Below are positions 1 through 64,000 of a stretch of DNA of 64,000 nt, piece by piece. Position numbers and translations under genes: made by a program. Position 1 is the stretch's first letter. Each line of letters starts with the position of its first letter. Location of the stretch: assembly GCF_000374445.1 (NCBI RefSeq), contig NZ_KB894417.1:62001-126000 (forward strand). The letters run 5' to 3'. The notes beneath the pieces were generated by a model. It was not told the origin of the DNA, did not search any database, and was given only the letters and a program-made list of their open reading frames with translations. Source of the DNA: Actinokineospora enzanensis DSM 44649. GTDB taxonomy: Bacteria; Actinomycetota; Actinomycetes; Mycobacteriales; Pseudonocardiaceae.

Positions 1-1027
1 CCGGGTCCCCGAGCGGCACGAACCCGCCCCCGCGCCCGCTGAACGGCGGCACCTCGACCTGGACGTCCCGGTTCTGCCGGGTCTCCAGCACCGACAGGTC
101 GCCCAACGGACCGAACCCGAAACCCCGGAAGAACCGCGTCCCGCGATGCGGCACCCGTTGCTGCTCGGGCAACCGGAACGGCATCCATTCCAGATACGCC
201 TGGTACGCGTCCCGCCGCCGTTGCGCGAAGTCCCCATCCGTCCCGGGAGTGTGGTTTCCCGCCCCGGTGGACCAGGCGTTGTCGGCCACCTCGTGGTCGT
301 CGAAGATCGTGACCCAGGGGTGGCGCAGGTGCGCGAGCCGCAGGTGCGGGTCGGCCTTGTGCAGGGCGTGCCGCAGCCGGTAGCCGGTCAGGTCGCGCGC
401 CTCGATCGGCTCCCCGGGCGGGGCGGCGTCGCTTGACTCGTAGATGTAGTCGCCGACGTGCAGGACGAAGTCGAGGTCGGCGCGCTCGGCGATGGCCTGG
501 TAGGCGGTGAACAGGCCCGCCGGGTAGTTGCTGCACGACACCAACGCGAACCGCAACGCGTGCAGGCGGTCGCCGTCGTCGGGCGCGGTGCGGGTCATGC
601 CGACATCGCTGGTCTGTCCCGCCGCGTGGAAGCGGTAGTGATAGCGCGTGTACGGGCGCAGGCCGCGCACGTCCACCTTCACCGTGTGGTCGGAGTCCGG
701 GCTGGTCCACACCGTTCCCGCGCGCACCACGTGCCGGAACGACGGGTCGCGTGCCAGTTCCCAGCGCACCGGCAGCGGATGTCCCAGACCGCTCCCGGGC
801 GTCGCCAGGGGCGCGCCCCGGCGGATCGGCGGCGGCGTGGCGCGGGTCCAGATCACCACGGCGTCACCGGTCGGGTCGCCGCTGGCGACCCCGTAGCCGA
901 ACACGCCGTCGGCCGCCGGTGCCGCCGCGGCCGTCCCGTTCACCAGTCTCGTTCCCATTCCCAGTACCGCCGCGGTGAGCGCGGCCCCCTTCAACACCAG
1001 GCGTCGGCCCGGCAGCCCCAGTTCCAT
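1..1027 (-). CDS. phoD: PhoD-family alkaline phosphatase/phosphodiesterase (3' end outside window)
   Basis: An open frame runs from an ATG at 1027 off the left edge, giving about 342 visible codons. The N-terminus has a twin-arginine signal (GRRLVLKG followed by a hydrophobic stretch and an Ala-rich cleavage region), so a folded, exported metalloenzyme is expected. After a PhoD N-terminal domain (GVASGDPTGDAVVIWTR) come the PhoD metal-site motifs HVGDYIYES and IFDDHEVADN. Known family members hydrolyse phosphomono- or diesters outside the cell with Ca/Fe, often under phosphate limitation. No PHO box was identified. It is divergent from the META lipoprotein at 1123. The C-terminal third lies outside the window, so integrity cannot be judged. 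Confidence 0.9.
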   Translation of the reverse strand, partial: MELGLPGRRLVLKGAALTAAVLGMGTRLVNGTAAAAPAADGVFGYGVASGDPTGDAVVIWTRATPPPIRRGAPLATPGSGLGHPLPVRWELARDPSFRHVVRAGTVWTSPDSDHTVKVDVRGLRPYTRYHYRFHAAGQTSDVGMTRTAPDDGDRLHALRFALVSCSNYPAGLFTAYQAIAERADLDFVLHVGDYIYESSDAAPPGEPIEARDLTGYRLRHALHKADPHLRLAHLRHPWVTIFDDHEVADNAWSTGAGNHTPGTDGDFAQRRRDAYQAYLEWMPFRLPEQQRVPHRGTRFFRGFGFGPLGDLSVLETRQNRDVQVEVPPFSGRGGGFVPLGDP

Positions 1028-1122
1028 CCCGCCAGCATGGCCCAGCCTCCGAGCATGATCAACGAGCCGGATTCCGGGCGTTCCGGGACAACCCGGGACC
1101 CCCCGGGTTCCGTCCTGGATAC

Positions 1123-1917
1123 ATGCGCACCCGACACCTGACCCCGGCCGTCCTGGCGGCACTCGTGCTTGCGGGCTGCGGTCAGTCCGGCGGGAGTACC
1201 ACTCCCGCAGGTCAGCCGCCCGCCGCGCTGGACGGTCCCATCCCGCAGGGCCGGTTCACCGCCGAGACGGCCACCGACAACGGCGCCCCGCACGCCCTCG
1301 TGCCCGGCTCCTCGGTCACCCTCGACTTCCAGGACGGCGGCAGGCTCTCCGCCGCAGCGGGCTGCAACACGATCGGCGGCTCGGTGAGCCTCGCGGGCGG
1401 CACCCTGCAGACCGCCGAGCTCAGCTCCACCGAGATGGCCTGCGACGAGGCCCGGCACCGACAGGACGAGTGGCTGTCCGCGCTGCTGACCGCCAAACCG
1501 GTGTGGAAGCTCGCCGACGACCGGCTCACGCTCACCTCGGCGACCACCGAACTGGTGCTCGGCAAGGCCAAGCCAGCCAACCTGGTCGGACCGAAGTGGG
1601 CGCTGGAGTCCTTGCTGGACGGCCAATCCGCTTCGTCCACACCGGACACCGGCAAGGCGTCGCTGACGTTCGAGAAGGACCAGGTCATGATCCGGACGGG
1701 CTGCAACTCCGGGTCCGCCCCCTACACCGTCGAGGGCACCACACTGCGCTTCGAGCCGCCGATGCTGACCAAGATGGCCTGCGCGGACGGATCCGCCGCG
1801 GTCGAGTCGGCGGTCGTGGCCGTGCTCGGCGAGAAGGTCGAGTACGCCATCGACGGCCAGTCGCTCACCCTCACCAACGGCGCCAAGGCCCTCCAGCTAC
1901 GCGCCACCACTCCCTAG
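1123..1917 (+). CDS. META-domain (HslJ-like) lipoprotein with two META domains
   Basis: The 264-residue product begins with a lipoprotein signal ending in LAGC (Cys19), so it should be anchored to the outer face of the membrane. Two META/HslJ-like units follow, about residues 35-140 and 145-262. Each carries the family's GCN signature (AAGCNTIGGS and RTGCNSGS) and a late conserved Cys (TEMACD, TKMACA). HslJ-type domains are linked to stress or drug tolerance in other bacteria; the biochemical role here is unknown. The gene is divergent from phoD, and its end overlaps the convergent TetR gene by 21 bp. Confidence 0.85.
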   Translation: MRTRHLTPAVLAALVLAGCGQSGGSTTPAGQPPAALDGPIPQGRFTAETATDNGAPHALVPGSSVTLDFQDGGRLSAAAGCNTIGGSVSLAGGTLQTAELSSTEMACDEARHRQDEWLSALLTAKPVWKLADDRLTLTSATTELVLGKAKPANLVGPKWALESLLDGQSASSTPDTGKASLTFEKDQVMIRTGCNSGSAPYTVEGTTLRFEPPMLTKMACADGSAAVESAVVAVLGEKVEYAIDGQSLTLTNGAKALQLRATTP

Positions 1918-2436
1918 CGCCGCGGCGGCCCGTCTCGCGTGGCGGGCCGCCGCAGGATCGCCACTCACCGCGGCGGTCACGATCGCCCCCTCCACCAGGA
2001 GGTTCAGCGCCTCCCCCGCTTGCCGGTCCGACACCAGTCCGAGCAGGTAGCGCCGCACCGCCGCCTTGTGCTCACGCGCCACGGCCAGTACTTCCGGTGA
2101 CGTCGCGCCCAGCTCGCCGACGGAGTTGATGAACGCGCAACCGCGGAAACCCGGCTGCCGGAACCAGTCGTCCAGCCAGTCGAACACCGCCGTCACCCGT
2201 TCGTGGGACTCCCGCGCGGCGACGAAGTCAGCCAACGACTCCAGCCACCGGCGGTCACGGCGTCGCAGGTAGGCGACGACCAGGTCTTCCTTGCCCGGGA
2301 AGCACTGGTAGAGACGCTTCAACGAGACCCCGGAGACCGCGCGGACCTCGTCCATGCCGACCGCCTGCACACCACGCTCGTAGAACAGCACCTCGGCCGC
2401 GTCGAGCAGACGCGTGACGGCCTCGTCCCGGTCCAT
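1897..2436 (-). CDS. TetR/AcrR-family transcriptional regulator
   Basis: The 179-residue protein has an N-terminal TetR helix-turn-helix (residues about 5-50: LLDAAEVLFYERGVQAVGMD, then SGVSLKRLYQCFPGKEDLV) and a ligand-binding domain of the type often found beside small NTF2-like or oxidoreductase genes. The ATG at 2436 is chosen because the HTH begins at once; a longer frame to 2553 lacks conserved sequence and would place the operator inside the gene. A near-palindrome at 2453-2468, just upstream of the start, recurs twice before the DUF1348 gene at 4165. Autoregulation and control of that gene are inferred. Confidence 0.88.
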   Translation of the reverse strand: MDRDEAVTRLLDAAEVLFYERGVQAVGMDEVRAVSGVSLKRLYQCFPGKEDLVVAYLRRRDRRWLESLADFVAARESHERVTAVFDWLDDWFRQPGFRGCAFINSVGELGATSPEVLAVAREHKAAVRRYLLGLVSDRQAGEALNLLVEGAIVTAAVSGDPAAARHARRAAAALGSGGA

Positions 2437-2452
2437 CCGGCCACCCCAATCA

Positions 2453-2468
2453 GAGAACGTTCGTTCTC
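2453..2468. promoter_or_regulatory. Putative TetR operator copy 1
   Basis: GAGAACGTTCGTTCTC lies 17 bp upstream of the TetR start. It is a 16-bp inverted repeat, imperfect only at the two central positions. The same word occurs at 4108-4123, and a perfect version at 4135-4150. Confidence 0.7.
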
Positions 2469-2754
2469 CACGATACGCGACGAACACGAGCCACCGGTCG
2501 GCGATACCGTCGGTCGCCGCGACGGCGCCTCCCGCCCGGCTTGACCTGGTCACCGCCCAGGAGGCTGTGCCGCAGGCGTGGGCGCTCGTGCTCCTGCGAA
2601 GGCGGCGTGAGCGACGGGACCGACAGGTTGCCGAGTTCGTCGGATTCGGCGGGGCACGGCGTGCGATGCCGCGTCACGATCTCGATGTCCGATCAGAGCC
2701 GACGAAACCGAGGCGGAGACGTGGTCACCGGCAATTCGGCAGTAGACTTCGTCG
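2469..2754. other. Intergenic region with no convincing gene
   Basis: About 285 bp between the TetR operator and the ankyrin gene. Short open frames exist on both strands but lack ribosome-binding sites and recognisable content. It presumably holds the promoters for the flanking divergent genes; no clear -10/-35 pair is claimed. Confidence 0.5.
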
Positions 2755-3804
2755 GTGCCGACGTGGGGTTTGCCGACTCCGAGGGTGGCGGAGTCCGAGG
2801 TCACGGTCCAGCAGTGGATCGTGTGGCAGGTCGGGCTGTTGCAGGACGCCGTGGCTCGCGGCGACCAGGTGACGAGCGAGGTTCTCCGCTTCGTCGGGAT
2901 GGGGCCCGTCACGCAGGATGGCCGTCTCGATGACGACACGGCGCGGCAGATCGTCGCCAACGATCACGGGTATGCCGACTGGGCCGACGCGCTCGCGCAC
3001 GGACACGACGTGGTGGACACCCGGTTCGAGCAGGCCGCAGACGCTGTCTACGCGGGAGACCTCGACACTCTGCGTCTGCTGTTGGACGCGCGGCCCGCGC
3101 TCGTCGCGGCGCGCTCGCCGTTCCCGCACCGGCAGACGTTGTTGCATCACGTGGCAGCGAACGGGATCGAGGCCGAACGACAGCTCCGCTCGCCCGCCAA
3201 CGCGGTCGACGTGCTGCGGCTGCTGATCGAGCGCGGTGCCGACCCGGACGCCACCTGCGACAGCTACGGGGGTGGCAACGGCGCGACGACGCTGTGCCTG
3301 CTCGTGTCGTCCGTTCACCCGGCGGACGCGGGTGTGCAGGGCGCACTCGTCGAGCAGCTGTGCGCAGGCGGTGCCTGCGTCGACGGGATCGACGATGACG
3401 GCCTGCCGATGTGGACCGCCATTACGTTCGGGTATACCGAGGCGATGGAAGCGCTCGCCCGCTGCGGTGCCCGGGTCGACAACCTCTGCTTCGCGGCCGC
3501 GCTCGGCGATCTGGACGCGGTCCAGGACCATTTCGCCCCGGACGGCGGCCTCCGGACCGACCTCGCGCCCCTGCCCCGGATCGGGGCCCACGGTCGGACG
3601 CAGGCACCGGAGTCGGTCGTCGAGTACGCGCTGATCTGGGCGGCCGCGCACGATCGCCGTGCCGTGGTCCGGTTCCTGCTCACCAAGGATCCGGACCTGC
3701 GGGTGACCGAGCCGTGGTTCCAGGCCACCGCCGTGGGCGCCGCCCGGTATCACGGGCATGACGAGCTGGTCGCCCTGCTCGAACCACTCACACCACCCGC
3801 CTGA
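2755..3804 (+). CDS. Ankyrin-repeat protein
   Basis: The 349-residue protein starts at GTG 2755. The first 95 residues are a helical domain of unknown role containing an NDHGYADWADALAHG segment. Ankyrin-like units follow: AADAVYAGDLDTLRLLLDA, VDVLRLLIERGADPDATC, a unit around LVEQLCAGGACVDGIDDDG, FGYTEAMEALARCGARVDN, and a final AHDRRAVVRFLLTKDPDL stretch. Ankyrin repeats mediate protein binding; no enzymatic motif, signal peptide or membrane span is visible, so it is probably cytosolic. It is a stand-alone gene and its partner is unknown. Confidence 0.8.
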   Translation: MPTWGLPTPRVAESEVTVQQWIVWQVGLLQDAVARGDQVTSEVLRFVGMGPVTQDGRLDDDTARQIVANDHGYADWADALAHGHDVVDTRFEQAADAVYAGDLDTLRLLLDARPALVAARSPFPHRQTLLHHVAANGIEAERQLRSPANAVDVLRLLIERGADPDATCDSYGGGNGATTLCLLVSSVHPADAGVQGALVEQLCAGGACVDGIDDDGLPMWTAITFGYTEAMEALARCGARVDNLCFAAALGDLDAVQDHFAPDGGLRTDLAPLPRIGAHGRTQAPESVVEYALIWAAAHDRRAVVRFLLTKDPDLRVTEPWFQATAVGAARYHGHDELVALLEPLTPPA

Positions 3805-4107
3805 CCACAGGCTTGTGCGGTTCTGACAGTCGATCCGACGTCTTCACGCCCGCGATCATCTCAAGTGGACAGAAGCGGATCTCTTTTCGGCACCCCAGAA
3901 CATGTGCCCACCGGTCGTTCCGAGCGCTTCGCGGATCCCTTTCGGGCGGGGAATCATCCTCGCGGCATGGGCACGGTCGACCGGACCGCCATGCGCGACT
4001 ACCGGATCAAGATCCTCACACGCGCCCGCCGGTCGCCGTCCGGCAGACCCGACCAAGCGAGCCGACCCTGCCCGCCCGAGGTCCGCCCGCCGATCACCCT
4101 TGCCGTG
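3805..4107. other. Intergenic region upstream of the DUF1348 gene
   Basis: About 300 bp without a supported gene. Frames crossing it on the + strand read into the DUF1348 gene but have no conserved sequence before its ATG at 4165. The right end leads into the two TetR-type operators. Confidence 0.5.
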
Positions 4108-4150
4108 GAGAACGTTCGTTCTCTACGATGCGAGGAGAACGATCGTTCTC
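4108..4150. promoter_or_regulatory. Tandem TetR operators upstream of the DUF1348 gene
   Basis: Two sites lie here: GAGAACGTTCGTTCTC at 4108-4123, identical to the site before the TetR gene, and the perfect palindrome GAGAACGATCGTTCTC at 4135-4150. Their centres are 27 bp apart and the second ends 14 bp before the start codon, a position suited to repression. Confidence 0.75.
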
Positions 4151-4164
4151 GCCAAGGGGGCATC

Positions 4165-4608
4165 ATGACATCGCTGTTCACCGAGGAGACCGCGCGCCGG
4201 AAGGTGCAGGCCGCCGAGGATCTGTGGAACACGCGGGATCCGGAACGGGTCGCGCTCGCCTACACGCCGGACGCGGTGTGGCGGAATCGGGATCGGTTCC
4301 TGTCCGGGCGTGCGGAGATTGTCCGGTTCCTGCGGGAAAAGTGGGGCAAGGAACGGGACTACGCGTTGCGTAAGGAGATGTGGGGGTTCCGGAACAACCG
4401 GATCGGGGTGCGGTTCCAGTACGAGTGCCGGGACGAGACGGGACAGTGGTGGCGTTCCTACGGCAACGAGCTGTGGGAGTTCGCGCCGGACGGGCTCATG
4501 CGCAGGCGGGAGGCCAGCATCAACGACCTGCGGATCAGCGAGTCGGAGCGGCGGATCCTGGGACCGCGGCCGGAATCGGAACACGGGGTGTTGCTCCCGA
4601 TCGAGTAG
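4165..4608 (+). CDS. DUF1348 / NTF2-like family protein
   Basis: The 147-residue protein of the NTF2/SnoaL-like fold carries the DUF1348 signature: [22 protein letters not shown], then [12 protein letters not shown] and [12 protein letters not shown]. The family is widespread, small and cytosolic; a catalytic function is not established. The ATG at 4165 follows an AAGGGGG ribosome-binding site. Longer upstream frames are rejected because they run through the operators at 4108-4150. Expression is probably controlled by the TetR protein encoded at 1897-2436. Confidence 0.88.
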
Positions 4609-4665
4609 CGCAGGGCTGTGGATAACCACGCGCGTCCCGGGGCCGCGCGTGGTTGGCTGCGAGGC

Positions 4666-5280
4666 ATGATCACTGCGGAGGATGTGGACGAGGCGGTCCG
4701 GTTCACGATCGAAGCGTTCGAGGGGACGTCCGCGGCGGCGTGGGAGCAGCGGGCGGGCGACCTGGAGTGGACGTGTCGGGAGACGGTCGAGCACATCGCC
4801 GACTGCTTCTTCTACTACAGCGCCCAGCTGGCCCAGCGCACGCCGCCGACCTCGGTGCCCGCGTTCCGTCGGGAGGCCCGGCGGGAGGGCGGCCCGGAAA
4901 GCATGATCGGCGCGGCCCCGGGCGGCGGGACCGCAGCGTTGCTGCAGTTGGTGGAGGTGTGCGGGACGGTGTTGTCCTCGGTCGTGCGCACGGCGCGGCC
5001 GAGCGGGCTCGCGTTCCACCTCTACGGCGCGTCGGATCCCGAGGGGTTCGCGGCGATGGGGGTGTTGGAGAGCCTCGTGCACGGCAAGGACGTCGCCGAC
5101 GGGCTGGGGATCGAGTGGCGGCCGTCGGACGCGTTGTGTGAGCGGGTCGCGCGGCGGCTGTTCCCGGAGATGCCCGCGGCCACCCCCGGGTGGCAGGCGT
5201 TGCAGTGGTGCACGGGTCGGATCGCGTTGCCGGGTCTGCCTCGGCGCGTGGAGTGGCGGTGGGACGGGACGCCGCGCTAG
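4666..5280 (+). CDS. DinB/MDMPI-like (mycothiol-dependent maleylpyruvate isomerase) family protein
   Basis: The 204-residue protein shows the pattern of the DinB_2/MDMPI N-terminal four-helix bundle: WTCRETVEHIADCFFYYSAQL, with the metal-ligand histidine in ETVEHIAD, and a later ESLVHGKDVADGLG helix. Family members coordinate a divalent metal and in several cases act on mycothiol adducts; the substrate here is not predictable. A frame open from 4618 would add 16 residues; ATG 4666 is preferred because the conserved helix starts there. Its stop overlaps the convergent BON gene by a few bases. Confidence 0.75.
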   Translation: MITAEDVDEAVRFTIEAFEGTSAAAWEQRAGDLEWTCRETVEHIADCFFYYSAQLAQRTPPTSVPAFRREARREGGPESMIGAAPGGGTAALLQLVEVCGTVLSSVVRTARPSGLAFHLYGASDPEGFAAMGVLESLVHGKDVADGLGIEWRPSDALCERVARRLFPEMPAATPGWQALQWCTGRIALPGLPRRVEWRWDGTPR

Positions 5281-5576
5281 TGGTTCCACTTGGGACGGTG
5301 CGGGAGCCGGGGGTGCCAGGGGAAGCGGGTCACGTCGTCCCAGGTGCAGCGCAGGCGGTTGCGCACCTCGCGCACCCCGGTGACCGCCGCGATCAGGCGG
5401 CCGACCACCGGCGCCTGGCTGTCCCAGTCGACCCGGCCGACGATGAGGACGACGCCGTCGTCCACGGCCACCCGCACCAGCCGCGTGTCCACGTGCGGGA
5501 CGGCGGGCAGCACCCGGTCCTGGATCTCGACCCGGATGTCCTCATCGGACCGGTTCGCCCGTTCGGCGGTGGTCAT
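5277..5576 (-). CDS. BON-domain protein
   Basis: The 99-residue product is essentially a single BON domain: DIRVEIQDRVLPAVPHVDTR, VRVAVDDGVVLIVGRVDW, VGRLIAAVTGVREVRNRL. BON domains bind phospholipid or other surfaces and often accompany CBS domains in DosR-type regulons, as in the CBS-BON gene at 12378. The ATG at 5576 has a GGGAG ribosome-binding site; a longer frame to 5651 reads through a tandem repeat and is rejected. No export signal is seen. It is divergent from the nitroreductase gene, so both probably respond to the same regulator. Confidence 0.8.
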   Translation of the reverse strand: MTTAERANRSDEDIRVEIQDRVLPAVPHVDTRLVRVAVDDGVVLIVGRVDWDSQAPVVGRLIAAVTGVREVRNRLRCTWDDVTRFPWHPRLPHRPKWNH

Positions 5577-5588
5577 GGCGTCTCCCTT

Positions 5589-5639
5589 CGTAGCGCTGTA
5601 TCTCTCGTAGTGCTGTGTCTCTCGTAGCGCTGTGTCCAC
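5589..5639. repeat. Three tandem 17-bp repeats upstream of the BON gene
   Basis: Units at 5589-5605, 5606-5622 and 5623-5639 follow CGTAGYGCTGTRTCTCT, each containing AGCGCT or a near match. They lie just upstream of the BON start codon, in its 5' leader or promoter. They may be regulatory or a replication-slippage product. Confidence 0.75.
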
Positions 5640-5696
5640 CATGCGCCGCACATCCGACTACGCCCAGAGACGGAAGCGGCGGTTGTGCGAGTGCCT

Positions 5697-5719
5697 AGGT
5701 CCCTGCCGCGCGGGGACCT
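5697..5719. promoter_or_regulatory. DevR-type box, everted half-sites (AGGTCCC-N9-GGGACCT)
   Basis: Perfect 7-bp inverted arms separated by 9 bp, 71 bp before the nitroreductase start and about 120 bp before the BON start. The half-site GGGACC resembles the DosR/DevR half-site GGGACT. The same arms and spacing recur at 13057-13079 before the CBS-BON gene. Confidence 0.6.
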
Positions 5720-5789
5720 CCCGCACTGGGGCCCGCCCATCCCGGCCACCACCCTGGACCGAAGAGTTCCCGAGGTGAGGAGGTGCGCC

Positions 5790-6827
5790 ATGGCCGTGTT
5801 GCCGACCGGCGCGGTCTCGGCCCCCGAGGCGGGCTTCCCGGACCGGGACACCCTGCGCACCGCGCTGCGGTTGGCCTGCTGCGCGCCCTCGGTGCACAAC
5901 ACCCAGCCGTGGCGCTGGCTGGTGGCCCCCGACGCCGTGCACCTGTATGCGGACCCGGCGCGGCGGCTGCCCGCGACCGATCCGGAGGGTCGTGACCTGG
6001 TCCTCAGCTGCGGGGCGGCGCTGCACCACCTGGTCGTGGCGCTGGCCGCGTTCGGCTGGACCGCGCGGGTGCGCAGGCTGCCGGACCCGGAGGTGCCCGA
6101 CCACCTGGCCACCGTCACGCTCGCCCCGGCCGCGGCCGACCGGGCCGACGTGGTGCGCGCCGCCGCCATCACGCGCAGGCGGAGCGACCGCCGCGCCTAC
6201 GCCACCTGGCCGATGCGCGACGACCAGCAGGCGGACCTGGTGTCGGCCGCCGCGCACCACGGCGTGGTCGCCCGGGTGATCGAGGGCGAGGCGCGCGCGG
6301 ACCTGGTCCGGCTGGTCGCCGAGGCCGACGCGCGCCAGGCCGCCGACAGCGACTACCGCACCGAGTTGGCGTTGTGGACCGGCAGGCACGCGGGCTCGGC
6401 CGACGGCGTCCCGGCCGCGAACACACCCCGTGAGACCCGTTACGGCGACCTGGTCACCCGCCGTTTCTCCGCGCCCACGCTGGGCGGGCCCGACCGGGCC
6501 ATCGGCACCGGCGCGGGCACCCTGGTGGTACTCGGCACCGCCTCCGACGACCGGATGTCCCGGCTGCGCGCGGGCGAGGCGACCAGCGCGGTCACCCTCG
6601 CGGCCACCGCGGCGCGGATGGTGTCGTGCCCGCTGAGCCAGCCCGTCGAGGTCCGCGCGGCCCGTGACCTGCTGCGCGAGTCGGTGCTGCGCGACGAGCT
6701 GTTCCCGCAGCTGGTGCTGCGCGTCGGCTGGCCCGCCCCGGGCGCGTCGACGCTGCCCGCCACGCCGCGCAGGCCGCTGTCCGAGGTGGTCGGGCTGTCG
6801 GGAACCCCCTCACCGCGACGGGCGTGA
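5790..6827 (+). CDS. Acg-family FMN-binding nitroreductase-like protein
   Basis: The 345-residue protein matches the Acg subgroup of nitroreductase-fold proteins: ALRLACCAPSVHNTQPWRW near the N-terminus and RRRSDRRAYATWPM in the middle. In mycobacteria such proteins (Acg/Rv2032 type) belong to the DosR dormancy regulon; some are thought to sequester FMN rather than act as enzymes. The ATG at 5790 follows a GAGGAGG ribosome-binding site. It is followed directly by a DevR box at 6828 and the devR gene. DevR control is inferred from the box at 5697-5719. Confidence 0.85.
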   Translation: MAVLPTGAVSAPEAGFPDRDTLRTALRLACCAPSVHNTQPWRWLVAPDAVHLYADPARRLPATDPEGRDLVLSCGAALHHLVVALAAFGWTARVRRLPDPEVPDHLATVTLAPAAADRADVVRAAAITRRRSDRRAYATWPMRDDQQADLVSAAAHHGVVARVIEGEARADLVRLVAEADARQAADSDYRTELALWTGRHAGSADGVPAANTPRETRYGDLVTRRFSAPTLGGPDRAIGTGAGTLVVLGTASDDRMSRLRAGEATSAVTLAATAARMVSCPLSQPVEVRAARDLLRESVLRDELFPQLVLRVGWPAPGASTLPATPRRPLSEVVGLSGTPSPRRA

Positions 6828-6841
6828 GGGACCAAAGTCCC
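6828..6841. promoter_or_regulatory. DevR/DosR-type box upstream of devR
   Basis: GGGACCAAAGTCCC is a close match to the core of the mycobacterial DosR box (GGGACTNNNGTCCC type). It starts at the base after the nitroreductase stop codon, 95-108 bp before the devR start. A further half-site, AGGTCCC, is at 6871-6877. Autoregulation of devR is the natural inference. Confidence 0.7.
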
Positions 6842-6935
6842 GGCCTCCCCCGCACCTTCGACGCGGGCAGAGGTCCCGACCGGGCGCCTAGAGTTGACGG
6901 GTACGCGGCACACGGGCGCTGGAGGCGGGGACATC

Positions 6936-7574
6936 ATGGCCACACGGGTCTTCCTGGTCGACGACCACGAGATCGTCCGTCGGGGTGTCGCCGACCTGCT
7001 GGACGAGCCCGACATCGAGATCGTCGGGGAGGCGGCCTCGGTGTCCGAGGCGCTGGTCCGGGTGCCGAACGCGAACCCGGACGTGGCCGTGCTCGACGTG
7101 CGCCTGCCGGATGGCACCGGGGTCGAACTGTGCCGTGAGCTCCGGTCGGGGATGCCGGGGCTGCGCTGCCTGATGCTGACCTCGTTCGCCGACGACGAGG
7201 CCCTGTTCGAGGCGATCCTCGCGGGCGCGTCCGGGTTCGTCCTCAAGCAGGTCCTGGGCACGGACCTGCTCGCCGCCGTCCGCACCGTCGGCGCGGGCGG
7301 TTCGCTGCTCGACCCCAAGACCACCTCGGCCCTGCTCGACCGCATCCGCCGCGAACACACCCAGACCGACCCGCTGGCCACGCTCACCGACCAGGAGCGC
7401 ACGGTGTTCGACCTGATCGGCGAGGGGCTGACCAACCGGGAGATCGGCGAGCGCATGTTCCTGGCCGAGAAGACGGTGAAGAACTACGTGTCGCATCTGC
7501 TGGCGAAGCTGAAGATGCAGCGCCGCACGCAGGCCGCCGTTCTCGCCGCCGAACTCCGCCGCGGCCAGTCCTGA
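6936..7574 (+). CDS. devR: DevR/DosR-like NarL-family response regulator
   Basis: The 212-residue regulator is collinear with mycobacterial DevR/DosR over its whole length. The receiver domain has acidic residues D9/D10, phospho-acceptor D54 ([10 protein letters not shown]) and the conserved Lys of GFVLKQ. The C-terminal LuxR-type HTH reads [20 protein letters not shown] and [19 protein letters not shown]. In mycobacteria the protein activates dormancy genes under hypoxia, NO or CO. Its likely kinase partner is encoded at 10354-12039 rather than adjacently; a caspase gene on the opposite strand separates them. Confidence 0.92.
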
Positions 7575-7592
7575 CCGCCGCCCCCTGGGTTC

Positions 7593-10049
7593 TCACCCGC
7601 CGACGTACTCGCGGAGTCCGAGTCGCAGCAGTGCGTACGTGATGCGGGACTCGCCCGAGGTGGTGTCCCGGACCCACGTGACGACCGCGTCGAGGGCGCG
7701 GGGGTGGTTGAGCTCGCGGATGGCGGCGATGAGCCTCTTGGCCGCTTTGAGGTCCCGGCCGTCCATCGCCCGGGTCAGCAGGTCGGTGACGACCGGCGGT
7801 GGCGCGACATCGCTCAGGGACGCCACGGTGGTGGCGATGACGCGGTCCGGCTGCGCCGACATCGCCGCCGCGGCGAGCACGGTGTCCAGGTAGACGCGCA
7901 GGTCGCCCTCGCGCAACGTCCCGACCGCGCGCCAACCGTCCGTTGTGGACGATATCCGGGTGAGGATCTCGCGGCGCCGCCTCGGGTCGGCGCGTTCGAT
8001 CAGGATCGGGATGAACTCGGCCCGCTCGGTCATCATGTCCGCCATCAGGGTGCCGAGCCGGGCCGCGACGGCGGGATTGCTCGTGCGCAGCGTGTCCAGC
8101 AGCTCGGCCACCTCGCGTGGCGGTCGCCGCACGGCGCTGTCCAGGACGTGGTCCGCGTGTTCGGCGACCAGGTCGGCCACGGCACGGACGGGGAGTCGCA
8201 GGACGGCGGCCCTGAGCAGGGTGTCCGCGTCGACGGGGCGTCCGGCCTCGCGCAGCGCGGTGACGATCTCCATGGTCGAGTGCGGCCGGTCGAGCACGGT
8301 GTGCAGGCACAGGTCGTAGGCCGTCTGGTCGTGGCGAGAGGAACGCAACTCCGCGGCGAGAGCCAGCGTGCGGGAGATGGGCAGCCGCGTAGGTGAAGAG
8401 TCCAACGCCCGCTGGGCGTCGTCAGGGCGTGTGACGTTCCAGAACTCCCGCGCCACCTCGACCGCCCGGTCCATCCCGTCGACCGTCGCGATCAGGGCGG
8501 CGGCGACCCGATCGGCGCCGCGCGCGTGACCTCCCTCGGACATGACGGCGCACAGTCGCGTGACGGCAGCCACCGGTCGCGTCGCCACCAGCGTGTCGGC
8601 CGCCGCCGCGTAGAGCGTGCAGGCCGACTTGTCGCGGCCCGCGACGCGCAACTCGTCCGCGAACTCGATGACCGCCGGGCCGGGCAGCGTGTTCATCGCC
8701 CGGAGCACCAGCTGGTCGCCCTCCTCGCGCAGGCCGGCGTCGAACAACGTGTTGACCAGGCCGAGGAGTGCCGATCGCTTCCGTGCGGTGTCCATGGCCG
8801 CGTCCAGCAGAGCGGCAAGGTCGGCATGCCGCTGCTGGTCCCGTAGCCGCCGGGCGAGGCGGGCGATGTTCGCCGCGTCCGTGGCACCGGCGGCACGGAG
8901 CAGCGCGGACGCCTCGTCCGCCTGGTTCGTCTCGCGCAGCACGTCCACGATGCGCAGGATCTCAACGCGCGGGCGTGTCGCGGCGGCCGCGTGGACCGCG
9001 CGCAGCTCGGTGTGTCGCGCCGTCCTGCGCAGCAGGTCGACGATGGCCGCGACCTCCTGGTCGGGCCGCCGCCTGGCTGCCATCCTCAACAGCCGGTCGG
9101 CCACGGCACCGGCTCCGGCCGACCGTTGCTCGTCCACCCGCGCGACCAGTTCGCTCGGCGACCACCGGTACAGATCGGGGAACTCCGACGGCGGCCGGGC
9201 GCGTTCGGGCGGCCGCACGACCGGCTTCGCTGCCGCCTGGGCGGTGGCGGCGTCCCGACCTCCATCTCGCCGCCGCACCACGCCCGCCCCCGATCGGTCC
9301 TTCACCGCGACACGCGGTACGGATCGGTTGCGCACCAACGCGATCAGGCTGCCGTCGTTGCGGATCCGCTGTTGCGGTACCGGCCGGTGTTTGGCCCGCA
9401 GGTCGGCGCGCACGTGGCGGAACAGCGTCTCCATGTCCAGGGTCTTGGGGCCGTTCGGGATCCCGTGTCGCATCCGGTGCAACAGCGCGCCGGTGAAGGC
9501 CGTGAACTTCTCCCCCGGTGGCGCCAGTGCCAGCTTCGTCTCCCCGCACGCGGTCATGACGTAGCTGCCCTCGACCGAGGCGCGGTCGGCGAGATCGTCC
9601 GAGCCGCTCATGCCGCCCTGCATGGCCCGCCCGCTGAAACAGCAGTCGAGGATGACGACCTTGCCGAGCACCCGCGGGGCCCCGACGATCTCGCGTCGCA
9701 CGTCGTCGAAGCGGACCGCCCGGTACAGGCGGTCCTTGTCCGCGTCGGGCAACGCGAGGTAGAGGTCGCCGCGGTCGTCGAGCAGGCCGTGCCCGGCGAA
9801 GTAGAACACCAGCAGGTCGGACGCGGCTTCCGCGGCGGCGTGGACCGCGTCCAGCACCTGTGCGGTGGACTCCGGGTCCACGAGGGCCACGCAATGCTCG
9901 TCCGGTAGACCCCACAGGTCGGCATTGGAGAATACGCGACGCAGCTCGCGGACATTGTTGACAACAGAGGGCAGTCGCGCTTGGTTCACATACTCGGACA
10001 CGCCGACGAGGACGGCGCGGGACCGTGCCGGATCGGGAACCCCGGTCAC
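7593..10049 (-). CDS. Caspase-like (peptidase C14) protein with long helical-repeat C-terminus
   Basis: The 818-residue protein has an N-terminal caspase-fold domain (about 1-235) with catalytic His87 in YFAGHG and Cys137 in ILDCCFSG, so the catalytic pair looks intact. A basic, Pro-rich linker (about 250-300) leads to some 500 residues of helical sequence with an approximate 35-residue period (segments such as ILRIVDVLRETNQADEASAL and VIEFADELRVAGRDKSACTL), resembling TPR/PPR-type solenoids, probably a sensor or scaffold. The GTG at 10049 overlaps the stop of a 45-residue ORF (GTGA), implying translational coupling. Longer frames upstream of this GTG carry no conserved sequence. Bacterial caspases often serve in conflict or programmed-death systems; the trigger here is unknown. 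Confidence 0.85.
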   Translation of the reverse strand: MTGVPDPARSRAVLVGVSEYVNQARLPSVVNNVRELRRVFSNADLWGLPDEHCVALVDPESTAQVLDAVHAAAEAASDLLVFYFAGHGLLDDRGDLYLALPDADKDRLYRAVRFDDVRREIVGAPRVLGKVVILDCCFSGRAMQGGMSGSDDLADRASVEGSYVMTACGETKLALAPPGEKFTAFTGALLHRMRHGIPNGPKTLDMETLFRHVRADLRAKHRPVPQQRIRNDGSLIALVRNRSVPRVAVKDRSGAGVVRRRDGGRDAATAQAAAKPVVRPPERARPPSEFPDLYRWSPSELVARVDEQRSAGAGAVADRLLRMAARRRPDQEVAAIVDLLRRTARHTELRAVHAAAATRPRVEILRIVDVLRETNQADEASALLRAAGATDAANIARLARRLRDQQRHADLAALLDAAMDTARKRSALLGLVNTLFDAGLREEGDQLVLRAMNTLPGPAVIEFADELRVAGRDKSACTLYAAAADTLVATRPVAAVTRLCAVMSEGGHARGADRVAAALIATVDGMDRAVEVAREFWNVTRPDDAQRALDSSPTRLPISRTLALAAELRSSRHDQTAYDLCLHTVLDRPHSTMEIVTALREAGRPVDADTLLRAAVLRLPVRAVADLVAEHADHVLDSAVRRPPREVAELLDTLRTSNPAVAARLGTLMADMMTERAEFIPILIERADPRRRREILTRISSTTDGWRAVGTLREGDLRVYLDTVLAAAAMSAQPDRVIATTVASLSDVAPPPVVTDLLTRAMDGRDLKAAKRLIAAIRELNHPRALDAVVTWVRDTTSGESRITYALLRLGLREYVGG

Positions 10050-10183
10050 CGCGGGTCGGTCTCGTCCTCGGGCCGGGTGCGGCTCTCCAGCGCATTTGCC
10101 TCGCGGGCGATGTCCACGTCGTCGTGGAGCCTGCGGTGGAAGCTCCCCGGTCCGAGCCCGTCGCTGTCGACGCCGATCGTCAT
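10046..10183 (-). CDS. 45-residue ORF coupled to the caspase gene
   Basis: An ATG at 10183 behind GGTGGAG opens a 45-codon frame whose TGA overlaps the caspase GTG start by 4 bp. The product is charged and hydrophilic (begins MTIGVDSDGLGPGSFHRRLH), with no signal or membrane segment. The overlap and ribosome-binding site suggest it is a real leader gene or small partner protein. No family is recognised. Confidence 0.6.
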   Translation of the reverse strand: MTIGVDSDGLGPGSFHRRLHDDVDIAREANALESRTRPEDETDPR

Positions 10184-10224
10184 CTCCACCCAAACCTCCG
10201 CGAGCGACGGACCATCCGGCGTCG

Positions 10225-10295
10225 GATACTACCGCCGGACTACTGGCGTCGTGGATACTTTGTCGGAAAGCGGGAACTCGCGTCCGGAAAGTATC
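10225..10295. promoter_or_regulatory. Repeated GATACT motifs upstream of the caspase operon
   Basis: GATACT occurs at 10225-10230 and 10254-10259, and inverted as AGTATC at 10290-10295. The last two form perfect 8-bp arms, GATACTTT (10254-10261) and AAAGTATC (10288-10295). They sit 40-110 bp upstream of the small ORF start, between it and the end of devS, as expected of operator sites. Confidence 0.5.
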
Positions 10296-10353
10296 GAGGC
10301 GCCCGTGTCGGCTTTCGGAATGGAATTTCCGCGAGCCGCCGGGATATGATCGC

Positions 10354-12147
<1,794 letters not shown>

Positions 12148-12381
12148 TTAGGAGCACGCGGTGTCCGTCCCGACCACCGCGACCGGGCAGGGCGCGTGCC
12201 TGATCAGGGCCTGGCCGGTGGAGCCGAGCAGCAGACCGGCGAAGCCGCCGCGGCCGCGCGAGCCGACCACGACGAGCGCGGCGTCGACGGCCTGGCGGCG
12301 ACCCGCCTCGCCGACCGCCCACCGCACGGCGTCCGATGCCGACGCGGACCCGTCGACCGCGACGGCGACCGGCTCGCTCAT
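12148..12381 (-). CDS. Miniature universal stress protein
   Basis: At 77 residues it is about half the usual UspA length (140-150). The first 30 residues match the N-terminal beta1-alpha1 segment ([20 protein letters not shown]), and residues 33-72 match the C-terminal nucleotide-binding end ([29 protein letters not shown]), including the G-x-R-G-x-GG-x-x-x-G-S motif. The middle beta2-beta4 region is missing with the frame kept. Its ATG overlaps the stop of the upstream CBS-BON gene by 4 bp, so the two are cotranslated. It may act only as a homo-oligomer or be a decayed remnant. Confidence 0.8.
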
Positions 12382-12992
12382 GCCCGGCTCCCCTCCTCCA
12401 GCCGCCGCACCTGGGCACGCACCACACCGGGCACCGACTCGGCCAGCACGCGCGCGATGTGCCGGTCGCCGGGGTCGTCGAACCGGTCGGTGATCCGCAC
12501 GGCCCCGTCGTCGACCCGCACCGACCAGCGGCCGGGCCCGCCGAACACGGCCAGCCGCCTGCGCACGTCGGTCTCCAGGTCGGCGTCCGAGCGGGCCAGC
12601 ACCCGCACCAGGTCACCCCGGGTCACGATGCCGATCACCCGCCCACCGGCGGCGACGGGCAGGCTCCGGTGCCGGTGGGCGACCATGACCCGGGCCACCG
12701 CCGCGACATCCGCGCCCGCGTCGACCGACACGGCGGGCACGGTCATGACCTCTCCGACGGTCCGCGGCGGCGGTGCCTCGTCCTCGGCCGCGGCCGTCCG
12801 GAACCGCGGGTCGACCGGGATCCGCCCGCGCACCACATCGGCCTCGCCCACCATCCCGACCAGCCGACCCGCACCGTCCACCACGGGCAGCGCGGTGAAC
12901 CCCTTGGCGGCCAGCAACTCCGCCACCCGCTTGACCGGGGTCTCCGGCGTCACCGTCAACACCGGCACCGACATGATCTCTCTGGCGCGCAT
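12378..12992 (-). CDS. CBS-pair plus BON-domain protein
   Basis: The 204-residue protein has two CBS motifs (about 3-60, with [20 protein letters not shown], and about 75-130, with [20 protein letters not shown]) followed by a BON domain (about 145-200, ending [13 protein letters not shown]). CBS pairs bind adenine nucleotides, and this CBS-BON layout is typical of DosR-regulated genes. ATG 12992 has AGGAGG seven bases upstream; an alternative ATG at 13022 is less likely. It heads the operon with the mini-USP and possibly devS, and the everted DevR-type box lies 65-87 bp upstream. Confidence 0.88.
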
Positions 12993-13056
12993 CGAAACCT
13001 CCTGACCTGGGAACTCCTCCACGCTAATCCGGCGGCCGCGCCCGCACCGCTATCCG

Positions 13057-13079
13057 AGGTCCCGCCCGGACAGGGACCT
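13057..13079. promoter_or_regulatory. DevR-type box, everted half-sites (AGGTCCC-N9-GGGACCT)
   Basis: Arms identical to the site at 5697-5719, with the same 9-bp spacer length but different spacer sequence. It is 65 bp upstream of the CBS-BON start. The recurrence of arms, spacing and promoter position argues for a regulator-binding site. Confidence 0.65.
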
Positions 13080-13223
13080 TTCGCGCGCCGGATGGCGAAT
13101 ACCGGGATATCGATTCGCCTTTTCGGCCTGCCTTAACCCGATGGCTCGACGATAGGGGCGCGGGAAACCGACGGGTACCGTCTTGATCGCGGGGTAAAAT
13201 CACCGACGTCGTGAGGAGGGGTG

Positions 13224-13877
13224 ATGACGGGATTGGGGAAGACGGTCGCCGTGTTGGCCTCGGCGGTCGTGTTGGTGGGTGGCCTGAGCTCGCCCGCGGC
13301 GGCGCAGCGGTGGCTGCCGCCGTTCGTGGCGGTGATCGTGCCGGTGGACGCGGCGCGGCTGGGGGCCAGTTGGCGGCCTGGTTGTCCGGTGGGACCGGAG
13401 GCGTTGCGGCTGGTGAACATGAGTGTGGTCGGGCTCGACGGGCGGGCGCACCGCGGCGAGCTGGTGGTGGCGGACGCGGTGTCGGGTGAGGTCGTCGACG
13501 TGTTCCGGGATCTGTACTACAAGCGGTATCCGATCGAGCGGATGGAGACCGTGGAGAAGTACGGGGCGGACGACGACAAATCCATGGCGGCGAACAACAC
13601 CTCCGCCTTCAACTGCCGTCCCATCACCGGCGGCACCGAGTGGTCGAATCACTCCTACGGTCGCGCGATCGATATCAACCCGGTGCTCAACCCGTACATC
13701 TCGTCCGGTGGCACGGTGCTGCCGCCCAACGGCGCGCCTTATGCCGACCGGACGCGGACCGATCCCGGGGTGATCCACGCGGGCGACGACACGGTGCGGG
13801 CGTTCGCGCGGCGCGGCTGGGAGTGGGGTGGGTCGTGGACCTCACCGATCGACTACCAGCACTTCGAGAAGCCGTGA
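13224..13877 (+). CDS. Secreted M15-family D-Ala-D-Ala carboxypeptidase-like protein
   Basis: The 217-residue protein has a Sec signal ending SSPAAA-Q (about residue 28) and an M15C-type peptidase domain. Zinc-site segments are visible: NHSYGRAIDINPVLNPY supplies the first His and Asp, and SPIDYQHFEK the last His. Such enzymes trim or remodel peptidoglycan outside the cell. ATG 13224 is preferred over the adjacent GTG 13221; both follow GAGGAGGGG. It stands alone, with DUF6191 convergent just after its end. Confidence 0.85.
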   Translation: MTGLGKTVAVLASAVVLVGGLSSPAAAQRWLPPFVAVIVPVDAARLGASWRPGCPVGPEALRLVNMSVVGLDGRAHRGELVVADAVSGEVVDVFRDLYYKRYPIERMETVEKYGADDDKSMAANNTSAFNCRPITGGTEWSNHSYGRAIDINPVLNPYISSGGTVLPPNGAPYADRTRTDPGVIHAGDDTVRAFARRGWEWGGSWTSPIDYQHFEKP

Positions 13878-13878
13878 G

Positions 13879-14166
13879 TCAGTCGGCCCGCCTGCGCACG
13901 ATGCGGACGCCGTAGCCGTCGAGGTCGGCGGAGTCCCTGGGTGGGGCTCCGTCCTCCTCGTCGTCGCGGTGCATCAGGGAGGACTGGCGGTACTCGATCT
14001 CCTCGCGCTTGGAGCCGTAGAACATGGCCCCCAGCTCGTCGAACCCGGCCGCCGACATGGGCGTCCCCGCACGTGAGCGCCGTCGCGGGCCGAACCGCTC
14101 GATCGCGGCGAACACGATCAGGCCCACGACCAGCCCCGGCAGGCTCATCGCCCACAGCACACCCAT
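13879..14166 (-). CDS. DUF6191 small membrane protein
   Basis: The 95-residue protein has one N-terminal transmembrane helix (WAMSLPGLVVGLIVFAAIE), a basic stretch, and the conserved DUF6191-type tail with GFDELGAMFYGSKREEIEYR and a DDEEDGAPPRD segment. The family is confined to actinomycetes and its function is unknown. It is convergent with the M15 peptidase gene, separated by one base. Confidence 0.8.
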   Translation of the reverse strand: MGVLWAMSLPGLVVGLIVFAAIERFGPRRRSRAGTPMSAAGFDELGAMFYGSKREEIEYRQSSLMHRDDEEDGAPPRDSADLDGYGVRIVRRRAD

Positions 14167-14283
14167 GCGTGCTCAACGCGCGACCGACGTTCGGCGTTCC
14201 CCGGACGCAAAGTGACCGAGTTTTGTCACCTGGAATGCCGTCGCGCGAACGGACACGACGACGCACACTGGAACCGGGGGGTG

Positions 14284-14310
14284 TCGCGGCGTTCTGGGGG
14301 TACGCCGCGA
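14284..14310. terminator. Hairpin downstream of the DHA2 transporter gene
   Basis: TCGCGGCGT (14284-14292) pairs perfectly with ACGCCGCGA (14302-14310). It lies about 70 bp after the transporter stop. No T-run follows on the minus strand, so intrinsic termination is only possible. Confidence 0.4.
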
Positions 14311-14380
14311 TGCACGTCCCAGTCTCCCCACATGGCGGTTGCGAGCACCGGACGTCGCGAAGTTCGAGACCTGACGCGTC

Positions 14381-16138
14381 CTAGTCGACCGGTTCCCCCG
14401 CCGCCGAGGCGAGTTCCGCGCCGACCGTCTCGTGTTCGCCCCCGCTCCGCGTCGGCCCGCACAGCCACGACGCGACCGCGCCGATCACGCACAGGGCGAT
14501 GGCGAAGCCGAACGCGATGGCGAGGCCGTCCGCGAACGGGCCGGAGATCAGGCTCGGGAAGAACCCGCGCCCGGTCAGGAACGACGCCTGGTCCGGCGGC
14601 AGCGCGGACAGGTGGTCGCCGAGCAGCTGCTGGATCGGGTTGTACCCGAGGAACGCCGCGAACAGCACCGCCACCGCGGGCAGGGCCGCGATCTGCTCCG
14701 CCGACACCGCGGGCACCCCGTGCGACTCCAGACCCGTGCGCATCGCGCCCGGCAGCGTGCTGGAGAAGCCCGCGATGATCAGGCTGAAGAAGAAGCCGAT
14801 GGACAGCACCATGGCCGTGTTCTGGAACGTGGTCATCATCCCGGAGCCGGAGCCGCGGGCGTCCGCGGGCAGGCTGTTCATCACCTCGGCGCGGTTGGGC
14901 GAGGAGAACATGCCCATGCCGATGCCGTTGAGGACCAGGACCCCGGCGAACGCCCAGTACGGGAAGTTCACCGGCAGGGCGATGAGCAGCCCGAAGGTGA
15001 GCGCGGTGATGAGCAGGCCGATCGAGGCGAGCAGTCTGCTGCCGACCCGGTCGGACACGATGCCCGCGGCGGGGGCGGAGAGCAGGAAGCCGACGGTCAT
15101 CGGCAGCATGTAGATGCCCGCCCACAGCGGGGTCTGCTCGTAGCTGTAGCCGTGTTGCGGCAGCCAGATGCCCTGCAACCAGACAATAAGGATGAACTGT
15201 AGGCCGCCGCGGCCGAGCGAGGCGGCAAAGTTGGCCAGGTTGCCCCAGGTGAACGAGCGCAGCCGGAACAGCGACAGGTCGAACAGCGGGTTGGGCACAC
15301 GGCTCTCGATGACGCCGAACGCGAGCAGGACCAGCACGCCGCCGATGAGGCAGGTCAGCACGAACGGGCTGCCCCAGCCGGTGGGCGAGTCGCCGTAGGG
15401 CTGGATGCCGTAGGTGATGCCGACCAGGACCGCGACCAGGCCGATGGCGAAGGTGACGTTGCCCCACCAGTCCATGCGGGCGTGCTTGCGGACGCCGGTG
15501 TCGTGCAGCTTGAGGTAGGCCCAGATGGTGCCGATGACGCCGAACGGCACCGACACGAGGAAGACCAGGTTCCAGTCGACCGGCGCGAGCACGCCGCCCA
15601 CGACCAGGCCGAGGAAGGACCCGGCGATGGCGGCGACGCCGTTGACGCCCAGCGCCATGCCGCGCTGGTTGGCGGGGAAGGCGTCGGTGAGGATGGCCGA
15701 GGAGTTGGCCATCAGGAACGCGCCGCCCACGCCCTGCACGACGCGCCAGCCGATGAGCCAGAGCGCGGCGGCGTCGCCGGTGAACCAGGTGACCGCCAGC
15801 ATGATCGACGACACGGTGAACACCGCGAAGCCCAGGTTGTACATGCGGGCCCGGCCGTACATGTCGCCGAGGCGGCCGAAGCTGACCACCAGCACGGCGG
15901 TGACGACCAGGAAGCCCATGATCATCCACAGCAGGTAGCCGGTGTTCGCGGGCTCCAGCGGGTTGATCCCGATCCCCTTGAAGATGTCCGGCAGCGCGAT
16001 CAGCACGATCGAGGAGTTGATCGTGGCGATGAGCATGCCGAGTGTCGTGTTCGACAGCGCGATCCACTTGTAGCGCGGGCCCAGCTCCTCGGCCGAGCGG
16101 CGCCTGCGGTCCACCCTGGTGTCCAACCCTGCGGTCAC
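14381..16138 (-). CDS. DHA2-family MFS drug:proton antiporter
   Basis: The 585-residue, 14-TM-type permease has the motifs GRLGDMYGRARMY (MFS motif A, loop 2-3) and LIGWRVVQGVGGAFLMANSS (TM4/motif B-like), and an extended cytosolic C-terminus. Members export drugs or metabolites using the proton gradient. The start is GTG 16138 behind GGGAGG; a frame to 16342 has no conserved N-terminal sequence. A TTAGCA-A-TGCTAA inverted repeat lies 16 bp before the start and suggests control by a MarR/TetR-type repressor that is not encoded beside it. The substrate is unknown. Confidence 0.88.
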   Translation of the reverse strand: MTAGLDTRVDRRRRSAEELGPRYKWIALSNTTLGMLIATINSSIVLIALPDIFKGIGINPLEPANTGYLLWMIMGFLVVTAVLVVSFGRLGDMYGRARMYNLGFAVFTVSSIMLAVTWFTGDAAALWLIGWRVVQGVGGAFLMANSSAILTDAFPANQRGMALGVNGVAAIAGSFLGLVVGGVLAPVDWNLVFLVSVPFGVIGTIWAYLKLHDTGVRKHARMDWWGNVTFAIGLVAVLVGITYGIQPYGDSPTGWGSPFVLTCLIGGVLVLLAFGVIESRVPNPLFDLSLFRLRSFTWGNLANFAASLGRGGLQFILIVWLQGIWLPQHGYSYEQTPLWAGIYMLPMTVGFLLSAPAAGIVSDRVGSRLLASIGLLITALTFGLLIALPVNFPYWAFAGVLVLNGIGMGMFSSPNRAEVMNSLPADARGSGSGMMTTFQNTAMVLSIGFFFSLIIAGFSSTLPGAMRTGLESHGVPAVSAEQIAALPAVAVLFAAFLGYNPIQQLLGDHLSALPPDQASFLTGRGFFPSLISGPFADGLAIAFGFAIALCVIGAVASWLCGPTRSGGEHETVGAELASAAGEPVD

Positions 16139-16154
16139 GGCGACCTCCCATCGG

Positions 16155-16167
16155 TTAGCAATGCTAA
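16155..16167. promoter_or_regulatory. Putative operator of the DHA2 transporter
   Basis: TTAGCA-A-TGCTAA is a perfect 6-bp inverted repeat around one base, 17-29 bp upstream of the GTG start. It is AT-rich against the local background, as is usual for MarR/TetR operators. Confidence 0.45.
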
Positions 16168-16337
16168 GCAACTGGTTGCCCCGGGGCAAGAGTGGCCCGG
16201 GACACAGGCGCAACGACCCGGCTCGGGTGGACGTCCACTTCGGAGGGATTACTCGATGAATGTTCGGCGGGCGTCCGGAATGGCCGCGGGTTCGATGATC
16301 GAACCCGGGAAATGGGCCGGATACCGGCGGAAAACAC

Positions 16338-16373
16338 GACATCGCCCGACGGAGGAATCCGCCGGGCGATGTC
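16338..16373 (-). terminator. Intrinsic terminator of the 49-residue ORF
   Basis: A long hairpin: GACATCGCCCG with CGGGCGATGTC at the ends, plus an inner CGG/CCG pair and a 6-base loop. On the minus strand it is followed by GTGTTTT. It lies about 30 bp after the small gene's stop codon, correctly oriented for it. Confidence 0.7.
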
Positions 16374-16403
16374 GAAGGAAAGGGTGGAACCCGCGAGCAG
16401 CGA

Positions 16404-16553
16404 TCAGCTCGGAAGGACGTGGACGATCACGTACCAGGGCAGAGCCCACACGACCGGACCACGACCAAGCCGGAACCGCCGCGCCCGCGGCGACCCCTCG
16501 ATCTCGTCGTGGCACAGCATGTACGTCATCTCCCTGAGCCTGAGAACCGACAT
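16404..16553 (-). CDS. 49-residue small protein of unknown function
   Basis: ATG 16553 follows GGAGAGG at good spacing; the frame ends at TGA 16404-16406, and a strong intrinsic terminator lies just downstream. The N-terminal half is charged (begins MSVLRLREMTYMLCHDEIEG, then an Arg-rich segment), and the C-terminal 18 residues are hydrophobic and aromatic (GPVVWALPWYVIVHVLPS). It could be membrane-associated or a precursor peptide, but no modifying enzyme is adjacent. No family is recognised. Confidence 0.6.
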   Translation of the reverse strand: MSVLRLREMTYMLCHDEIEGSPRARRFRLGRGPVVWALPWYVIVHVLPS

Positions 16554-16737
16554 CACTGCCACCTCTCCGGGTTCCAGATACCGTGTGCCGCCCGCCCCCA
16601 CGGAAGTCGAGCGTGCCAGGCCAGCATATCCACGGACGGCCGAGCTGTCACGCGAATGGCGCAGCCGAACGGCGAATTTCCCGGACAGATAGTAGACACC
16701 GCTCGCCCATTTCCTGCATCTATTCCGAAATGGAGGG

Positions 16738-17622
16738 TCACACCAATTCGGCCACCGCCGAGCGCACCTGATCGCGCAGCCACCGGTGCGCGCGGTCGCC
16801 CTCGTCGCGCGGGTGCCAGGCCATGGCGATGGTCGCGGGCGGCAGATCCAACGGGATCTCGAAGGTGCGCAGGCCCATCAGATCGAGCACCGACAGCCCC
16901 GCGGGCGCCGGGCACACCAGGTCCGACTCGCGGGCCAACAGCAGCGCCGCCGGGTAGCTGGGCACCACCACCGCGATCCGCCTGCGCAGACCGAGCGCGC
17001 GCAACCGGTCGTCGATGGGGCCGTGCACGCGCCCGCGGCGGGAGATGCCGATGTGGTCGACGGCGGCGAACGCACCCGGGGTGACCCGGCCGAGCCGGGC
17101 CAGCGGGTGCGCGGGGCGCACGGCGGCGACGTAGCGGGTCTCCAGCAGCGGCTCCACCCGCGTGGAGGCGTCGTGGTCGGCGTTGTCCAGGGTCCCCACC
17201 TCCAGATCGACCAAGCCGTCGCGCAGCGCGGGCGCGCCCTCCAGGCTGTCGGAGACAAACCGCAGATCCACGCCCGGCTCGCTGGCGCGCACCGCGGACA
17301 GCAACGGCGCGGCGAGCACGGCCAGCAGCGCGTCGCCGACCCGCAGGGTGAACCGCCGGGTCAGCGGGGAACCGGGCACCGGGGACAGCAGACCGCGGGC
17401 GCGCGCGACGATCGCGGACACCTCTTCCCGCAGCTCCAGCGCCCGCGGCGTGGGGACGAGGGTGCGGCCGGCGCGGACCAGGATCGGGTCGCCGCAGACC
17501 CGGCGGATCCGGGCCAGGGTGCGGCTCATCGCGGGCGCGGACGTGCCCAGCCGAGCCGCCGCGCGCGAGACGCTCTCCTCGGCCAACAACGCGTCCAGCG
17601 CGACCAGCAAGTTGAGATCCAT
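16738..17622 (-). CDS. LysR-family transcriptional regulator
   Basis: The 294-residue protein has an N-terminal winged HTH (MDLNLLVALDALLAEESVSR, then RLGTSAPAMSRTLARIR) and a NodD/SyrM-like PBP2 effector domain (FTLRVGDALLAVLAAPLL onward). ATG 17622 gives the usual LysR length and N-terminus; longer frames are rejected. LysR proteins often control a divergent gene, here the NB-ARC gene at 17800, but no LysR box was identified in the 177-bp gap. Confidence 0.88.
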   Translation of the reverse strand: MDLNLLVALDALLAEESVSRAAARLGTSAPAMSRTLARIRRVCGDPILVRAGRTLVPTPRALELREEVSAIVARARGLLSPVPGSPLTRRFTLRVGDALLAVLAAPLLSAVRASEPGVDLRFVSDSLEGAPALRDGLVDLEVGTLDNADHDASTRVEPLLETRYVAAVRPAHPLARLGRVTPGAFAAVDHIGISRRGRVHGPIDDRLRALGLRRRIAVVVPSYPAALLLARESDLVCPAPAGLSVLDLMGLRTFEIPLDLPPATIAMAWHPRDEGDRAHRWLRDQVRSAVAELV

Positions 17623-17799
17623 ACCCGTCCTCCCTGCCACCGACCCGCACGAGTGTCCCGTACGTCGGCTCCACTGAGGACAGCCCCGGGACCGCCGCGG
17701 GCGTACAACCCGCACCCTGCGACGAACGGGTGGATTGTCGCCTGTCCTAACGCCCGCGTATCGGTCTGCGACTAGAAAGAAAGAAGCCACACAGCGGGG

Positions 17800-19884
17800 G
17801 TGGACCGCGTGGAGGACGGATCCGAGTTCACGGTGGAGAACGCGGTACCGGGCCAGGTCTCGGGCAGGCTGGTCCAGGCGGGCAGTATCGGAGCGGTCCA
17901 TTTCCATGGTGACGAGGCCATTCCCGGCCTGCCCGCGCAACTCCCGCCCGCGCCCGCGGTGTTCGCTGGCCGCGAGACGGAGCTGGCGGACCTGGACGCG
18001 GCGCGCGCGGCGGGCGCGGGTCTGGTGGTACTGACCGGGATCGGCGGCGTCGGCAAGTCCGCGCTGGCAGCACAGTGGGCCAACGCGGTGGCCGGGGAGT
18101 TCACCGAAGGTCACCTGTTCGCCGATCTCACCGACACGGCGGGCGATCCGGTCACGCCCGCCGACGCACAGGAGTGGTTCCTGCTGTCGCTGGGCGTCAA
18201 GGCCGACCGGATCCCGGTGGAACCGGCCCGCCGCGCTGCCCTGTACCGCTCGACGACCGCGACACGGCGGCTGTTGGTGCTGCTCGACAACGCTGTCAGC
18301 GCGGCGCAGGTACGGGCGTTGCTGCCCACTGGCGCGGGAAGTCTGGTGGTGGTGACCAGCCGTTCGCGCCTATCCGGCCTGGTCTTGGACGGCGCGCGGT
18401 GGCTGACCGTGGACCCGTTGGCCTCGGCCGGTTCACTGCGGTTACTGCGTTCGGTGGTAGGCGCGGACCGCGTCGCGTCGGAACCGGACGCTGCGGCGGA
18501 ACTGGTGGGCCTGTGCGGCGGTCTGCCGTTGGCACTGGCCGTCGTGGGCGCGCGTCTGGCCACCCGCGCACGCCGCACGTTGTCGCGCGAGGTGCGGGAA
18601 CTGCGCGACGAACGGATGCGGTTGCGCGGACTGCGGTTGGACGCGGAGACGTCGGTGTCGGTGGTCCTGGACCACGCGCGCGCGTATCTGGACGGTGACG
18701 CGGAACTGGCATATCGGGCGTGCGCGTGGCATCCGGGCAGGGAGTTCGGCGCGGGCGCCATCGCCGCCGGTCTGGAATGGCCGATGGACCGTGTCATCGA
18801 GCCACTCGACGAACTGGTGGAGGCCAACATGGTCACCGAGTCCCCGGACGACCGCTTCGTCCTGCACGACCTGATCCGCCTGCACGCCCGGGAATCCCGC
18901 CCGGACGACCCGGCGGAACGTTTGATGGTCGAGTGGTACCTGGATCGAGCGGTCGCCGCCGACACGCAGATCCACCCATTGCGCCCACACCTGGGCCCCC
19001 GCTACGCCGCACCGCGCGAGTCCTTCGACGATCGAACCGACGCGATGGCGTGGATGACCGCCGAACGCCACAACCTCCGCGCCGCCCTGACGGTCGCGGC
19101 GGCCCGCGAGTGGGACGACCTGGTGTGGCAACTGTGCGAGGCCCAGTGGGGCTACTTCCTGCACACCCGCCGCTACGGCGACTGGATCGACATGCAGCTC
19201 ACCGGCATCACCTCGACCCAACGGCTCGGGGACGTGCGCGCGGAGGGAAAGCTGCACGCACAGGTCGCATACGCGTACGCGAAGTCGGGCTCGTATCCGC
19301 AGGCGTCGGACCACGGGACGGCCGCGTTGCGGCTGGCGCGCGAGTGCGGGGACCTGAAGGCGGAGGCGACCGCGCTGTCGCAACTGGGCCATGTCGCGCG
19401 CAGTACCGGGGATCTGGCGGGCGCGGTCGCCTACTACGAGCAGACGCGCGACCTGCACGAGTGGATCGGTCGGCCACGCAGCGTGGCGATGTGCCGCAGG
19501 CGTCTCGGTGATCTCTACGCCCGTCTCGGGCGCGCCGCGGAGGCGGTGATCGAGCTGACCGCGGCGGCGGCGGAGCTGGAGCGGCTGGGCGACACCCCGC
19601 AGTACGCGAAGACGGTGCTGGTGCTGAGCGCGACCCACCTCGACGCGGGTCGTTCAGCCGAGGCCCTGCGGGTGCTGCGCGCCACGCTGCGGTCCATCCG
19701 GGAGCTGGACTCGCCGTACTACGAGGCGGAGGTCCTCACCGGACTCGGCGACGCGGCCGACCACGCGGGCGACCGCGCCACCGCGGTCGACTCGTGGACC
19801 CGCGCCGCCGAGCTGTACGACGAGGCTCAGGATCCCAAGGCCGAGGAGGTCCGCGCCCGCTTCTCCGCCACATCGGACAGATAG
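17800..19884 (+). CDS. NB-ARC/TPR protein with RHIM-like amyloid-signalling N-terminus
   Basis: The 694-residue protein starts at GTG 17800 (GTG 17809 is possible). Residues about 14-36 (NAVPGQVSGRLVQAGSIGAV, then HFHG) fit the short amyloid motif with a Q-x-G core at the N-termini of many actinobacterial NLR-like proteins, described as bacterial amyloid signalling sequences (RHIM-like). Next come an NB-ARC ATPase (Walker A TGIGGVGKSAL, Walker B LLVLLDNA, GLPLALAVVG) and TPR-like repeats from about 450. It lacks the SARP DNA-binding domain of AfsR, so it is probably a ligand-triggered assembly protein. The 3' end overlaps a convergent 78-residue ORF by 58 bp. Confidence 0.85.
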   Translation: MDRVEDGSEFTVENAVPGQVSGRLVQAGSIGAVHFHGDEAIPGLPAQLPPAPAVFAGRETELADLDAARAAGAGLVVLTGIGGVGKSALAAQWANAVAGEFTEGHLFADLTDTAGDPVTPADAQEWFLLSLGVKADRIPVEPARRAALYRSTTATRRLLVLLDNAVSAAQVRALLPTGAGSLVVVTSRSRLSGLVLDGARWLTVDPLASAGSLRLLRSVVGADRVASEPDAAAELVGLCGGLPLALAVVGARLATRARRTLSREVRELRDERMRLRGLRLDAETSVSVVLDHARAYLDGDAELAYRACAWHPGREFGAGAIAAGLEWPMDRVIEPLDELVEANMVTESPDDRFVLHDLIRLHARESRPDDPAERLMVEWYLDRAVAADTQIHPLRPHLGPRYAAPRESFDDRTDAMAWMTAERHNLRAALTVAAAREWDDLVWQLCEAQWGYFLHTRRYGDWIDMQLTGITSTQRLGDVRAEGKLHAQVAYAYAKSGSYPQASDHGTAALRLARECGDLKAEATALSQLGHVARSTGDLAGAVAYYEQTRDLHEWIGRPRSVAMCRRRLGDLYARLGRAAEAVIELTAAAAELERLGDTPQYAKTVLVLSATHLDAGRSAEALRVLRATLRSIRELDSPYYEAEVLTGLGDAADHAGDRATAVDSWTRAAELYDEAQDPKAEEVRARFSATSDR

Positions 19885-20063
19885 GCCAAGGCGATCCCGA
19901 TGATCCCGGCGGACCCGGTGTCGTTGACCAGGATGTCGGCCACCGCACGCCACGGACTGTCGACGTCGACCCGCACGATCACCACATCCGCCGTGTTGTC
20001 CGAAGTGGACACCCGCACGAGGTACACCCCGGCCGCGGGCGAGTCCACACGCACGGTCAGCAT
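19827..20063 (-). CDS. 78-residue small protein coupled to the TagF-like gene
   Basis: ATG 20063 overlaps the end of the upstream gene (ATGCTGA), giving tight translational coupling. The frame has strong G/C third-position bias. The product starts with beta-like sequence (MLTVRVDSPAAGVYLVRVST) and has a Gly-rich hydrophobic segment (NDTGSAGIIGIALAYLSD). Its last 58 bp are antisense to the NB-ARC 3' end. No family is recognised; it may be a partner of the preceding protein. Confidence 0.6.
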   Translation of the reverse strand: MLTVRVDSPAAGVYLVRVSTSDNTADVVIVRVDVDSPWRAVADILVNDTGSAGIIGIALAYLSDVAEKRARTSSALGS

Positions 20064-21265
20064 GACGCCTCCCCACGGTGAAGCCGAGGCACCAGCGGCG
20101 CCTGCGCCCGTGCGGGCCAATCGGGTTCGGGGAGTCCGAGGAGGTCGTACATCGCGGTTCTGAACCGCGCGTGGGAGTGTCCCGGGACAGAGGACACCGC
20201 CTCCACCACCCGCGTGTCCGTCACCGGTTCCACCCGCGCCAACTGCTCGGCCAACGGCCGCGCGTGATCCAGCATCGGTACCGCCTGCCGCAACACCGCC
20301 GCCGGACTGCCGGCCCGGATGTCCTGCTCCGGCCATGCCGCCACACACACGCGCCGCCCCAACGCCGCCGCGTAGAGCGTGGTCGACCCGTGGTCGCCCA
20401 CCACAACATCGGCGGCCACCATCGCCGCCTGCCACCCCCGTTCCGGCGGCACCACCACCAAGCCGTCGGCGCGTGCCCGCGCCAGCCAGGAACGGACCTG
20501 CCATTCCCCGTGCACGGCCCAGATATGGGGGTGCAGCACCGCCGCCACGGTCGCGTTCGGAAGCTCCCGCGTGATTCGCTCATAGAACTCCGGCCGTCGA
20601 CCGAAAAGCGAATGCGGCGACCATGTCGAACTGACCACGACCAGTTCCCCGACACCCACTCCGAACGCGTCCCGATACCGCTCCCGGTAGGGCAGCCCCG
20701 CCCGCAGGCTGTCGAGACAGATATCGCCCGCCAGGAACGCCGCGGGCGCCGCCTCGGGACACGTCCGCCCCAACAACCGCATCTCCCGCGACGTCGGTAT
20801 CCCCACCGCCGAGGGCAACACCCGCCCCCGATAGGTCAACGTCTCCCGATCCAACCCGGTCGTCGGCACCCGAGCCCCACCCGATTTCCGACTGTAGAGC
20901 CGCGATTTCGCCGCGCCCGCCCCGTGCGGAAGCAGGAGCAGGCGCCCGTGCACCCGCTCGATCAACCGATGACTGGCACTGAGGACGAGGTCCCACTCGT
21001 GCCGCAACGCCTGATCCCAAGGCACGACCAACCCGCCCAACCCGGTCGCATACCGGTCCAGACCATGCCAGACGAGATCCGCCTGTGGCACGGTGAACAC
21101 CACCTGCACTCGGTGGTCGCCGTCGAACAGTGGGACGAGATCCATCAGCCGCGTCCCCGCCGTCATGGTCGGCACCATCACCAGCACGGCCCTGGTGCCC
21201 ACCATGGTGGTCCGCACGTGCGCGTCGAGCCCGACCGGGCCGCCCACCCAACTCTGCGTCGCCAT
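20057..21265 (-). CDS. GT-B/TagF-like nucleotide-binding protein of unknown role
   Basis: The 402-residue protein has two Rossmann-like halves. The N-terminal half contains AVLVMVPTMTAGTRLMDLVP and a LLLLPHGAGAAKS motif. The C-terminal half contains VVVGDHGSTTLYAAALGRRV, as in CDP-glycerol glycerophosphotransferase/UDP-GlcNAc-epimerase-like folds, where this site binds a nucleotide sugar. No signal peptide or membrane span is visible. ATG 21265 follows GGAGAGG. It is divergent from the SARP gene and coupled to a small ORF downstream. Its substrate is unknown; transferase activity is an inference from fold-like motifs. Confidence 0.6.
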   Translation of the reverse strand: MATQSWVGGPVGLDAHVRTTMVGTRAVLVMVPTMTAGTRLMDLVPLFDGDHRVQVVFTVPQADLVWHGLDRYATGLGGLVVPWDQALRHEWDLVLSASHRLIERVHGRLLLLPHGAGAAKSRLYSRKSGGARVPTTGLDRETLTYRGRVLPSAVGIPTSREMRLLGRTCPEAAPAAFLAGDICLDSLRAGLPYRERYRDAFGVGVGELVVVSSTWSPHSLFGRRPEFYERITRELPNATVAAVLHPHIWAVHGEWQVRSWLARARADGLVVVPPERGWQAAMVAADVVVGDHGSTTLYAAALGRRVCVAAWPEQDIRAGSPAAVLRQAVPMLDHARPLAEQLARVEPVTDTRVVEAVSSVPGHSHARFRTAMYDLLGLPEPDWPARAQAPLVPRLHRGEASC

Positions 21266-21557
21266 TCGCCTCTCCGTTTGCCTCCGGACATGACAACGAC
21301 AGGATGTGGACGCTTTCTCACATTCCCCGGCCAGCGAACTCGCATCCGGCGAACGACGCAGAACCAAGGGCGTACGCCGAATGTTGGAATGCGGGCGACC
21401 GTGGGAAGAATTCGTTCGGCCACCCGGCTGACTTGCGCACGGCTTTCAGTGCCCCCGGCGATCCACCGTCGGTACACTCGTCACACAAGCGCCGAACCCG
21501 CATTCCGCTGCTGCTGTGCCGACCGGGTCCATAGACCCAGTTCGAGGGGTGAATCTG

Positions 21558-24473
21558 GTGGAGGTGGCGTTCGGGATCCTCGGTACCACCGCGCTCCGGC
21601 TGGACGGCGCGTTCGAGGAAGAGTGGGCAAATCCAAAACCGAAGGCCATGTTGGCGGCGCTGCTGCTGCGGCCTGGACACGCTTTGAGCGGCGAGACATT
21701 GCTGCGCTGGGTCTGGGCGGAAGGGCAACGTTTACCGAAACGTACCGTCGCCACGCTTGACACCTACGCGACGCGCATCCGCAGGCTGTTGGACCGGCTT
21801 CCCATTCCCGCAGAATTGCGGGGGTCCAGCGGTACCTATCGCCTGGAAACGGATCGCTCATACATCGACTACGTCCGGTTCCGCGAGCTGACCCTGGCGG
21901 CACGCGCCCACGCCCGCGACGGCGACCCGGCCATGGCCGCCCGGCTCACCGCGGACGCCCTGCGGCTGTGCCGAGGTCGACCGCTGGCGGATCTGCGCTC
22001 CGACCGCGCCACCGAGTGGCGCGACAGGTTCGAACGCGACGAGCTGATCCCCGCGCACGCCGAGCACCTGAGCGCGCTGCTGGAGCTCGGCCGGGCCCAG
22101 GACGTGCTGGTGCGCCTGGACGACCTGCAGTCCGACCACCCGACTAACCTGCGGCTGTACAAACTGCGGATGCTGACCCTGCGCACCCTCGAACGCGATC
22201 ACGACCTGACCGAGTATTACCTGGCCGTTCGCAAGCAACTCGTGCACGAGGGCGACGACCCGGCCGCGGGCCACCTCACCAGGTACTACCAGGAGCTGGT
22301 GACCGACAAGTTCGGCGCGACGACACCTCCCGCGGTGCGGCTTGAGTACCGACCCCGCCAACTTCCGCACGACGTCCCGGATTTCATCGGCCGCGCGGAC
22401 GTACTCGCCGCGCTGGACGCGGCATCGGTGACCGCGGACGACCACCCACGCCGCGGTGTCGTCGTACTGGAGGGCATGCCCGGGGTCGGCAAGACCGCGC
22501 TGTCCGTCCACTGGGGACACCGGGTGCGGTCGCGCTTCCCGGACGGGGACCTGTTCGTCGACCTCAACGGCTTCTCCCGGGACCCGGCCGCCACGCACGC
22601 GGCCGTGGTGGACGACCTGCTGGTGGCGCTGGGCGAGGAGCCGACGGCCACGGCGTCGTTCCGCTCGCGCGAGGTGACCCTGCGGCGCGTGCTGGCCGAC
22701 CGGTACACGCTCGTCATCCTGGACAACGCGCGGAACTCGGCCCAGGTGCGCGCTTTGCTGCCGCTGCTGGCCGACTGCCTGGTGGTGATCACCAGCAGGC
22801 AGTCGCTCGATCACCTGAGCGCCTCCTACGGGGTGCGCCGCATCCGGGTCGGTCCGATGTCGACCGAGGAGTCGACCCGGCTGCTGACCGCGCACCTGGG
22901 CGACGACGGGGATCCCCGGCCGCGGCAGGAGCTGGCCAGGCTGTGCGGCGGGCTGCCCCTGGTGATCACGGTGGTGGGTCAGCACATCGCCGACTTCCGC
23001 GTACTGGACTCGACCGGCTCGGCCGAGCGGCCCGACCCGCGCGGCCTACTGCTGCAGCTCGGTCACACCGGCGACGGCGACACTTCCCCGCAGGCCATCT
23101 TCACGTTCTCCTATCAGGCCCTGCCGCCCGCGGCGCAACGGCTGTTCCGGCTGATGGGCCTGCATCCGGGTCGGGACTTCAGTGTCGCGGTGGCTCGCGC
23201 GTGCGGCGGCCAAGGCGACGCGGTCACCCGCGACAGTCTGGCCGTGCTCACCGGGGCGCACCTGCTGGAGCGGTCCGATACCCATGATCGCTACCGCTTC
23301 CACGACCTCATACGCGAGTGCGCGTTGCGGCTGGCCCACATCGACGAGACACCAGCCGCCCGACGTGCCGCGGAGCGCAGGTTGCTCAGCTACTACCTGT
23401 GCTCCGCCTCGGCGGCGGACCGCGTGCTGTACCCGAACAACGCGCAACCACCACCGCTTGAGGTCGAGCCCGCCGTAGCCCCGCGCGCGTTCCACAACCA
23501 GGACGAGACCCGCGCGTGGATGTCGATCGAACGCGGAAACCTGGGCGCCGCGGTACTGTTCGCCGCGCGGTCGGGCCACAATGAGTTCGCCTGGCGCCTA
23601 CCGCACGCGATCTGCACGTTCTACGAGCGTCACGGCCACCACGACGAATGCCGGGTGGCCCGGGAGACAGCGGTGACCGCCGCCCGCACCTGCGCGGACG
23701 AGGAAGCCGAGGCGTCCTCGATGGCGGACCTGGGCAAGACCTACATAGCGCTGGGCAGACTCGACGACGCCCGCCGGTGCCTCGACCACGCGCTGCGCTA
23801 CTGCACGCGGGTGGAGTTCGACTTCGGCGCCGCCGTCACCCTCTACCACCTGGGCAGGCTGGAGGTCCTGCGTGGCGCGACCAGGGCCGGGATCGCGCTG
23901 TTCGAGCGGTGCCTGGCACTCGTGCACGGGACCAGGCACGAGGTGGTCGGCTGGGCTCTGCTCTCCCTCGGCGAGGCCCTGCGCGTCGAAGGGGAACCGA
24001 CCGAGGCCCTGCTGCACCTGCGTCAGGCAGAACAGCTCGCCATCGACAATGCGGACCGGTCCGCGCACGCGACCTGCCTGGCGGGTATCGCGGCCGTCCG
24101 CCGCGAACTCGGCGAGTTCGGCGAGGCCGCGGCCTACTGCGAGAAGGCCCTGGCCACGGCGGAGGAGGCCCGCGACCTGAACGCGGTGGCGACGGTGTGC
24201 GCGGCGTTGGCCGACATCGAACGAGCCTGCGGCCACGACGGCCGCGCCGAGGCGTTCGCCCTGCGCGCGGTCACGTTGGCCGAGCAGTTCCGGAACGTGC
24301 CCTTGCACGCCCAGGCACTCACGGTGCTCGGCTCGGTGTTCCGATTGCAAGGCCGGGCCGCTCACGCACAGCGCGCGTGGACCGAGGCATGCCACCTGTT
24401 CGAGCAACTCGGCGACCGCCCACAGGTGACCGCGATCCAGACCATGCTTCGGCACCTGCCGCTGGACGGGTAA
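21558..24473 (+). CDS. AfsR-type SARP/NB-ARC/TPR transcriptional regulator
   Basis: The 971-residue protein carries a SARP winged-helix DNA-binding domain (about 1-90) and a bacterial transcriptional activation domain (about 95-240), then an NB-ARC ATPase (Walker A EGMPGVGKTAL, Walker B TLVILDNA, GLPLVITVVG) and TPR repeats from about 700 to the end. Such regulators activate secondary-metabolite or developmental genes. GTG 21558 is preferred: GAGGGGTGA lies 6 bases upstream and the SARP domain starts immediately (VEVAFGILG). Starts at 21516 or 21549 are possible. The divergent TagF-like gene is a plausible target. Confidence 0.88.
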   Translation: MEVAFGILGTTALRLDGAFEEEWANPKPKAMLAALLLRPGHALSGETLLRWVWAEGQRLPKRTVATLDTYATRIRRLLDRLPIPAELRGSSGTYRLETDRSYIDYVRFRELTLAARAHARDGDPAMAARLTADALRLCRGRPLADLRSDRATEWRDRFERDELIPAHAEHLSALLELGRAQDVLVRLDDLQSDHPTNLRLYKLRMLTLRTLERDHDLTEYYLAVRKQLVHEGDDPAAGHLTRYYQELVTDKFGATTPPAVRLEYRPRQLPHDVPDFIGRADVLAALDAASVTADDHPRRGVVVLEGMPGVGKTALSVHWGHRVRSRFPDGDLFVDLNGFSRDPAATHAAVVDDLLVALGEEPTATASFRSREVTLRRVLADRYTLVILDNARNSAQVRALLPLLADCLVVITSRQSLDHLSASYGVRRIRVGPMSTEESTRLLTAHLGDDGDPRPRQELARLCGGLPLVITVVGQHIADFRVLDSTGSAERPDPRGLLLQLGHTGDGDTSPQAIFTFSYQALPPAAQRLFRLMGLHPGRDFSVAVARACGGQGDAVTRDSLAVLTGAHLLERSDTHDRYRFHDLIRECALRLAHIDETPAARRAAERRLLSYYLCSASAADRVLYPNNAQPPPLEVEPAVAPRAFHNQDETRAWMSIERGNLGAAVLFAARSGHNEFAWRLPHAICTFYERHGHHDECRVARETAVTAARTCADEEAEASSMADLGKTYIALGRLDDARRCLDHALRYCTRVEFDFGAAVTLYHLGRLEVLRGATRAGIALFERCLALVHGTRHEVVGWALLSLGEALRVEGEPTEALLHLRQAEQLAIDNADRSAHATCLAGIAAVRRELGEFGEAAAYCEKALATAEEARDLNAVATVCAALADIERACGHDGRAEAFALRAVTLAEQFRNVPLHAQALTVLGSVFRLQGRAAHAQRAWTEACHLFEQLGDRPQVTAIQTMLRHLPLDG

Positions 24474-24540
24474 GTATCGGTCGCGACCCCAGGCATCTAC
24501 CCTGCGTAGGCTCATCGCTCGATCGAGGTGTTTCCATCGC

Positions 24541-24578
24541 CCCAACAGGACTAAGGATGGAACGTTGTTCCTGTTGGG
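24541..24578. terminator. Hairpin downstream of the SARP gene
   Basis: CCCAACAGGA (24541-24550) and TCCTGTTGGG (24569-24578) are perfect 10-bp arms with an 18-base loop, about 70 bp after the SARP stop. There is no clear T-run. The rest of the ~295-bp gap to 24768 shows nothing recognisable beyond the promoter region of the next small gene. Confidence 0.45.
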
Positions 24579-24767
24579 ATCGGTCGTCCGGCTCGGCCGG
24601 TCGGTGCTACGGAACGGCACAACTATCGTCGCGTTGACTAACCGGTCCAGCTATGGGATCTTGGCCATGCAGCACTAGATCCATCTGGCGATTCCCCGTT
24701 TCGGCAGGCCAAAGTGGAGCCACGATGGACAAATCATTGACACACGACTAGTCAGGACGACAGCACT

Positions 24768-24944
24768 TTGAAGCAGAACGCAGCTCGTATTCTTGTGGCG
24801 CTGGCGCTGTGTGCCACGCTTGCCACCATCACGGCACAGAGTGCGAGCGCATCTCCCTTGCTGCCCACGGCTCCGAAACAGTGCGCCGGACAGCAGAACA
24901 CCCTGAACCCCGACTGGTGGTCGGTATACTCCAGCCGCCCGTAA
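24768..24944 (+). CDS. Small secreted peptide (58 residues)
   Basis: A TTG start opens a 58-codon frame with a classic Sec signal: KQNAAR, a hydrophobic core ILVALALCATLATIT, and an ASA cleavage site at residue 28. The predicted mature peptide has 30 residues with one Cys and a Trp/Tyr-rich end (NPDWWSVYSSRP). An AGGACGA sequence 6-12 bases upstream is a weak ribosome-binding site. It is convergent with the XRE regulator, 22 bp apart. Function is unknown; an extracellular signal or effector peptide is possible. Confidence 0.6.
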   Translation: MKQNAARILVALALCATLATITAQSASASPLLPTAPKQCAGQQNTLNPDWWSVYSSRP

Positions 24945-24966
24945 GGTTCAGCCTCCCCGCCGAGTC

Positions 24967-25467
24967 CTACAAGGACCGAACTGGAGCGTAGGTCGCCAAT
25001 CGACGGAACAGTCCGACGTGCGTAAGACCGCAGAAAACGGCCAGTTCCGCAACCGACTCCGGTTCCAAGTGTACTATCCCACCATCGTCCGATCCGGATT
25101 CCAGTCGATTGCGCGCCCAACGTCGTAGCGGCTCCAGAACCGGGTCGTCGCTGGCGGCAACCAACCGGCGGAGGTCGACCGTACACACGAGAAAGTGCGC
25201 GTCGACCTCCGCCCGGCGAATGGCCTCCGCCAATAATTCCGGCGCCGGTACGCCCAACGCCTCGCAGAGAGCGACATAACGCGCGATCGTCAGCTGCCGG
25301 TGGCCGGATTCATAGGTACCTATAGTCTGCACATGCATTTCCACACCCAGTTTGGCCACCAGTTGCGCCCTTGACCACCCCAGCTCCTCGCGCACAGCGC
25401 GTAACCGTTGCCCAACCGATCGGTTGAGATTGGTGTTGGTCAAAGCCCGGTCTTGGTGGTCCGACAC
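24967..25467 (-). CDS. XRE-family helix-turn-helix regulator
   Basis: The 166-residue protein has an N-terminal Cro/C1-type HTH (about 15-75: SVGQRLRAVREELGWSRAQL, QTIGTYESGHRQLTIARYV), followed by a helical tail of about 85 residues without a known enzymatic domain. GTG 25467 follows GGAGGGG; the longer frame to 25512 is less likely. It lies convergent to the small secreted peptide gene and about 70 bp after a 51-residue ORF on the same strand, so a small signalling module is possible. Confidence 0.82.
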   Translation of the reverse strand: MSDHQDRALTNTNLNRSVGQRLRAVREELGWSRAQLVAKLGVEMHVQTIGTYESGHRQLTIARYVALCEALGVPAPELLAEAIRRAEVDAHFLVCTVDLRRLVAASDDPVLEPLRRWARNRLESGSDDGGIVHLEPESVAELAVFCGLTHVGLFRRLATYAPVRSL

Positions 25468-25536
25468 GGCATCCCCTCCGTAGCCTTTGCTTCGCATCGA
25501 CCGCGCTGCCATGGGTGTTTCAAATGATCCAGACCT

Positions 25537-25692
25537 CTAGCGCCACTGCAGGCGTGGCTCCGCACGCGACTGGGATACGCCGCGTGCGCACATCGAGAGA
25601 ACACCCACCACATCGTCGGGATGGGTAGGCGTTACATGTCCGAGGGACGCGAGCCAGCCGCCTCTCGCCAGATCCACCCACCAGGGTTTCAT
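25537..25692 (-). CDS. 51-residue ORF upstream of the XRE gene (tentative)
   Basis: The frame starts at ATG 25692 (MKPWWVDLARGGWLASLGHV) and ends 70 bp before the XRE gene on the same strand. The beginning, rich in Trp/Gly, looks protein-like, but no strong ribosome-binding site is present. GTG codons further upstream could extend it. No family is recognised. Confidence 0.4.
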   Translation of the reverse strand: MKPWWVDLARGGWLASLGHVTPTHPDDVVGVLSMCARGVSQSRAEPRLQWR

Positions 25693-25795
25693 CTGGCCGC
25701 GATCATTGCCTAGCCGCCGATCGGGTGCGTGGGTCACAGGACGGCTGCCGCTTCCGGGGCAGACGTGAGCCACATTCACCTGATTGACTGGCGGC

Positions 25796-27481
25796 ATGAC
25801 GACTACCGAGGGCTCGCGGGGTGCGCGGCCGTCGATCCTGACCGTGGATGACGATCCCGGGGTCAGCCGTTCGATCGCTCGTGACCTGCGCAGGAAGTAC
25901 GGGGAGCGGTACCGGATCGTGCGGGCCGAGTCGGGGGACGCGGCGTTGGAGGCGTTGCGGGAGATCAAGCTCCGCGGGGAGCAGGTGGCCGCGTTGTTGG
26001 CGGACTACCGGATGCCAGGGATGAGCGGGATCGAGTTCCTGGAGCGGGCAATGGACCTGTTCCCGCTGGCCAGGCGGGTGTTGTTGACCGCGTACGCGGA
26101 CACCGACGCGGCCATCCAGGCGATCAATGTCGTCGATCTCGATCACTATCTGCTCAAGCCGTGGGACCCGCCGGAGGAGAAGCTCTACCCGGTCCTGGAC
26201 GACCAGCTCACCGCATGGGCAGAAGTGGACCACCAGCCCACACGGCAGGTGCGGGTGGTCGGGCACCGATGGTCCAGTCGGTCGTACGCTGTACGGGACT
26301 TTCTCGCACGAAATTCCGTCCCTTACCGGTGGTACACGCTGGGTGACGACGAGGAGAGTGAGCGGTTGCTCTCCGCTGCCGGGCTCGATGGGACGCGGTT
26401 GCCGGTCGTCATCACCGAGGGTGGTGAGGCGTTGGTGGAGCCGACCGATGGCGAGTTGGCGGCGCGCGTCGGATTGTCCACGATGCCGTCGACCGACTTC
26501 TACGACCTGATCGTGGTCGGCGGCGGCCCGGCCGGGCTCGGTGCTGCGGTGTACGGCGGGTCGGAGGGGCTCAAGACCGTGCTCATCGAGCGGATGGCGA
26601 CCGGCGGGCAGGCGGGCACGAGCAGTCGGATCGAAAACTACCTCGGGTTTCCCGACGGTGTGTCGGGTGAGCAGCTCACGGAGCGGGCGCGTAGGCAGGC
26701 GGCGAAGTTCAACGTGGAGATGCTGACCACGCGCAAGGTGGTCGGTCTCGAACCACGGGGGCCCGCGCGCGTGGTGCGGTTCGACGACGGCACGGAGCTC
26801 TCCGCGCACACCGTCATTCTCGCGACCGGGGTGTCCTATCGGATGCTGGAGGCGCCCGGTCTGGCCGATCTGTCCGGCCGTGGGGTGTTCTATGGCGCTG
26901 CCACCACCGAAGGCCCCAGCTGTAGCGGACAGGACGTCTACATCGTGGGTGGTGCGAACTCTGCGGGGCAGGCCGCGATGTACTTCGCGCGGCACGCTCG
27001 GCGCGTGGTGCTGGTGGTGCGTGGCGACTCACTGGACCGGTCTATGTCACGGTATCTGATCGACCAGATTGCCGCGGTGGACGCGATCGAAGTACAGACG
27101 TGTACGGAGGTGGTGGGGGGTACCGGTACCGACCATCTGGAGACGCTGACGCTGCGGGACAACCGCGCGGGAACAACCGAGACCGTTCCAGCGTCGTGGT
27201 TGTTCGTGTTCATCGGCGCCGCACCGCGCACGGACTGGTTGGACGGCACGCTCTCGCGGGACGGTCGCGGGTTCGTGTTGGCCGGGCCGGATCTGCTCAC
27301 GAGTGGGCGTAAACCGCAGGGGTGGGATCTGGATCGCGATCCGTTCCACCTGGAGACGAGCGTGCCGGGTGTGTTCGTGGCCGGGGACGTGCGCGCGGAG
27401 TCGGTGAAGCGGGTCGCGTCCGCGGTCGGTGAGGGCGCGATGGCCGTGTCGTTGGTCCACCGGTACCTGGAGAAGCCATGA
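25796..27481 (+). CDS. Response-regulator / glutaredoxin-like / thioredoxin-reductase fusion
   Basis: The 561-residue protein has a REC domain (about 12-140; ILTVDDDPG, phospho-acceptor Asp in LLADYRMPGMSG, Lys in YLLKPW), then a glutaredoxin-like segment (about 152-235) whose active-site position reads WSSRSY with no Cys. A thioredoxin-reductase-like FAD/NAD(P)H domain follows (IVVGGGPAGLGAA; VYIVGGANSAGQAA; TSVPGVFVAGDVR). The reductase CxxC is replaced by PSCSG, leaving one Cys, so classical disulfide exchange is not expected. ATG 25796 lacks a good ribosome-binding site and may be leaderless. Its stop overlaps the kinase gene start (ATGA), which makes a redox-linked signalling pair likely. 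Confidence 0.85.
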   Translation: MTTTEGSRGARPSILTVDDDPGVSRSIARDLRRKYGERYRIVRAESGDAALEALREIKLRGEQVAALLADYRMPGMSGIEFLERAMDLFPLARRVLLTAYADTDAAIQAINVVDLDHYLLKPWDPPEEKLYPVLDDQLTAWAEVDHQPTRQVRVVGHRWSSRSYAVRDFLARNSVPYRWYTLGDDEESERLLSAAGLDGTRLPVVITEGGEALVEPTDGELAARVGLSTMPSTDFYDLIVVGGGPAGLGAAVYGGSEGLKTVLIERMATGGQAGTSSRIENYLGFPDGVSGEQLTERARRQAAKFNVEMLTTRKVVGLEPRGPARVVRFDDGTELSAHTVILATGVSYRMLEAPGLADLSGRGVFYGAATTEGPSCSGQDVYIVGGANSAGQAAMYFARHARRVVLVVRGDSLDRSMSRYLIDQIAAVDAIEVQTCTEVVGGTGTDHLETLTLRDNRAGTTETVPASWLFVFIGAAPRTDWLDGTLSRDGRGFVLAGPDLLTSGRKPQGWDLDRDPFHLETSVPGVFVAGDVRAESVKRVASAVGEGAMAVSLVHRYLEKP

Positions 27482-28881
27482 CCCCCGACGAGTTGCGCGG
27501 GTTCTTCCTGTTCGAGCAGTTGGACGACGAGAAACTGGCCTGGTTGTCCTCGCATGTGACGACGACGGAGTTTCCCGCGGGCGCGGAGATCGTGGCCGAG
27601 GGTGACCCGGCTACCTGCTTCTACCTGCTGTTGGACGGCACGGTGTCGCTGCATAGGGCTATCGGCGGCGACCGGCCCGAGATCTCGCGCAGTGAGCACC
27701 GCGGTGCGTACTTCGGTGCCACCCAGGCCTACCTGGATCTGGAAGAGCGGCACACCTATCAGATGACGGTGCTGGCGTTGACCGACGTGCGGCTCGCGCA
27801 GCTGCCTGCCACGGAGTTCGGCACGGTCGTACGCGAGTGGTTCCCCATGGCGATGCACCTGTTGGAGGGCATGACCTGGGGTATGCGCAACAGTCAGGCG
27901 ATCCTCGGGCAGCGTGAGCGCTTGCTGGCGTTGGGGTCGTTGTCGGCCGGGTTGACCCACGAGCTGAACAATCCCGCGGCGGCTGCGGTGCGCGCGACCG
28001 CCGCGTTGCGGGAGCGGGTGGCCGGGATGCGGCACAAGCTGGCGATGCTGGCCGAGGGCGCGATCGATCCGGCGACGCTGCCTGCGATGGTGCGGTTGCA
28101 GGAGGCGGCGGTGGAGCGGGTCGCAAAGGCGCCGAAGCTCGGGCCGATGGAGGCCAGTGACGCCGAGGACGAGCTGGCGGACTGGCTGGACGAGCGGGGC
28201 GTGACGCGCGGCTGGGACCTTGCGCCGGTGCTGGTCGCGGGCGGGTTGGACGTGGACTGGCTGTCGCGGGCGATCGACCAGTGCCCGACCGGGATCACCG
28301 ATCCGGCGGTGCGCTGGCTGGCGTACACGGTGGAGACCGAGACGCTGATGAACGAGATCGACGACGCGACCACCCGGGTGTCCACGCTGGTCGGGGCGGC
28401 CAAGCAGTACTCGCAGATGGACCGGGCGCCGTTCCAGGTGGTCGACGTGCACGAGCTGCTGGACTCCACGCTGGTGATGCTGGGCGGCAAGATCGGCGAC
28501 GGGGTGCGGGTGGTCAAGGACTACGACCGGGGCCTGCCGCCGCTGCCCGCGTACGCCGCCGAGCTGAACCAGGTGTGGACGAACCTGATCGACAACGCGG
28601 TGGCCGCGATGGACCGGGCGGGCACGCTGACGGTCCGGACGTTCCGCAGCGGCCCGGACGCGGTGGTGGAGATCGGCGACACCGGGGCGGGCATCCCGCC
28701 CGCGGTGAAGGACCGGATCTTCGAGCCGTTCTTCACCACCAAGGCCGTCGGCGAGGGCACCGGGCTGGGCCTGGACATCTCGTGGCGGATCGTGGTGAAC
28801 AAGCACCACGGCGACATCCGGGTGGAGTCCGCGCCGGGTGACACGCGCTTCCAGGTGCGGCTGCCGATCGCGGGGACGTGA
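27478..28881 (+). CDS. Cyclic-nucleotide-binding-domain histidine kinase
   Basis: The 467-residue protein has an N-terminal cNMP/CAP-effector domain (about 5-125; ATCFYLLLDGTVSLHRAIGG), a HisKA-like helix with the candidate phospho-acceptor in GSLSAGLTHELNNPAAAAVR, a mid-region of about 150 residues, and an HATPase_c domain (NQVWTNLIDNAVAAMD, VEIGDTGAGIPP, GTGLGLDISWRIV). It overlaps the upstream REC-reductase gene by 4 bp, so the kinase probably phosphorylates that REC domain. No membrane segments are seen. Confidence 0.87.
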   Translation: MTPDELRGFFLFEQLDDEKLAWLSSHVTTTEFPAGAEIVAEGDPATCFYLLLDGTVSLHRAIGGDRPEISRSEHRGAYFGATQAYLDLEERHTYQMTVLALTDVRLAQLPATEFGTVVREWFPMAMHLLEGMTWGMRNSQAILGQRERLLALGSLSAGLTHELNNPAAAAVRATAALRERVAGMRHKLAMLAEGAIDPATLPAMVRLQEAAVERVAKAPKLGPMEASDAEDELADWLDERGVTRGWDLAPVLVAGGLDVDWLSRAIDQCPTGITDPAVRWLAYTVETETLMNEIDDATTRVSTLVGAAKQYSQMDRAPFQVVDVHELLDSTLVMLGGKIGDGVRVVKDYDRGLPPLPAYAAELNQVWTNLIDNAVAAMDRAGTLTVRTFRSGPDAVVEIGDTGAGIPPAVKDRIFEPFFTTKAVGEGTGLGLDISWRIVVNKHHGDIRVESAPGDTRFQVRLPIAGT

Positions 28882-28912
28882 CCGGCGCGGATCGTGGTCT
28901 ACGCTCGCCGAC

Positions 28913-29341
28913 GTGCACTTTCTCGCCAACCCGCCGCTCGGCCTGCTGCTGTCCCAGAGCGCGAAAGCGGTCGGGCGCGCCATGGACGACGCGATGTCGG
29001 CGGCGGGCGGGAGCGTGCCGGTGTGGCAGGTGCTGCTCACGCTCAAGACCCAGCCGGTCGCCAACCAGCGCGAGCTGGCCGCGGCGGTGGGCATCCAGGG
29101 CGCGACCCTGACCCACCACCTCAACGCCATGGAGGCCGACGGGCTGCTGACCCGGCGTCGGGACCCGGCCAACCGCCGGGTGCACCTGGTGGCGTTGACC
29201 GACGCGGGTGAGGCGTTGTTCCACCGGCTGCGCGAGGTGGCGCGCGCGTTCGACCGGCGGCTGCGGACGGGGCTCACCGAGTCCGAGGAGGCCACACTGG
29301 CCGAGTTGCTGTCCCGCCTGCGCGCCAACGTGTCCGACTGA
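28913..29341 (+). CDS. MarR-family transcriptional regulator
   Basis: The 142-residue winged-helix protein is typical MarR: NQRELAAAVGIQGATLTHHL is the recognition region, DPANRRVHLVALTDAGEAL the wing, with helices at both ends. GTG 28913 is chosen because the first MarR helix follows directly. It lies 31 bp after the kinase gene on the same strand and may be cotranscribed. The target is unknown. Confidence 0.85.
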   Translation: MHFLANPPLGLLLSQSAKAVGRAMDDAMSAAGGSVPVWQVLLTLKTQPVANQRELAAAVGIQGATLTHHLNAMEADGLLTRRRDPANRRVHLVALTDAGEALFHRLREVARAFDRRLRTGLTESEEATLAELLSRLRANVSD

Positions 29342-29376
29342 CCGACGCGGCTCAGCGTGGCTTGCCTGGCCGGGGC

Positions 29377-29415
29377 GGTGCGGCGGGTTCACCCTGCGCG
29401 GAAACCCGCCGCACC
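29377..29415. terminator. Bidirectional hairpin between MarR and acetamidase genes
   Basis: GGTGCGGCGGGTT (29377-29389) pairs perfectly with AACCCGCCGCACC (29403-29415). It lies between the 3' ends of two convergent genes. Confidence 0.65.
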
Positions 29416-29422
29416 GGCCCGG

Positions 29423-30424
29423 TCAGCGCTCGGCGAGGTACCGAGCGGCGGTGGCGCGGAGTCGGTCATGCACGCCGTCGTAGGCGGTCGCCGCGCCGAG
29501 GAGGGTCTTGGGGAGCTTGGCGAGCATCGTGTAGTTGGTGTCCACGACATTGCCCGCGGGCGCCAGTCCGGCCTGGCTGACCAGCTGGTAGGCGTCCAGC
29601 GGCGCGAGGCCGAGCAGCTGCCCGGTCCAGCCGACGAGGTCGTGCTGGCTGATCCGGAACGCGTCCTCCAGCGGGCGGGCGGTGCCGGTGGACATCACGT
29701 GCGTGTCGTTCTCCAGCCGTGGCCACGGGCAGGCCGCGCCCTTGATCAGGTCGACCACGACCACGGTGGACATGGCGGCCTCGACGGCCGTGCCGCAGAC
29801 CTCGCCCTCGCCCTGTCTGCAGTGCCCGTCGCCGAGGGAGATGAGCGCGCCGGGGACGTTGACGCCGAAGTAGGCGGTGGTGCCCGCGCGCATCTCGGGG
29901 GTGTCCATGTTGCCGCCGTGCGCGCCGGGGGTGATGCTCATGATCACCTCGTGCGCGGCGGGGGCGACGCCGACGGTGCCGTGCATGGGATCCAGCGGGA
30001 GCTCGATCGAGAACTCGCTCTCGCGCGCGTGGAACACGCATACACCGCGAGCGACGTCCACGTCGTAACGCCATACCCGCTCGGGCAGGGCGTCGTGCAG
30101 CATGGCGGTCGTGTGTGTGGTGGTCAACGCACCGAAGTGGGGGAAGGTCGTGGAGATGGCCCAGTCGCGCATGGGACGGATGTCCACGAAGTGCACCGCG
30201 ACGGTGTCTCCCGGTTCCGCGCCTTCTACCGCGATGGGTCCGGTTACCGGGTTGAGGTAGGGGAATGTGCAGACCTGGCTCGGCAGATCGTCCACCCCGC
30301 GCACCGCCCCACCGAAGCAGTCCTCAGTGGACAGCTCGACCACGGTGCCCGGCGGCACGGTCAACGCCGCCGCCCGGCCCCCGAACGCGTAGGCGGGTTC
30401 CGATTCCAGCCGTTGGACCCTCAC
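29423..30424 (-). CDS. Acetamidase/formamidase family amidohydrolase
   Basis: The 333-residue FmdA/AmdA-type enzyme has the family motifs NPVTGPIAVEGAEPGDTVAV, GAHGGNMDTPEMRAGTT and LISLGDGHCRQGEGEVCGTA. It would hydrolyse a short-chain amide such as formamide or acetamide to ammonia and the acid in the cytosol. The GTG start overlaps the stop of the permease gene by 4 bp (GTGA), so uptake and hydrolysis are cotranslated. Upstream frame extensions lie inside the permease gene and are rejected. Confidence 0.88.
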   Translation of the reverse strand: MRVQRLESEPAYAFGGRAAALTVPPGTVVELSTEDCFGGAVRGVDDLPSQVCTFPYLNPVTGPIAVEGAEPGDTVAVHFVDIRPMRDWAISTTFPHFGALTTTHTTAMLHDALPERVWRYDVDVARGVCVFHARESEFSIELPLDPMHGTVGVAPAAHEVIMSITPGAHGGNMDTPEMRAGTTAYFGVNVPGALISLGDGHCRQGEGEVCGTAVEAAMSTVVVVDLIKGAACPWPRLENDTHVMSTGTARPLEDAFRISQHDLVGWTGQLLGLAPLDAYQLVSQAGLAPAGNVVDTNYTMLAKLPKTLLGAATAYDGVHDRLRATAARYLAER

Positions 30425-31818
30425 TTGCCCTCCTCCCCCGTCATGCCCGCCAGCGCCGGGCGGCGCCCGGCGACGAGCAGACCGATCAGCACGACCAGCC
30501 CGATCCCGAGCCAGACGAAGCCCAGCAGCTGCGCGGCCACCTTGGCGTTGATCACCACGTAGCCCAGGATGGCGAACCCGATCACCGGCGCGACGAGGTG
30601 CTTCCACCAGTTCCGGCTCCGGTTGCGGATCACGTAGTGGATGACCACGGACACGTGCAGCACCAGGAAGGCGGTCATCGCGCCGAAGTTGACCAGCGAG
30701 CTGAGCAGGGTGACCCCGTCGTCGCGGGATTGCATGTACAGGCCCAGGGCCAGCGACACGCCCGCCACGAGCAGGGTGGCGTTGACCGGCACGCGGCGCG
30801 TGGGGTGCACCTTGCCCAGGAACGCGGGCAGTTGCCGGTCGCGTGCCATCGCGTAGAGCAGGCGGGAGGTGGCGGCCTGGGCGACGAGGGAGTTCGCGAA
30901 GCCCCAGGACACGGCGGTCGCCGCCGCGGTGAGCACGGCCAGCCAGCCGCCGCCCGCGACGCGGGCCGCGTCATAGAAGGCGGTACCGGCGGCGTCGCCG
31001 TCCTTGATGAGAGAGGCCGGGTCCGGCACCAGCAACGCCGCCACCCAGGTCTGCACGATGAACAGCACACCGGTGACCAACAGCGCGGCCACCATGGAGC
31101 GGCCGATCGCCTTCGCCGAGTCGCGGTTCTCCTCGGCGAGGGTGGAGATCCCGTCGAAGCCGAGGAAGCTGAGCACCGCCACCGAGACCGCGCCGAAGAT
31201 CAGCGGCCAGGAGAACGTGCCGCTGTCGAACAGCGGCGAGAAGCTGAACCCGTGGCCCTTGCCCTGCGCCAGGGCCACGATGCCGATCACCAGGAAGATC
31301 GCCAGGATGACCAGCTGCGCGGCCAGCATGACGCGGTTGACGCGCGCGGTCATCTCGATGCCCAGGTAGTTGACCGCGGTGTTGAGCAGGACGAACGCCA
31401 CCAGCCACAGCCACACCGGGATCGCGGGCAGCAGCGAGTTCATCGCGATGCCCGCGATCAGGTAGAGCAGGCTGGGCACGAGCACGTAGTCCAGCAGGAT
31501 CATCCAGCCGGAGGCGAAGCCGACCATGGAGTTGATGCCGCGCCCGGCGTAGGTGTAGACCGAGCCCGCCATCGGGAACGCCTTGGCCATCTGGGCGTAG
31601 GAGTTGGCGGTGAACAACATGGCCAGCATGCCGATCGCGTAGGCCAGGGCGATCATGCCGCCGGAGCCGGAGAACACGCTGCCGAAGATGCCGAACGGGG
31701 CGATCGGCACCATGAACACCAGGCCGTAGATCAACAGGTCGCGGAAGCCCAGCGACCGTCGCAACTCCTGGGTGTACCCGAACCGTTCGAGCTCCTGCCC
31801 GGCTTCCGACCCGCTCAT
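30421..31818 (-). CDS. APC-superfamily permease
   Basis: The 465-residue, about 12-TM permease has the APC features LRRSLGFRDLLIYGLVFMVP at the N-terminus, PMAGSVYTYAGRGINSMVGF in TM3, and GFDGISTLAEENRDSAKAIG in loop 6-7. It probably imports an amide, amine or amino acid processed by the coupled amidohydrolase. A TTCCA-TT-TGGAA inverted repeat lies 47-58 bp upstream of its ATG. The MarR gene 31908-32396 precedes it on the same strand. Confidence 0.88.
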   Translation of the reverse strand: MSGSEAGQELERFGYTQELRRSLGFRDLLIYGLVFMVPIAPFGIFGSVFSGSGGMIALAYAIGMLAMLFTANSYAQMAKAFPMAGSVYTYAGRGINSMVGFASGWMILLDYVLVPSLLYLIAGIAMNSLLPAIPVWLWLVAFVLLNTAVNYLGIEMTARVNRVMLAAQLVILAIFLVIGIVALAQGKGHGFSFSPLFDSGTFSWPLIFGAVSVAVLSFLGFDGISTLAEENRDSAKAIGRSMVAALLVTGVLFIVQTWVAALLVPDPASLIKDGDAAGTAFYDAARVAGGGWLAVLTAAATAVSWGFANSLVAQAATSRLLYAMARDRQLPAFLGKVHPTRRVPVNATLLVAGVSLALGLYMQSRDDGVTLLSSLVNFGAMTAFLVLHVSVVIHYVIRNRSRNWWKHLVAPVIGFAILGYVVINAKVAAQLLGFVWLGIGLVVLIGLLVAGRRPALAGMTGEEGK

Positions 31819-31864
31819 GGGACCTCCCGCGCTCCGCGTGTGCGGCGAAGCGTAGACAGGTTCC

Positions 31865-31876
31865 TTCCATTTGGAA
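31865..31876. promoter_or_regulatory. Putative MarR operator before the permease-amidase operon
   Basis: TTCCA-TT-TGGAA is a short inverted repeat in an AT-rich patch between the MarR gene and the permease gene. Control by either adjacent MarR protein is inferred. Confidence 0.4.
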
Positions 31877-31907
31877 ACAGTTAACCCGGAATCGGTGTCG
31901 GCGCAGG

Positions 31908-32396
31908 TCAGCCCGGGGGGCGCTCGGCCAGTAAGGCGTACATCGTGGCGCGCAGGTCGTCGAGGAACTTCTCGAACAGCTCCACGTGCTCCGGCGGGTA
32001 GTGCGCCACCAGCGCCTCGACGTGCTTGGTGAACGGGTCCAGGAACTCCTTGGCCCGCTGGGCGACCTTGGGGCTGCTGTGCAGCGTCACCACTCGGCGG
32101 TCCGCGTGCTCGCGAGTGCGCACCACGTGGCCGAGCTTCTCCAGCCGGTTGAGCAGGTTCGCGGTCGCGCCGGTGGTCAGCGACAGCCGGGTGCTGAGCT
32201 TGGTCGGGGTGAGCGCGATGCCGCGTTCCTCGGCGACCAGGATCTCGATCAACGCGAAGGCGTCGGTCGTGTGCAGGTCCAGCCAGGCCGCGAAGCGGTT
32301 GGTGAACTCGGTGTAGTTGGCGCCGAAGCCGCGGAAACCGTCGAGCAGGCGGGTGGTGCGCTCGGTGACATCGTCGGGTTGCTGGTCGTCGTTCAC
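31908..32396 (-). CDS. MarR-family regulator of the amide locus
   Basis: The 162-residue winged-helix protein has TPTKLSTRLSLTTGATANLL as the HTH and REHADRRVVTLHSSPKV as the wing. It sits between the AmiC-like receptor and the permease-amidase pair, all on the same strand, and is the likely local repressor. It belongs to the subgroup with an N-terminal FGANYTEFTNRFAAWLDLH helix. Confidence 0.87.
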   Translation of the reverse strand: MNDDQQPDDVTERTTRLLDGFRGFGANYTEFTNRFAAWLDLHTTDAFALIEILVAEERGIALTPTKLSTRLSLTTGATANLLNRLEKLGHVVRTREHADRRVVTLHSSPKVAQRAKEFLDPFTKHVEALVAHYPPEHVELFEKFLDDLRATMYALLAERPPG

Positions 32397-32432
32397 CGGA
32401 CCTCGTTTCGTCGCGCGGTCGGGTGGACCAAC

Positions 32433-33563
32433 CTACCCGGGTCCGGCGGACAACGGGGTAATCACCGTCAGGTCCAGCCCATCGGCCCTGGCCAGGAATC
32501 CCCCGGGACGCGGCGGTCCCAGCGGAGCGGCCGACCAGGCGCGGTGTTCGCCGGTGGCGAGCAGCGCGGTGGCGGCCGGACGGACCCGATCGGCGGACAG
32601 GCTACCGGTGCTCGCCAACGCGGCCGCGAGGTGGACGCCGTAGTAGCAACCCTCCGCGTAGGCGTCGAGCACGGGAGCCTGTCCGCCGAAGAGCGCGCGG
32701 TGGCGCTCGGTCAGCGCTATCCGCCGCTCATCGCCCTGACCGGCGAAGGACCGCATGGCCGCGTAGAGCTCGCCCGTCTCGTCGCCGCCCGCGGCCAGCA
32801 GCCCGTTCTCCTCCAACGAACCGGACAGCCGGACCACGCGACCCGCCAACGGCGAGGCGACGAATGCCCGGTTGAACGACACGAGGTCCCGGCCCACCAG
32901 ACTGAGCAGGACGGCGTCGGCCCGCACCCGGCCGAGACCGGCGACGATCTCCTCGGCGTCGATGCCGGGACCGGGGAACGGCACGAGCCGCTCGGCCACC
33001 ACGTCGGCGCCGAGGCCGCGCACGATCGCGCAGGCGGCCCGGTGGACCGCGCGAGGCCAGATGTAGTCGCTGCCGACCAGTGCCCACCGGCGCAGACCCC
33101 GGTGGGCCACCAGCCAGCGCACGGCGGGACCCAGCTGCGTCGTCGGGCTGTCGCCGAGGAGCACGACACCGGCGCGCCGCGTGCCGCCCTCATGCGGCGG
33201 GGTGAAGATGTAGGGCACGCGGCCGCCGAGGGTGAGCTCCAGCGCCCGGTGCACGTCGCTGGTGTGGAAGCCGACGTAGCCGTCGAGCAGGTCGGCGAGG
33301 TCCCCGGCCTCCCGCGCCACCTCGCCGGGCGTCCGGCCCGCGTCGACCAGCACCAGCTGCACCACCCGCCCGGCGACCCCGCCCGCGGCGTTGACCTCGG
33401 TCGCGGCCAGGGTGGCGGCCGCCAGCCCGGACGGTCCGGTGAGCCCGAGCGCGCCGGACAACGGCAGCAGCAGGCCCAGGCGGAGCACCGCCGGGTCCGG
33501 CCCGGTCAAGGCGACCTCGACCCGGTCCCGCACGACCGCGCGCACGACCGAGGTGGAGTCCAT
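32433..33563 (-). CDS. AmiC-like cytoplasmic periplasmic-binding-fold receptor
   Basis: The 376-residue protein has the type-I binding-protein fold of the branched-chain/amide receptor family (LRLGLLLPLSGALGLTGPSG, EVNAAGGVAGR, WALVGSDYIWPR, LDAYAEGCYYGVHL). Unlike transporter components it lacks any signal peptide or lipobox, and no permease or ATPase of the branched-chain type is nearby. The closest functional precedent is AmiC of Pseudomonas, a cytosolic amide sensor. It is divergent from a MarR gene with only 47 bp between starts, so a sensor role in amide regulation is inferred. Confidence 0.75.
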   Translation of the reverse strand: MDSTSVVRAVVRDRVEVALTGPDPAVLRLGLLLPLSGALGLTGPSGLAAATLAATEVNAAGGVAGRVVQLVLVDAGRTPGEVAREAGDLADLLDGYVGFHTSDVHRALELTLGGRVPYIFTPPHEGGTRRAGVVLLGDSPTTQLGPAVRWLVAHRGLRRWALVGSDYIWPRAVHRAACAIVRGLGADVVAERLVPFPGPGIDAEEIVAGLGRVRADAVLLSLVGRDLVSFNRAFVASPLAGRVVRLSGSLEENGLLAAGGDETGELYAAMRSFAGQGDERRIALTERHRALFGGQAPVLDAYAEGCYYGVHLAAALASTGSLSADRVRPAATALLATGEHRAWSAAPLGPPRPGGFLARADGLDLTVITPLSAGPG

Positions 33564-33610
33564 GACCGGACAGTATGCTCGCCGGTGAGGCCCCCGACGG
33601 AAGGCGTGTC

Positions 33611-34033
33611 ATGGCTGTTCAGCGCGGCACCCGGGGCCCCGACCTGGTCGATCTGCTGACCCGCGCGCAGCGGGCGCTCGCCCGCGACCTGGGCACCGCG
33701 CTGGAGGAGGAACGCGCCTCCGTCGAGCAGTGGCGGGTGCTGCGCGCGCTGGCGGTCGAGGGCCGGTCGATGGGCGAGCTGGCGGTGGCGGTGGAGATCC
33801 CGCACCCGACGCTGACCCGGCTGGTCGACGCGCTGGTGGACTCGGCGCTGCTGTACCGGTCGCAGTCGCCGGAGGACCGGCGGCGGGTGTCGGTGCACAT
33901 CTCCGAGCTGGGGCGCGACAAGCTCGACCGGCTGGAGGCGCTGGCGGCGGCGCACGAGCACGCGCTGGCCGACCGGCTCGGCCCGGAGGCCGTGGCAGGC
34001 CTGTCCGATCTCTTACGCGCGTTCGACCTCTGA
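33611..34033 (+). CDS. MarR-family regulator divergent from the AmiC-like gene
   Basis: The 140-residue MarR protein (VEGRSMGELAVAVEIPHPTL recognition region; SPEDRRRVSVHISELG wing) starts at ATG 33611 behind GGAAGG. The 47-bp gap to the divergent AmiC-like gene means the two share a promoter region. Together with the second MarR gene it frames the amide-use locus. Confidence 0.86.
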   Translation: MAVQRGTRGPDLVDLLTRAQRALARDLGTALEEERASVEQWRVLRALAVEGRSMGELAVAVEIPHPTLTRLVDALVDSALLYRSQSPEDRRRVSVHISELGRDKLDRLEALAAAHEHALADRLGPEAVAGLSDLLRAFDL

Positions 34034-34078
34034 GTTCGTCCCGTTGACCACCAAGGGGTGACGTCGACCTCGTTTGGG

Positions 34079-34120
34079 CGAACATGTTCGTTACGACCTT
34101 GTTCGCGACGAACATGTTCG
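34079..34120. promoter_or_regulatory. Twin palindromic TetR operators
   Basis: Two perfect 12-bp palindromes CGAACATGTTCG lie at 34079-34090 and 34109-34120, with a further GTTCG-CGA-CGAAC element overlapping the second. Both are just upstream of the TetR gene starting at 34134, a layout typical of autoregulated TetR repressors. Confidence 0.75.
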
Positions 34121-34133
34121 GCATGATGGTGGC

Positions 34134-34916
34134 ATGACGAAGAGAGACGGGGACGAGACAGGCTTCGAGGCCGCGCTCAAGGCCCACCTGGAGGAGCGCG
34201 CGCCGCGCAGCCGTCGGGAACGCCCGGCGAAAGCGGCCTTGAGCAAGGACGCGATCCTCGACAAGACCGTGGAGATCATGTTCCGGGAGGGACTGGGCAA
34301 GGTCACCATGCGCAGGCTGGCCCAGGAGCTCGACACCGGCCCGGCCTCGCTCTACGTCTACGTCCGCAATGTCGCCGACCTGCACGCGGCGCTGCTCGAC
34401 GAGCTGCTGGGCAGAATCGACGACGAGCCCGCGGCGGGCGACTGGCGGGCGCGGCTGGAGGCCCTGCTCGTGCGGTGCACGACGATCCTCTTCGAGCATC
34501 CCGAGCTGGCCCGGTCCGCGATCAGCACCCGGCCGTCCGGGGAGCACTACCTGACCCTGATCGAGCGGCTGCTCACCCTGCTGGACGAGGGCGGCGTGCC
34601 ACCGGGCCAGGCGGCCTGGGGCGTGGACATGCTGCTGCAGTTCGTCACCGCCACGGCCGCCGAACAGTCCACCCGCGACGAGTCCGGCCGCGCCGAGCGG
34701 GACTGGGACGAACTGACCCTCGCCCTGCACGGCGTCTCGCCGGACCGCCACCCGCGCGTCGCCGCGCTCGCCCCCGACCTGATCTCTGGCACGCCGCAGG
34801 AGCGGCTGACCTGGGGCCTGCGCGCCGTGCTGAACGGAATCCTGCACACCCCGGTCCCGGTGACGGTCACCCCGTCCGCCGGTCGGGACCGGACCACCGA
34901 GAGGAACCAGTCATGA
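34134..34916 (+). CDS. TetR-family regulator (TetR_C-containing)
   Basis: The 260-residue protein has an extended basic N-terminus, an HTH (AILDKTVEIMFREGLGKVTM, RLAQELDTGPASLYVYVRNV) and a TetR_C-like ligand domain, as in regulators of tetracycline-type resistance genes. ATG 34134 is preferred; a frame from 34074 would run through the operators. Its stop overlaps the monooxygenase start (ATGA), so regulator and enzyme form one coupled operon, probably induced by the enzyme's substrate. Confidence 0.87.
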   Translation: MTKRDGDETGFEAALKAHLEERAPRSRRERPAKAALSKDAILDKTVEIMFREGLGKVTMRRLAQELDTGPASLYVYVRNVADLHAALLDELLGRIDDEPAAGDWRARLEALLVRCTTILFEHPELARSAISTRPSGEHYLTLIERLLTLLDEGGVPPGQAAWGVDMLLQFVTATAAEQSTRDESGRAERDWDELTLALHGVSPDRHPRVAALAPDLISGTPQERLTWGLRAVLNGILHTPVPVTVTPSAGRDRTTERNQS

Positions 34917-36061
34917 CCACGCCCGTGCCGCACCACCCCGTCGCGATCGTCGGCGCCGGACTCGGCGGCCTCACACTGGCCCGGGTCCTGGCGGTGCACG
35001 GCGTCCACGCCGCCGTGTTCGACCTGGACCCGCACCCCGACGCGCGCGCCCAGGGCGGCATGCTCGACATCCACGAGGAGTCCGGCCAGACCGCGTTGCG
35101 CGCGGCGGGTCTGTACGACGGGTTCCGCGCGATCGTGCACCCGGGCGGTCAGGCCACCCGGGTCCTCGACCGGCACGGCGTCGTCCGCCTCGACGAGGAG
35201 GACGACGAGAGCGGCGGGCGGCCCGAGGTCGACCGCGGGCACCTGCGCTCGCTGCTGCTGGGCGCGCTGCCGCCGGGCACGATCCGCTGGGGCACCAAGG
35301 TGACGGAGGCGCGCCCGCTGGGCGACGGCCGTCATGAGGTCCACCTCGCCGAGGGCGGCGTGTTCACCACCGACCTGCTGGTCGGGGCCGACGGCGCCTG
35401 GTCGCGGATCCGGCCGCTGGTCTCCCCCGCCACACCGACCTACGCCGGGGTGTCGTTCGTGGAGATCGACCTGCCCGAGGCCGACCTGCGGCATCCGGGC
35501 GGCGCGGCCGTGGTCGGCAAGGGCATGCTCCTCGCGCTCGGCCCCGACCGGGGCTTCCTCGCGCACCGGGAGACCGACGGCAGCCTGCACGTCTACGTGG
35601 CGCTGCGGACCGGGCCGGGCTGGCTGGGCGGGGTCGACTTCGCCGACACCGCCGCGGCCAAGGACGCGGTGCTGGCCGAGTTCCCCGACTGGGCGCCGGA
35701 GTTGCGCGCCTTGGTCACCGAGGCGGAGGGCGCGCTGGTGCCGCGCACGATCAACGTGCTGCCGGTCGGGCACCGTTGGGACCGCGTGCCGGGTGTGACG
35801 CTGCTCGGTGACGCCGCGCACCTGATGTCGCCGTTCGCGGGCGAGGGCGCCAACCTCGCCATGCTCGACGGCGCGGAACTGGGACAGGCCATCGCGGCCG
35901 CGCCCGGCGACGTCGAGGGTGCCCTGACCCGGTACGAGGCGGCCATGTTCCCGCGGGCCGAGGCGGCCGCGGCGGAGTCGGCGACCAGCCTCGAACTGTG
36001 CTTCGGCGCAGACGCGCCGGAGGGCATGCTCGCGCTGTTCACCGCGGGACAGCCGGGCTGA
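34913..36061 (+). CDS. TetX-like FAD-dependent monooxygenase
   Basis: The 382-residue class A flavoprotein monooxygenase has an N-terminal GxGxxG (VAIVGAGLGGLTLARVLAVH), a middle DG motif (LLVGADGAWSRIRPLV) and a C-terminal FAD motif (VTLLGDAAHLMSPFAGEGAN). It most resembles the TetX/aromatic hydroxylase group; members inactivate tetracyclines or tailor polyketides. Given the TetR coupling, detoxification of an aromatic compound is plausible, but the substrate is not predictable from sequence alone. Confidence 0.86.
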   Translation: MTTPVPHHPVAIVGAGLGGLTLARVLAVHGVHAAVFDLDPHPDARAQGGMLDIHEESGQTALRAAGLYDGFRAIVHPGGQATRVLDRHGVVRLDEEDDESGGRPEVDRGHLRSLLLGALPPGTIRWGTKVTEARPLGDGRHEVHLAEGGVFTTDLLVGADGAWSRIRPLVSPATPTYAGVSFVEIDLPEADLRHPGGAAVVGKGMLLALGPDRGFLAHRETDGSLHVYVALRTGPGWLGGVDFADTAAAKDAVLAEFPDWAPELRALVTEAEGALVPRTINVLPVGHRWDRVPGVTLLGDAAHLMSPFAGEGANLAMLDGAELGQAIAAAPGDVEGALTRYEAAMFPRAEAAAAESATSLELCFGADAPEGMLALFTAGQPG

Positions 36062-36210
36062 CAAGGACGTCGGGGGCGGCGATGAACACCGAGAGCGTCC
36101 CGGGCGAGCGCACCGGGGAGATCAGCGGGCGAACCGATCCCGCCCGCGTGGCGGTCGGGAATCAGGAGAACCGGCGCGGACGCGTCGGTCGGTCGACACA
36201 GGGGGACGAG

Positions 36211-37179
36211 ATGACGTGGAACGTGCACCGGCCGCCGCGCGCGGACGGGAAGCGGGTACTGGTCACCGGCGGCAACGCGGGGATCGGGTACTTCGTGGCC
36301 GAGCAGCTGGCGGGCGCCGGGGTCGAGGTCGTGCTGGGCTGCCGGGACACGGCCAGGGCCGAGGCGGCGGCGGGGTCGATCCGGGCACGGGTGCCCGACG
36401 CGCGGGTCGCCCATGTACGGCTGGACCTCGCCGACCCCGCGTCCCTGGAGTCCTCTGTGGACTCATTGGGGCCGGGCAGGCTGGACGCCGTCGTGCAGAA
36501 CGCGGGCGTGCTGGTCGACGGTCCGCGCCGGGAGACCGCGGCGGGGCACGAGATGATGTTCGGCACCAATCACCTGGGGCATTTCGCGTTGACGCGCCTG
36601 CTGGCCCCGCTGCTGTCGGCCACTCCCGGCAGCCGCGTGGTCGTCGTCGGCAGCATCACCGCCGACTCGGTCCGGCTCGACCTGGACGACCTGGACGACG
36701 GACGTGACTTCCGCGCGAAGCGGGCGTACGCGCGGTCGAAACTCGCGCAGATGACGTTCGGCTTCGAACTGGACCGCCGGTTGCGCACGGCGGGGAGCAC
36801 GGTGTCCGCTGTGGTGGCCCACCCCGGCGGGGCGCTCGACGGGCTGACCCCGGCGCGACCGCCAGTCCACGCACCTGGGCTCGGCGCACGGGCACGGTCG
36901 TTGCCAGCGCGAGTTCTGCTGCAGGGCAAGGACTCGGCCGCCTGGCCGGCGGTGCGGGCGGCGCTCGACCCCGAGGTGACGGGTGGACAGCTGTGGGGTC
37001 CGCGGGTCTTCGGCCTGCGCGGATTACCCGTGGTCCACCGGGTACGCGCGCACCTGGTGGACCCGATGATCGGCGAACGGCTGTGGGCGGCCAGCGCCGA
37101 CCTCGTGGGCGGTGAACCGGTCTTCGCCCCGGGCAGGCAGGGCCTCGACGAGCGACAGGAGGTGAGGGACGTTGGCTGA
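36211..37179 (+). CDS. Short-chain dehydrogenase/reductase
   Basis: The 322-residue SDR of the retinol-dehydrogenase/WW-oxidoreductase type has the cofactor motif VLVTGGNAGIGYFVAEQL, NAG within VVQNAGVLVDG, and the active-site YARSK. The catalytic Ser appears as VVVVGSITADSV. ATG 36211 follows GGGGGACGAG; an upstream ATG at 36082 would add non-conserved residues. The substrate is unknown. It may be cotranscribed with the TetR-monooxygenase pair, 149 bp upstream. Confidence 0.85.
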   Translation: MTWNVHRPPRADGKRVLVTGGNAGIGYFVAEQLAGAGVEVVLGCRDTARAEAAAGSIRARVPDARVAHVRLDLADPASLESSVDSLGPGRLDAVVQNAGVLVDGPRRETAAGHEMMFGTNHLGHFALTRLLAPLLSATPGSRVVVVGSITADSVRLDLDDLDDGRDFRAKRAYARSKLAQMTFGFELDRRLRTAGSTVSAVVAHPGGALDGLTPARPPVHAPGLGARARSLPARVLLQGKDSAAWPAVRAALDPEVTGGQLWGPRVFGLRGLPVVHRVRAHLVDPMIGERLWAASADLVGGEPVFAPGRQGLDERQEVRDVG

Positions 37180-37366
37180 TCCGGCCCCAGTATCGACATT
37201 CGCCCATGCGGCGCTGGTCTTTGACAAATTCAGAGAGTGTCCGAATATCGGGAGCCGCCACCGTCCGGGTGGGCGGAGAGACGACCCGCCGGTCGACCCG
37301 GTTCGCACCTCCGCCCTCCCGGACGACGCGTGATCCACTGGAGCATGCTCCGCCCCGGAGCGCCGG

Positions 37367-37495
37367 TCAGACCCGGATATCGCTCTGCTGCAGCGGATCG
37401 TCGCTGGTGACCGGGACGAGACTGGTCGGCTCCAGCCGCTGCATCCCGACGGCGCCGAGCATCAGCACGAACGGGACTGCGATCGCGATCCACAT
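37367..37495 (-). CDS. 42-residue single-span membrane protein
   Basis: ATG 37495 follows GAGGGGAC. The product is one transmembrane helix (MWIAIAVPFVLMLGAVGMQR) followed by a short polar tail. Small proteins of this form (IAxPxVLMxxxxxxxRLE) are conserved and unannotated in many actinomycetes. Function is unknown. Confidence 0.65.
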   Translation of the reverse strand: MWIAIAVPFVLMLGAVGMQRLEPTSLVPVTSDDPLQQSDIRV

Positions 37496-38156
37496 GGGAC
37501 GGTCCCCTCTTCCGTAGTCGGTCTGATCCCACCGACCAGATACCCCAGCCCCACGAGACCTACACCGAACGGGTGTCGATGTGGCCTGAGTCACTCATTC
37601 GTGGCGGCGTGTCGCGCGAAACACGGCCAGGCCGCCGAGTCTCGATGGTGTTTCCCGCGCTTATCCGCGCCTACCAGGGAATTTCACATCGCACGGCCAG
37701 ATCCCTTGTCGCGATGGCGATTCGCCACCACGTCCGCGAACGCCGAACCTGTCTCGCCGTCGAACCCGCCCCTGAGCGCGCGGGCAGGCGCGAGATCGGC
37801 GACAAAGGGCGGCGGGAGCCGACGTCCACGACCACCGAGCGCGGCCGTGAACCCGGTCGCCACGTCAAGTCGCCGACCCGTCCTCTATATACATCACGGC
37901 TATAACCCTACATATAACCCCTCGATGGGTTATAGGCCGAAAACTTTCGCTGAAGCGACGGTGTTGCGCGTTCAGGGTCAGCGGGCAACACGATCGGGTG
38001 GCATGACCGTGGGTTTCCCGCGGTGATCCGTATGGTGAGGCCGCACCGCTCGCCGGAAACTCCCGCCCACCAACGAAGTCGGTTCTCGGGGCCGGGGAAT
38101 TCCCGCCGACCGCAAGCAGGGCGAGCGCAGGAGTTCGATGTGGTCGAGGAGATGAC
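37496..38156. other. Long intergenic region with AT-rich repeat patch
   Basis: About 660 bp without a supported gene; frames crossing it show no conserved sequence or ribosome-binding sites. A markedly AT-rich patch around 37880-37935 contains the TATAACCC repeats listed separately and may include the promoter of the DUF11 gene. Confidence 0.55.
37900..37935. repeat. TATAACCC repeats (two direct, one inverted)
   Basis: TATAACCC occurs at 37901-37908 and 37913-37920, and inverted as GGGTTATA at 37927-37934. The outer copies form perfect 9-bp arms, CTATAACCC and GGGTTATAG. The patch stands out in composition from its surroundings and looks like a regulator-binding region. Confidence 0.6.
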
Positions 38157-38777
38157 GTGATAGCCACCGCAGTCCTGTCCGCCGTCCTGCTCGCGGCCGC
38201 GCCCATCGAGGGCGACAGCGGCGCCGCGATCGACATCGCTTCCGAGACAGGGGCGGACGCCGACGCGGGCGTGCCCCGGTTGAGCATCGCGGTGGACAAC
38301 GCGCACCTCTCGGCCGTGCCGGGTGACCGGCTCGCCTACACCGTGACCTTGCGCAACCTGGGCACCACGGACGTGACCGGGCTGGAGATCACCCAGAGCG
38401 TGCCGAGCGGCCTGCGGTTCGACGCCGCCGAACCGGCGGGCACCACCGCGGCCTCGGCGGTCACCTGGAACGTCGACCTCGCGCCCGCCGGGCAGGCGGT
38501 CTTCCACTCGACCATGACCGTGGTCGACTCGGACGTCGACCGGGACCGGCTGGCCACGGTGGCCTGCGCGCACGCGGGTGACGACGGGCCGCCGCTGGTG
38601 TGCGCGGCGCACTCGGCGCGGATACCTGTCGAGGTGGCATCCGCCAAGGACTCCTGGGTCACCCGCAACCGCTGGTACTTCGCGGGCGGCGTGATCGCGG
38701 CCGCGGGTGCCGCGCTGTTCATCCGCCGCCGGATGTCGAGCCGGGACCCGGAGGACGTCGAGGAACCGACCATCTGA
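38157..38777 (+). CDS. DUF11-domain cell-surface protein
   Basis: The 206-residue protein has an N-terminal signal (MIATAVLSAVLLAAAP) and one DUF11/conserved-repeat domain (VPGDRLAYTVTLRNLGTTDV, ITQSVPSGLRFD). A C-terminal transmembrane helix (YFAGGVIAAAGAALF) followed by IRRRMSSR anchors it facing outwards. Such proteins are surface-exposed and of unknown role. The start is GTG 38157 with GAGGAG upstream. Confidence 0.82.
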   Translation: MIATAVLSAVLLAAAPIEGDSGAAIDIASETGADADAGVPRLSIAVDNAHLSAVPGDRLAYTVTLRNLGTTDVTGLEITQSVPSGLRFDAAEPAGTTAASAVTWNVDLAPAGQAVFHSTMTVVDSDVDRDRLATVACAHAGDDGPPLVCAAHSARIPVEVASAKDSWVTRNRWYFAGGVIAAAGAALFIRRRMSSRDPEDVEEPTI

Positions 38778-39126
38778 TCCGATCGTGGTGATTTCCCCAC
38801 GATGCGCGCGCCATTTTCGCCGACCCTGCACAATAGGGGTGTGAATTCACCGCCTCCACACGGTGCGTGACGACCGGCGCGGGTGACCGAACCCACTTGT
38901 CGCAATCTCGCCGAGGCGACCAGGCACGATGCGTACCGGGTCGGTAAATGATTCATCCCGCACCGCCCGGAATGTCCCACGACAGCCCCTCCAATGGCCC
39001 AGTCCGGCCCCCGGCGACGGCCGACGGTGACCCGCGGAACCTTTTCCCGGAGTCGGTAACAATGGGATGAGCACGACGATCCTCACGATGTCGCGCGCCA
39101 GGTCGGGCTAACCTGAGGGGGACCAG
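38778..39126. other. Intergenic region upstream of the GT2 gene
   Basis: About 350 bp, slightly less GC-rich, with no supported gene and no repeat recognised. It presumably contains the promoter of the glycosyltransferase gene. Confidence 0.5.
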
Positions 39127-39930
39127 ATGGACGTCGTTGTGCCCGCGCACAACGAGGAGCACGGCATCACCGCGTGTCTCGACCGACTCGCGGCGGCCAC
39201 CGAGGTGACACGGATCGTCGTGGTCGTGAACGGGAGCACGGACCGCACCGAGGAATTGGCGAGAAAGCACTCCAGCAGGCCGGACGTCATTGTCGTGGAG
39301 CAGCCCGGCAAAGTCGGCGCACTGAACGCGGGAGACGCCAGGTGCAGCGGTTTCCCGCGCGCCTACCTGGACGCGGACGTCGAGCTCGACGGCGCGGCAC
39401 TGGACGCGCTGGCGCGAGCCGCCCGGGGCGGGGACGCCGAGGCCGCCGTGCCGACCGCGCGGATCGACCTGACCGGGGCGTCGTGGCCCGTACGCCGCTA
39501 CTACGCGGTCTGGCAACGGCTTCCGGCCGTGCACCGCTCCTCCGCGGGGCGCGGGGTCTACGTGCTCGAACGCGCCGCGCATGATCGGCTGTTCCCGCTG
39601 CCCGCGGACCTGATCAACGACGACGGCCATGTCAGCGGGCAGGTGCCGCGGCGCGTGGTGGTGGCCGACGCGGTGGTCGTGGTGCGGGCGCCGCGCGACG
39701 TGCGGAGCCTCGTGCGGCGTCGGCGGCGGGTGCACCACGGCAACACGCGGCTCTCCCGGCCGGGCGCCCCGGCCACCGGGTTGTCCACCGTGTTCGGGTT
39801 GCTGCGCACTCGGCAGGCTTATGTCGCGGACGTCGCGGTGTTCCTGCTGGTGACATTGTTCTCGCGGCTGGCGGTGGCCGCGCGGCGCGGGCCGGTCGAC
39901 TGGGGAACGGACAAATCGACACGCGACTGA
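39127..39930 (+). CDS. Family 2 glycosyltransferase
   Basis: The 267-residue GT-A enzyme opens with MDVVVPAHNEEHGITACLDR, then VVVNGSTDRTEELA and the metal-binding motif YLDADVELDG. The C-terminal third contains an RRRRRVHHGN element typical of GT2 proteins, then a hydrophobic segment (VADVAVFLLVTLFSRLA) that could associate with the membrane. ATG 39127 follows GAGGGGG. Donor and acceptor are unknown, and no cell-wall or exopolysaccharide cluster is adjacent. Confidence 0.83.
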   Translation: MDVVVPAHNEEHGITACLDRLAAATEVTRIVVVVNGSTDRTEELARKHSSRPDVIVVEQPGKVGALNAGDARCSGFPRAYLDADVELDGAALDALARAARGGDAEAAVPTARIDLTGASWPVRRYYAVWQRLPAVHRSSAGRGVYVLERAAHDRLFPLPADLINDDGHVSGQVPRRVVVADAVVVVRAPRDVRSLVRRRRRVHHGNTRLSRPGAPATGLSTVFGLLRTRQAYVADVAVFLLVTLFSRLAVAARRGPVDWGTDKSTRD

Positions 39931-40091
39931 TATTCGACCCGCGGCTTCGCCGCGCCAGCTCCCCACGGTCGTCGAGGTTTCTCATAAAGGAAGCGAACCT
40001 CGCGGGGTGACATTTCCCGGTTGCTTTCCCGTACCCGAGTCGCCACTTCCGTGGCCCAGCGATCCGGGCTGGGCCACGGGGCGCGGGGCGA

Positions 40092-40636
40092 TCAGGCGAA
40101 ACCGCAGTCGGCGAACGGGGTCTCGGCCAGCGCGACCGCCGCGCGGAACAGGTCCGCCTGCGGTTCGCCCGCGTCGAAGGCGTCATAGGCGTACAGGTCG
40201 GCGACGAACGCGCCGATCCGTTCCTGGGTGGTCGAGGCCATCAGGAACACGTGGGCCAGATGCCGGATGCTGCCGTCGTCGCCCGGCCGCATGCGCATGC
40301 TCACCGTGGACACTGACCACTTGGCCACCAGCCGCGCGCTTGGCCTGCGGAACCGCACGGTGATCGCCAGTGGGGTGCGGTCGACGAACAGGCTGTCCTC
40401 GTTGAACTCGGCCTTGCGGTAGGCCTCGACCTTCGCCAGCTGTCCGACCAGATAGGCGACCATCCGCTGGGAGTGCGTGGCCATCGAGATCCGCCGGTCG
40501 TCGGGGTGCTGGGCGATGTTGTCCCACAGCACGATCAGCGAGAACCCGTTGCGGGACCCGGCGAAGGTGGTGTCCAGCGAGCCGATGTAGGGACTTCACC
40601 CCGGATGCTGGACGGGCGGCTCTCGACCTGGGTCAT
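40092..40636 (-). pseudogene. Frameshifted gene of unknown family
   Basis: Two frames together give a continuous protein. ATG 40636 with GGAAGGAAG starts MTQVESRPSSIRGEVP; the reading then shifts near 40591-40595 into YIGSLDTTFAGSRNGFSLIV and continues to the stop at 40092. The junction looks like loss of one C in a C-run (CCC for CCCC). The joined product would be about 181 residues, soluble, and of no recognised family. It could be a genuine inactivating mutation, a programmed shift or a sequencing error. The gene is divergent from the ArsR-SRPBCC gene. Confidence 0.75.
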
Positions 40637-40774
40637 GTCGGTCTTCCTTCCGTCGATGGGGGCAGGCCCCCGGACAGGCGCGCCCACACTCGGCCTACCG
40701 AAGGCGGGCGGCGGGCTGAATCCCCGGGCCGGGGACTCCACCCGCCCTGGTGCCGCAACGACTCGGGTGGGTTT

Positions 40775-40827
40775 ACATGCAGCCGCCCGGGTGCCTATGC
40801 TGAACATGCAGCCGATTGGCTGCATGT
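40775..40827. promoter_or_regulatory. Putative ArsR operator
   Basis: ACATGCAGCC-GATT-GGCTGCATGT is a perfect inverted repeat at 40804-40827, 12 bp before the ArsR-SRPBCC start. The half-site ACATGCAGCC also occurs at 40775-40784, 29 bp upstream. Autoregulation is likely; the divergent frameshifted gene may be a second target. Confidence 0.75.
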
Positions 40828-40839
40828 CGGAGGAGCGGG

Positions 40840-41628
40840 ATGGACGAGGTGTTCCGGGCGCTGGCCGACCCGAGCAGGCGCAGGCTGCTGGACTCGCTCA
40901 ACGCACACGACGGGCAGACCCTGCGGGAGCTGTGCACCGGGTTGGCCATGGCACGGCAGTCGGTGAGCAAGCACCTGGCCGTGCTGGAGGCAGCGAACCT
41001 GGTCACCACGGTGTGGCGCGGCCGGGAGAAACTGCACCACCTCAACGCCGAGCCCGTGAACGCGATAGCCGACCGCTGGATCAGGCAGTACGACCGCGGG
41101 CGCGTGCGCGCGCTGGCGGATCTGAAACGAGCACTGGAGCTACCCATGGCGGACGAGTTCGTCTACACCACCTACATCGCCACCACGCCCGAGCGGCTGT
41201 GGCAGGCGCTGACCGAGCCCGCGTTCACCCGCCAGTACTGGGGGGTGGAGTTCACCTCAGATTGGACCCCCGGCGCGCCGATGACGTGGCTGGAGAACGG
41301 CGTCACGATCACCGACCCGGCACAGGTGGTGCTGGAGGCGGACCCGCCACGGCGGCTGTCCTACACCTGGCACACCATCACCGACGAGTGGCGCGACTCG
41401 CACGGGTTCGACCACGCCGAGGCGGCCGCGCTGGCCGCCGAGCCCCGGTCGCGGGTCTCGTTCGAGATCGAGCAACTGGGCGAGCGGGTACGGCTCACCG
41501 TGACGCACGGCGACCTCGAACCGGGCGGACAGCTGCTCGCGGGCGTCAGCCACGGCTGGCCGGAGATCGTGGCGAGCCTGAAGTCGCTGCTGGAGACCGG
41601 GCGGGCGCTGCCGGTCCGACAGGGATAG
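40840..41628 (+). CDS. ArsR-family HTH fused to SRPBCC/AHSA1 domain
   Basis: The 262-residue protein has an ArsR-like winged HTH (about 1-95: MDEVFRALADPSRRRLLDSL, MARQSVSKHLAVLEAANLV) joined to an AHSA1/SRPBCC ligand-binding domain (about 105-255: TTPERLWQALTEPAFTRQYW, RLSYTWHTITDEW, THGDLEPGGQLLAGVSHGW). In this fusion the SRPBCC pocket probably binds a small hydrophobic effector that controls DNA binding. ATG 40840 follows AGGAG. Confidence 0.85.
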   Translation: MDEVFRALADPSRRRLLDSLNAHDGQTLRELCTGLAMARQSVSKHLAVLEAANLVTTVWRGREKLHHLNAEPVNAIADRWIRQYDRGRVRALADLKRALELPMADEFVYTTYIATTPERLWQALTEPAFTRQYWGVEFTSDWTPGAPMTWLENGVTITDPAQVVLEADPPRRLSYTWHTITDEWRDSHGFDHAEAAALAAEPRSRVSFEIEQLGERVRLTVTHGDLEPGGQLLAGVSHGWPEIVASLKSLLETGRALPVRQG

Positions 41629-42118
41629 GGCGCCCGGACGCGTTGCCCCCGGAGTGAACCCGGGTGACAACCGAGTCGCTCTCGTCCGGACCGCATAGTG
41701 GTACCTGTGACTCCGGAGATATGGTTAACTCTTATGGCACGCACTCATAGCGCGATCGGGTGGTGACACCCCGTCGACACATTCGTTGCGTGATTAACCA
41801 ATCGGCCAACTTCACCCATACCGGTGACGCGAGGCTGTTTTAGGGGACAAAGACATACAGAGAGTGTGATTCGCACTCGCCGAGGGCGCTCAGGCCGCGC
41901 AGGGGACGCGCACAGGGCCGCAGAGTGCCACGGAGCGTCCTATCGGGACGCCGCACACCCACTCGATCCGGCGGCGCTGTCCGTCATGCGGGGCAAACTC
42001 GATCGTGTCTGCGCATAAGAAGTCGCTCACAGTCCGCGATGGACAGTCAGGGGCTTCCGCGCACACCTCGCGTCCCCGCAACCGGCAGTCCCCGCCGGGT
42101 CGAGAAAGGGTTGGACCC
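41629..42118. other. Long intergenic region before the SipW locus
   Basis: About 490 bp without a supported gene, noticeably more AT-rich around 41710-41860. A GAGTG(N7)CACTC inverted repeat is at 41862-41878. It probably carries the promoter and leader of the SipW-substrate operon; no known riboswitch was recognised. Confidence 0.5.
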
Positions 42119-42748
42119 ATGGCCACGGTTTCACGGCGTCGCTCGCGTAGCGACCGCAAGGCGGCCCTCATCGTGCTCGCGGGCGGCCTCGTCGGCACCA
42201 CCCTGCTCGCGCTGGCCCTCACCGGCTCCCTGTCCGCGTTCACCGCGGCCATCACCAACACCACCGACACGGTCGCCACCGGCTCGTTGGTGCTGCGGGA
42301 GACCGACGGCACCAACACCTGCACCAGCACCAGCTCGTCGACCAACGCCGCCAACTGCGCCACCATCAACAAGTACAGCGGTTCCACCCTGCTGCCCGGC
42401 GGCTCGGCCACCAAGACCGTGACCCTGGCCAACGACGGCACCATCACCCCGGCGACCTTCACCCTCACCCCGGGCTCGTGCAGCCAGTCCGGCTCGGTCA
42501 GCGGCATCACGCCCGCCTCGGACTTCTGCGCCCAGGTGACCCTCAAGATCTACGCCGCGGCCACCGCCACCGGCTCCCCCATCTACAACGGCACGCTGTC
42601 CGCGTTCAGCAGCCCGGTCACCCTGAGCGCGCTGGCCCCGTCGTCGACCCAGCCCTACACGTTCGTGGTGAGCCTGCCCTCCTCGCTGGGCAACAGCTAC
42701 ATGGGCCTCACCGCCTCGCAGCCGCTCACATGGACGTTCAGCTCCTGA
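42119..42748 (+). CDS. SipW-type signal-peptide secreted protein (TasA/camelysin-like)
   Basis: The 209-residue protein has a basic N-terminus and a long hydrophobic signal (AALIVLAGGLVGTTLLALAL) followed by TGSLSAFTAAITNTTDTVAT, the layout of SipW-processed TasA/camelysin-type proteins. The mature part is Ser/Thr-rich, beta-sheet-like and has four Cys. Such proteins form surface fibres in Bacillus; that role here is inference. ATG 42119 is chosen because the twin-basic signal starts there. The 3' end overlaps the signal peptidase gene by 19 bp. Confidence 0.78.
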   Translation: MATVSRRRSRSDRKAALIVLAGGLVGTTLLALALTGSLSAFTAAITNTTDTVATGSLVLRETDGTNTCTSTSSSTNAANCATINKYSGSTLLPGGSATKTVTLANDGTITPATFTLTPGSCSQSGSVSGITPASDFCAQVTLKIYAAATATGSPIYNGTLSAFSSPVTLSALAPSSTQPYTFVVSLPSSLGNSYMGLTASQPLTWTFSS

Positions 42749-43611
42749 TCCGGGTTCGGGCGCTGGTCGCGAGCCAGCACCCGGAGCGGCGCGGTCGACA
42801 CCGCGCCGCTCTGGTCCGCGCGCACGGGCACACGCTGACCGTGCTGGCCACGCTGCTGCTGGTCGGGGTGATCGTGGCACTGTCGTGGCGGGTCACCGGC
42901 GGACGGTGGCTGTCGGTGGACACCCCCTCGATGGGGGAGGCGGCGCCGGTCGGCACGTTGGTGCTGACCCGCCCCACGCACATCGCCGACCTGCGGGTCG
43001 GCGATGTCATCTCGTTCACCCCGGCGGGCGGCGGGCAGATCCACACCCACCGGGTCATCCGGCTCTCCAGCGACGCCGCGTACACCAAGGGCGACATCAA
43101 CGGGGCGCTGGACCCGTCGCCGGTGCGGGACGCGGACCTGGTCGGCAAGGTGGTGGCACGCTGGTGGGGGCTGGCCTGGCTGATCAAGGCCCTGCCGTTC
43201 CTCATCCCGGGCTGCGCGCTGGTGTGGCTGCTCACCCGCTGGGCGGGCGCGCGGTGGCGAACGGCGCTGCGGCTGGTGGGCTACCCGATCGTGCTGGCCG
43301 TGGCGATCGTGGCGCTGCGGCCGCTGGTGAGCGCCACGCTGCTGACGACCATGGGCGGCGAGGACGGGACCCGCGCGACCGTGGTGGCCACCGGGATCCT
43401 GCCGGTGCGCGTGCAGACACCGGACGGCGTGTTCGCCGACCTGCACGCGGGCCAGGTCGCCGACCTGCTCAGCAAGGCCGCCGACGACCACGGCCGGGTG
43501 CCGATCGCCATCGACGCGCACATGCCGTGGCAATGGTGGACAGTGTGTCTGGCGCTGTGCGCGGTGCCGCTGCTGGTGGCGGTGTACCGATTGCGGAGGC
43601 TGCGGTCGTGA
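42730..43611 (+). CDS. sipW: SipW-like (ER-type, S26B) signal peptidase I
   Basis: The 293-residue membrane peptidase has an N-terminal transmembrane helix (about 35-53) and the catalytic Ser67 in DTPSMGEAAPVGT. His107 in THRVIRL takes the place of the Lys general base of ordinary bacterial enzymes, and an Asp in YTKGDINGALD completes the ER-type set. Further hydrophobic segments lie near 145-165, 180-195 and 270-285. It lies between two candidate substrates, overlapping both, so it probably processes them specifically. Confidence 0.83.
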   Translation: MDVQLLIRVRALVASQHPERRGRHRAALVRAHGHTLTVLATLLLVGVIVALSWRVTGGRWLSVDTPSMGEAAPVGTLVLTRPTHIADLRVGDVISFTPAGGGQIHTHRVIRLSSDAAYTKGDINGALDPSPVRDADLVGKVVARWWGLAWLIKALPFLIPGCALVWLLTRWAGARWRTALRLVGYPIVLAVAIVALRPLVSATLLTTMGGEDGTRATVVATGILPVRVQTPDGVFADLHAGQVADLLSKAADDHGRVPIAIDAHMPWQWWTVCLALCAVPLLVAVYRLRRLRS

Positions 43612-44444
43612 AGTCCGGGCGGAGGCTGGCGGTCCTGGCGGTCGTGCTGGTGGCGGTCGCCTACCTGGGCACGAGCTCGACCATCAGCGGCTACCTGGCC
43701 AGGCTGGTGAACACCACCGACACGGTCAGCTCGGCCCCGCCGGACTGCCACACCATGCCGAAGGCCGACGGTGCCACCCGCCTGTACCCGCTGAACGAGA
43801 CCAGCGGTACCACGGCCGTCGACGAGTCCCCCAGTGCCGCCAACGGCGTCTACCAGGGCGGCCGCCAGTCCACGATGGCCTCCGGATACCCGTGCACGCG
43901 CAACGCGGAGAACAACGCCCGCGTGGACCAGACACACTGGATCTCCACCTCCGGCACCATCAGCATCAGCCCGACCACCAGCAGCAGCCAGGAGGCGTGG
44001 TTCCGCACGGTCAACAGCCAGGGCGTGATCTGCGGCTTCGGCAACACCCAGACCGGCTCCTCCACCACCAAGTCCCTGCTGCTCAGCGTCACCAGCACCG
44101 GACGTCTCGCCTACCTGGTCGCGGGCACCACGAGCTACGAGCTGGTCAGCAACTTCTCCGTCAACGACGGTGCCTGGCACCACGTCGTCGGTGTGCACGA
44201 CTCCACCTTCGGCGTGCGCGTCTACTTCGACGGGACCCTGCTGATGTCGCAGAGCGGCGCCCACCCGTCCGCGTTCACCGCGTACTACCGGATCGGCTAC
44301 GAGAACACGAGCGGGTTCACCAACGGGTTCGGCACCGACCAGTCCCTGGCCCATTTCTGGGACAACCTGGCCTTCGTCGCCTACTACCCCTTCGCTCTGA
44401 GCGCGGCCGAGGTGACCGGCCACTACCAGGCAGGCGGCCACTGA
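43608..44444 (+). CDS. Secreted LamG-like (concanavalin-fold) protein, second SipW substrate
   Basis: The 278-residue protein has a hydrophobic signal (LAVLAVVLVAVAYLG) followed by YLARLVNTTDTVSSA, sharing the NTTDTV element with the first substrate. A LamG/jelly-roll domain (about 85-275) follows: QEAWFRTVNSQGVICGFGNT, WHHVVGVHDSTFGVRVYFDG and the typical end ALSAAEVTGHYQAG. The GTG start overlaps the peptidase stop (GTGA). Such domains bind carbohydrate or protein on cell surfaces. Confidence 0.82.
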   Translation: MKSGRRLAVLAVVLVAVAYLGTSSTISGYLARLVNTTDTVSSAPPDCHTMPKADGATRLYPLNETSGTTAVDESPSAANGVYQGGRQSTMASGYPCTRNAENNARVDQTHWISTSGTISISPTTSSSQEAWFRTVNSQGVICGFGNTQTGSSTTKSLLLSVTSTGRLAYLVAGTTSYELVSNFSVNDGAWHHVVGVHDSTFGVRVYFDGTLLMSQSGAHPSAFTAYYRIGYENTSGFTNGFGTDQSLAHFWDNLAFVAYYPFALSAAEVTGHYQAGGH

Positions 44445-44505
44445 CGCCGCCGACGGCACGGGGCCGGTGGGCTGCTGGAGACGGTCAGGGCGCCGGGGCG
44501 TGGGG

Positions 44506-46101
44506 TCAGGTGACCGGGACGGCCTCCCGGGGGTGGGTGTGCCGGGTGCGCTGGGCGGTCGGATCCGGGATGGGGACGGAGTCGACCAGGCGGCGGGTGT
44601 AGGGCTGGGTCGGGGTGCGGAGGACCTCGTGGTGCGGGCCCTCCTCGACCACCGTGCCTCGGTGCAGGACGGCCACGCGGTGGGCGAGGGTGTCGACCAC
44701 GGCAAGGTCGTGGCTGATGAACAGGCAGGCGAAGCCGAGGTCGCGCTGCAGGTCGGTGAGCAGCGCGAGCACGGTGGCCTGCACCGAGACGTCGAGGGCG
44801 CTGGTGGGCTCGTCGGCGATGATCAGGCGCGGGTCGAGGGCCAGGGCGCGGGCGATGCCGACGCGCTGGCGTTGGCCGCCGGAGAGTTCGCGGGGGCGGC
44901 GGCGGGCGTAGCCGGTGGGGAGGCGGACGGCGTCGAGCAGGTCGGCGACGCGTCGGCGGTAGGCGGTGCCGGTGGCCGTCCTGTGGACGCGCAGGGGCTC
45001 GCCGACACAGTCCTCGATGGACAGTCGGGGGTCGAGGGAGCCGCCCGGGTCCTGGAAGACGAAGCCGATCGCGCGGCGGATGGCGCGGTCGCGGGGGTCG
45101 CCGTCGAGGACGGTGACCGTGCCCGCGTCCGGGCGCAGCAGGCCCGCGGCGACCTTGCCGATGGTGGACTTGCCGGAGCCGGACTCGCCGACCAGACCGA
45201 CGACCTCGCCCTGGCGGACGCGCAGGTCGACCCGGTCGACGGCGACGAAGTCCCGGTAGCGCACCACGACGCCGTCCAGGCGCAGCGCGTCGGTGGGGGT
45301 GTCGTGGGCGGGGGCCGGGGGTCGATGGCCCAGGCGGGGGACGGCGGCGAGGAGCTCCCGGGTGTAGGCGCGGGTGGGGGCGGCGAACAGGTCGTGCACG
45401 GGGGCCTGCTCGACCAGTCTGCCGCGGTGCAGGACGGCGACGCGGTCGGCGAGGTCGGCGACGACGCCCATGTTGTGGGTGATCAGCAGGATGGCGGCGC
45501 CCAGGCGGTCGCGCAGGTCGCGCAGCAGGGCGAGGATCTCGGCCTGGACGGTCACGTCGAGGGCGGTGGTGGGCTCGTCGGCGATGATCAGGCGCGGGTC
45601 GTTGGCCAGCGCGAGGGCGATCACGACCCGCTGCTTCTGGCCGCCGGACAGTTGATGTGGGTAGAAGCGGACGCGGGTGGCCGGGTCGGGGATGCCGACC
45701 AGGTCGAGCAGTCGGACCGCCTCCTGCCTGGCCTGCTCACGGGTCAGGTCGCGGTGGGCGCGCAGGACGGCGGCGAGCTGCCTGCCGACCGTGTGCACGG
45801 GGTTGAGCGCGGTCGACGGCTCCTGGAACACCATCGCGATCTCCCGGCCGCGTACTCGTCGCAGCGACTCCTCGTCGGCACCGAGGAGCTCCCGCCCGTC
45901 GAGCCGGACGCTGCCGCCGGTGGACGCGGTGGCGGGCAGGAGGCCGAGGATCGCGCGGGCGGTCACCGACTTGCCGGAGCCGGATTCCCCCACCACGGCG
46001 ACGATCTCGCCCGCGCCCACCGTGAAGTCGATCCCCCGCACGGCGGGCGCGCCGCCGAAGGACACCTCCAGCCCGCTGACCCGCAACACCTCAACGCTCA
46101 T
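44506..46101 (-). CDS. Dual ATP-binding protein of a peptide/organosulfur-type ABC transporter
   Basis: The 531-residue protein is a fusion of DppD- and DppF-like ATPases. There are two Walker A sites ([11 protein letters not shown] and [11 protein letters not shown]), two signature motifs (LSGGQKQR and LSGGQRQR) and two Walker B sites ([12 protein letters not shown] and [12 protein letters not shown]). It energises the two permeases encoded upstream. ATG 46101 follows GGGGGAGGAG. It is the last gene of the sulfur locus on the minus strand. Confidence 0.9.
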
Positions 46102-46320
46102 CGTGACGCTCCTCCCCCGGCTTCGCGGTCGAGTCCCGTGGCCTTGCCCTGCCGGGGATGGTCGCCGCGTCACTGCCGGATTTCCCTGTCAGAGCAGGGA
46201 TCTCTCGTTCTCTCACTGCGAAACGGTGTACTCGTACGGCGGATGCCCTGGCCGAGGGCACCGGCGGTCCTGCCCGCCGCGCTTCATGACTCGTCACGTG
46301 GGCAGGGGCGCTGGTCGTGA

Positions 46321-46599
46321 TCATCGTCCCGATACCCCGGGGTCGGGGTGTCGCGGCTCGGGGGTATCCCTGCGTCGGGCGTGGTGGTGCGCGAGCGTGG
46401 TGTCCGCGAGGCCGGGGTAGTGCGGGGTCGGCGTGGTGGACAGCATCCTCGGTGTCGCGTCGAACAGGCCCGGGGCGGGGGTCACGACGCCTGCCGATGG
46501 CCAGAGCTCCTCGACCGGGAGCAGGTCGATCATCCCCACGTGCAGGCCCCACGGGCGTGGACCGACCACAGTGGACGGGAGTCGGTCAGTCGTAGACAC
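46321..46599 (-). CDS. 92-residue ORF overlapping the sulfatase end (tentative)
   Basis: ATG 46599 lies 14 bp inside the sulfatase 3' end. The frame keeps a high G/C third position to its stop at 46321. The product is Pro/His-rich toward the C-terminus (begins MSTTDRLPSTVVGPRPWGLH), with no signal, membrane span or known domain. It could be a small operon member or the remnant of a larger gene. The ~220 bp between it and the ATPase gene show no gene. Confidence 0.4.
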   Translation of the reverse strand: MSTTDRLPSTVVGPRPWGLHVGMIDLLPVEELWPSAGVVTPAPGLFDATPRMLSTTPTPHYPGLADTTLAHHHARRRDTPEPRHPDPGVSGR

Positions 46600-48880
46600 G
46601 TTCGGCCTCCGCCCACAGGCGGGCCAGCAGGGCCGGGTCGTAGTCGGCCTGCTTGCCGGGTTCGTAGCGGACGTGGTGCAGGGTGCCGGTGAACGGGAAG
46701 GCGCGTTCGCGGGTGTGCAGGTCCCAGTCGACCGGGCCGCCGCGGTCGGCCGCGACGCTGATGCCGGTGAACGGGGCCAGGCCGATCATCTGCGGGACCG
46801 GGCCGAGCTCGGCGGTGGCCGTGCCGGTGTCCAGGACGAGGTTCCAGCGGAACTCCGCCAGTGCCTCGGCGGTGAGGCGGATCTCGGCCGGGCCGGGCCC
46901 CAGCGGCACCGGGCCGGGGCGGTGGACCTCGCCGTAGGCGTTGTAGGTGAGGTGGGCGGCGCCGTCCTCGATGTAGACGACGTAGCCGCCGCCTTGGTCG
47001 CCGTGGGCGAACAGGACGCCGCGATCACCGGCCGCGAGGTCCACGGAGGCCACTACGGTGAAGTCGCGGAACTGGATGAGCTGGGCGGAACGATAGCGCT
47101 CCAGCAGGGGCGTGCCCGGGTAGAGCGTGACGGGGCGTTCCAGGCGTTCGTCCGCGGGCCTGCGCAGGTGGGCGGCGGGGGTGTGGTCGTTGAGCGGGAA
47201 CACCGTGTTGTGCCAGGCGGCGTGTTCCCAGGCGGCCGCGAGCTCGGCCAGCTTCCCCGGGTGCGCGGCCGCCACGTTCGTGGTCTCCGTGGGGTCCTCG
47301 GCGACGTGGTAGAGCTCCCATTCGCTGTCGCTGTAAGGGGTTCCGGGGCGGTGGCGGGTGACGATCTTCCAGCCGTCGGCGTAGTAGCCGCGGTTGCCAC
47401 CGGTCTCGGTGTACTGGGTGGTGTGCGCGCTGTCGGCCGACGGGTCGCGCAGTAGCGGCACCGCGCTCACGCCGTCCTGTTCGGCGGCGGTCACACCGTG
47501 CCGGGTGTCCAGGCGCGGTACCCCTGCCAGTTCCAGCAGGGTGGGGGCGACGTCGGTGACGTACACGTACTGGTCGCGTAGACCGGATTCCAGACCGGCG
47601 GGCCAGTGCACGATGAACGGGGTGCGCACGCCACCCGCGTAGGTGTCGAACTTGTACAGGCGGAACGGGGTGTTCGAGGCCTGTGCCCAGCCGCGCGGGT
47701 AGTGGATGGTGGTCTGCGGGCCGCCCAGCAGGTCCAGTTCGCGTTCGACGTCGCGGTTCCAGTCGGCGGGGACGCCGGGCACGTGCACGAACTGGCTGAA
47801 GTAGCTGCGGGTGCCCGCCGGGCCGCCCTCGGCCGTGGCGCCGTTGTCCGAGGTGAACACAATGATCGTGTCGTCCAGTTCGCCGTGTCTGCGCAGGGTT
47901 TCCACGATCCTGCCGACGCTCTGGTCCACGTTGTCCAGGGCCGCCGCGTAGACCTCCATGTAGCGGGCGAACAGCTCCTGCCGCTCGGGCGTCAGGTCCG
48001 ACCACGGCGGGACGTCGCTGCCGGGTTCGCTGTTGCGCGGCGGCAGCGCCGTGCCGGGCGGGAACAGGCCCTCGGCGAGCTGCTTGGCGAAGCGGCGTTC
48101 GCGGATCACGTCCCAGCCCTCGGCGTAGCGGCCGCGGTAGCGGGCCAGGTCGCTGGCCTTGGCGCCGAGCGGGCCGTGCATGGCGTGGTGGGCGAAGTAG
48201 AGCAGGAACGGCTTGTCCGGGTCGCTCGCGCGCAGGGTGTCGATCATGCGGGTGGCGCGGTCGGTCAGGTCGTCGGTGAGGTAGTAGCCGTCCGGGAAGT
48301 CGCCGTCGTAGGGGCTGTTGTCCCAGACCAGGCGGTGTGGGTGGTGCAGGTTCGTAAGGCCTTCGAGACTGCCGAAGTACCGGTCGAAGCCGCGTTGCAG
48401 CGGCCAGGAGGCGCGGTCGGCGGCGTCGTGGCTGGCGGCGTCGCGGGTGAGGTGCCATTTGCCGACGGCGAAGGTCGCGTACCCGGCGGCACGCAGCGAC
48501 TCGGCGAGCGAGGGGGCGTCGTCGGGCAGCTGGAATGAGTAGGCGGGGTAGCCGGGGTCGGAGTTGGCCGGGACGGCGAAGCCCGCGCGGTGCGGGTTGA
48601 GGCCGGTGAGCAGGGCCGCGCGGGACGGCGAGCAGAGCGGCGTGGTGTGGTAGTTGGTGAGTCGTAAGCCGCCCGCGGCGAGCGCGTCCAGGGCGGGGGT
48701 GGCGATCTCGCCGCCGAACGGACCGATGTCGGCGTAGCCGAGGTCGTCGACAAGGATCACGACGATGTTGGGGCCGCTCGCGCGCCGCTCCGCGGGCCAG
48801 CCGGGGCGGGACCCGGCGAAGGTGCGGCCGACGGTTCCGGTGAAGCCCGCGTAGCCCCGGGCGTGGTCGGGGAGTGTCAT
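46586..48880 (-). CDS. Arylsulfatase (formylglycine-dependent sulfatase)
   Basis: The 764-residue type I sulfatase has metal ligands in NIVVILVDDLGYADIGPFGG and the formylglycine motif CSPSRAALLTG with Cys83. Also present are GKWHLTRDAASHD, the IVFTSDNGATAEGG metal site and a long C-terminal region (about 560-764). It releases sulfate from sulfate esters. No signal peptide is visible, so it probably acts in the cytosol on esters imported by the neighbouring ABC system. An FGly-generating enzyme must be supplied from elsewhere in the genome. Confidence 0.9.
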   Translation of the reverse strand: MTLPDHARGYAGFTGTVGRTFAGSRPGWPAERRASGPNIVVILVDDLGYADIGPFGGEIATPALDALAAGGLRLTNYHTTPLCSPSRAALLTGLNPHRAGFAVPANSDPGYPAYSFQLPDDAPSLAESLRAAGYATFAVGKWHLTRDAASHDAADRASWPLQRGFDRYFGSLEGLTNLHHPHRLVWDNSPYDGDFPDGYYLTDDLTDRATRMIDTLRASDPDKPFLLYFAHHAMHGPLGAKASDLARYRGRYAEGWDVIRERRFAKQLAEGLFPPGTALPPRNSEPGSDVPPWSDLTPERQELFARYMEVYAAALDNVDQSVGRIVETLRRHGELDDTIIVFTSDNGATAEGGPAGTRSYFSQFVHVPGVPADWNRDVERELDLLGGPQTTIHYPRGWAQASNTPFRLYKFDTYAGGVRTPFIVHWPAGLESGLRDQYVYVTDVAPTLLELAGVPRLDTRHGVTAAEQDGVSAVPLLRDPSADSAHTTQYTETGGNRGYYADGWKIVTRHRPGTPYSDSEWELYHVAEDPTETTNVAAAHPGKLAELAAAWEHAAWHNTVFPLNDHTPAAHLRRPADERLERPVTLYPGTPLLERYRSAQLIQFRDFTVVASVDLAAGDRGVLFAHGDQGGGYVVYIEDGAAHLTYNAYGEVHRPGPVPLGPGPAEIRLTAEALAEFRWNLVLDTGTATAELGPVPQMIGLAPFTGISVAADRGGPVDWDLHTRERAFPFTGTLHHVRYEPGKQADYDPALLARLWAEAERVYD

Positions 48881-48897
48881 GGCGTCGTCCTTCGTGG

Positions 48898-49770
48898 TCA
48901 GGTGCCGCGGGCGGCGTTGGCGGCCTGGGCGATCGACTGGAAGCCCAGCACGAGCACGGCGGTCACCGCCAGGGGGCCGAGGGCGAAGAGCGGGTTGAGG
49001 TCGAGGTAGTGCAGGGACGTTGTCAGCACCGCGCCGAGCGACGGTTCGGGTGGGCTGACGCCGATGCCGAGCACGCTCATGGCGCCCTCGATGAACACCG
49101 CGACCGACATGGACAGTGCGAGTTGGACCAGTACCGGCTCCAGCGAGTTGGGCAGCACGTGCACGCGTAGCACATGTCCCTTGCCCGCGCCGACGACCTG
49201 GGCGGCGGTGACGAACGGGGACTCCCGGACCCGCAGCACGGCGGTGCGCAGCAGCCTGCCGAAGATCGGGATCTCCACGCTGACGACCACGATCATCACC
49301 GACAGCGTCCCCGGGCCGAGCACGGCGGCGAGGCCGATGGCCAGGATCAGCTGTGGGAAGGCGAGCAGCACGTCGAACAGCCGCTGCACGGCGATGTCGA
49401 GCGTGTTGTTGACCGTGGCCATGGCGCCGACCGCACAGCCGATCAGCGCGCCGACGGGGACCGCGACGAAGCTGATCAGCAGGTCCACGCGGATGCCGGA
49501 GAGCAGCCGGGCGAGGATGTCGCGGTTGAGGTCGTCGGTGCCCAGCGGGTGCGCGGCCGACGGGCCGAGCAGGTTGGCGCCGGGGATCTGCTGGTAGGGG
49601 TCCCAGGACACGAACAGCGGGCCGAGCAGCCCGGCGGCCACGACGAGGCCGACCAGGACCAGTCCGACGAGGCCCTTGCCGCGCCGGAAGGTCCCGGGCC
49701 GTCGCGGGACGGCGACCTCGGGAGCGTCGGGGGTCTCGGGGATCTCGGCGGAGTCGAGGGTGGCGGTCAT
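48898..49770 (-). CDS. ABC transporter permease (DppC-like)
   Basis: The 290-residue permease has an N-terminal TM after a 30-residue cytosolic tail, the DppC/OppC N-terminal HPLGTDDLNRDILARLLSG element, and the EAA-type loop TAAQVVGAGKGHVLRVHVLP. ATG 49770 overlaps the DppB-like gene stop by 4 bp. It forms the membrane channel with the protein encoded at 49767-50726. Confidence 0.9.
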   Translation of the reverse strand: MTATLDSAEIPETPDAPEVAVPRRPGTFRRGKGLVGLVLVGLVVAAGLLGPLFVSWDPYQQIPGANLLGPSAAHPLGTDDLNRDILARLLSGIRVDLLISFVAVPVGALIGCAVGAMATVNNTLDIAVQRLFDVLLAFPQLILAIGLAAVLGPGTLSVMIVVVSVEIPIFGRLLRTAVLRVRESPFVTAAQVVGAGKGHVLRVHVLPNSLEPVLVQLALSMSVAVFIEGAMSVLGIGVSPPEPSLGAVLTTSLHYLDLNPLFALGPLAVTAVLVLGFQSIAQAANAARGT

Positions 49771-50726
49771 GACGTGGCTCCCAACCGGATGCGTGGGTCC
49801 AGCCAGGCGTGCACGACGTCGGTGAACAGCTGGACGAGGACGAACACCGCGACCGACAGCATCAGCAGCACCTGCACCAGCGGGTAGTCGCGCCGGGTGA
49901 TGCCCTGCTCCACCAGCAGTCCCAGTCCTGGCCAGGCGAAGATGGACTCGACCAGTACCGCGCCGCCGAGCAGGGCGCCCGCCTGCAGGCCGAGCGTGGT
50001 CACCGCGACCGGCAGGGCGCCGCGCAGCGCGTGGCCAAGGACGATGTCGCGGCGGCGTACGCCCGCGGCGCGGACGGTGGTCACGTAGTCCTGGCGGAGC
50101 TCGCCGCGCAGGGTCTCGGCCAGGAAGCCGGTGAGCACGCCCGCCACCGGCAGCCCCAGGCACACCGCGGGCAGCACGAGGTACTGGGCGGTGATGTCGA
50201 GGCGGTCGAACATGCCGTCGGGTGGCACTCCCCCGGTCGGCAGGACGCGGAACACCACGCCGAACACGATGATCAGCACGACACCGGTGACGAACGTGGG
50301 CAGCGCGACGGCGGCGGTGTGGAAGGCGGTCAGGGCCCGGTCGACCCACCGGCTGCGGGTGGCCGCCCACAGCGGGCCGAGCAGCAGCGCGACCAGCACC
50401 GCGATGACCAGCGCGGCCAGGGTCAGCACCACGGTGTTGCCCAGGCCGTCGCCGACCAGCTCGGCGATGTCGCCGCCGATCAGGTAGGAGCGGCCAAGTT
50501 CGCCGGTGAGCAGGCCGCCCAGCCAGTGCAGGTACTGCCCCACCAGCGACCGGTCCAGCCCCAGGTCGTGCCGGATCGCGGCGACGACCTCGGGCGGCGC
50601 GTCCGGGCCCGCCAGCACCGCCGCCGCGTCCCCGGGGATCGCGCGGATCACCAGGAAGATCAGCACAGAGGCGAGGAACAGCACGAGCAGCGCCGACGGG
50701 GCGCGGCGGAGCAGGTAACGGCTCAT
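49767..50726 (-). CDS. ABC transporter permease (DppB-like)
   Basis: The 319-residue permease has the family N-terminus MSRYLLRRAPSALLVLFLAS, the IRAIPGDAAAVLAG and LGLDRSLVGQYLHWLGGLLT elements, and the EAA-type loop YVTTVRAAGVRRRDIVLGHA. It overlaps the binding-protein gene by 4 bp upstream and the second permease by 4 bp downstream. Confidence 0.9.
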   Translation of the reverse strand: MSRYLLRRAPSALLVLFLASVLIFLVIRAIPGDAAAVLAGPDAPPEVVAAIRHDLGLDRSLVGQYLHWLGGLLTGELGRSYLIGGDIAELVGDGLGNTVVLTLAALVIAVLVALLLGPLWAATRSRWVDRALTAFHTAAVALPTFVTGVVLIIVFGVVFRVLPTGGVPPDGMFDRLDITAQYLVLPAVCLGLPVAGVLTGFLAETLRGELRQDYVTTVRAAGVRRRDIVLGHALRGALPVAVTTLGLQAGALLGGAVLVESIFAWPGLGLLVEQGITRRDYPLVQVLLMLSVAVFVLVQLFTDVVHAWLDPRIRLGATS

Positions 50727-52291
50727 GCCAGGAACGCCTTGCTCAGGTCGAGCTCACGGCGGCGGGACCAGTCGACGCCGTGCAGGGTGTCGCGGACCAC
50801 GATCTGCTCGAACACCACGGCGATCTCGGCGAGGAACGTGCCGTCGAGGAGCTGCTGGGACAGTTCCCGGTAGGCGGCGGTCGCCTCGGCGCCGGTGCCA
50901 CTCGGCAGCTGCCAGGCGTTCTCGGCGGCCGCGGTGTAGGCCGGGGAGCTGAAGTGCGAGGAGTTGCGGCGGGCGTTGAACGGGTAGGCGCTGACGGTCA
51001 GCGTGGACGGGGTGAACTGCGCCCAGGAGTGGTTGGTCGCCCACAGGCCGGGGAACTGGGCACCGATCAACTGCTTGACGAACTGGGTGGAGTCCACCGG
51101 GGTGAGCTGCACCGTGATGCCCGCCTCGGCCAGGTTGTTCTGCACGATCTGCGCGGTCGTGGCGGCCACCTGGTCGTTGCCGACGTAGGCGAGCGGGATC
51201 TCCGGCACCGGCCTGCCGTACTCGGCGAGCAGCGCCTTGGCCTTGGCCACGTCGTGCCGGTAGCGGCCGTCGAGCTGCGGGTCGTAGGCGGGGCTGGTGC
51301 GCGGCCAGGGCAGCGACACCGGGTAGCCCTTGTCCCGGTAGACCTCCTTGACGATCCGCTCCTTGTCCAGCGCGTAGGCCACGGCCTGCCGGACGCGCGG
51401 GTCGTCGAGGCCGGGCGAGGTGACGTTGACGCCCACGTAGGCCTGCAGCTCGGCGCCCTCCAGCGGGATCGCGGCGACGCCACCGCCCGCGGTGGCGGAC
51501 TCGGCGTCCCGGTAGCCCACCCCGCGGGCGAGCTGGACCTGGCCGGACTTCACGGCGGCGACCAGCGACTGGCTGTCCGGGATGACCCGCACGTGCACGC
51601 CGTCGAGGTAGGGCGCGCCGCCCCAGTAGTCCAGGTTGCGGGTGAACCTGAGATCGGTGTTGGGGCGCCAGGCGTCGAACACGAACGGGCCGGTGCCGAC
51701 GAACCTCTTGCCGGTGCCGATGTCGGCCGCGGTCGCCGAGTCGATGATCGGCACCGTGTCCAGCAGGTCGAACAGGTTGCCGACCGGGTGTTCCAGGTGC
51801 AGCACGACCTGGTCGGGGGCGGGCGTGTCCACGGCGGTGATCACCTTGGCGGTGCTCGCCAGCTGGCCGTTCCACTTGGGGTCGGTGTAGGAGGCGAGGG
51901 AGAACTTCACGTCGGCCGAGGTGAAGGCCCGTCCGGTGTGGAACTTGACGCCCTGGCGGAGCGTGAGGGTGAGGGTGCGGCCGCCGTCGGTCGCGGCCCA
52001 CTCGGTGGCCAGCCGCGGCGCGGGGGTCAGGCTCTTGCGGTCGTAGCGGACCAGCGTGTCGTAGACCAGGCCGACGACGGTGGTGATCGAGACGTTGCTG
52101 TTGGTGAACAGGTTGGCGGGCACCAGGTCGAGGTTGACGCCGAGCTCGGCCACCCCGCCCGCCCGCGGTGCCGCCGAGGCCCCGCCGGACCGGGTCTGGG
52201 CGTCCACCGCGGACTCGCAGGCGGTCGCGGTGAGCAGCAGCGCGGCCGCCGCGAGGGCGCGGAGCACGGGACGTCTGGGGACTGCGTTCAT
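50723..52291 (-). CDS. ABC transporter substrate-binding lipoprotein (family 5)
   Basis: The 522-residue family-5 solute-binding protein has a lipoprotein signal ending LTATAC (Cys25), then LVYDTLVRYDRKSLTPAPRL and the RFVGTGPFVFDAW and DDPRVRQAVAYALDKERIVK motifs. Family members bind peptides, nickel or other solutes. Location beside a sulfatase and a TauD/AtsK-type dioxygenase suggests a sulfate ester or sulfonate ligand. Its ATG overlaps the ROK gene stop. Confidence 0.88.
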   Translation of the reverse strand: MNAVPRRPVLRALAAAALLLTATACESAVDAQTRSGGASAAPRAGGVAELGVNLDLVPANLFTNSNVSITTVVGLVYDTLVRYDRKSLTPAPRLATEWAATDGGRTLTLTLRQGVKFHTGRAFTSADVKFSLASYTDPKWNGQLASTAKVITAVDTPAPDQVVLHLEHPVGNLFDLLDTVPIIDSATAADIGTGKRFVGTGPFVFDAWRPNTDLRFTRNLDYWGGAPYLDGVHVRVIPDSQSLVAAVKSGQVQLARGVGYRDAESATAGGGVAAIPLEGAELQAYVGVNVTSPGLDDPRVRQAVAYALDKERIVKEVYRDKGYPVSLPWPRTSPAYDPQLDGRYRHDVAKAKALLAEYGRPVPEIPLAYVGNDQVAATTAQIVQNNLAEAGITVQLTPVDSTQFVKQLIGAQFPGLWATNHSWAQFTPSTLTVSAYPFNARRNSSHFSSPAYTAAAENAWQLPSGTGAEATAAYRELSQQLLDGTFLAEIAVVFEQIVVRDTLHGVDWSRRRELDLSKAFLA

Positions 52292-53511
52292 CGGGCGGAG
52301 GCCTTTCGTGCGGTGTGGTCCGGTCGGGCGTTCGGCGGCCGGACGGTGTCGAGCAGGTCGAGCGGGTGGTCGAAGAGCCGGTTGAGCAGGCCGGTGCAGG
52401 CGGCGGTGGCCTGCAGGGTGGGGCCGAAGCGGGTGACCGAGACGATGTCGGTGCCGGGCAGGGTCGTGGTGGTGGCGAAGGCGTGCAGCAGGTCGGGCAG
52501 CCGTTCGGCCGGGTCGGTGATGGCCTGCCCGCCGAGCACGACCCGGTCGGGGTTGAGCGCGTCGCGCAGCAGGCCGACGGCGCGGCCGAGCGCGGTGGCC
52601 CGGTCGGTGAGCAGCCGGGTCGCGCGCGGGTCGCCCGCGCGGGCGGCGTCCCGGACCAGCCGGATGTCCGGTTCGGCGACCACGCCGTCGCGGGCGGCCG
52701 TCTCGGCGATCGTGCGGTCGGCGACCGTGACCTCCAGGCAGCCGGTGTCACCGCACGGACATCGGGCGTCGCCGCCGATCGGCAGGTGCGCGATGCTGCC
52801 CCCGCCGCCGGGGCCGCGGTGCAGCACGCCGTCCACGGACAGGGCGATGCCGACGACCTCGCGGGCGTAGAAGTACAGCAGGCTGGACACCCGCGGGCCC
52901 CAGCCGAACAGCAGCTCGGCATTGGCCATGGCGGCGACGTGCCCGTCCAGGTGCACGGGGTAGCCGGTGGCGCGGCGCAGCAGGTCGGCGGCGGGCACCC
53001 GGTGCCAGCCGAGCCGGTCGTGGTCGAGCAGGCCGCGCTCGGCGTCGACCAGGCCGCCGCTGGCCAGGCCGATGCCGACCACGGCACGGCGCGGCCAGCG
53101 GCGCAGGAACGCGCGGACCTTGCCCGCGATGTGCGCGAGCACGTCCTCGGCGCTGCCGCCGGGGGTCGGGATCTCCTCGGAGTCCAGCAGCGTGCCGCGC
53201 AGGTCGGCCAGGCCGTAGGTGACGGTGCTGACGCCGATGTGCACGCCGCAGGCGGCGTACAGGGTGTCGTCGAGGTGGATGGGCACCCGGGGCCGCCCGA
53301 TGGCGCCCGCGGGCACCAGCTCGGGGAACTCGCGCAGCAGGCCCAGCTCGATCAGCCGCGCGACCTGCCTGCTCACCGTGGGCATGCTCAGCCCGGTGTG
53401 CTCGCCGATGGCCGCGCGCGAGAGCGGGCCCTCGCGGCGGATCACGGCCAGCACGGCGGCGGCGTTGGCGGCCCGCACGCCGGGGCGGCTGGGACGCGGG
53501 ATGTCGGGCAC
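52288..53511 (-). CDS. ROK-family transcriptional regulator
   Basis: The 407-residue protein has an N-terminal winged HTH (EGPLSRAAIGEHTGLSMPTV, QVARLIELGLLREF), then a ROK sugar-kinase-like domain with the zinc motif CPCGDTGCLE. GTG 53511 follows GGAAAGG; a frame further upstream passes through a 15-bp tandem repeat and is rejected. It is the first gene of the minus-strand sulfur operon and probably controls it and the divergent dioxygenase gene. Confidence 0.87.
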   Translation of the reverse strand: MPDIPRPSRPGVRAANAAAVLAVIRREGPLSRAAIGEHTGLSMPTVSRQVARLIELGLLREFPELVPAGAIGRPRVPIHLDDTLYAACGVHIGVSTVTYGLADLRGTLLDSEEIPTPGGSAEDVLAHIAGKVRAFLRRWPRRAVVGIGLASGGLVDAERGLLDHDRLGWHRVPAADLLRRATGYPVHLDGHVAAMANAELLFGWGPRVSSLLYFYAREVVGIALSVDGVLHRGPGGGGSIAHLPIGGDARCPCGDTGCLEVTVADRTIAETAARDGVVAEPDIRLVRDAARAGDPRATRLLTDRATALGRAVGLLRDALNPDRVVLGGQAITDPAERLPDLLHAFATTTTLPGTDIVSVTRFGPTLQATAACTGLLNRLFDHPLDLLDTVRPPNARPDHTARKASAR

Positions 53512-53928
53512 GGCGGGCCTTTCCGGGCAGGGGTGCGTGATCGGAGTCGCCGGGACACGGCTGTTCGGGGCATGGCTGTTCGGGGCATGGCTGTTCGGGG
53601 CACGGCGGTATCGGGCGGGTGGTGTCCAGGGCATGGCTGTGGAACCCGCTTTTGTTCGGGCGGGCAAGGAAGTGGGTGGCGGAGCCCCGACGGCGGCGGG
53701 CTCGGGCGGAGGCGAAGTGGATCAACGACAGCGGCGCACAGGGGAAGAGTCGTTGTGTCCACACGGGATGTCAACGGCGTCCGGGATATGGAATGTCGAG
53801 GGTCACTTAATTTCAGTGCTTGACGGAAGCTTGTTGGTCGCGCGGCGGCGTTCGTAGGTTCACGGAGCGGGCCGGTGCCCGCCCTCTCGCCGCGGTCGCG
53901 GCACCCGCCCCAGGAAAGGAACGCTTCC
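53512..53928. promoter_or_regulatory. Divergent promoter region of the sulfur locus
   Basis: A 417-bp gap between the divergent ROK and dioxygenase genes. It contains the 15-bp tandem repeats (53556-53615) and an AT-richer stretch near 53800-53830 (CACTTAATTTCAGTGCTTGA) likely to hold a promoter. Frames crossing it lack support. Confidence 0.5.
53556..53615. repeat. Four 15-bp tandem repeats upstream of the ROK gene
   Basis: Units CAYGGCTGTTCGGGG at 53556-53570, 53571-53585 and 53586-53600 are nearly identical (one T/C change); a degenerate fourth unit is at 53601-53615. They lie 45-105 bp upstream of the ROK start. Confidence 0.8.
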
Positions 53929-54858
53929 GTGAGCTCGTCCGTGCAGAGCCCTTCCCAGACCGAGGTGTCGGTCGTCCAGCTCGGTTCCCACGTCGGCGCC
54001 CGGGTCGACGGCGTCCGGCTCGGCGGCGACCTGTCGCCGGAGGCCGTGGCCGCCGTCCGCGCGGCCCTGTTGAAGCACAAGGTGATCTTCTTCCGCGACC
54101 AGGGACACCTGGACGACGCGGGGCAGCTGGCGTTCGGCTCGCTGCTGGGCGAGGTGACCCTGGCGCACCCGACTGTGCGCGGGGTGGCGAACGCGAACAT
54201 CCTGCCGATCGACTCCGAGTACGGCAAGGCCAACAGCTGGCACACCGATGTCACGTTCGTGGACCGGGTCCCGGCGGTGAGCATCCTGCGCGCGGTGCAC
54301 CTGCCCCCGTACGGCGGGAACACGGTGTGGGCCAACACGGTGGCGGCGTACGAGGCGCTGCCGCTGTCGCTGAGGGCGCTCGTGGACGGGTTGTGGGCGG
54401 TGCACACCAACGCCTACGACTACGCGGCGAACATCGACGAGCTGCGTATCGGCGGCGTGGACGTCAAGACCGAGCAGTACCGCAAGGAGTTCCAGTCCGA
54501 CCTGTACGAGACCGAGCACCCGGTGGTGCGCGTGCACCCGGAGACAGGCGAGCGTTCGCTGCTGCTGGGCCACTTCGTGAAGCGGCTGGTGGGGGTGTCC
54601 TCGACCGAGTCGCAGGCGCTGTTCCAGCTGCTGCAGAACCGGGTCACGCGGCTGGAGAACACCGTGCGCTGGCAGTGGCGGGACGGGGACGTGGCGATCT
54701 GGGACAACCGGGCGACGCAGCACTACGCGGTCGCCGACTACGACGACCTGCCGCGCAGGCTGCACCGGATCACGCTGGCGGGCGACGTGCCGGTGAGCAT
54801 CGACGGCACGCGCAGCGTGGTACGCCAGGGTGACGCCTCGCACTTCTCCGCGGTCTGA
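53929..54858 (+). CDS. TauD/AtsK-family Fe(II)/2-oxoglutarate dioxygenase
   Basis: The 309-residue dioxygenase has the iron ligands H105 and D107 in SWHTDVTF, the distal His in [12 protein letters not shown], and the 2-oxoglutarate-binding Arg in RRLHRITL. Family members cleave taurine or alkyl sulfate esters oxidatively, releasing sulfite or sulfate. GTG 53929 follows AGGAAAGGA. The context with sulfatase and transporter makes organosulfur scavenging likely; AtsK (alkyl sulfate) and TauD (taurine) activities cannot be told apart here. Confidence 0.88.
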
Positions 54859-54865
54859 CCGGGCA

Positions 54866-54896
54866 CCGCCCCGAGTCCGATGTGGACTCGGGGCGG
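54866..54896. terminator. Bidirectional hairpin after the dioxygenase gene
   Basis: Perfect 13-bp arms CCGCCCCGAGTCC (54866-54878) and GGACTCGGGGCGG (54884-54896) with a 5-base loop, located between two convergent genes. Confidence 0.7.
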
Positions 54897-54907
54897 GCTC
54901 GGCGGGA

Positions 54908-55777
54908 TCAGCGGGGTCGGCGGGCGTGGGCCAGGGCGAGCAGGGCCATGGGTCGGAGGCTGTCGGTCCGCGGCCAGTACCCGGGGGCCGCGTCGGCGAG
55001 GCCGAGGTCACGGATGTCGGCGAATCCGTGTCGGCTCAGGGTTTCCCGGAGCTCGCCGGGGGTGTATTGGCTCAGCCATGGTTCGCCCTGCTCCCCGGCG
55101 GCCTGCGCGACGGCTCGGGCGTACATCTCGCCCTGGGCGTCACGCAGGTGAGCGGGAAGGATGTAGTCGAGGATCAGCTCCACGCGACCGAGCGCGGCGA
55201 TCCGGCGCAGTGTCCGGGAAACGGCGTCACGGGTGAGGTACATGGTCACGCCGAGCCAGCTCATGACGGTGGGCAGGTTCGGGTCGTGTCCGGCGTCGCG
55301 CAGGTTCGCGGCGAGGTCGTCGGCGGTCAGGTCCATGGGGACGAACCGGGCGCGCGACTCCAGTCCGGCGTCGGCGATGGCCTTGCGCTTCCACAGCTGG
55401 GTGTCGGGCAGGTCGACCTCGAACACGGGGATGTCGTCGTGGCGCAGTGCGAAGGTGTCCAGGCCCGCGCCGAGGATCACGTACTGGACCGCGCCCGCGT
55501 GCTCCGTGTCGGCCAGGTCCCGCACGCGGTTCTCGGCGTACCGGGCGCGGACGACGGTCTGCGCGCGGGCCGCGGCGAGGATGGGGTGGTCGCCGTGTGC
55601 GCGGTGGTAGGCGATCAGTTCGTGGGCCCGGTCGCCGAGCAGCCGCGCAGCGAGATCGTCGTGGAGAATATGGGGTTCGTGGTCGACCTCTAGGTGCGCG
55701 GCCCGCGCGGCGGCGGCCAGCAATGCGGTCTGACTGGGATTCGGCACGGTTTCGACGATAACCCGACTTCCGTACAT
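54908..55777 (-). CDS. Class I SAM-dependent methyltransferase (leucine carboxyl methyltransferase-like)
   Basis: The 289-residue protein belongs to the PPM/LCM-like methyltransferases common in actinobacteria: RARYAENRVRDLADTEHAGA, then the SAM motif QYVILGAGLDTFALR and VFEVDLPDTQLWKRKAI. The family O-methylates carboxyl or hydroxyl groups of small molecules; the substrate is unknown. An unusually AT-rich stretch (around 55776-55798) lies just upstream and may be its promoter. Confidence 0.85.
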   Translation of the reverse strand: MYGSRVIVETVPNPSQTALLAAAARAAHLEVDHEPHILHDDLAARLLGDRAHELIAYHRAHGDHPILAAARAQTVVRARYAENRVRDLADTEHAGAVQYVILGAGLDTFALRHDDIPVFEVDLPDTQLWKRKAIADAGLESRARFVPMDLTADDLAANLRDAGHDPNLPTVMSWLGVTMYLTRDAVSRTLRRIAALGRVELILDYILPAHLRDAQGEMYARAVAQAAGEQGEPWLSQYTPGELRETLSRHGFADIRDLGLADAAPGYWPRTDSLRPMALLALAHARRPR

Positions 55778-55798
55778 TATATCATAATAGGAAATCTT

Positions 55799-56191
55799 TC
55801 ATAAGGGACGCGGAACAACGATTCGCTTTCGTCGGTCCTGGGCGGTGAGCGGTGTGGCGATGTCCTCCAGGTTCGCCTGTTCCGTCGCCGGTCTCCACCA
55901 GGCCGCCGGACAGCAGTGGGCCGAGCGCGCCGCCCACGAACGGCCACACCAGGGGCCGGCGCTGTTCGTCGGACAGGCGTTTCTCTACAACGGCGTGACG
56001 TTCAACCTGGGCACGTTCTTCAGCACCTTCTACGGCATCTCCTCCACGACCGCGCCCACCACGGTGACCTCCAGCCCGTCCGGCAGCCGGACGGTGCCCG
56101 GCCCGGCGATCACCCGCCAGTGGAACCGCGACCACGGCAGCCGGTCCAGCCGGGCGGGCACCTTCGTCTCGATCGTCCCCACGCCCGCCAC
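55799..56191 (-). pseudogene. Scrambled remnant of an MFS metabolite transporter
   Basis: Three pieces of one MFS family are present out of order. On the minus strand from GTG 56191: [20 protein letters not shown] and then [11 protein letters not shown], the N-terminus of the family, stopped near 56030. On the plus strand at about 55965-56045: FVGQAFLYNGVTFNLGTFFS followed by TFYGIS, a mid-protein helix in inverted orientation. On the minus strand at about 55880-55799: EQANLEDIATPLTAQDRRKR to a stop, the C-terminus. The gene is deleted and internally inverted, so it cannot make a transporter. Confidence 0.7.
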
Positions 56192-56224
56192 GGAGGAGGT
56201 GGTCCCCGTCCGCGGCCCGGTCGA

Positions 56225-56728
56225 TCAGGCCGGGGCGGCCTCGTCCGGCCACGGCACGCTCCAGCGCTGGCCGTCGATGGTCGGGTCGCAGGGCTGGAGG
56301 CCGACGTAGGCGCCCGCGGCCCACACGCACCAGTCGCGGTCGTCGGGTCCCTGGGCGGCGCGGAGCACGTAGACGTTGTCGCCCTGCATGTCGGGCCACC
56401 AGACCTGGGTGCGGTCCACCTCGTCGCACCGGGCCACGAGGACGTCGGCGTCGTCGTGGGTCAGGCACCAGTCCCGGTCGGCGGTCGAGATCCAGGCCTG
56501 GCCGTTGGTGAGCCTGCCGATGCGCCAGATCTGCCTGGCGTGGTCGGCGCGGCAGGCGTCGTTGGTGACCTGTGCCGGTTGGGCGGGGCGGGTCAGGCAG
56601 GTGGCGCCGGAGGTCGAGCGGATGAGGATGTCGTCGCCCGGCGGGAGGGCCTGGGCGGTGGTGGTGAGCAGGGCGGTGCCGAGCAGTGCCGTGCCGAGCA
56701 GGGCGGGGGTGGTGTGGCGAGGTCGCAT
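56225..56728 (-). CDS. Secreted ricin-type beta-trefoil-like small protein
   Basis: The 167-residue protein has a signal peptide (LLGTALLGTALLTTTAQA) and a mature part of about 140 residues with repeated Cys-Trp units (TCLTRPAQ, ISTADRDWCLTHDDADV, DRDWCVWAAGAYVGLQPC, DGQRWSVPW). These suggest a beta-trefoil lectin fold. ATG 56728 is the start with the signal directly after it. Carbohydrate binding is inferred only from fold-like motifs. Confidence 0.7.
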   Translation of the reverse strand: MRPRHTTPALLGTALLGTALLTTTAQALPPGDDILIRSTSGATCLTRPAQPAQVTNDACRADHARQIWRIGRLTNGQAWISTADRDWCLTHDDADVLVARCDEVDRTQVWWPDMQGDNVYVLRAAQGPDDRDWCVWAAGAYVGLQPCDPTIDGQRWSVPWPDEAAPA

Positions 56729-56957
56729 GAGGGGTCCTCTCGCGTGCGTCCCGTCGGTCGGGGCGTCCACGTCGGACATTGCCGCCAGCGGTCGGCATCC
56801 CGTACCCACCCCACCCGGCCGGTGGGACATCTCACCCGATCGAGCGACCGCGTCGGCGCGAGTCCCCGTCACCGCATCGGGCTTCCGAAGCGGGCGATCC
56901 CGTTCCGGCCGGGACTCGGACCGCAGGCCGATGAAGTGTGCGGACGATCCGGGCGGG

Positions 56958-57626
56958 CTAGCCGCGCAGGGCGTCGCGCTGGGCCTGGGTGAGGCGGGCG
57001 GTGTGGGCGGTGACCGTGCAGGTGTCGCCGTCCTGTTCCAGGACCAGCGGATCCGTGAGTCCGGGGTTGTCGATCGCGACGTCGATGGCCGCGCGGACCC
57101 GGGAACCTGGCCACCCCAGTGCCTCGGCGAGCTTGCCCGCGCTCAGCCCCGAGCCCACGTGGAGCAACGCGGCCAGCACCGTCCGGGTATCGCCGCGCAC
57201 CATCCCGGTGGGTTTCCCGATCATCCCGCGGGTCAGCCGGTCCAGGATCCGGGCGAGATCGTCCAGCCGCGCCCCGGCGGGGGTGTCGAGCCCGAACAGC
57301 CGTGCTCCCTGGTGGTCCGCCTCCGCCCAGGCCACATCGGTCCGGGCGGAGGCGGACCAGGCGCGGGTCCACATGTCCGCGCCGACCGCGTAGCGCTCCC
57401 GCCGTCCACTCCGATCCCGGTCGACGAGATCCATACTCTCCAAATAGGACATTGCTTTCGACACAGAGGCCGGACTGGTCCGCAGCAGGCCGGTCAGCTC
57501 GGCCGCGGTCAGGCCGTTGTCGCTGACGAACAACGCGACCAGGACCCGGGAAGCGGCGCGTGGCAGGCCGATGTCCTCGGTCAGCCGGGTGAACCGATCC
57601 GTGAACTCGCGGACGGCCGCGCCCAT
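56958..57626 (-). CDS. GbsR/MarR-family regulator
   Basis: The 222-residue protein has a winged HTH (VREFTDRFTRLTEDIGLPRA, LTAAELTGLLRTSPASVSKA, DRDRSGRRERYAV) followed by a second domain with another HTH-like segment (LSAGKLAEALGWPGSRVRAA). ATG 57626 (MGAAVREFTD) is chosen because conserved sequence starts there; the frame stays open to 57821, so the start is uncertain. It is downstream of the siderophore genes on the same strand but separated by about 190 bp. Confidence 0.75.
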   Translation of the reverse strand: MGAAVREFTDRFTRLTEDIGLPRAASRVLVALFVSDNGLTAAELTGLLRTSPASVSKAMSYLESMDLVDRDRSGRRERYAVGADMWTRAWSASARTDVAWAEADHQGARLFGLDTPAGARLDDLARILDRLTRGMIGKPTGMVRGDTRTVLAALLHVGSGLSAGKLAEALGWPGSRVRAAIDVAIDNPGLTDPLVLEQDGDTCTVTAHTARLTQAQRDALRG

Positions 57627-57817
57627 GTCGGGTTCGGGCGCGGGAGGCGGGTGCGGGCACCGTCGGGCGCGGCACTGGGTCGCGGCGGTGGCGTGGTCGG
57701 CGCGGTAGCCGGTCGCGTGGCCATTTCGGGCCACTTCCCGGCTGACCGTGGAGGTCGACCCGGGCGAGGTGCCGATGCGCCGGGAGTCGCTCATCCACGG
57801 CGTCACGGCGCTGCCCG

Positions 57818-58036
57818 TCACCTGGTGACGAGCCTCGACCAGGCGCCGACGGTGGGGTTCTCGGCCAGGTCTGCGAAGCTGACCTGGACGCCGCGTTCCC
57901 GCCAGGCCTCGATGAGGGTCATCACCCGGATGGAGTCCAGGCCGTGGTCGAGGAGGTTGTCGTCGTCGGCGATGTCGGCGGGCGGGATCTCCAGGAGCTC
58001 GGCGACGCGCGCGCGGACCTCGTCTGCGGTGGTCAC
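57818..58036 (-). CDS. Free-standing aryl carrier protein for 2,3-DHB
   Basis: The 72-residue carrier domain has the phosphopantetheine site LLDHGLDSIRVM (Ser in DSI). In EntB/DhbB this domain is fused to isochorismatase; here it is a separate gene whose GTG overlaps the isochorismatase stop (GTGA). It would be loaded with 2,3-dihydroxybenzoate by the adenylation enzyme encoded at 58686. Confidence 0.88.
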   Translation of the reverse strand: MTTADEVRARVAELLEIPPADIADDDNLLDHGLDSIRVMTLIEAWRERGVQVSFADLAENPTVGAWSRLVTR

Positions 58037-58685
58037 GAGATGCCTCCGGTGAGCTGGTCGATCAGTCGGGACGTGGTGAGCGTGGTGGCGCAGCGGGTCG
58101 CCGCGTAGCGCAGGGCCATGGCGTGGTCCTCGGCGGAGAAGTCGGCCACCGCGTCGGCCACCAGGAACGGCTCGATGTCGCGCATGAACGCGTCGGCTGC
58201 GGTCATCAGGCAGCCGATGTGGGCGTAGATGCCGCACACGATCAGCTGGTCGCGGCCGTGGTCGTGGAGCAGGTCGACCAGCCCGGTGCGGTGGAAGGCG
58301 TTGTAGCGCCACTTGGTCAGCGTGATGTCGGTGCCGCCGGGAGCCAGCTCGGCCAGGATGGCGGCGTCGGCCGGGTCCGGGCCGACGCCGTCGCCCCACA
58401 TGTCCTGCTGCAGGCCGCGCTGGTCGCGGGTCTGGCCGCCGGGCTGGGCGGAGATCACCACCGGCACGCCGAGGCGGCGGCAGGTCTCGCGCAGGGCTCG
58501 GATGTTGGCGACCAGGTCGGTGACCGGGGCGGCGGTGCGGTCGAACGCGCGCAGGAAGTGGTTCTGCATGTCGTGCACGAGCAGCACGGCGCGGTCCGGG
58601 TGCGGGGTCCACTCGACCCGGTTCTTGGGCAGCTCGGCCGCGGTGGGCATCGGGTAGGGGGCGATCGTGGGCAGGCCCATGGCCG

Positions 58686-58689
<4 letters not shown>
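58033..58689 (-). CDS. dhbB: Isochorismatase (2,3-DHB biosynthesis)
   Basis: The 218-residue protein matches the isochorismatase domain of DhbB/Ent[21 protein letters not shown] then DMQNHFL with the catalytic Asp, TKWRYNAFH, and [20 protein letters not shown]. It converts isochorismate to 2,3-dihydro-2,3-dihydroxybenzoate. It lacks the C-terminal carrier domain, which is the next gene. ATG 58689 overlaps the adenylation gene stop. Confidence 0.92.
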
Positions 58690-60304
<1,615 letters not shown>

Positions 60305-60308
<4 letters not shown>

Positions 60309-61429
60309 GCCGACTCCTCCACGCCCAGCGCGTCGAGGAACGTGCGCAGCTTGGCGCCGGTCTCGGTGAGCTCGTCCTCGGGATCGGAGCCGGGCACCAG
60401 TCCCGCGCCCGCGAACAACCGCAGAGTCGCGCCGCGCACCTCGCCGCAGCGGATGGTGACGACCCACTCGCCGTCGCCGCGCGAGTCGGCCCAGCCGACG
60501 ACGCCGGTGTAGTACTCGCGGTCGAACGGTTCCAGCTCGCCGATCACCTGGCGTGCGACGGCAGTGGGCGTGCCGCATACCGCCGGAGTGGGGTGCAACG
60601 CGGCGGTCAGCTGCCACACCGGGGTGTCGGGGTCGGCGAGGACGCCGTGCACGCGTGTGGACAGGTGCCACATCGTGCGGGAGGGCAACAGTTCCGGCTC
60701 GGTGGGGACTGTCAGTTCCCGGCAGAACGGGGCCAGCGCGTCGGCCACGGCGGTGACGACGACATCGTGCTCCCGCCGGTCCTTCGGCGAGCCCAACAGT
60801 TCCGTGGCGTTGCGGCCGTCGTGGACGGGATCGGCGGACCGCGGCCGGGAACCGGCCAGCGGGTTGGAGAGCACGTGCCGCCCCTTGCGTTCGATGAGCA
60901 GCTCGGGGCTGGTGCCCAGCAGCGTGCGGTCGCCCAGGTCGGCCGCGAAGGTGTGCCAGCGCGGGTCGCGCGCGGCCAGCACCTGGACCAGCTCCCGCAC
61001 GTCGATCGGCTCCGCGGCGACCAGGTCGAGCCTGCGGGCCAGCACGACCTTGCGCAACGCGCCGTCGGCGAACAGCTCCAGCGCCCGCCGTACCCCCGCC
61101 CGGTAGGCGTCGGCGTCGGTGTGCTGGGCCAGCCACCGCGCGGCCAACGGCGGGCGCGCCTGGGACGCGGACGGCAGCGGTCCGGCGCGGTGCACCGTCT
61201 CGGGCACCACGAGCCTGCTCGGCGCGGTCGGGTCGAACGGGATGACACCGACCGCGATCCCGCCTTCCGCCACCGCGTCGGGCACCTTGTCCGGGGAGTC
61301 GAGCACCTCGCGGGCGCCCTCGGCGAGCAGCACGCCGGTGGGCGAGGTGAACAGGAACGCGCCCTCGCGGTAGGCGGCGGTCAGGTCGGCCGGGGACGCC
61401 TTGGCGGGGAGTGTTTCCAGGACAGGCAC
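60305..61429 (-). CDS. dhbC: Isochorismate synthase
   Basis: The 374-residue chorismate-binding enzyme has [40 protein letters not shown] then [25 protein letters not shown], and [20 protein letters not shown]. It converts chorismate to isochorismate, the first committed step of DHB synthesis. ATG 61429 follows a CGGAGCAAC stretch. About 195 bp separate it from dhbA, without a visible gene. Confidence 0.93.
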
Positions 61430-61625
61430 GGGTTGCTCCGTTCGGGGTTCCGGTCGGGTCCGGGGGCAGGCGGGTCGGCGGAGCGGGACCGGATCGGGTC
61501 CCGCGGGTCCGTTGGTGGCGGTCGCGGCGAACGGCGTCCTGCGACGCTCCCAGGGGTGTCGGCGGCGGTGTGGTCGTCGGATCGGGGGCGGTGTCGGGGC
61601 CGGGCGGACGGCGGGTGGACCCGGC

Positions 61626-62441
61626 CTAGCCGACCAGGGTGGCCCCGCCGTCGACGTACAGGTTCTGCATGGTGATGTGCCTGGCCTGCTCGGAGGCGAG
61701 GAACAGCACCGCGTCGGCGATGTCGGCGGCCTCGGCGATGCGGCCCAGCGGGATGCCGACCCGGTAGGTCTCCGGCGAGCCGTCGATCACCCGGCGGGCG
61801 CCCTCGTCGGTCCACAGCCCGCGCTGCATGGCGGTGTCGGTGGAGCCGGGCGACACGACGTTGCAGCGGATGCCGTGCTCGGCCAGCTCCAGGCCGAGAC
61901 AGCGGGTGAACATGGTGGCGGCGGCCTTGGCGGCGGCGTAGGCGGCCATCTCCATGCGCGGCACGCCGACCGCGTTGGAGCCGACGGTGACGATCACGCC
62001 CGCGCCGCGCGGCACCATCCGGCGGGCGACCGCGCGGGAGGTGAAGAACACGCCGTCGGAGTTGACCGCGAAGGTGGCCAGCCAGTCCTCGTCGGTGGAC
62101 TTGACGATCGGGCCGGGGCGCAGGATCCCGGCCACGTTCACCAGCGCGTCGACCGGCCCCAGGTCGGTCTCGACCCGGTCGACGACGCGGTCCACGGCGG
62201 CGGAGTACGAGACGTCGACGGGAAAGGCGGTGACCGCGCGGCCCTGCGCGCGGTGCTCGGCGGCGACCGCCGCGACGCGCACCCGGTCGAGGTCGAGCGC
62301 GGCGACGGCGGCCCCAGCGCGGGCGAACGCGTCGACCACGGCGGCGCCGATGCCCTGGCCCGCGCCGGTCACCAGCACGACCTTGCCTGCGAACCCGGTG
62401 CCGGGCATCAGATTCCCCATCCCTGCGGTGCGGACGACCAC
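61626..62441 (-). CDS. dhbA: 2,3-dihydro-2,3-dihydroxybenzoate dehydrogenase
   Basis: The 271-residue SDR has the cofactor motif [29 protein letters not shown], and the active site with a YAAAKAA Tyr/Lys pair. It oxidises dihydro-DHB to 2,3-dihydroxybenzoate with NAD+. The start may be GTG 62441 (GGGGAG upstream) or ATG 62420. It is the first biosynthetic gene after the iron box at 62480-62493. Confidence 0.9.
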
Positions 62442-62479
62442 GACGGACTCCCCACGACGGCGATTTCACGAGTGTCGAC

Positions 62480-62493
62480 TTAGGGTAGCCTAA
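62480..62493. promoter_or_regulatory. IdeR/DmdR-type iron box
   Basis: TTAGGGTAGCCTAA fits the core of the actinobacterial iron-regulator consensus (TTAGGTTAGCCTAACCTAA type), with perfect TTAGG/CCTAA arms. It is about 40 bp upstream of dhbA, the expected position for iron-dependent repression. Confidence 0.8.
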
Positions 62494-62564
62494 CTCACTC
62501 ATATCGGGCAGCGGTTCCGGCCGGGATGTTGTCCTCGTCCTATTCCCATTCCCGCCCGGATCCG

Positions 62565-63407
62565 TTATCGGTCCAAGGTGGACACCACTTGATCCGCGGC
62601 CGCCGGATTGCCGACCGTGCGGCGCGTTCTGGCCAAGGGGACCACCATGGGTGTCCCGGTTTCCGGATCATCCACGACGCGGCAGCGTAACCCGAACACG
62701 TCCTCGACCAGTTCGGCGGTGACGATGTCACTCGGATGGCCCTCGGCGGCAATCACGCCACCCGGTCGCAGCGCAACCATGTGCGTGGCGTAGCGGCAGG
62801 CCTGGTTGAGATCGTGCAGTACCGCCACGAGGGTGTAGCCGTCACGCTCGTGCAGTTCCGCGCACAGGTCCAGCACCTCGATCTGGTGCGCGATGTCCAG
62901 GAACGTGGTCGGTTCGTCCAACAGCAACAGTTTCGCGCGCTGCGCCAACACCATGGCCAGCCAGACACGTTGCCGCTGACCACCGGAGAGTTCGTCCACG
63001 AGCCTGCCCGCGAGGTCGTGCACACCGGTGCGCCGCAACACCTCGGCGACCACGGCCTCGTCCTCGGTGGACCACTGACGCAGCAGCCCTTGGTGCGGAT
63101 AGCGACCGCGCGCGACCAGATCACCGACGGTGATCCCGCCCGGCGCGATGGAAGTCTGTGGCAACAGACCGAGTCGGCGCGCGACTTCCTTGGCGCGGTA
63201 GCCCGCGATGACCTGTCCGTCCAGGTAAACCGCACCGCTCGTGGGCCGCAGCACGCGCGCGAACGCCTTGAGGAGTGTGGATTTCCCACACGCGTTGGGA
63301 CCGACTATCACAGTGAAAGAACCGTCCGGCACGGATACACCGAGATCCTCGGCCACCACCCGGTTGTCGTACGCGAGCGTGAGCCCCTCGGCGCGCAGGC
63401 GGCTCAC
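62565..63407 (-). CDS. Ferric-siderophore ABC transporter ATP-binding protein
   Basis: The 280-residue ATPase of the FepC/FecE type has Walker A GPNACGKSTLLKAFA, the signature [15 protein letters not shown], Walker B LLLLDEPTTFLDIAHQIEVL and the H-loop VAVLHDLNQACRYATHMVAL. It powers uptake of the ferric siderophore through permeases encoded elsewhere. It overlaps the siderophore-interacting protein gene by 4 bp. The iron box lies about 70 bp after its 3' end, next to dhbA, so this gene pair probably has its own regulation upstream of the window edge. Confidence 0.92.
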   Translation of the reverse strand: MSRLRAEGLTLAYDNRVVAEDLGVSVPDGSFTVIVGPNACGKSTLLKAFARVLRPTSGAVYLDGQVIAGYRAKEVARRLGLLPQTSIAPGGITVGDLVARGRYPHQGLLRQWSTEDEAVVAEVLRRTGVHDLAGRLVDELSGGQRQRVWLAMVLAQRAKLLLLDEPTTFLDIAHQIEVLDLCAELHERDGYTLVAVLHDLNQACRYATHMVALRPGGVIAAEGHPSDIVTAELVEDVFGLRCRVVDDPETGTPMVVPLARTRRTVGNPAAADQVVSTLDR

Positions 63408-64000
63408 AGACCCACCTCCGCGTAGATGTCGTCCACGGCGTCGAAGTACTGCTCGTCGTCGGTGATCGCGTCGGCGGCGGCGATCCTGGGGTCGACGACC
63501 GCGGCGACCTCGCGGTAGCGGCGTTCCCAGCGCTCGGCGTCCACGCGCCAGTAGCCGACGGTGTCGTAGCGGCTCGCGGGCAGGCCGAGGGTGTGCCGGA
63601 GGTGCCTGCGGATGTCACGGGTGGCGGACGCCTCGCCCGCGACCCAGGTGTAGCCGGGCCCGTCCGGGAGGGTCAGGGTGGCCTGGCGCAGGGCGTCGCC
63701 CGCCTCGCGCGCGGACGCGTACACCCAGTCGACGGTGACATTCCCTTGAGAGTCGAAGGTCTGCCGCTCGTCGGGATTGTCCACAACGCACACCGCGTGC
63801 GCCGACGCGCCCGCGGGCAGTTCCTCGATGGCGCGGCCGATCGCGGGCAGCGCGGTGGCGTCGCCGACCAACAGTCGCCAGGGGACGTCGGGGGCCGGGG
63901 CGTATTTGCCCGCCGGGGCCCCGCTGAGGGTGATCCCGTCACCCGTCCGGGCGGCCCGCGCCCAGGCCGCGGCCACGCCGCCGTCGTGCAGTACGAAGTC
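63404..64000 (-). CDS. Siderophore-interacting protein (ViuB/SIP ferric reductase family), 5' end outside window
   Basis: The visible 198 C-terminal residues begin within a conserved DFVLHDGGVAAAWARAA segment and include LVGDATALPAIGRAIEELP (nucleotide-binding), TWVAGEASATRDIRRHLRHT and VGYWRVDAERW. These are typical SIP/ViuB features. The family reduces ferric siderophore in the cytosol to release iron using NAD(P)H and FAD; the FAD domain lies beyond the right edge. It overlaps the ATPase gene, so uptake and release are cotranslated. Confidence 0.9.
   Translation of the reverse strand, partial: DFVLHDGGVAAAWARAARTGDGITLSGAPAGKYAPAPDVPWRLLVGDATALPAIGRAIEELPAGASAHAVCVVDNPDERQTFDSQGNVTVDWVYASAREAGDALRQATLTLPDGPGYTWVAGEASATRDIRRHLRHTLGLPASRYDTVGYWRVDAERWERRYREVAAVVDPRIAAADAITDDEQYFDAVDDIYAEVGL

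What the first reader, a model, noticed from the sequence alone, without database searches (positions are those of the whole stretch)
7593..10183. Caspase-like protease with solenoid tail and tiny coupled ORF placed between devR and devS
A protease with apparently intact His87/Cys137 and about 500 residues of helical repeats is translationally coupled (GTGA) to a 45-residue ORF and separates a hypoxia sensor kinase from its regulator. This suggests an undescribed death or dormancy effector, with the small ORF as possible inhibitor, activator or substrate, linked to hypoxia signalling.
Basis: partly seen in the sequence, partly recalled or inferred. Interest (0 to 1): 0.75.

Follow-up and report, generated by a model that had tools for sequence, protein, structure and literature searches.

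The report
Bacterial caspase beside gutted membrane sensor
An actinobacterium carries an intact caspase-like protease whose usual small membrane-sensor partner has had its membrane core cut out, leaving a 47-codon stub; the same kind of cut is seen independently in two other bacteria, which questions the idea that the sensor is a constant part of this predicted defence system.

Summary
The sequence observation is right. Window 7593-10049 (-) encodes an intact 818-residue caspase (His87, Cys137) with a ~520-residue alpha-solenoid. It overlaps a small upstream ORF by GTGA and lies between DevR- and DevS-family genes. It is not undescribed: the protease is NCBIfam 'caspase, EACC1-associated type', half of the two-gene EACC1-caspase system predicted by Kaur et al. 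2020. The small ORF (47 codons by homology, not 45) is what remains of the EACC1 gene: its start, first ~31 residues and GTGA overlap match the ~110-residue membrane EACC1 upstream of the four closest full-length homologues; ~62-63 codons holding the transmembrane helix are missing, in frame. In-frame core deletions occur independently in two other genera beside open caspase frames, each with an intact copy in a congener (174 and 294 bp). In four loci of another genus EACC1 is gone altogether. Of 271 caspase loci examined, 216 had a full EACC1 upstream. The devR/devS position is a one-genome insertion into a gap that is 2-150 bp in 8 of 11 relatives; no close DevR-box match precedes the cassette, and its closest relatives sit elsewhere. 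A hypoxia link is unsupported. New variant of a known kind.

The parts
7593..10049 (-). EACC1-type caspase with C-terminal alpha-solenoid, 818 aa, GTG start
   Evidence: (NF047832 235 bits)
9390..10022 (-). caspase domain (residues ~10-220); His87 codon 9789-9791, Cys137 codon 9639-9641
   Evidence: His87 and Cys137 invariant in the 5-sequence alignment
9159..9305 (-). low-confidence linker between protease and solenoid (residues 249-297)
   Evidence: AlphaFold pLDDT mostly under 50; longer than in the four homologues
7605..9158 (-). alpha-solenoid, TPR/PPR-like helical hairpins (residues 298-815)
   Evidence: whole-sequence profile hit to a designed PPR protein E=2.4e-5, no single stretch passing alone; Foldseek TPR proteins such as OGT at low TM-score
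10046..10189 (-). EACC1 remnant, 47 codons, start and N-terminus kept, transmembrane core missing
10046..10049 (-). GTGA stop/start overlap that couples the remnant to the caspase; the same overlap as in 3 of the 4 closest homologues
10190..10353 (-). spacer between the DevS-like stop and the remnant, lower GC (62%), with an 8-bp inverted repeat; no sigma-70-like promoter found
10354..12147 (-). DevS-family sensor kinase (GAF-GAF-HisKA_3-HATPase), host gene, not part of the cassette; start codon uncertain
6936..7574 (+). DevR-family response regulator, convergent with the cassette, host gene
6828..6841 (+). DevR-box-like GGGACCAAAGTCCC upstream of the regulator; the only exact match in the window
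   Evidence: site 93-109 bp before the matched start, at most 1 mismatch, in 11 of 11 relatives

Best explanation
The locus is an EACC1-caspase conflict-system cassette inserted into the short convergent gap between devS and devR. The caspase-solenoid gene is intact; its membrane-sensor partner EACC1 has lost its core by an in-frame deletion of about 62-63 codons, leaving a 47-codon stub that keeps the ribosome-binding site, the start, the N-terminal strand-helix and the GTGA overlap. Shown by sequence: family, stub identity, deletion, insertion, and parallel deletions elsewhere. Inferred mechanism: the stub is kept at least as a translated leader that delivers ribosomes to the caspase start. 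The caspase now works as a soluble protease without membrane sensing. The TPR/PPR-like solenoid is the part that recognises the trigger or recruits the substrate. Activation, probably by induced proximity and possibly by self-cleavage in the linker, cleaves cell proteins and arrests the infected or damaged cell. The DevRS neighbourhood is only where the cassette landed.
For: NF047832 235 bits; catalytic His and Cys present, frame open. All four closest full-length homologues (4 of 389 other family genomes) have an EACC1-like gene directly upstream (two of the four scored against Pfam: PF19953, 50.8 and 49.2 bits), and so do the two named homologues L198 and L200. Stub against those four EACC1s: local scores 58-64, 0 of 20000 shuffles reach them in each of 4 comparisons. 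A subfamily HMM over all window frames ranks the stub first, E=0.0021, the next 4.3, aligned start to start. DNA match of 97 bp at 74%, E=2e-7, followed by a caspase-start block. Length from EACC1 start to caspase start is 140 bp against 326-331; the difference is 186-189 bp against the three homologues with the same GTG start. Parallel in-frame deletions: G184 against G186, 174 bp, and G368 against G371, 294 bp. The stub has no hydrophobic segment (best mean -0.12).
Against: The stub is short and the match to its C-terminal tail is weak; the generic EACC1 HMM does not recognise it, Pfam gives no hit, and a direct genome search with it did not find the four homologous EACC1 genes. No close relative carries an intact copy of this cassette, so the exact breakpoints are unknown. 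Solubility is inferred from crude hydropathy only: the caspase's best segment (1.47) is near the 1.5-1.6 of EACC1 itself, though it is the core strand holding Cys137. No expression, activity or protein data; the solenoid's role and the trigger are inference. A leader role, a functional peptide and a passive remnant are not told apart by sequence.
Confidence: 0.72

Rival explanations
1. The stub is a working soluble mini-EACC1: its N-terminal strand-helix binds the caspase as inhibitor or activator, and removal of the membrane core is an adaptive switch that recurs.
For: Three independent in-frame deletions in three genera keep the N-terminus and the extreme C-terminus (for the window the C-terminal match is weak). 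The caspase-domain comparison G184/G186 shows purifying selection, dN 0.010 and dS 0.174, and the G184 frame stays open with GHG and DCC motifs. All three stubs end at or a few bases beyond the caspase start.
Against: Retained N-terminus varies from ~20 to ~33 residues; in four other loci EACC1 is missing beside a caspase hit, so no part of it is strictly needed everywhere. dN/dS mixes time before and after the deletion.
Confidence: 0.24
2. The whole cassette is decaying: the sensor is broken first and the caspase is on its way to being lost, with no present function.
For: Stub form of this cassette seen in one genome only; one-genome insertion; C-terminal half lacks blocks present in the homologues.
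Against: 818-codon open frame with host-like GC3 of 0.89, catalytic residues kept, 43-45% identity to the four homologues.
Confidence: 0.15
3. One reading: an undescribed death or dormancy effector controlled by DevRS, with the small ORF as dedicated partner.
For: Adjacent to genuine DevR/DevS-family genes and codirectional with the kinase gene; DevR-box-like site before devR.
Against: 0 of 11 relatives with the orthologous pair have the cassette there; nearest DevR-box match before it has 2 mismatches; the four homologues lie elsewhere; the family is described (PMC7159879).
Confidence: 0.05
4. The similarity of the small ORF to EACC1 is chance and the ORF is not a gene.
For: 47 codons; no Pfam or NCBIfam hit; a direct search of 390 family genomes gave its own locus and only weak other matches, best E 0.0036.
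Against: 0 of 20000 shuffles in four tests, right position, right frame, same GTG start, nearby Shine-Dalgarno and GTGA overlap, DNA-level match.
Confidence: 0.03

Closest known systems
EACC1-caspase two-gene system ('System 4', Kaur et al. 2020, PMC7159879)
   Same: 5' EACC1-derived gene overlapping a 3' gene with N-terminal EACC1-type caspase and a variable C-terminus (superstructure-forming repeats are among those listed there)
   Different: EACC1 reduced to 47 codons without the transmembrane helix
Full-length homologues in four genomes of another genus (G085, G090, G103, G153; loci L093-L096)
   Same: Caspase plus solenoid, 43-45% identical; in 3 of 4 the same GTGA overlap; 4 of 4 have an upstream gene starting VELTI
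   Different: Intact ~110-residue EACC1; contexts without DevR/DevS in the 18 kb examined
In-frame core-deleted EACC1 in G184 (174 bp) and G368 (294 bp)
   Same: N-terminus and C-terminal end kept, transmembrane core gone, caspase frame open
   Different: Different genera, different deletions; the G368 caspase was seen only as a family hit and an open frame, not read
Paracaspase MALT1 (PDB 6f7i) and TPR superhelices such as OGT (1w3b)
   Same: Foldseek resemblance of protease and solenoid
   Different: Fold-level likeness only (TM-scores about 0.4 by target length or lower); no claim of membership
DevR/DevS two-component system
   Same: Both flanking genes belong to it; a His aligns with the DevS heme ligand (H149, label and place recalled)
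   Different: Neighbour only; the cassette is not part of it

Membership tests
EACC1-caspase conflict system | N-terminal caspase of the EACC1-associated type | tested here: met
   NF047832 235 bits, cutoff 140
EACC1-caspase conflict system | Catalytic His and Cys | tested here: met
   His87, Cys137, invariant
EACC1-caspase conflict system | 5' gene of the EACC1 family next to the caspase | tested here: met
   Homologous stub, 0 of 20000 shuffles in 4 tests, DNA match; present only as a remnant
EACC1-caspase conflict system | EACC1 with a transmembrane helix | tested here: not met
   Best 19-residue Kyte-Doolittle mean -0.12 against 1.5-1.6 in two homologues; helix region absent
EACC1-caspase conflict system | Variable C-terminal module | tested here: met
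   Solenoid shared with few relatives: 4 of 389 other family genomes at E<=1e-8
EACC1-caspase conflict system | Action against invaders, activation by autoproteolysis | not testable with these tools
PF19953 EACC1 (the small ORF as a complete member) | Match above the Pfam cut-off over the domain | tested here: not met
   No Pfam hit; it is a fragment, not a full member
DevR regulon | DevR box upstream of the gene | tested here: not met
   Only exact match at 6828 before devR; before the stub the best site has 2 mismatches
DevRS locus (conserved member) | Recurs between devR and devS | tested here: not met
   0 of 11 relatives
PADLOC-listed caspase defence systems | Strong match to a listed model | tested here: inconclusive
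   Partial match only, E=4e-4, residues 13-103

The most novel reading that the evidence does not exclude
EACC1 is not a constant component: bacteria repeatedly and in frame cut out its membrane core, turning a membrane-gated caspase system into a soluble one in which a short EACC1-derived peptide (about 40-60 residues) still regulates a caspase that senses through its own C-terminal module.
Probability: 0.24. Interest if true: 0.65.

Novelty: new variant of a known kind. Interest (0 to 1): 0.42.

Why it matters
In the papers found here the EACC1-caspase system is a prediction, and its model rests on EACC1 being a constant membrane sensor that activates the caspase. Natural in-frame deletions that remove just the membrane core, with an intact copy in a congener for comparison in two genera, are ready-made experiments on that model: they separate membrane sensing, translational coupling and caspase contact. 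They also explain short coupled ORFs that look like new genes but are the ends of known ones.

Tried and rejected
Direct search for the 47-residue ORF in 390 family genomes: 78 had a match at E<=0.1, the own locus at 3e-27 and the best other at 0.0036; most lie inside much longer open frames, their contexts were not checked, and the four homologous EACC1 genes were not among them; not used as evidence. A search of 390 genomes with the whole caspase failed on the machine side; the solenoid part was searched instead. The caspase query of script one search was in a wrong frame (stops); only its kinase and regulator hits are used, and one search repeated the caspase search in the right frame on L128-L136 and L093-L096. 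For L108 and L109 absence rests on the 2-bp gap. Phages: no relative at E<=1e-5. Plasmids: 21 of 72,556 records carry a relative of the caspase domain, none full length, so no proof of mobility. Base composition does not mark the caspase as foreign (GC 72.1% against 71.2% for the window). No promoter- or terminator-like site by consensus scan. Mini-ORFs in L326 and L383 looked like still shorter EACC1 stubs; L326 was not significant (491 of 3000 shuffles) and L383 got no shuffle test and no two-block DNA support; both left out. L314 (G368) was also not significant by that protein test (170 of 3000) but was then shown by DNA comparison with L320 (G371) to be a 294-bp in-frame deletion. L280 lost the EACC1 N-terminus rather than its core, and L310 keeps only an EACC1-like C-terminus; neither is counted as a parallel. 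The gap scan also flagged L173, L305, L371 and L417, which have a full EACC1, and did not flag the window itself at its E limit; one search did. Searches gave partial survey tallies; one search is the merged count.

Limits of the survey: 280 upstream regions (30 of the 36 genus matches, the window among them; 111 rows; 50 of the 80 loci; 85; the 4 closest homologues), best scoring first, not a random sample. Dropped before the count: 8 duplicates and L166, whose contig ends too soon. 'Full' means a match over more than 60 positions, E<0.01, to a home-made HMM of 11 EACC1 sequences, three of them from the closest homologues. EACC1 genes elsewhere than directly upstream were not looked for.

Full report
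What is there. On the minus strand, 7593-10049 is an open frame of 818 codons starting GTG. Its N-terminus is a caspase: NCBIfam NF047832 'caspase, EACC1-associated type', 235 bits against a cutoff of 140, and Pfam Peptidase_C14, 63.7 bits. His87 and Cys137 are in the expected motifs and are invariant across five homologues. AlphaFold (8 sequences, mean pLDDT 73, pTM 0.43) gives a caspase fold for residues 1-240, a low-confidence linker at about 249-297 and then helices to residue 815. The solenoid is TPR/PPR-like: a profile of five homologues hits a designed PPR protein at whole-sequence E=2.4e-5, with no single stretch passing alone, and Foldseek returns TPR superhelices for the solenoid and MALT1 paracaspase for the protease (low TM-scores, fold-level only). 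Upstream is a 47-codon ORF, 10046-10189, whose TGA overlaps the caspase GTG as GTGA.

The neighbours. 6936-7574 (+) is a DevR-family regulator (PDB 3c3w, E=2.4e-82). 10354-12147 (-) is a DevS-family kinase with GAF-GAF-HisKA_3-HATPase; the position of the DevS heme histidine (H149, label and place recalled) is a histidine in the alignment. A DevR-box-like GGGACCAAAGTCCC lies at 6828-6841, and a site with at most one mismatch lies 93-109 bp before the matched start of the orthologous regulator in 11 of 11 relatives, 4 of them exact (the pattern itself is recalled). Before the small ORF the best site has two mismatches.

The position is an insertion. Eleven relatives of the genus with an orthologous kinase-regulator pair were compared. 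In 8 the genes are convergent with 2-150 bp between their stops. One (G007) has 1,141 bp with another ORF, 271 residues and probably a membrane protein by eye; in G002 and G008 the two genes lie on the same strand. The caspase lies between them in none of the 11 (for two of them this rests on the 2-bp gap). In the window the two stops lie 2.78 kb apart and the cassette fills the gap. Among 15 other genomes of the genus none shows the full-length caspase; the best match is 53% identical over the caspase domain alone.

What the small ORF is. Only 4 of 389 other family genomes have a homologue of the solenoid half at E<=1e-8, all in one other genus; the whole proteins are 43-45% identical to the window's. 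Directly upstream of all four is a gene of 109-112 codons beginning GTG (VELTI...), preceded by a purine-rich ribosome-binding site. Two of the four were scored and are Pfam EACC1 (50.8 and 49.2 bits). In three the overlap with the caspase is the same GTGA. The window ORF begins VEMTI and aligns without a gap over at least its first 31 residues. The local scores (58-64) were reached by 0 of 20,000 shuffles in each of four comparisons. A subfamily HMM run over all window frames ranks this frame first at E=0.0021, the next at 4.3. At the DNA level two blocks match, 97 bp at 74% (E=2e-7) around the start and 61 bp at 77% (E=1e-4) around the caspase start. Start-to-start distance is 140 bp against 326, 329 and 329 bp in the three homologues with a GTG caspase start, so 186-189 bp are missing, a multiple of three. 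The lost part holds the transmembrane helix (best hydropathy mean 1.5-1.6 in two homologues, -0.12 in the stub). The caspase's own best segment reaches 1.47 but is the core strand with Cys137, so I do not count it as a membrane segment; this is a judgement, not a test. The generic EACC1 HMM and Pfam do not see the stub, which is why annotation would miss it.

It is seen elsewhere. In G184, against G186 of the same genus, the EACC1 gene has lost exactly 174 bp in frame, taking the GELG motif and the helix, while the caspase beside it keeps 497 codons, GHG and DCC motifs, and dN 0.010 / dS 0.174 over the caspase domain. In G368, against G371 of the same genus, 294 bp are gone in frame, leaving VNLEISITGVDASGKLRALRTF plus the C-terminal GTPRLEGRVDD; its caspase was seen as a family hit over 210 of 211 positions in a 686-codon frame without stops. 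The three cases belong to three genera by handle (g1, g13, g36). In four further loci, all of one genus (L170, L176, L189, L196), EACC1 is missing by comparison with L284. Of 271 distinct caspase loci examined, a generic HMM found a full EACC1 directly upstream in 216, a partial one in 2 (G184, and L280 which lacks the N-terminus) and none in 53, the window and G368 being among the 53. The sample is best-scoring first, not random.

How it most likely works. Kaur et al. (PMC7159879; passages read, not the whole text) propose that EACC1 is a membrane-associated sensor that activates the caspase, which then frees its C-terminal module by autoproteolysis. At this locus the EACC1 membrane helix is gone. 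What survives is what translation needs: ribosome-binding site, start, frame and overlap. I therefore take the stub to be at least a coupling leader (inferred), the caspase to be a soluble protease (inferred from sequence), and the solenoid to provide recognition (inferred). Whether the stub also acts as a peptide cannot be told here; the variable length kept in the three cases and the losses elsewhere speak against a strict need.

What is not supported. The hypoxia link rests on position alone, and the position was found in this genome only. The four closest relatives have no DevR or DevS gene within the 18 kb examined and lie in two other contexts.

Literature. Searches for EACC1 with caspase, for the full name and for caspase with DosR/DevR terms (listing only) found two papers that name EACC1 in the library; in the passages read I saw no mention of shortened EACC1. 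Subscription papers are not held, so absence from print is not established.

Organism.

Noticed in passing
L129 6892-8032 (G007): Another relative has a different 1,141-bp insert with a 271-residue ORF, probably a membrane protein, in the same convergent devR-devS gap, so this slot takes insertions more than once.
   Followed up: partly
L118/L126 (G000:C50:18943-20705): The genome carries a second devS-like kinase copy, 77-81% identical, split over two frames with stops, so it looks broken.
   Followed up: no
10254-10295: Perfect 8-bp inverted repeat GATACTTT / AAAGTATC in the AT-richer spacer before the EACC1 stub, a possible operator or chance.
   Followed up: partly
L170, L176, L189, L196 compared with L284: EACC1 absent beside an EACC1-type caspase; in L189 the preceding frame ends about where the caspase begins.
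   Followed up: partly
L329, L330, and G368:C1:2432671-2442383: EACC1-type caspases occur in tandem or in clusters; the core deletions in G184 and G368 lie in such multi-copy clusters.
   Followed up: no
L093-L096: In the four full-length homologues the gene downstream of the caspase is convergent, its stop within about 50 bp, as in the window.
   Followed up: partly
plasmid hits: 21 of 72,556 plasmid records (Streptomyces, Embleya, Rhodococcus, Kitasatospora) carry a relative of the caspase domain.
   Followed up: no
5685-6827 (+) and 12148-12381 (-): The devRS flanks carry a 380-codon frame with relatives beside the regulator in several congeners (not family-scanned) and a universal-stress-protein fragment (PF00582), contents that recall DevR-regulon genes (recalled).
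   Followed up: no
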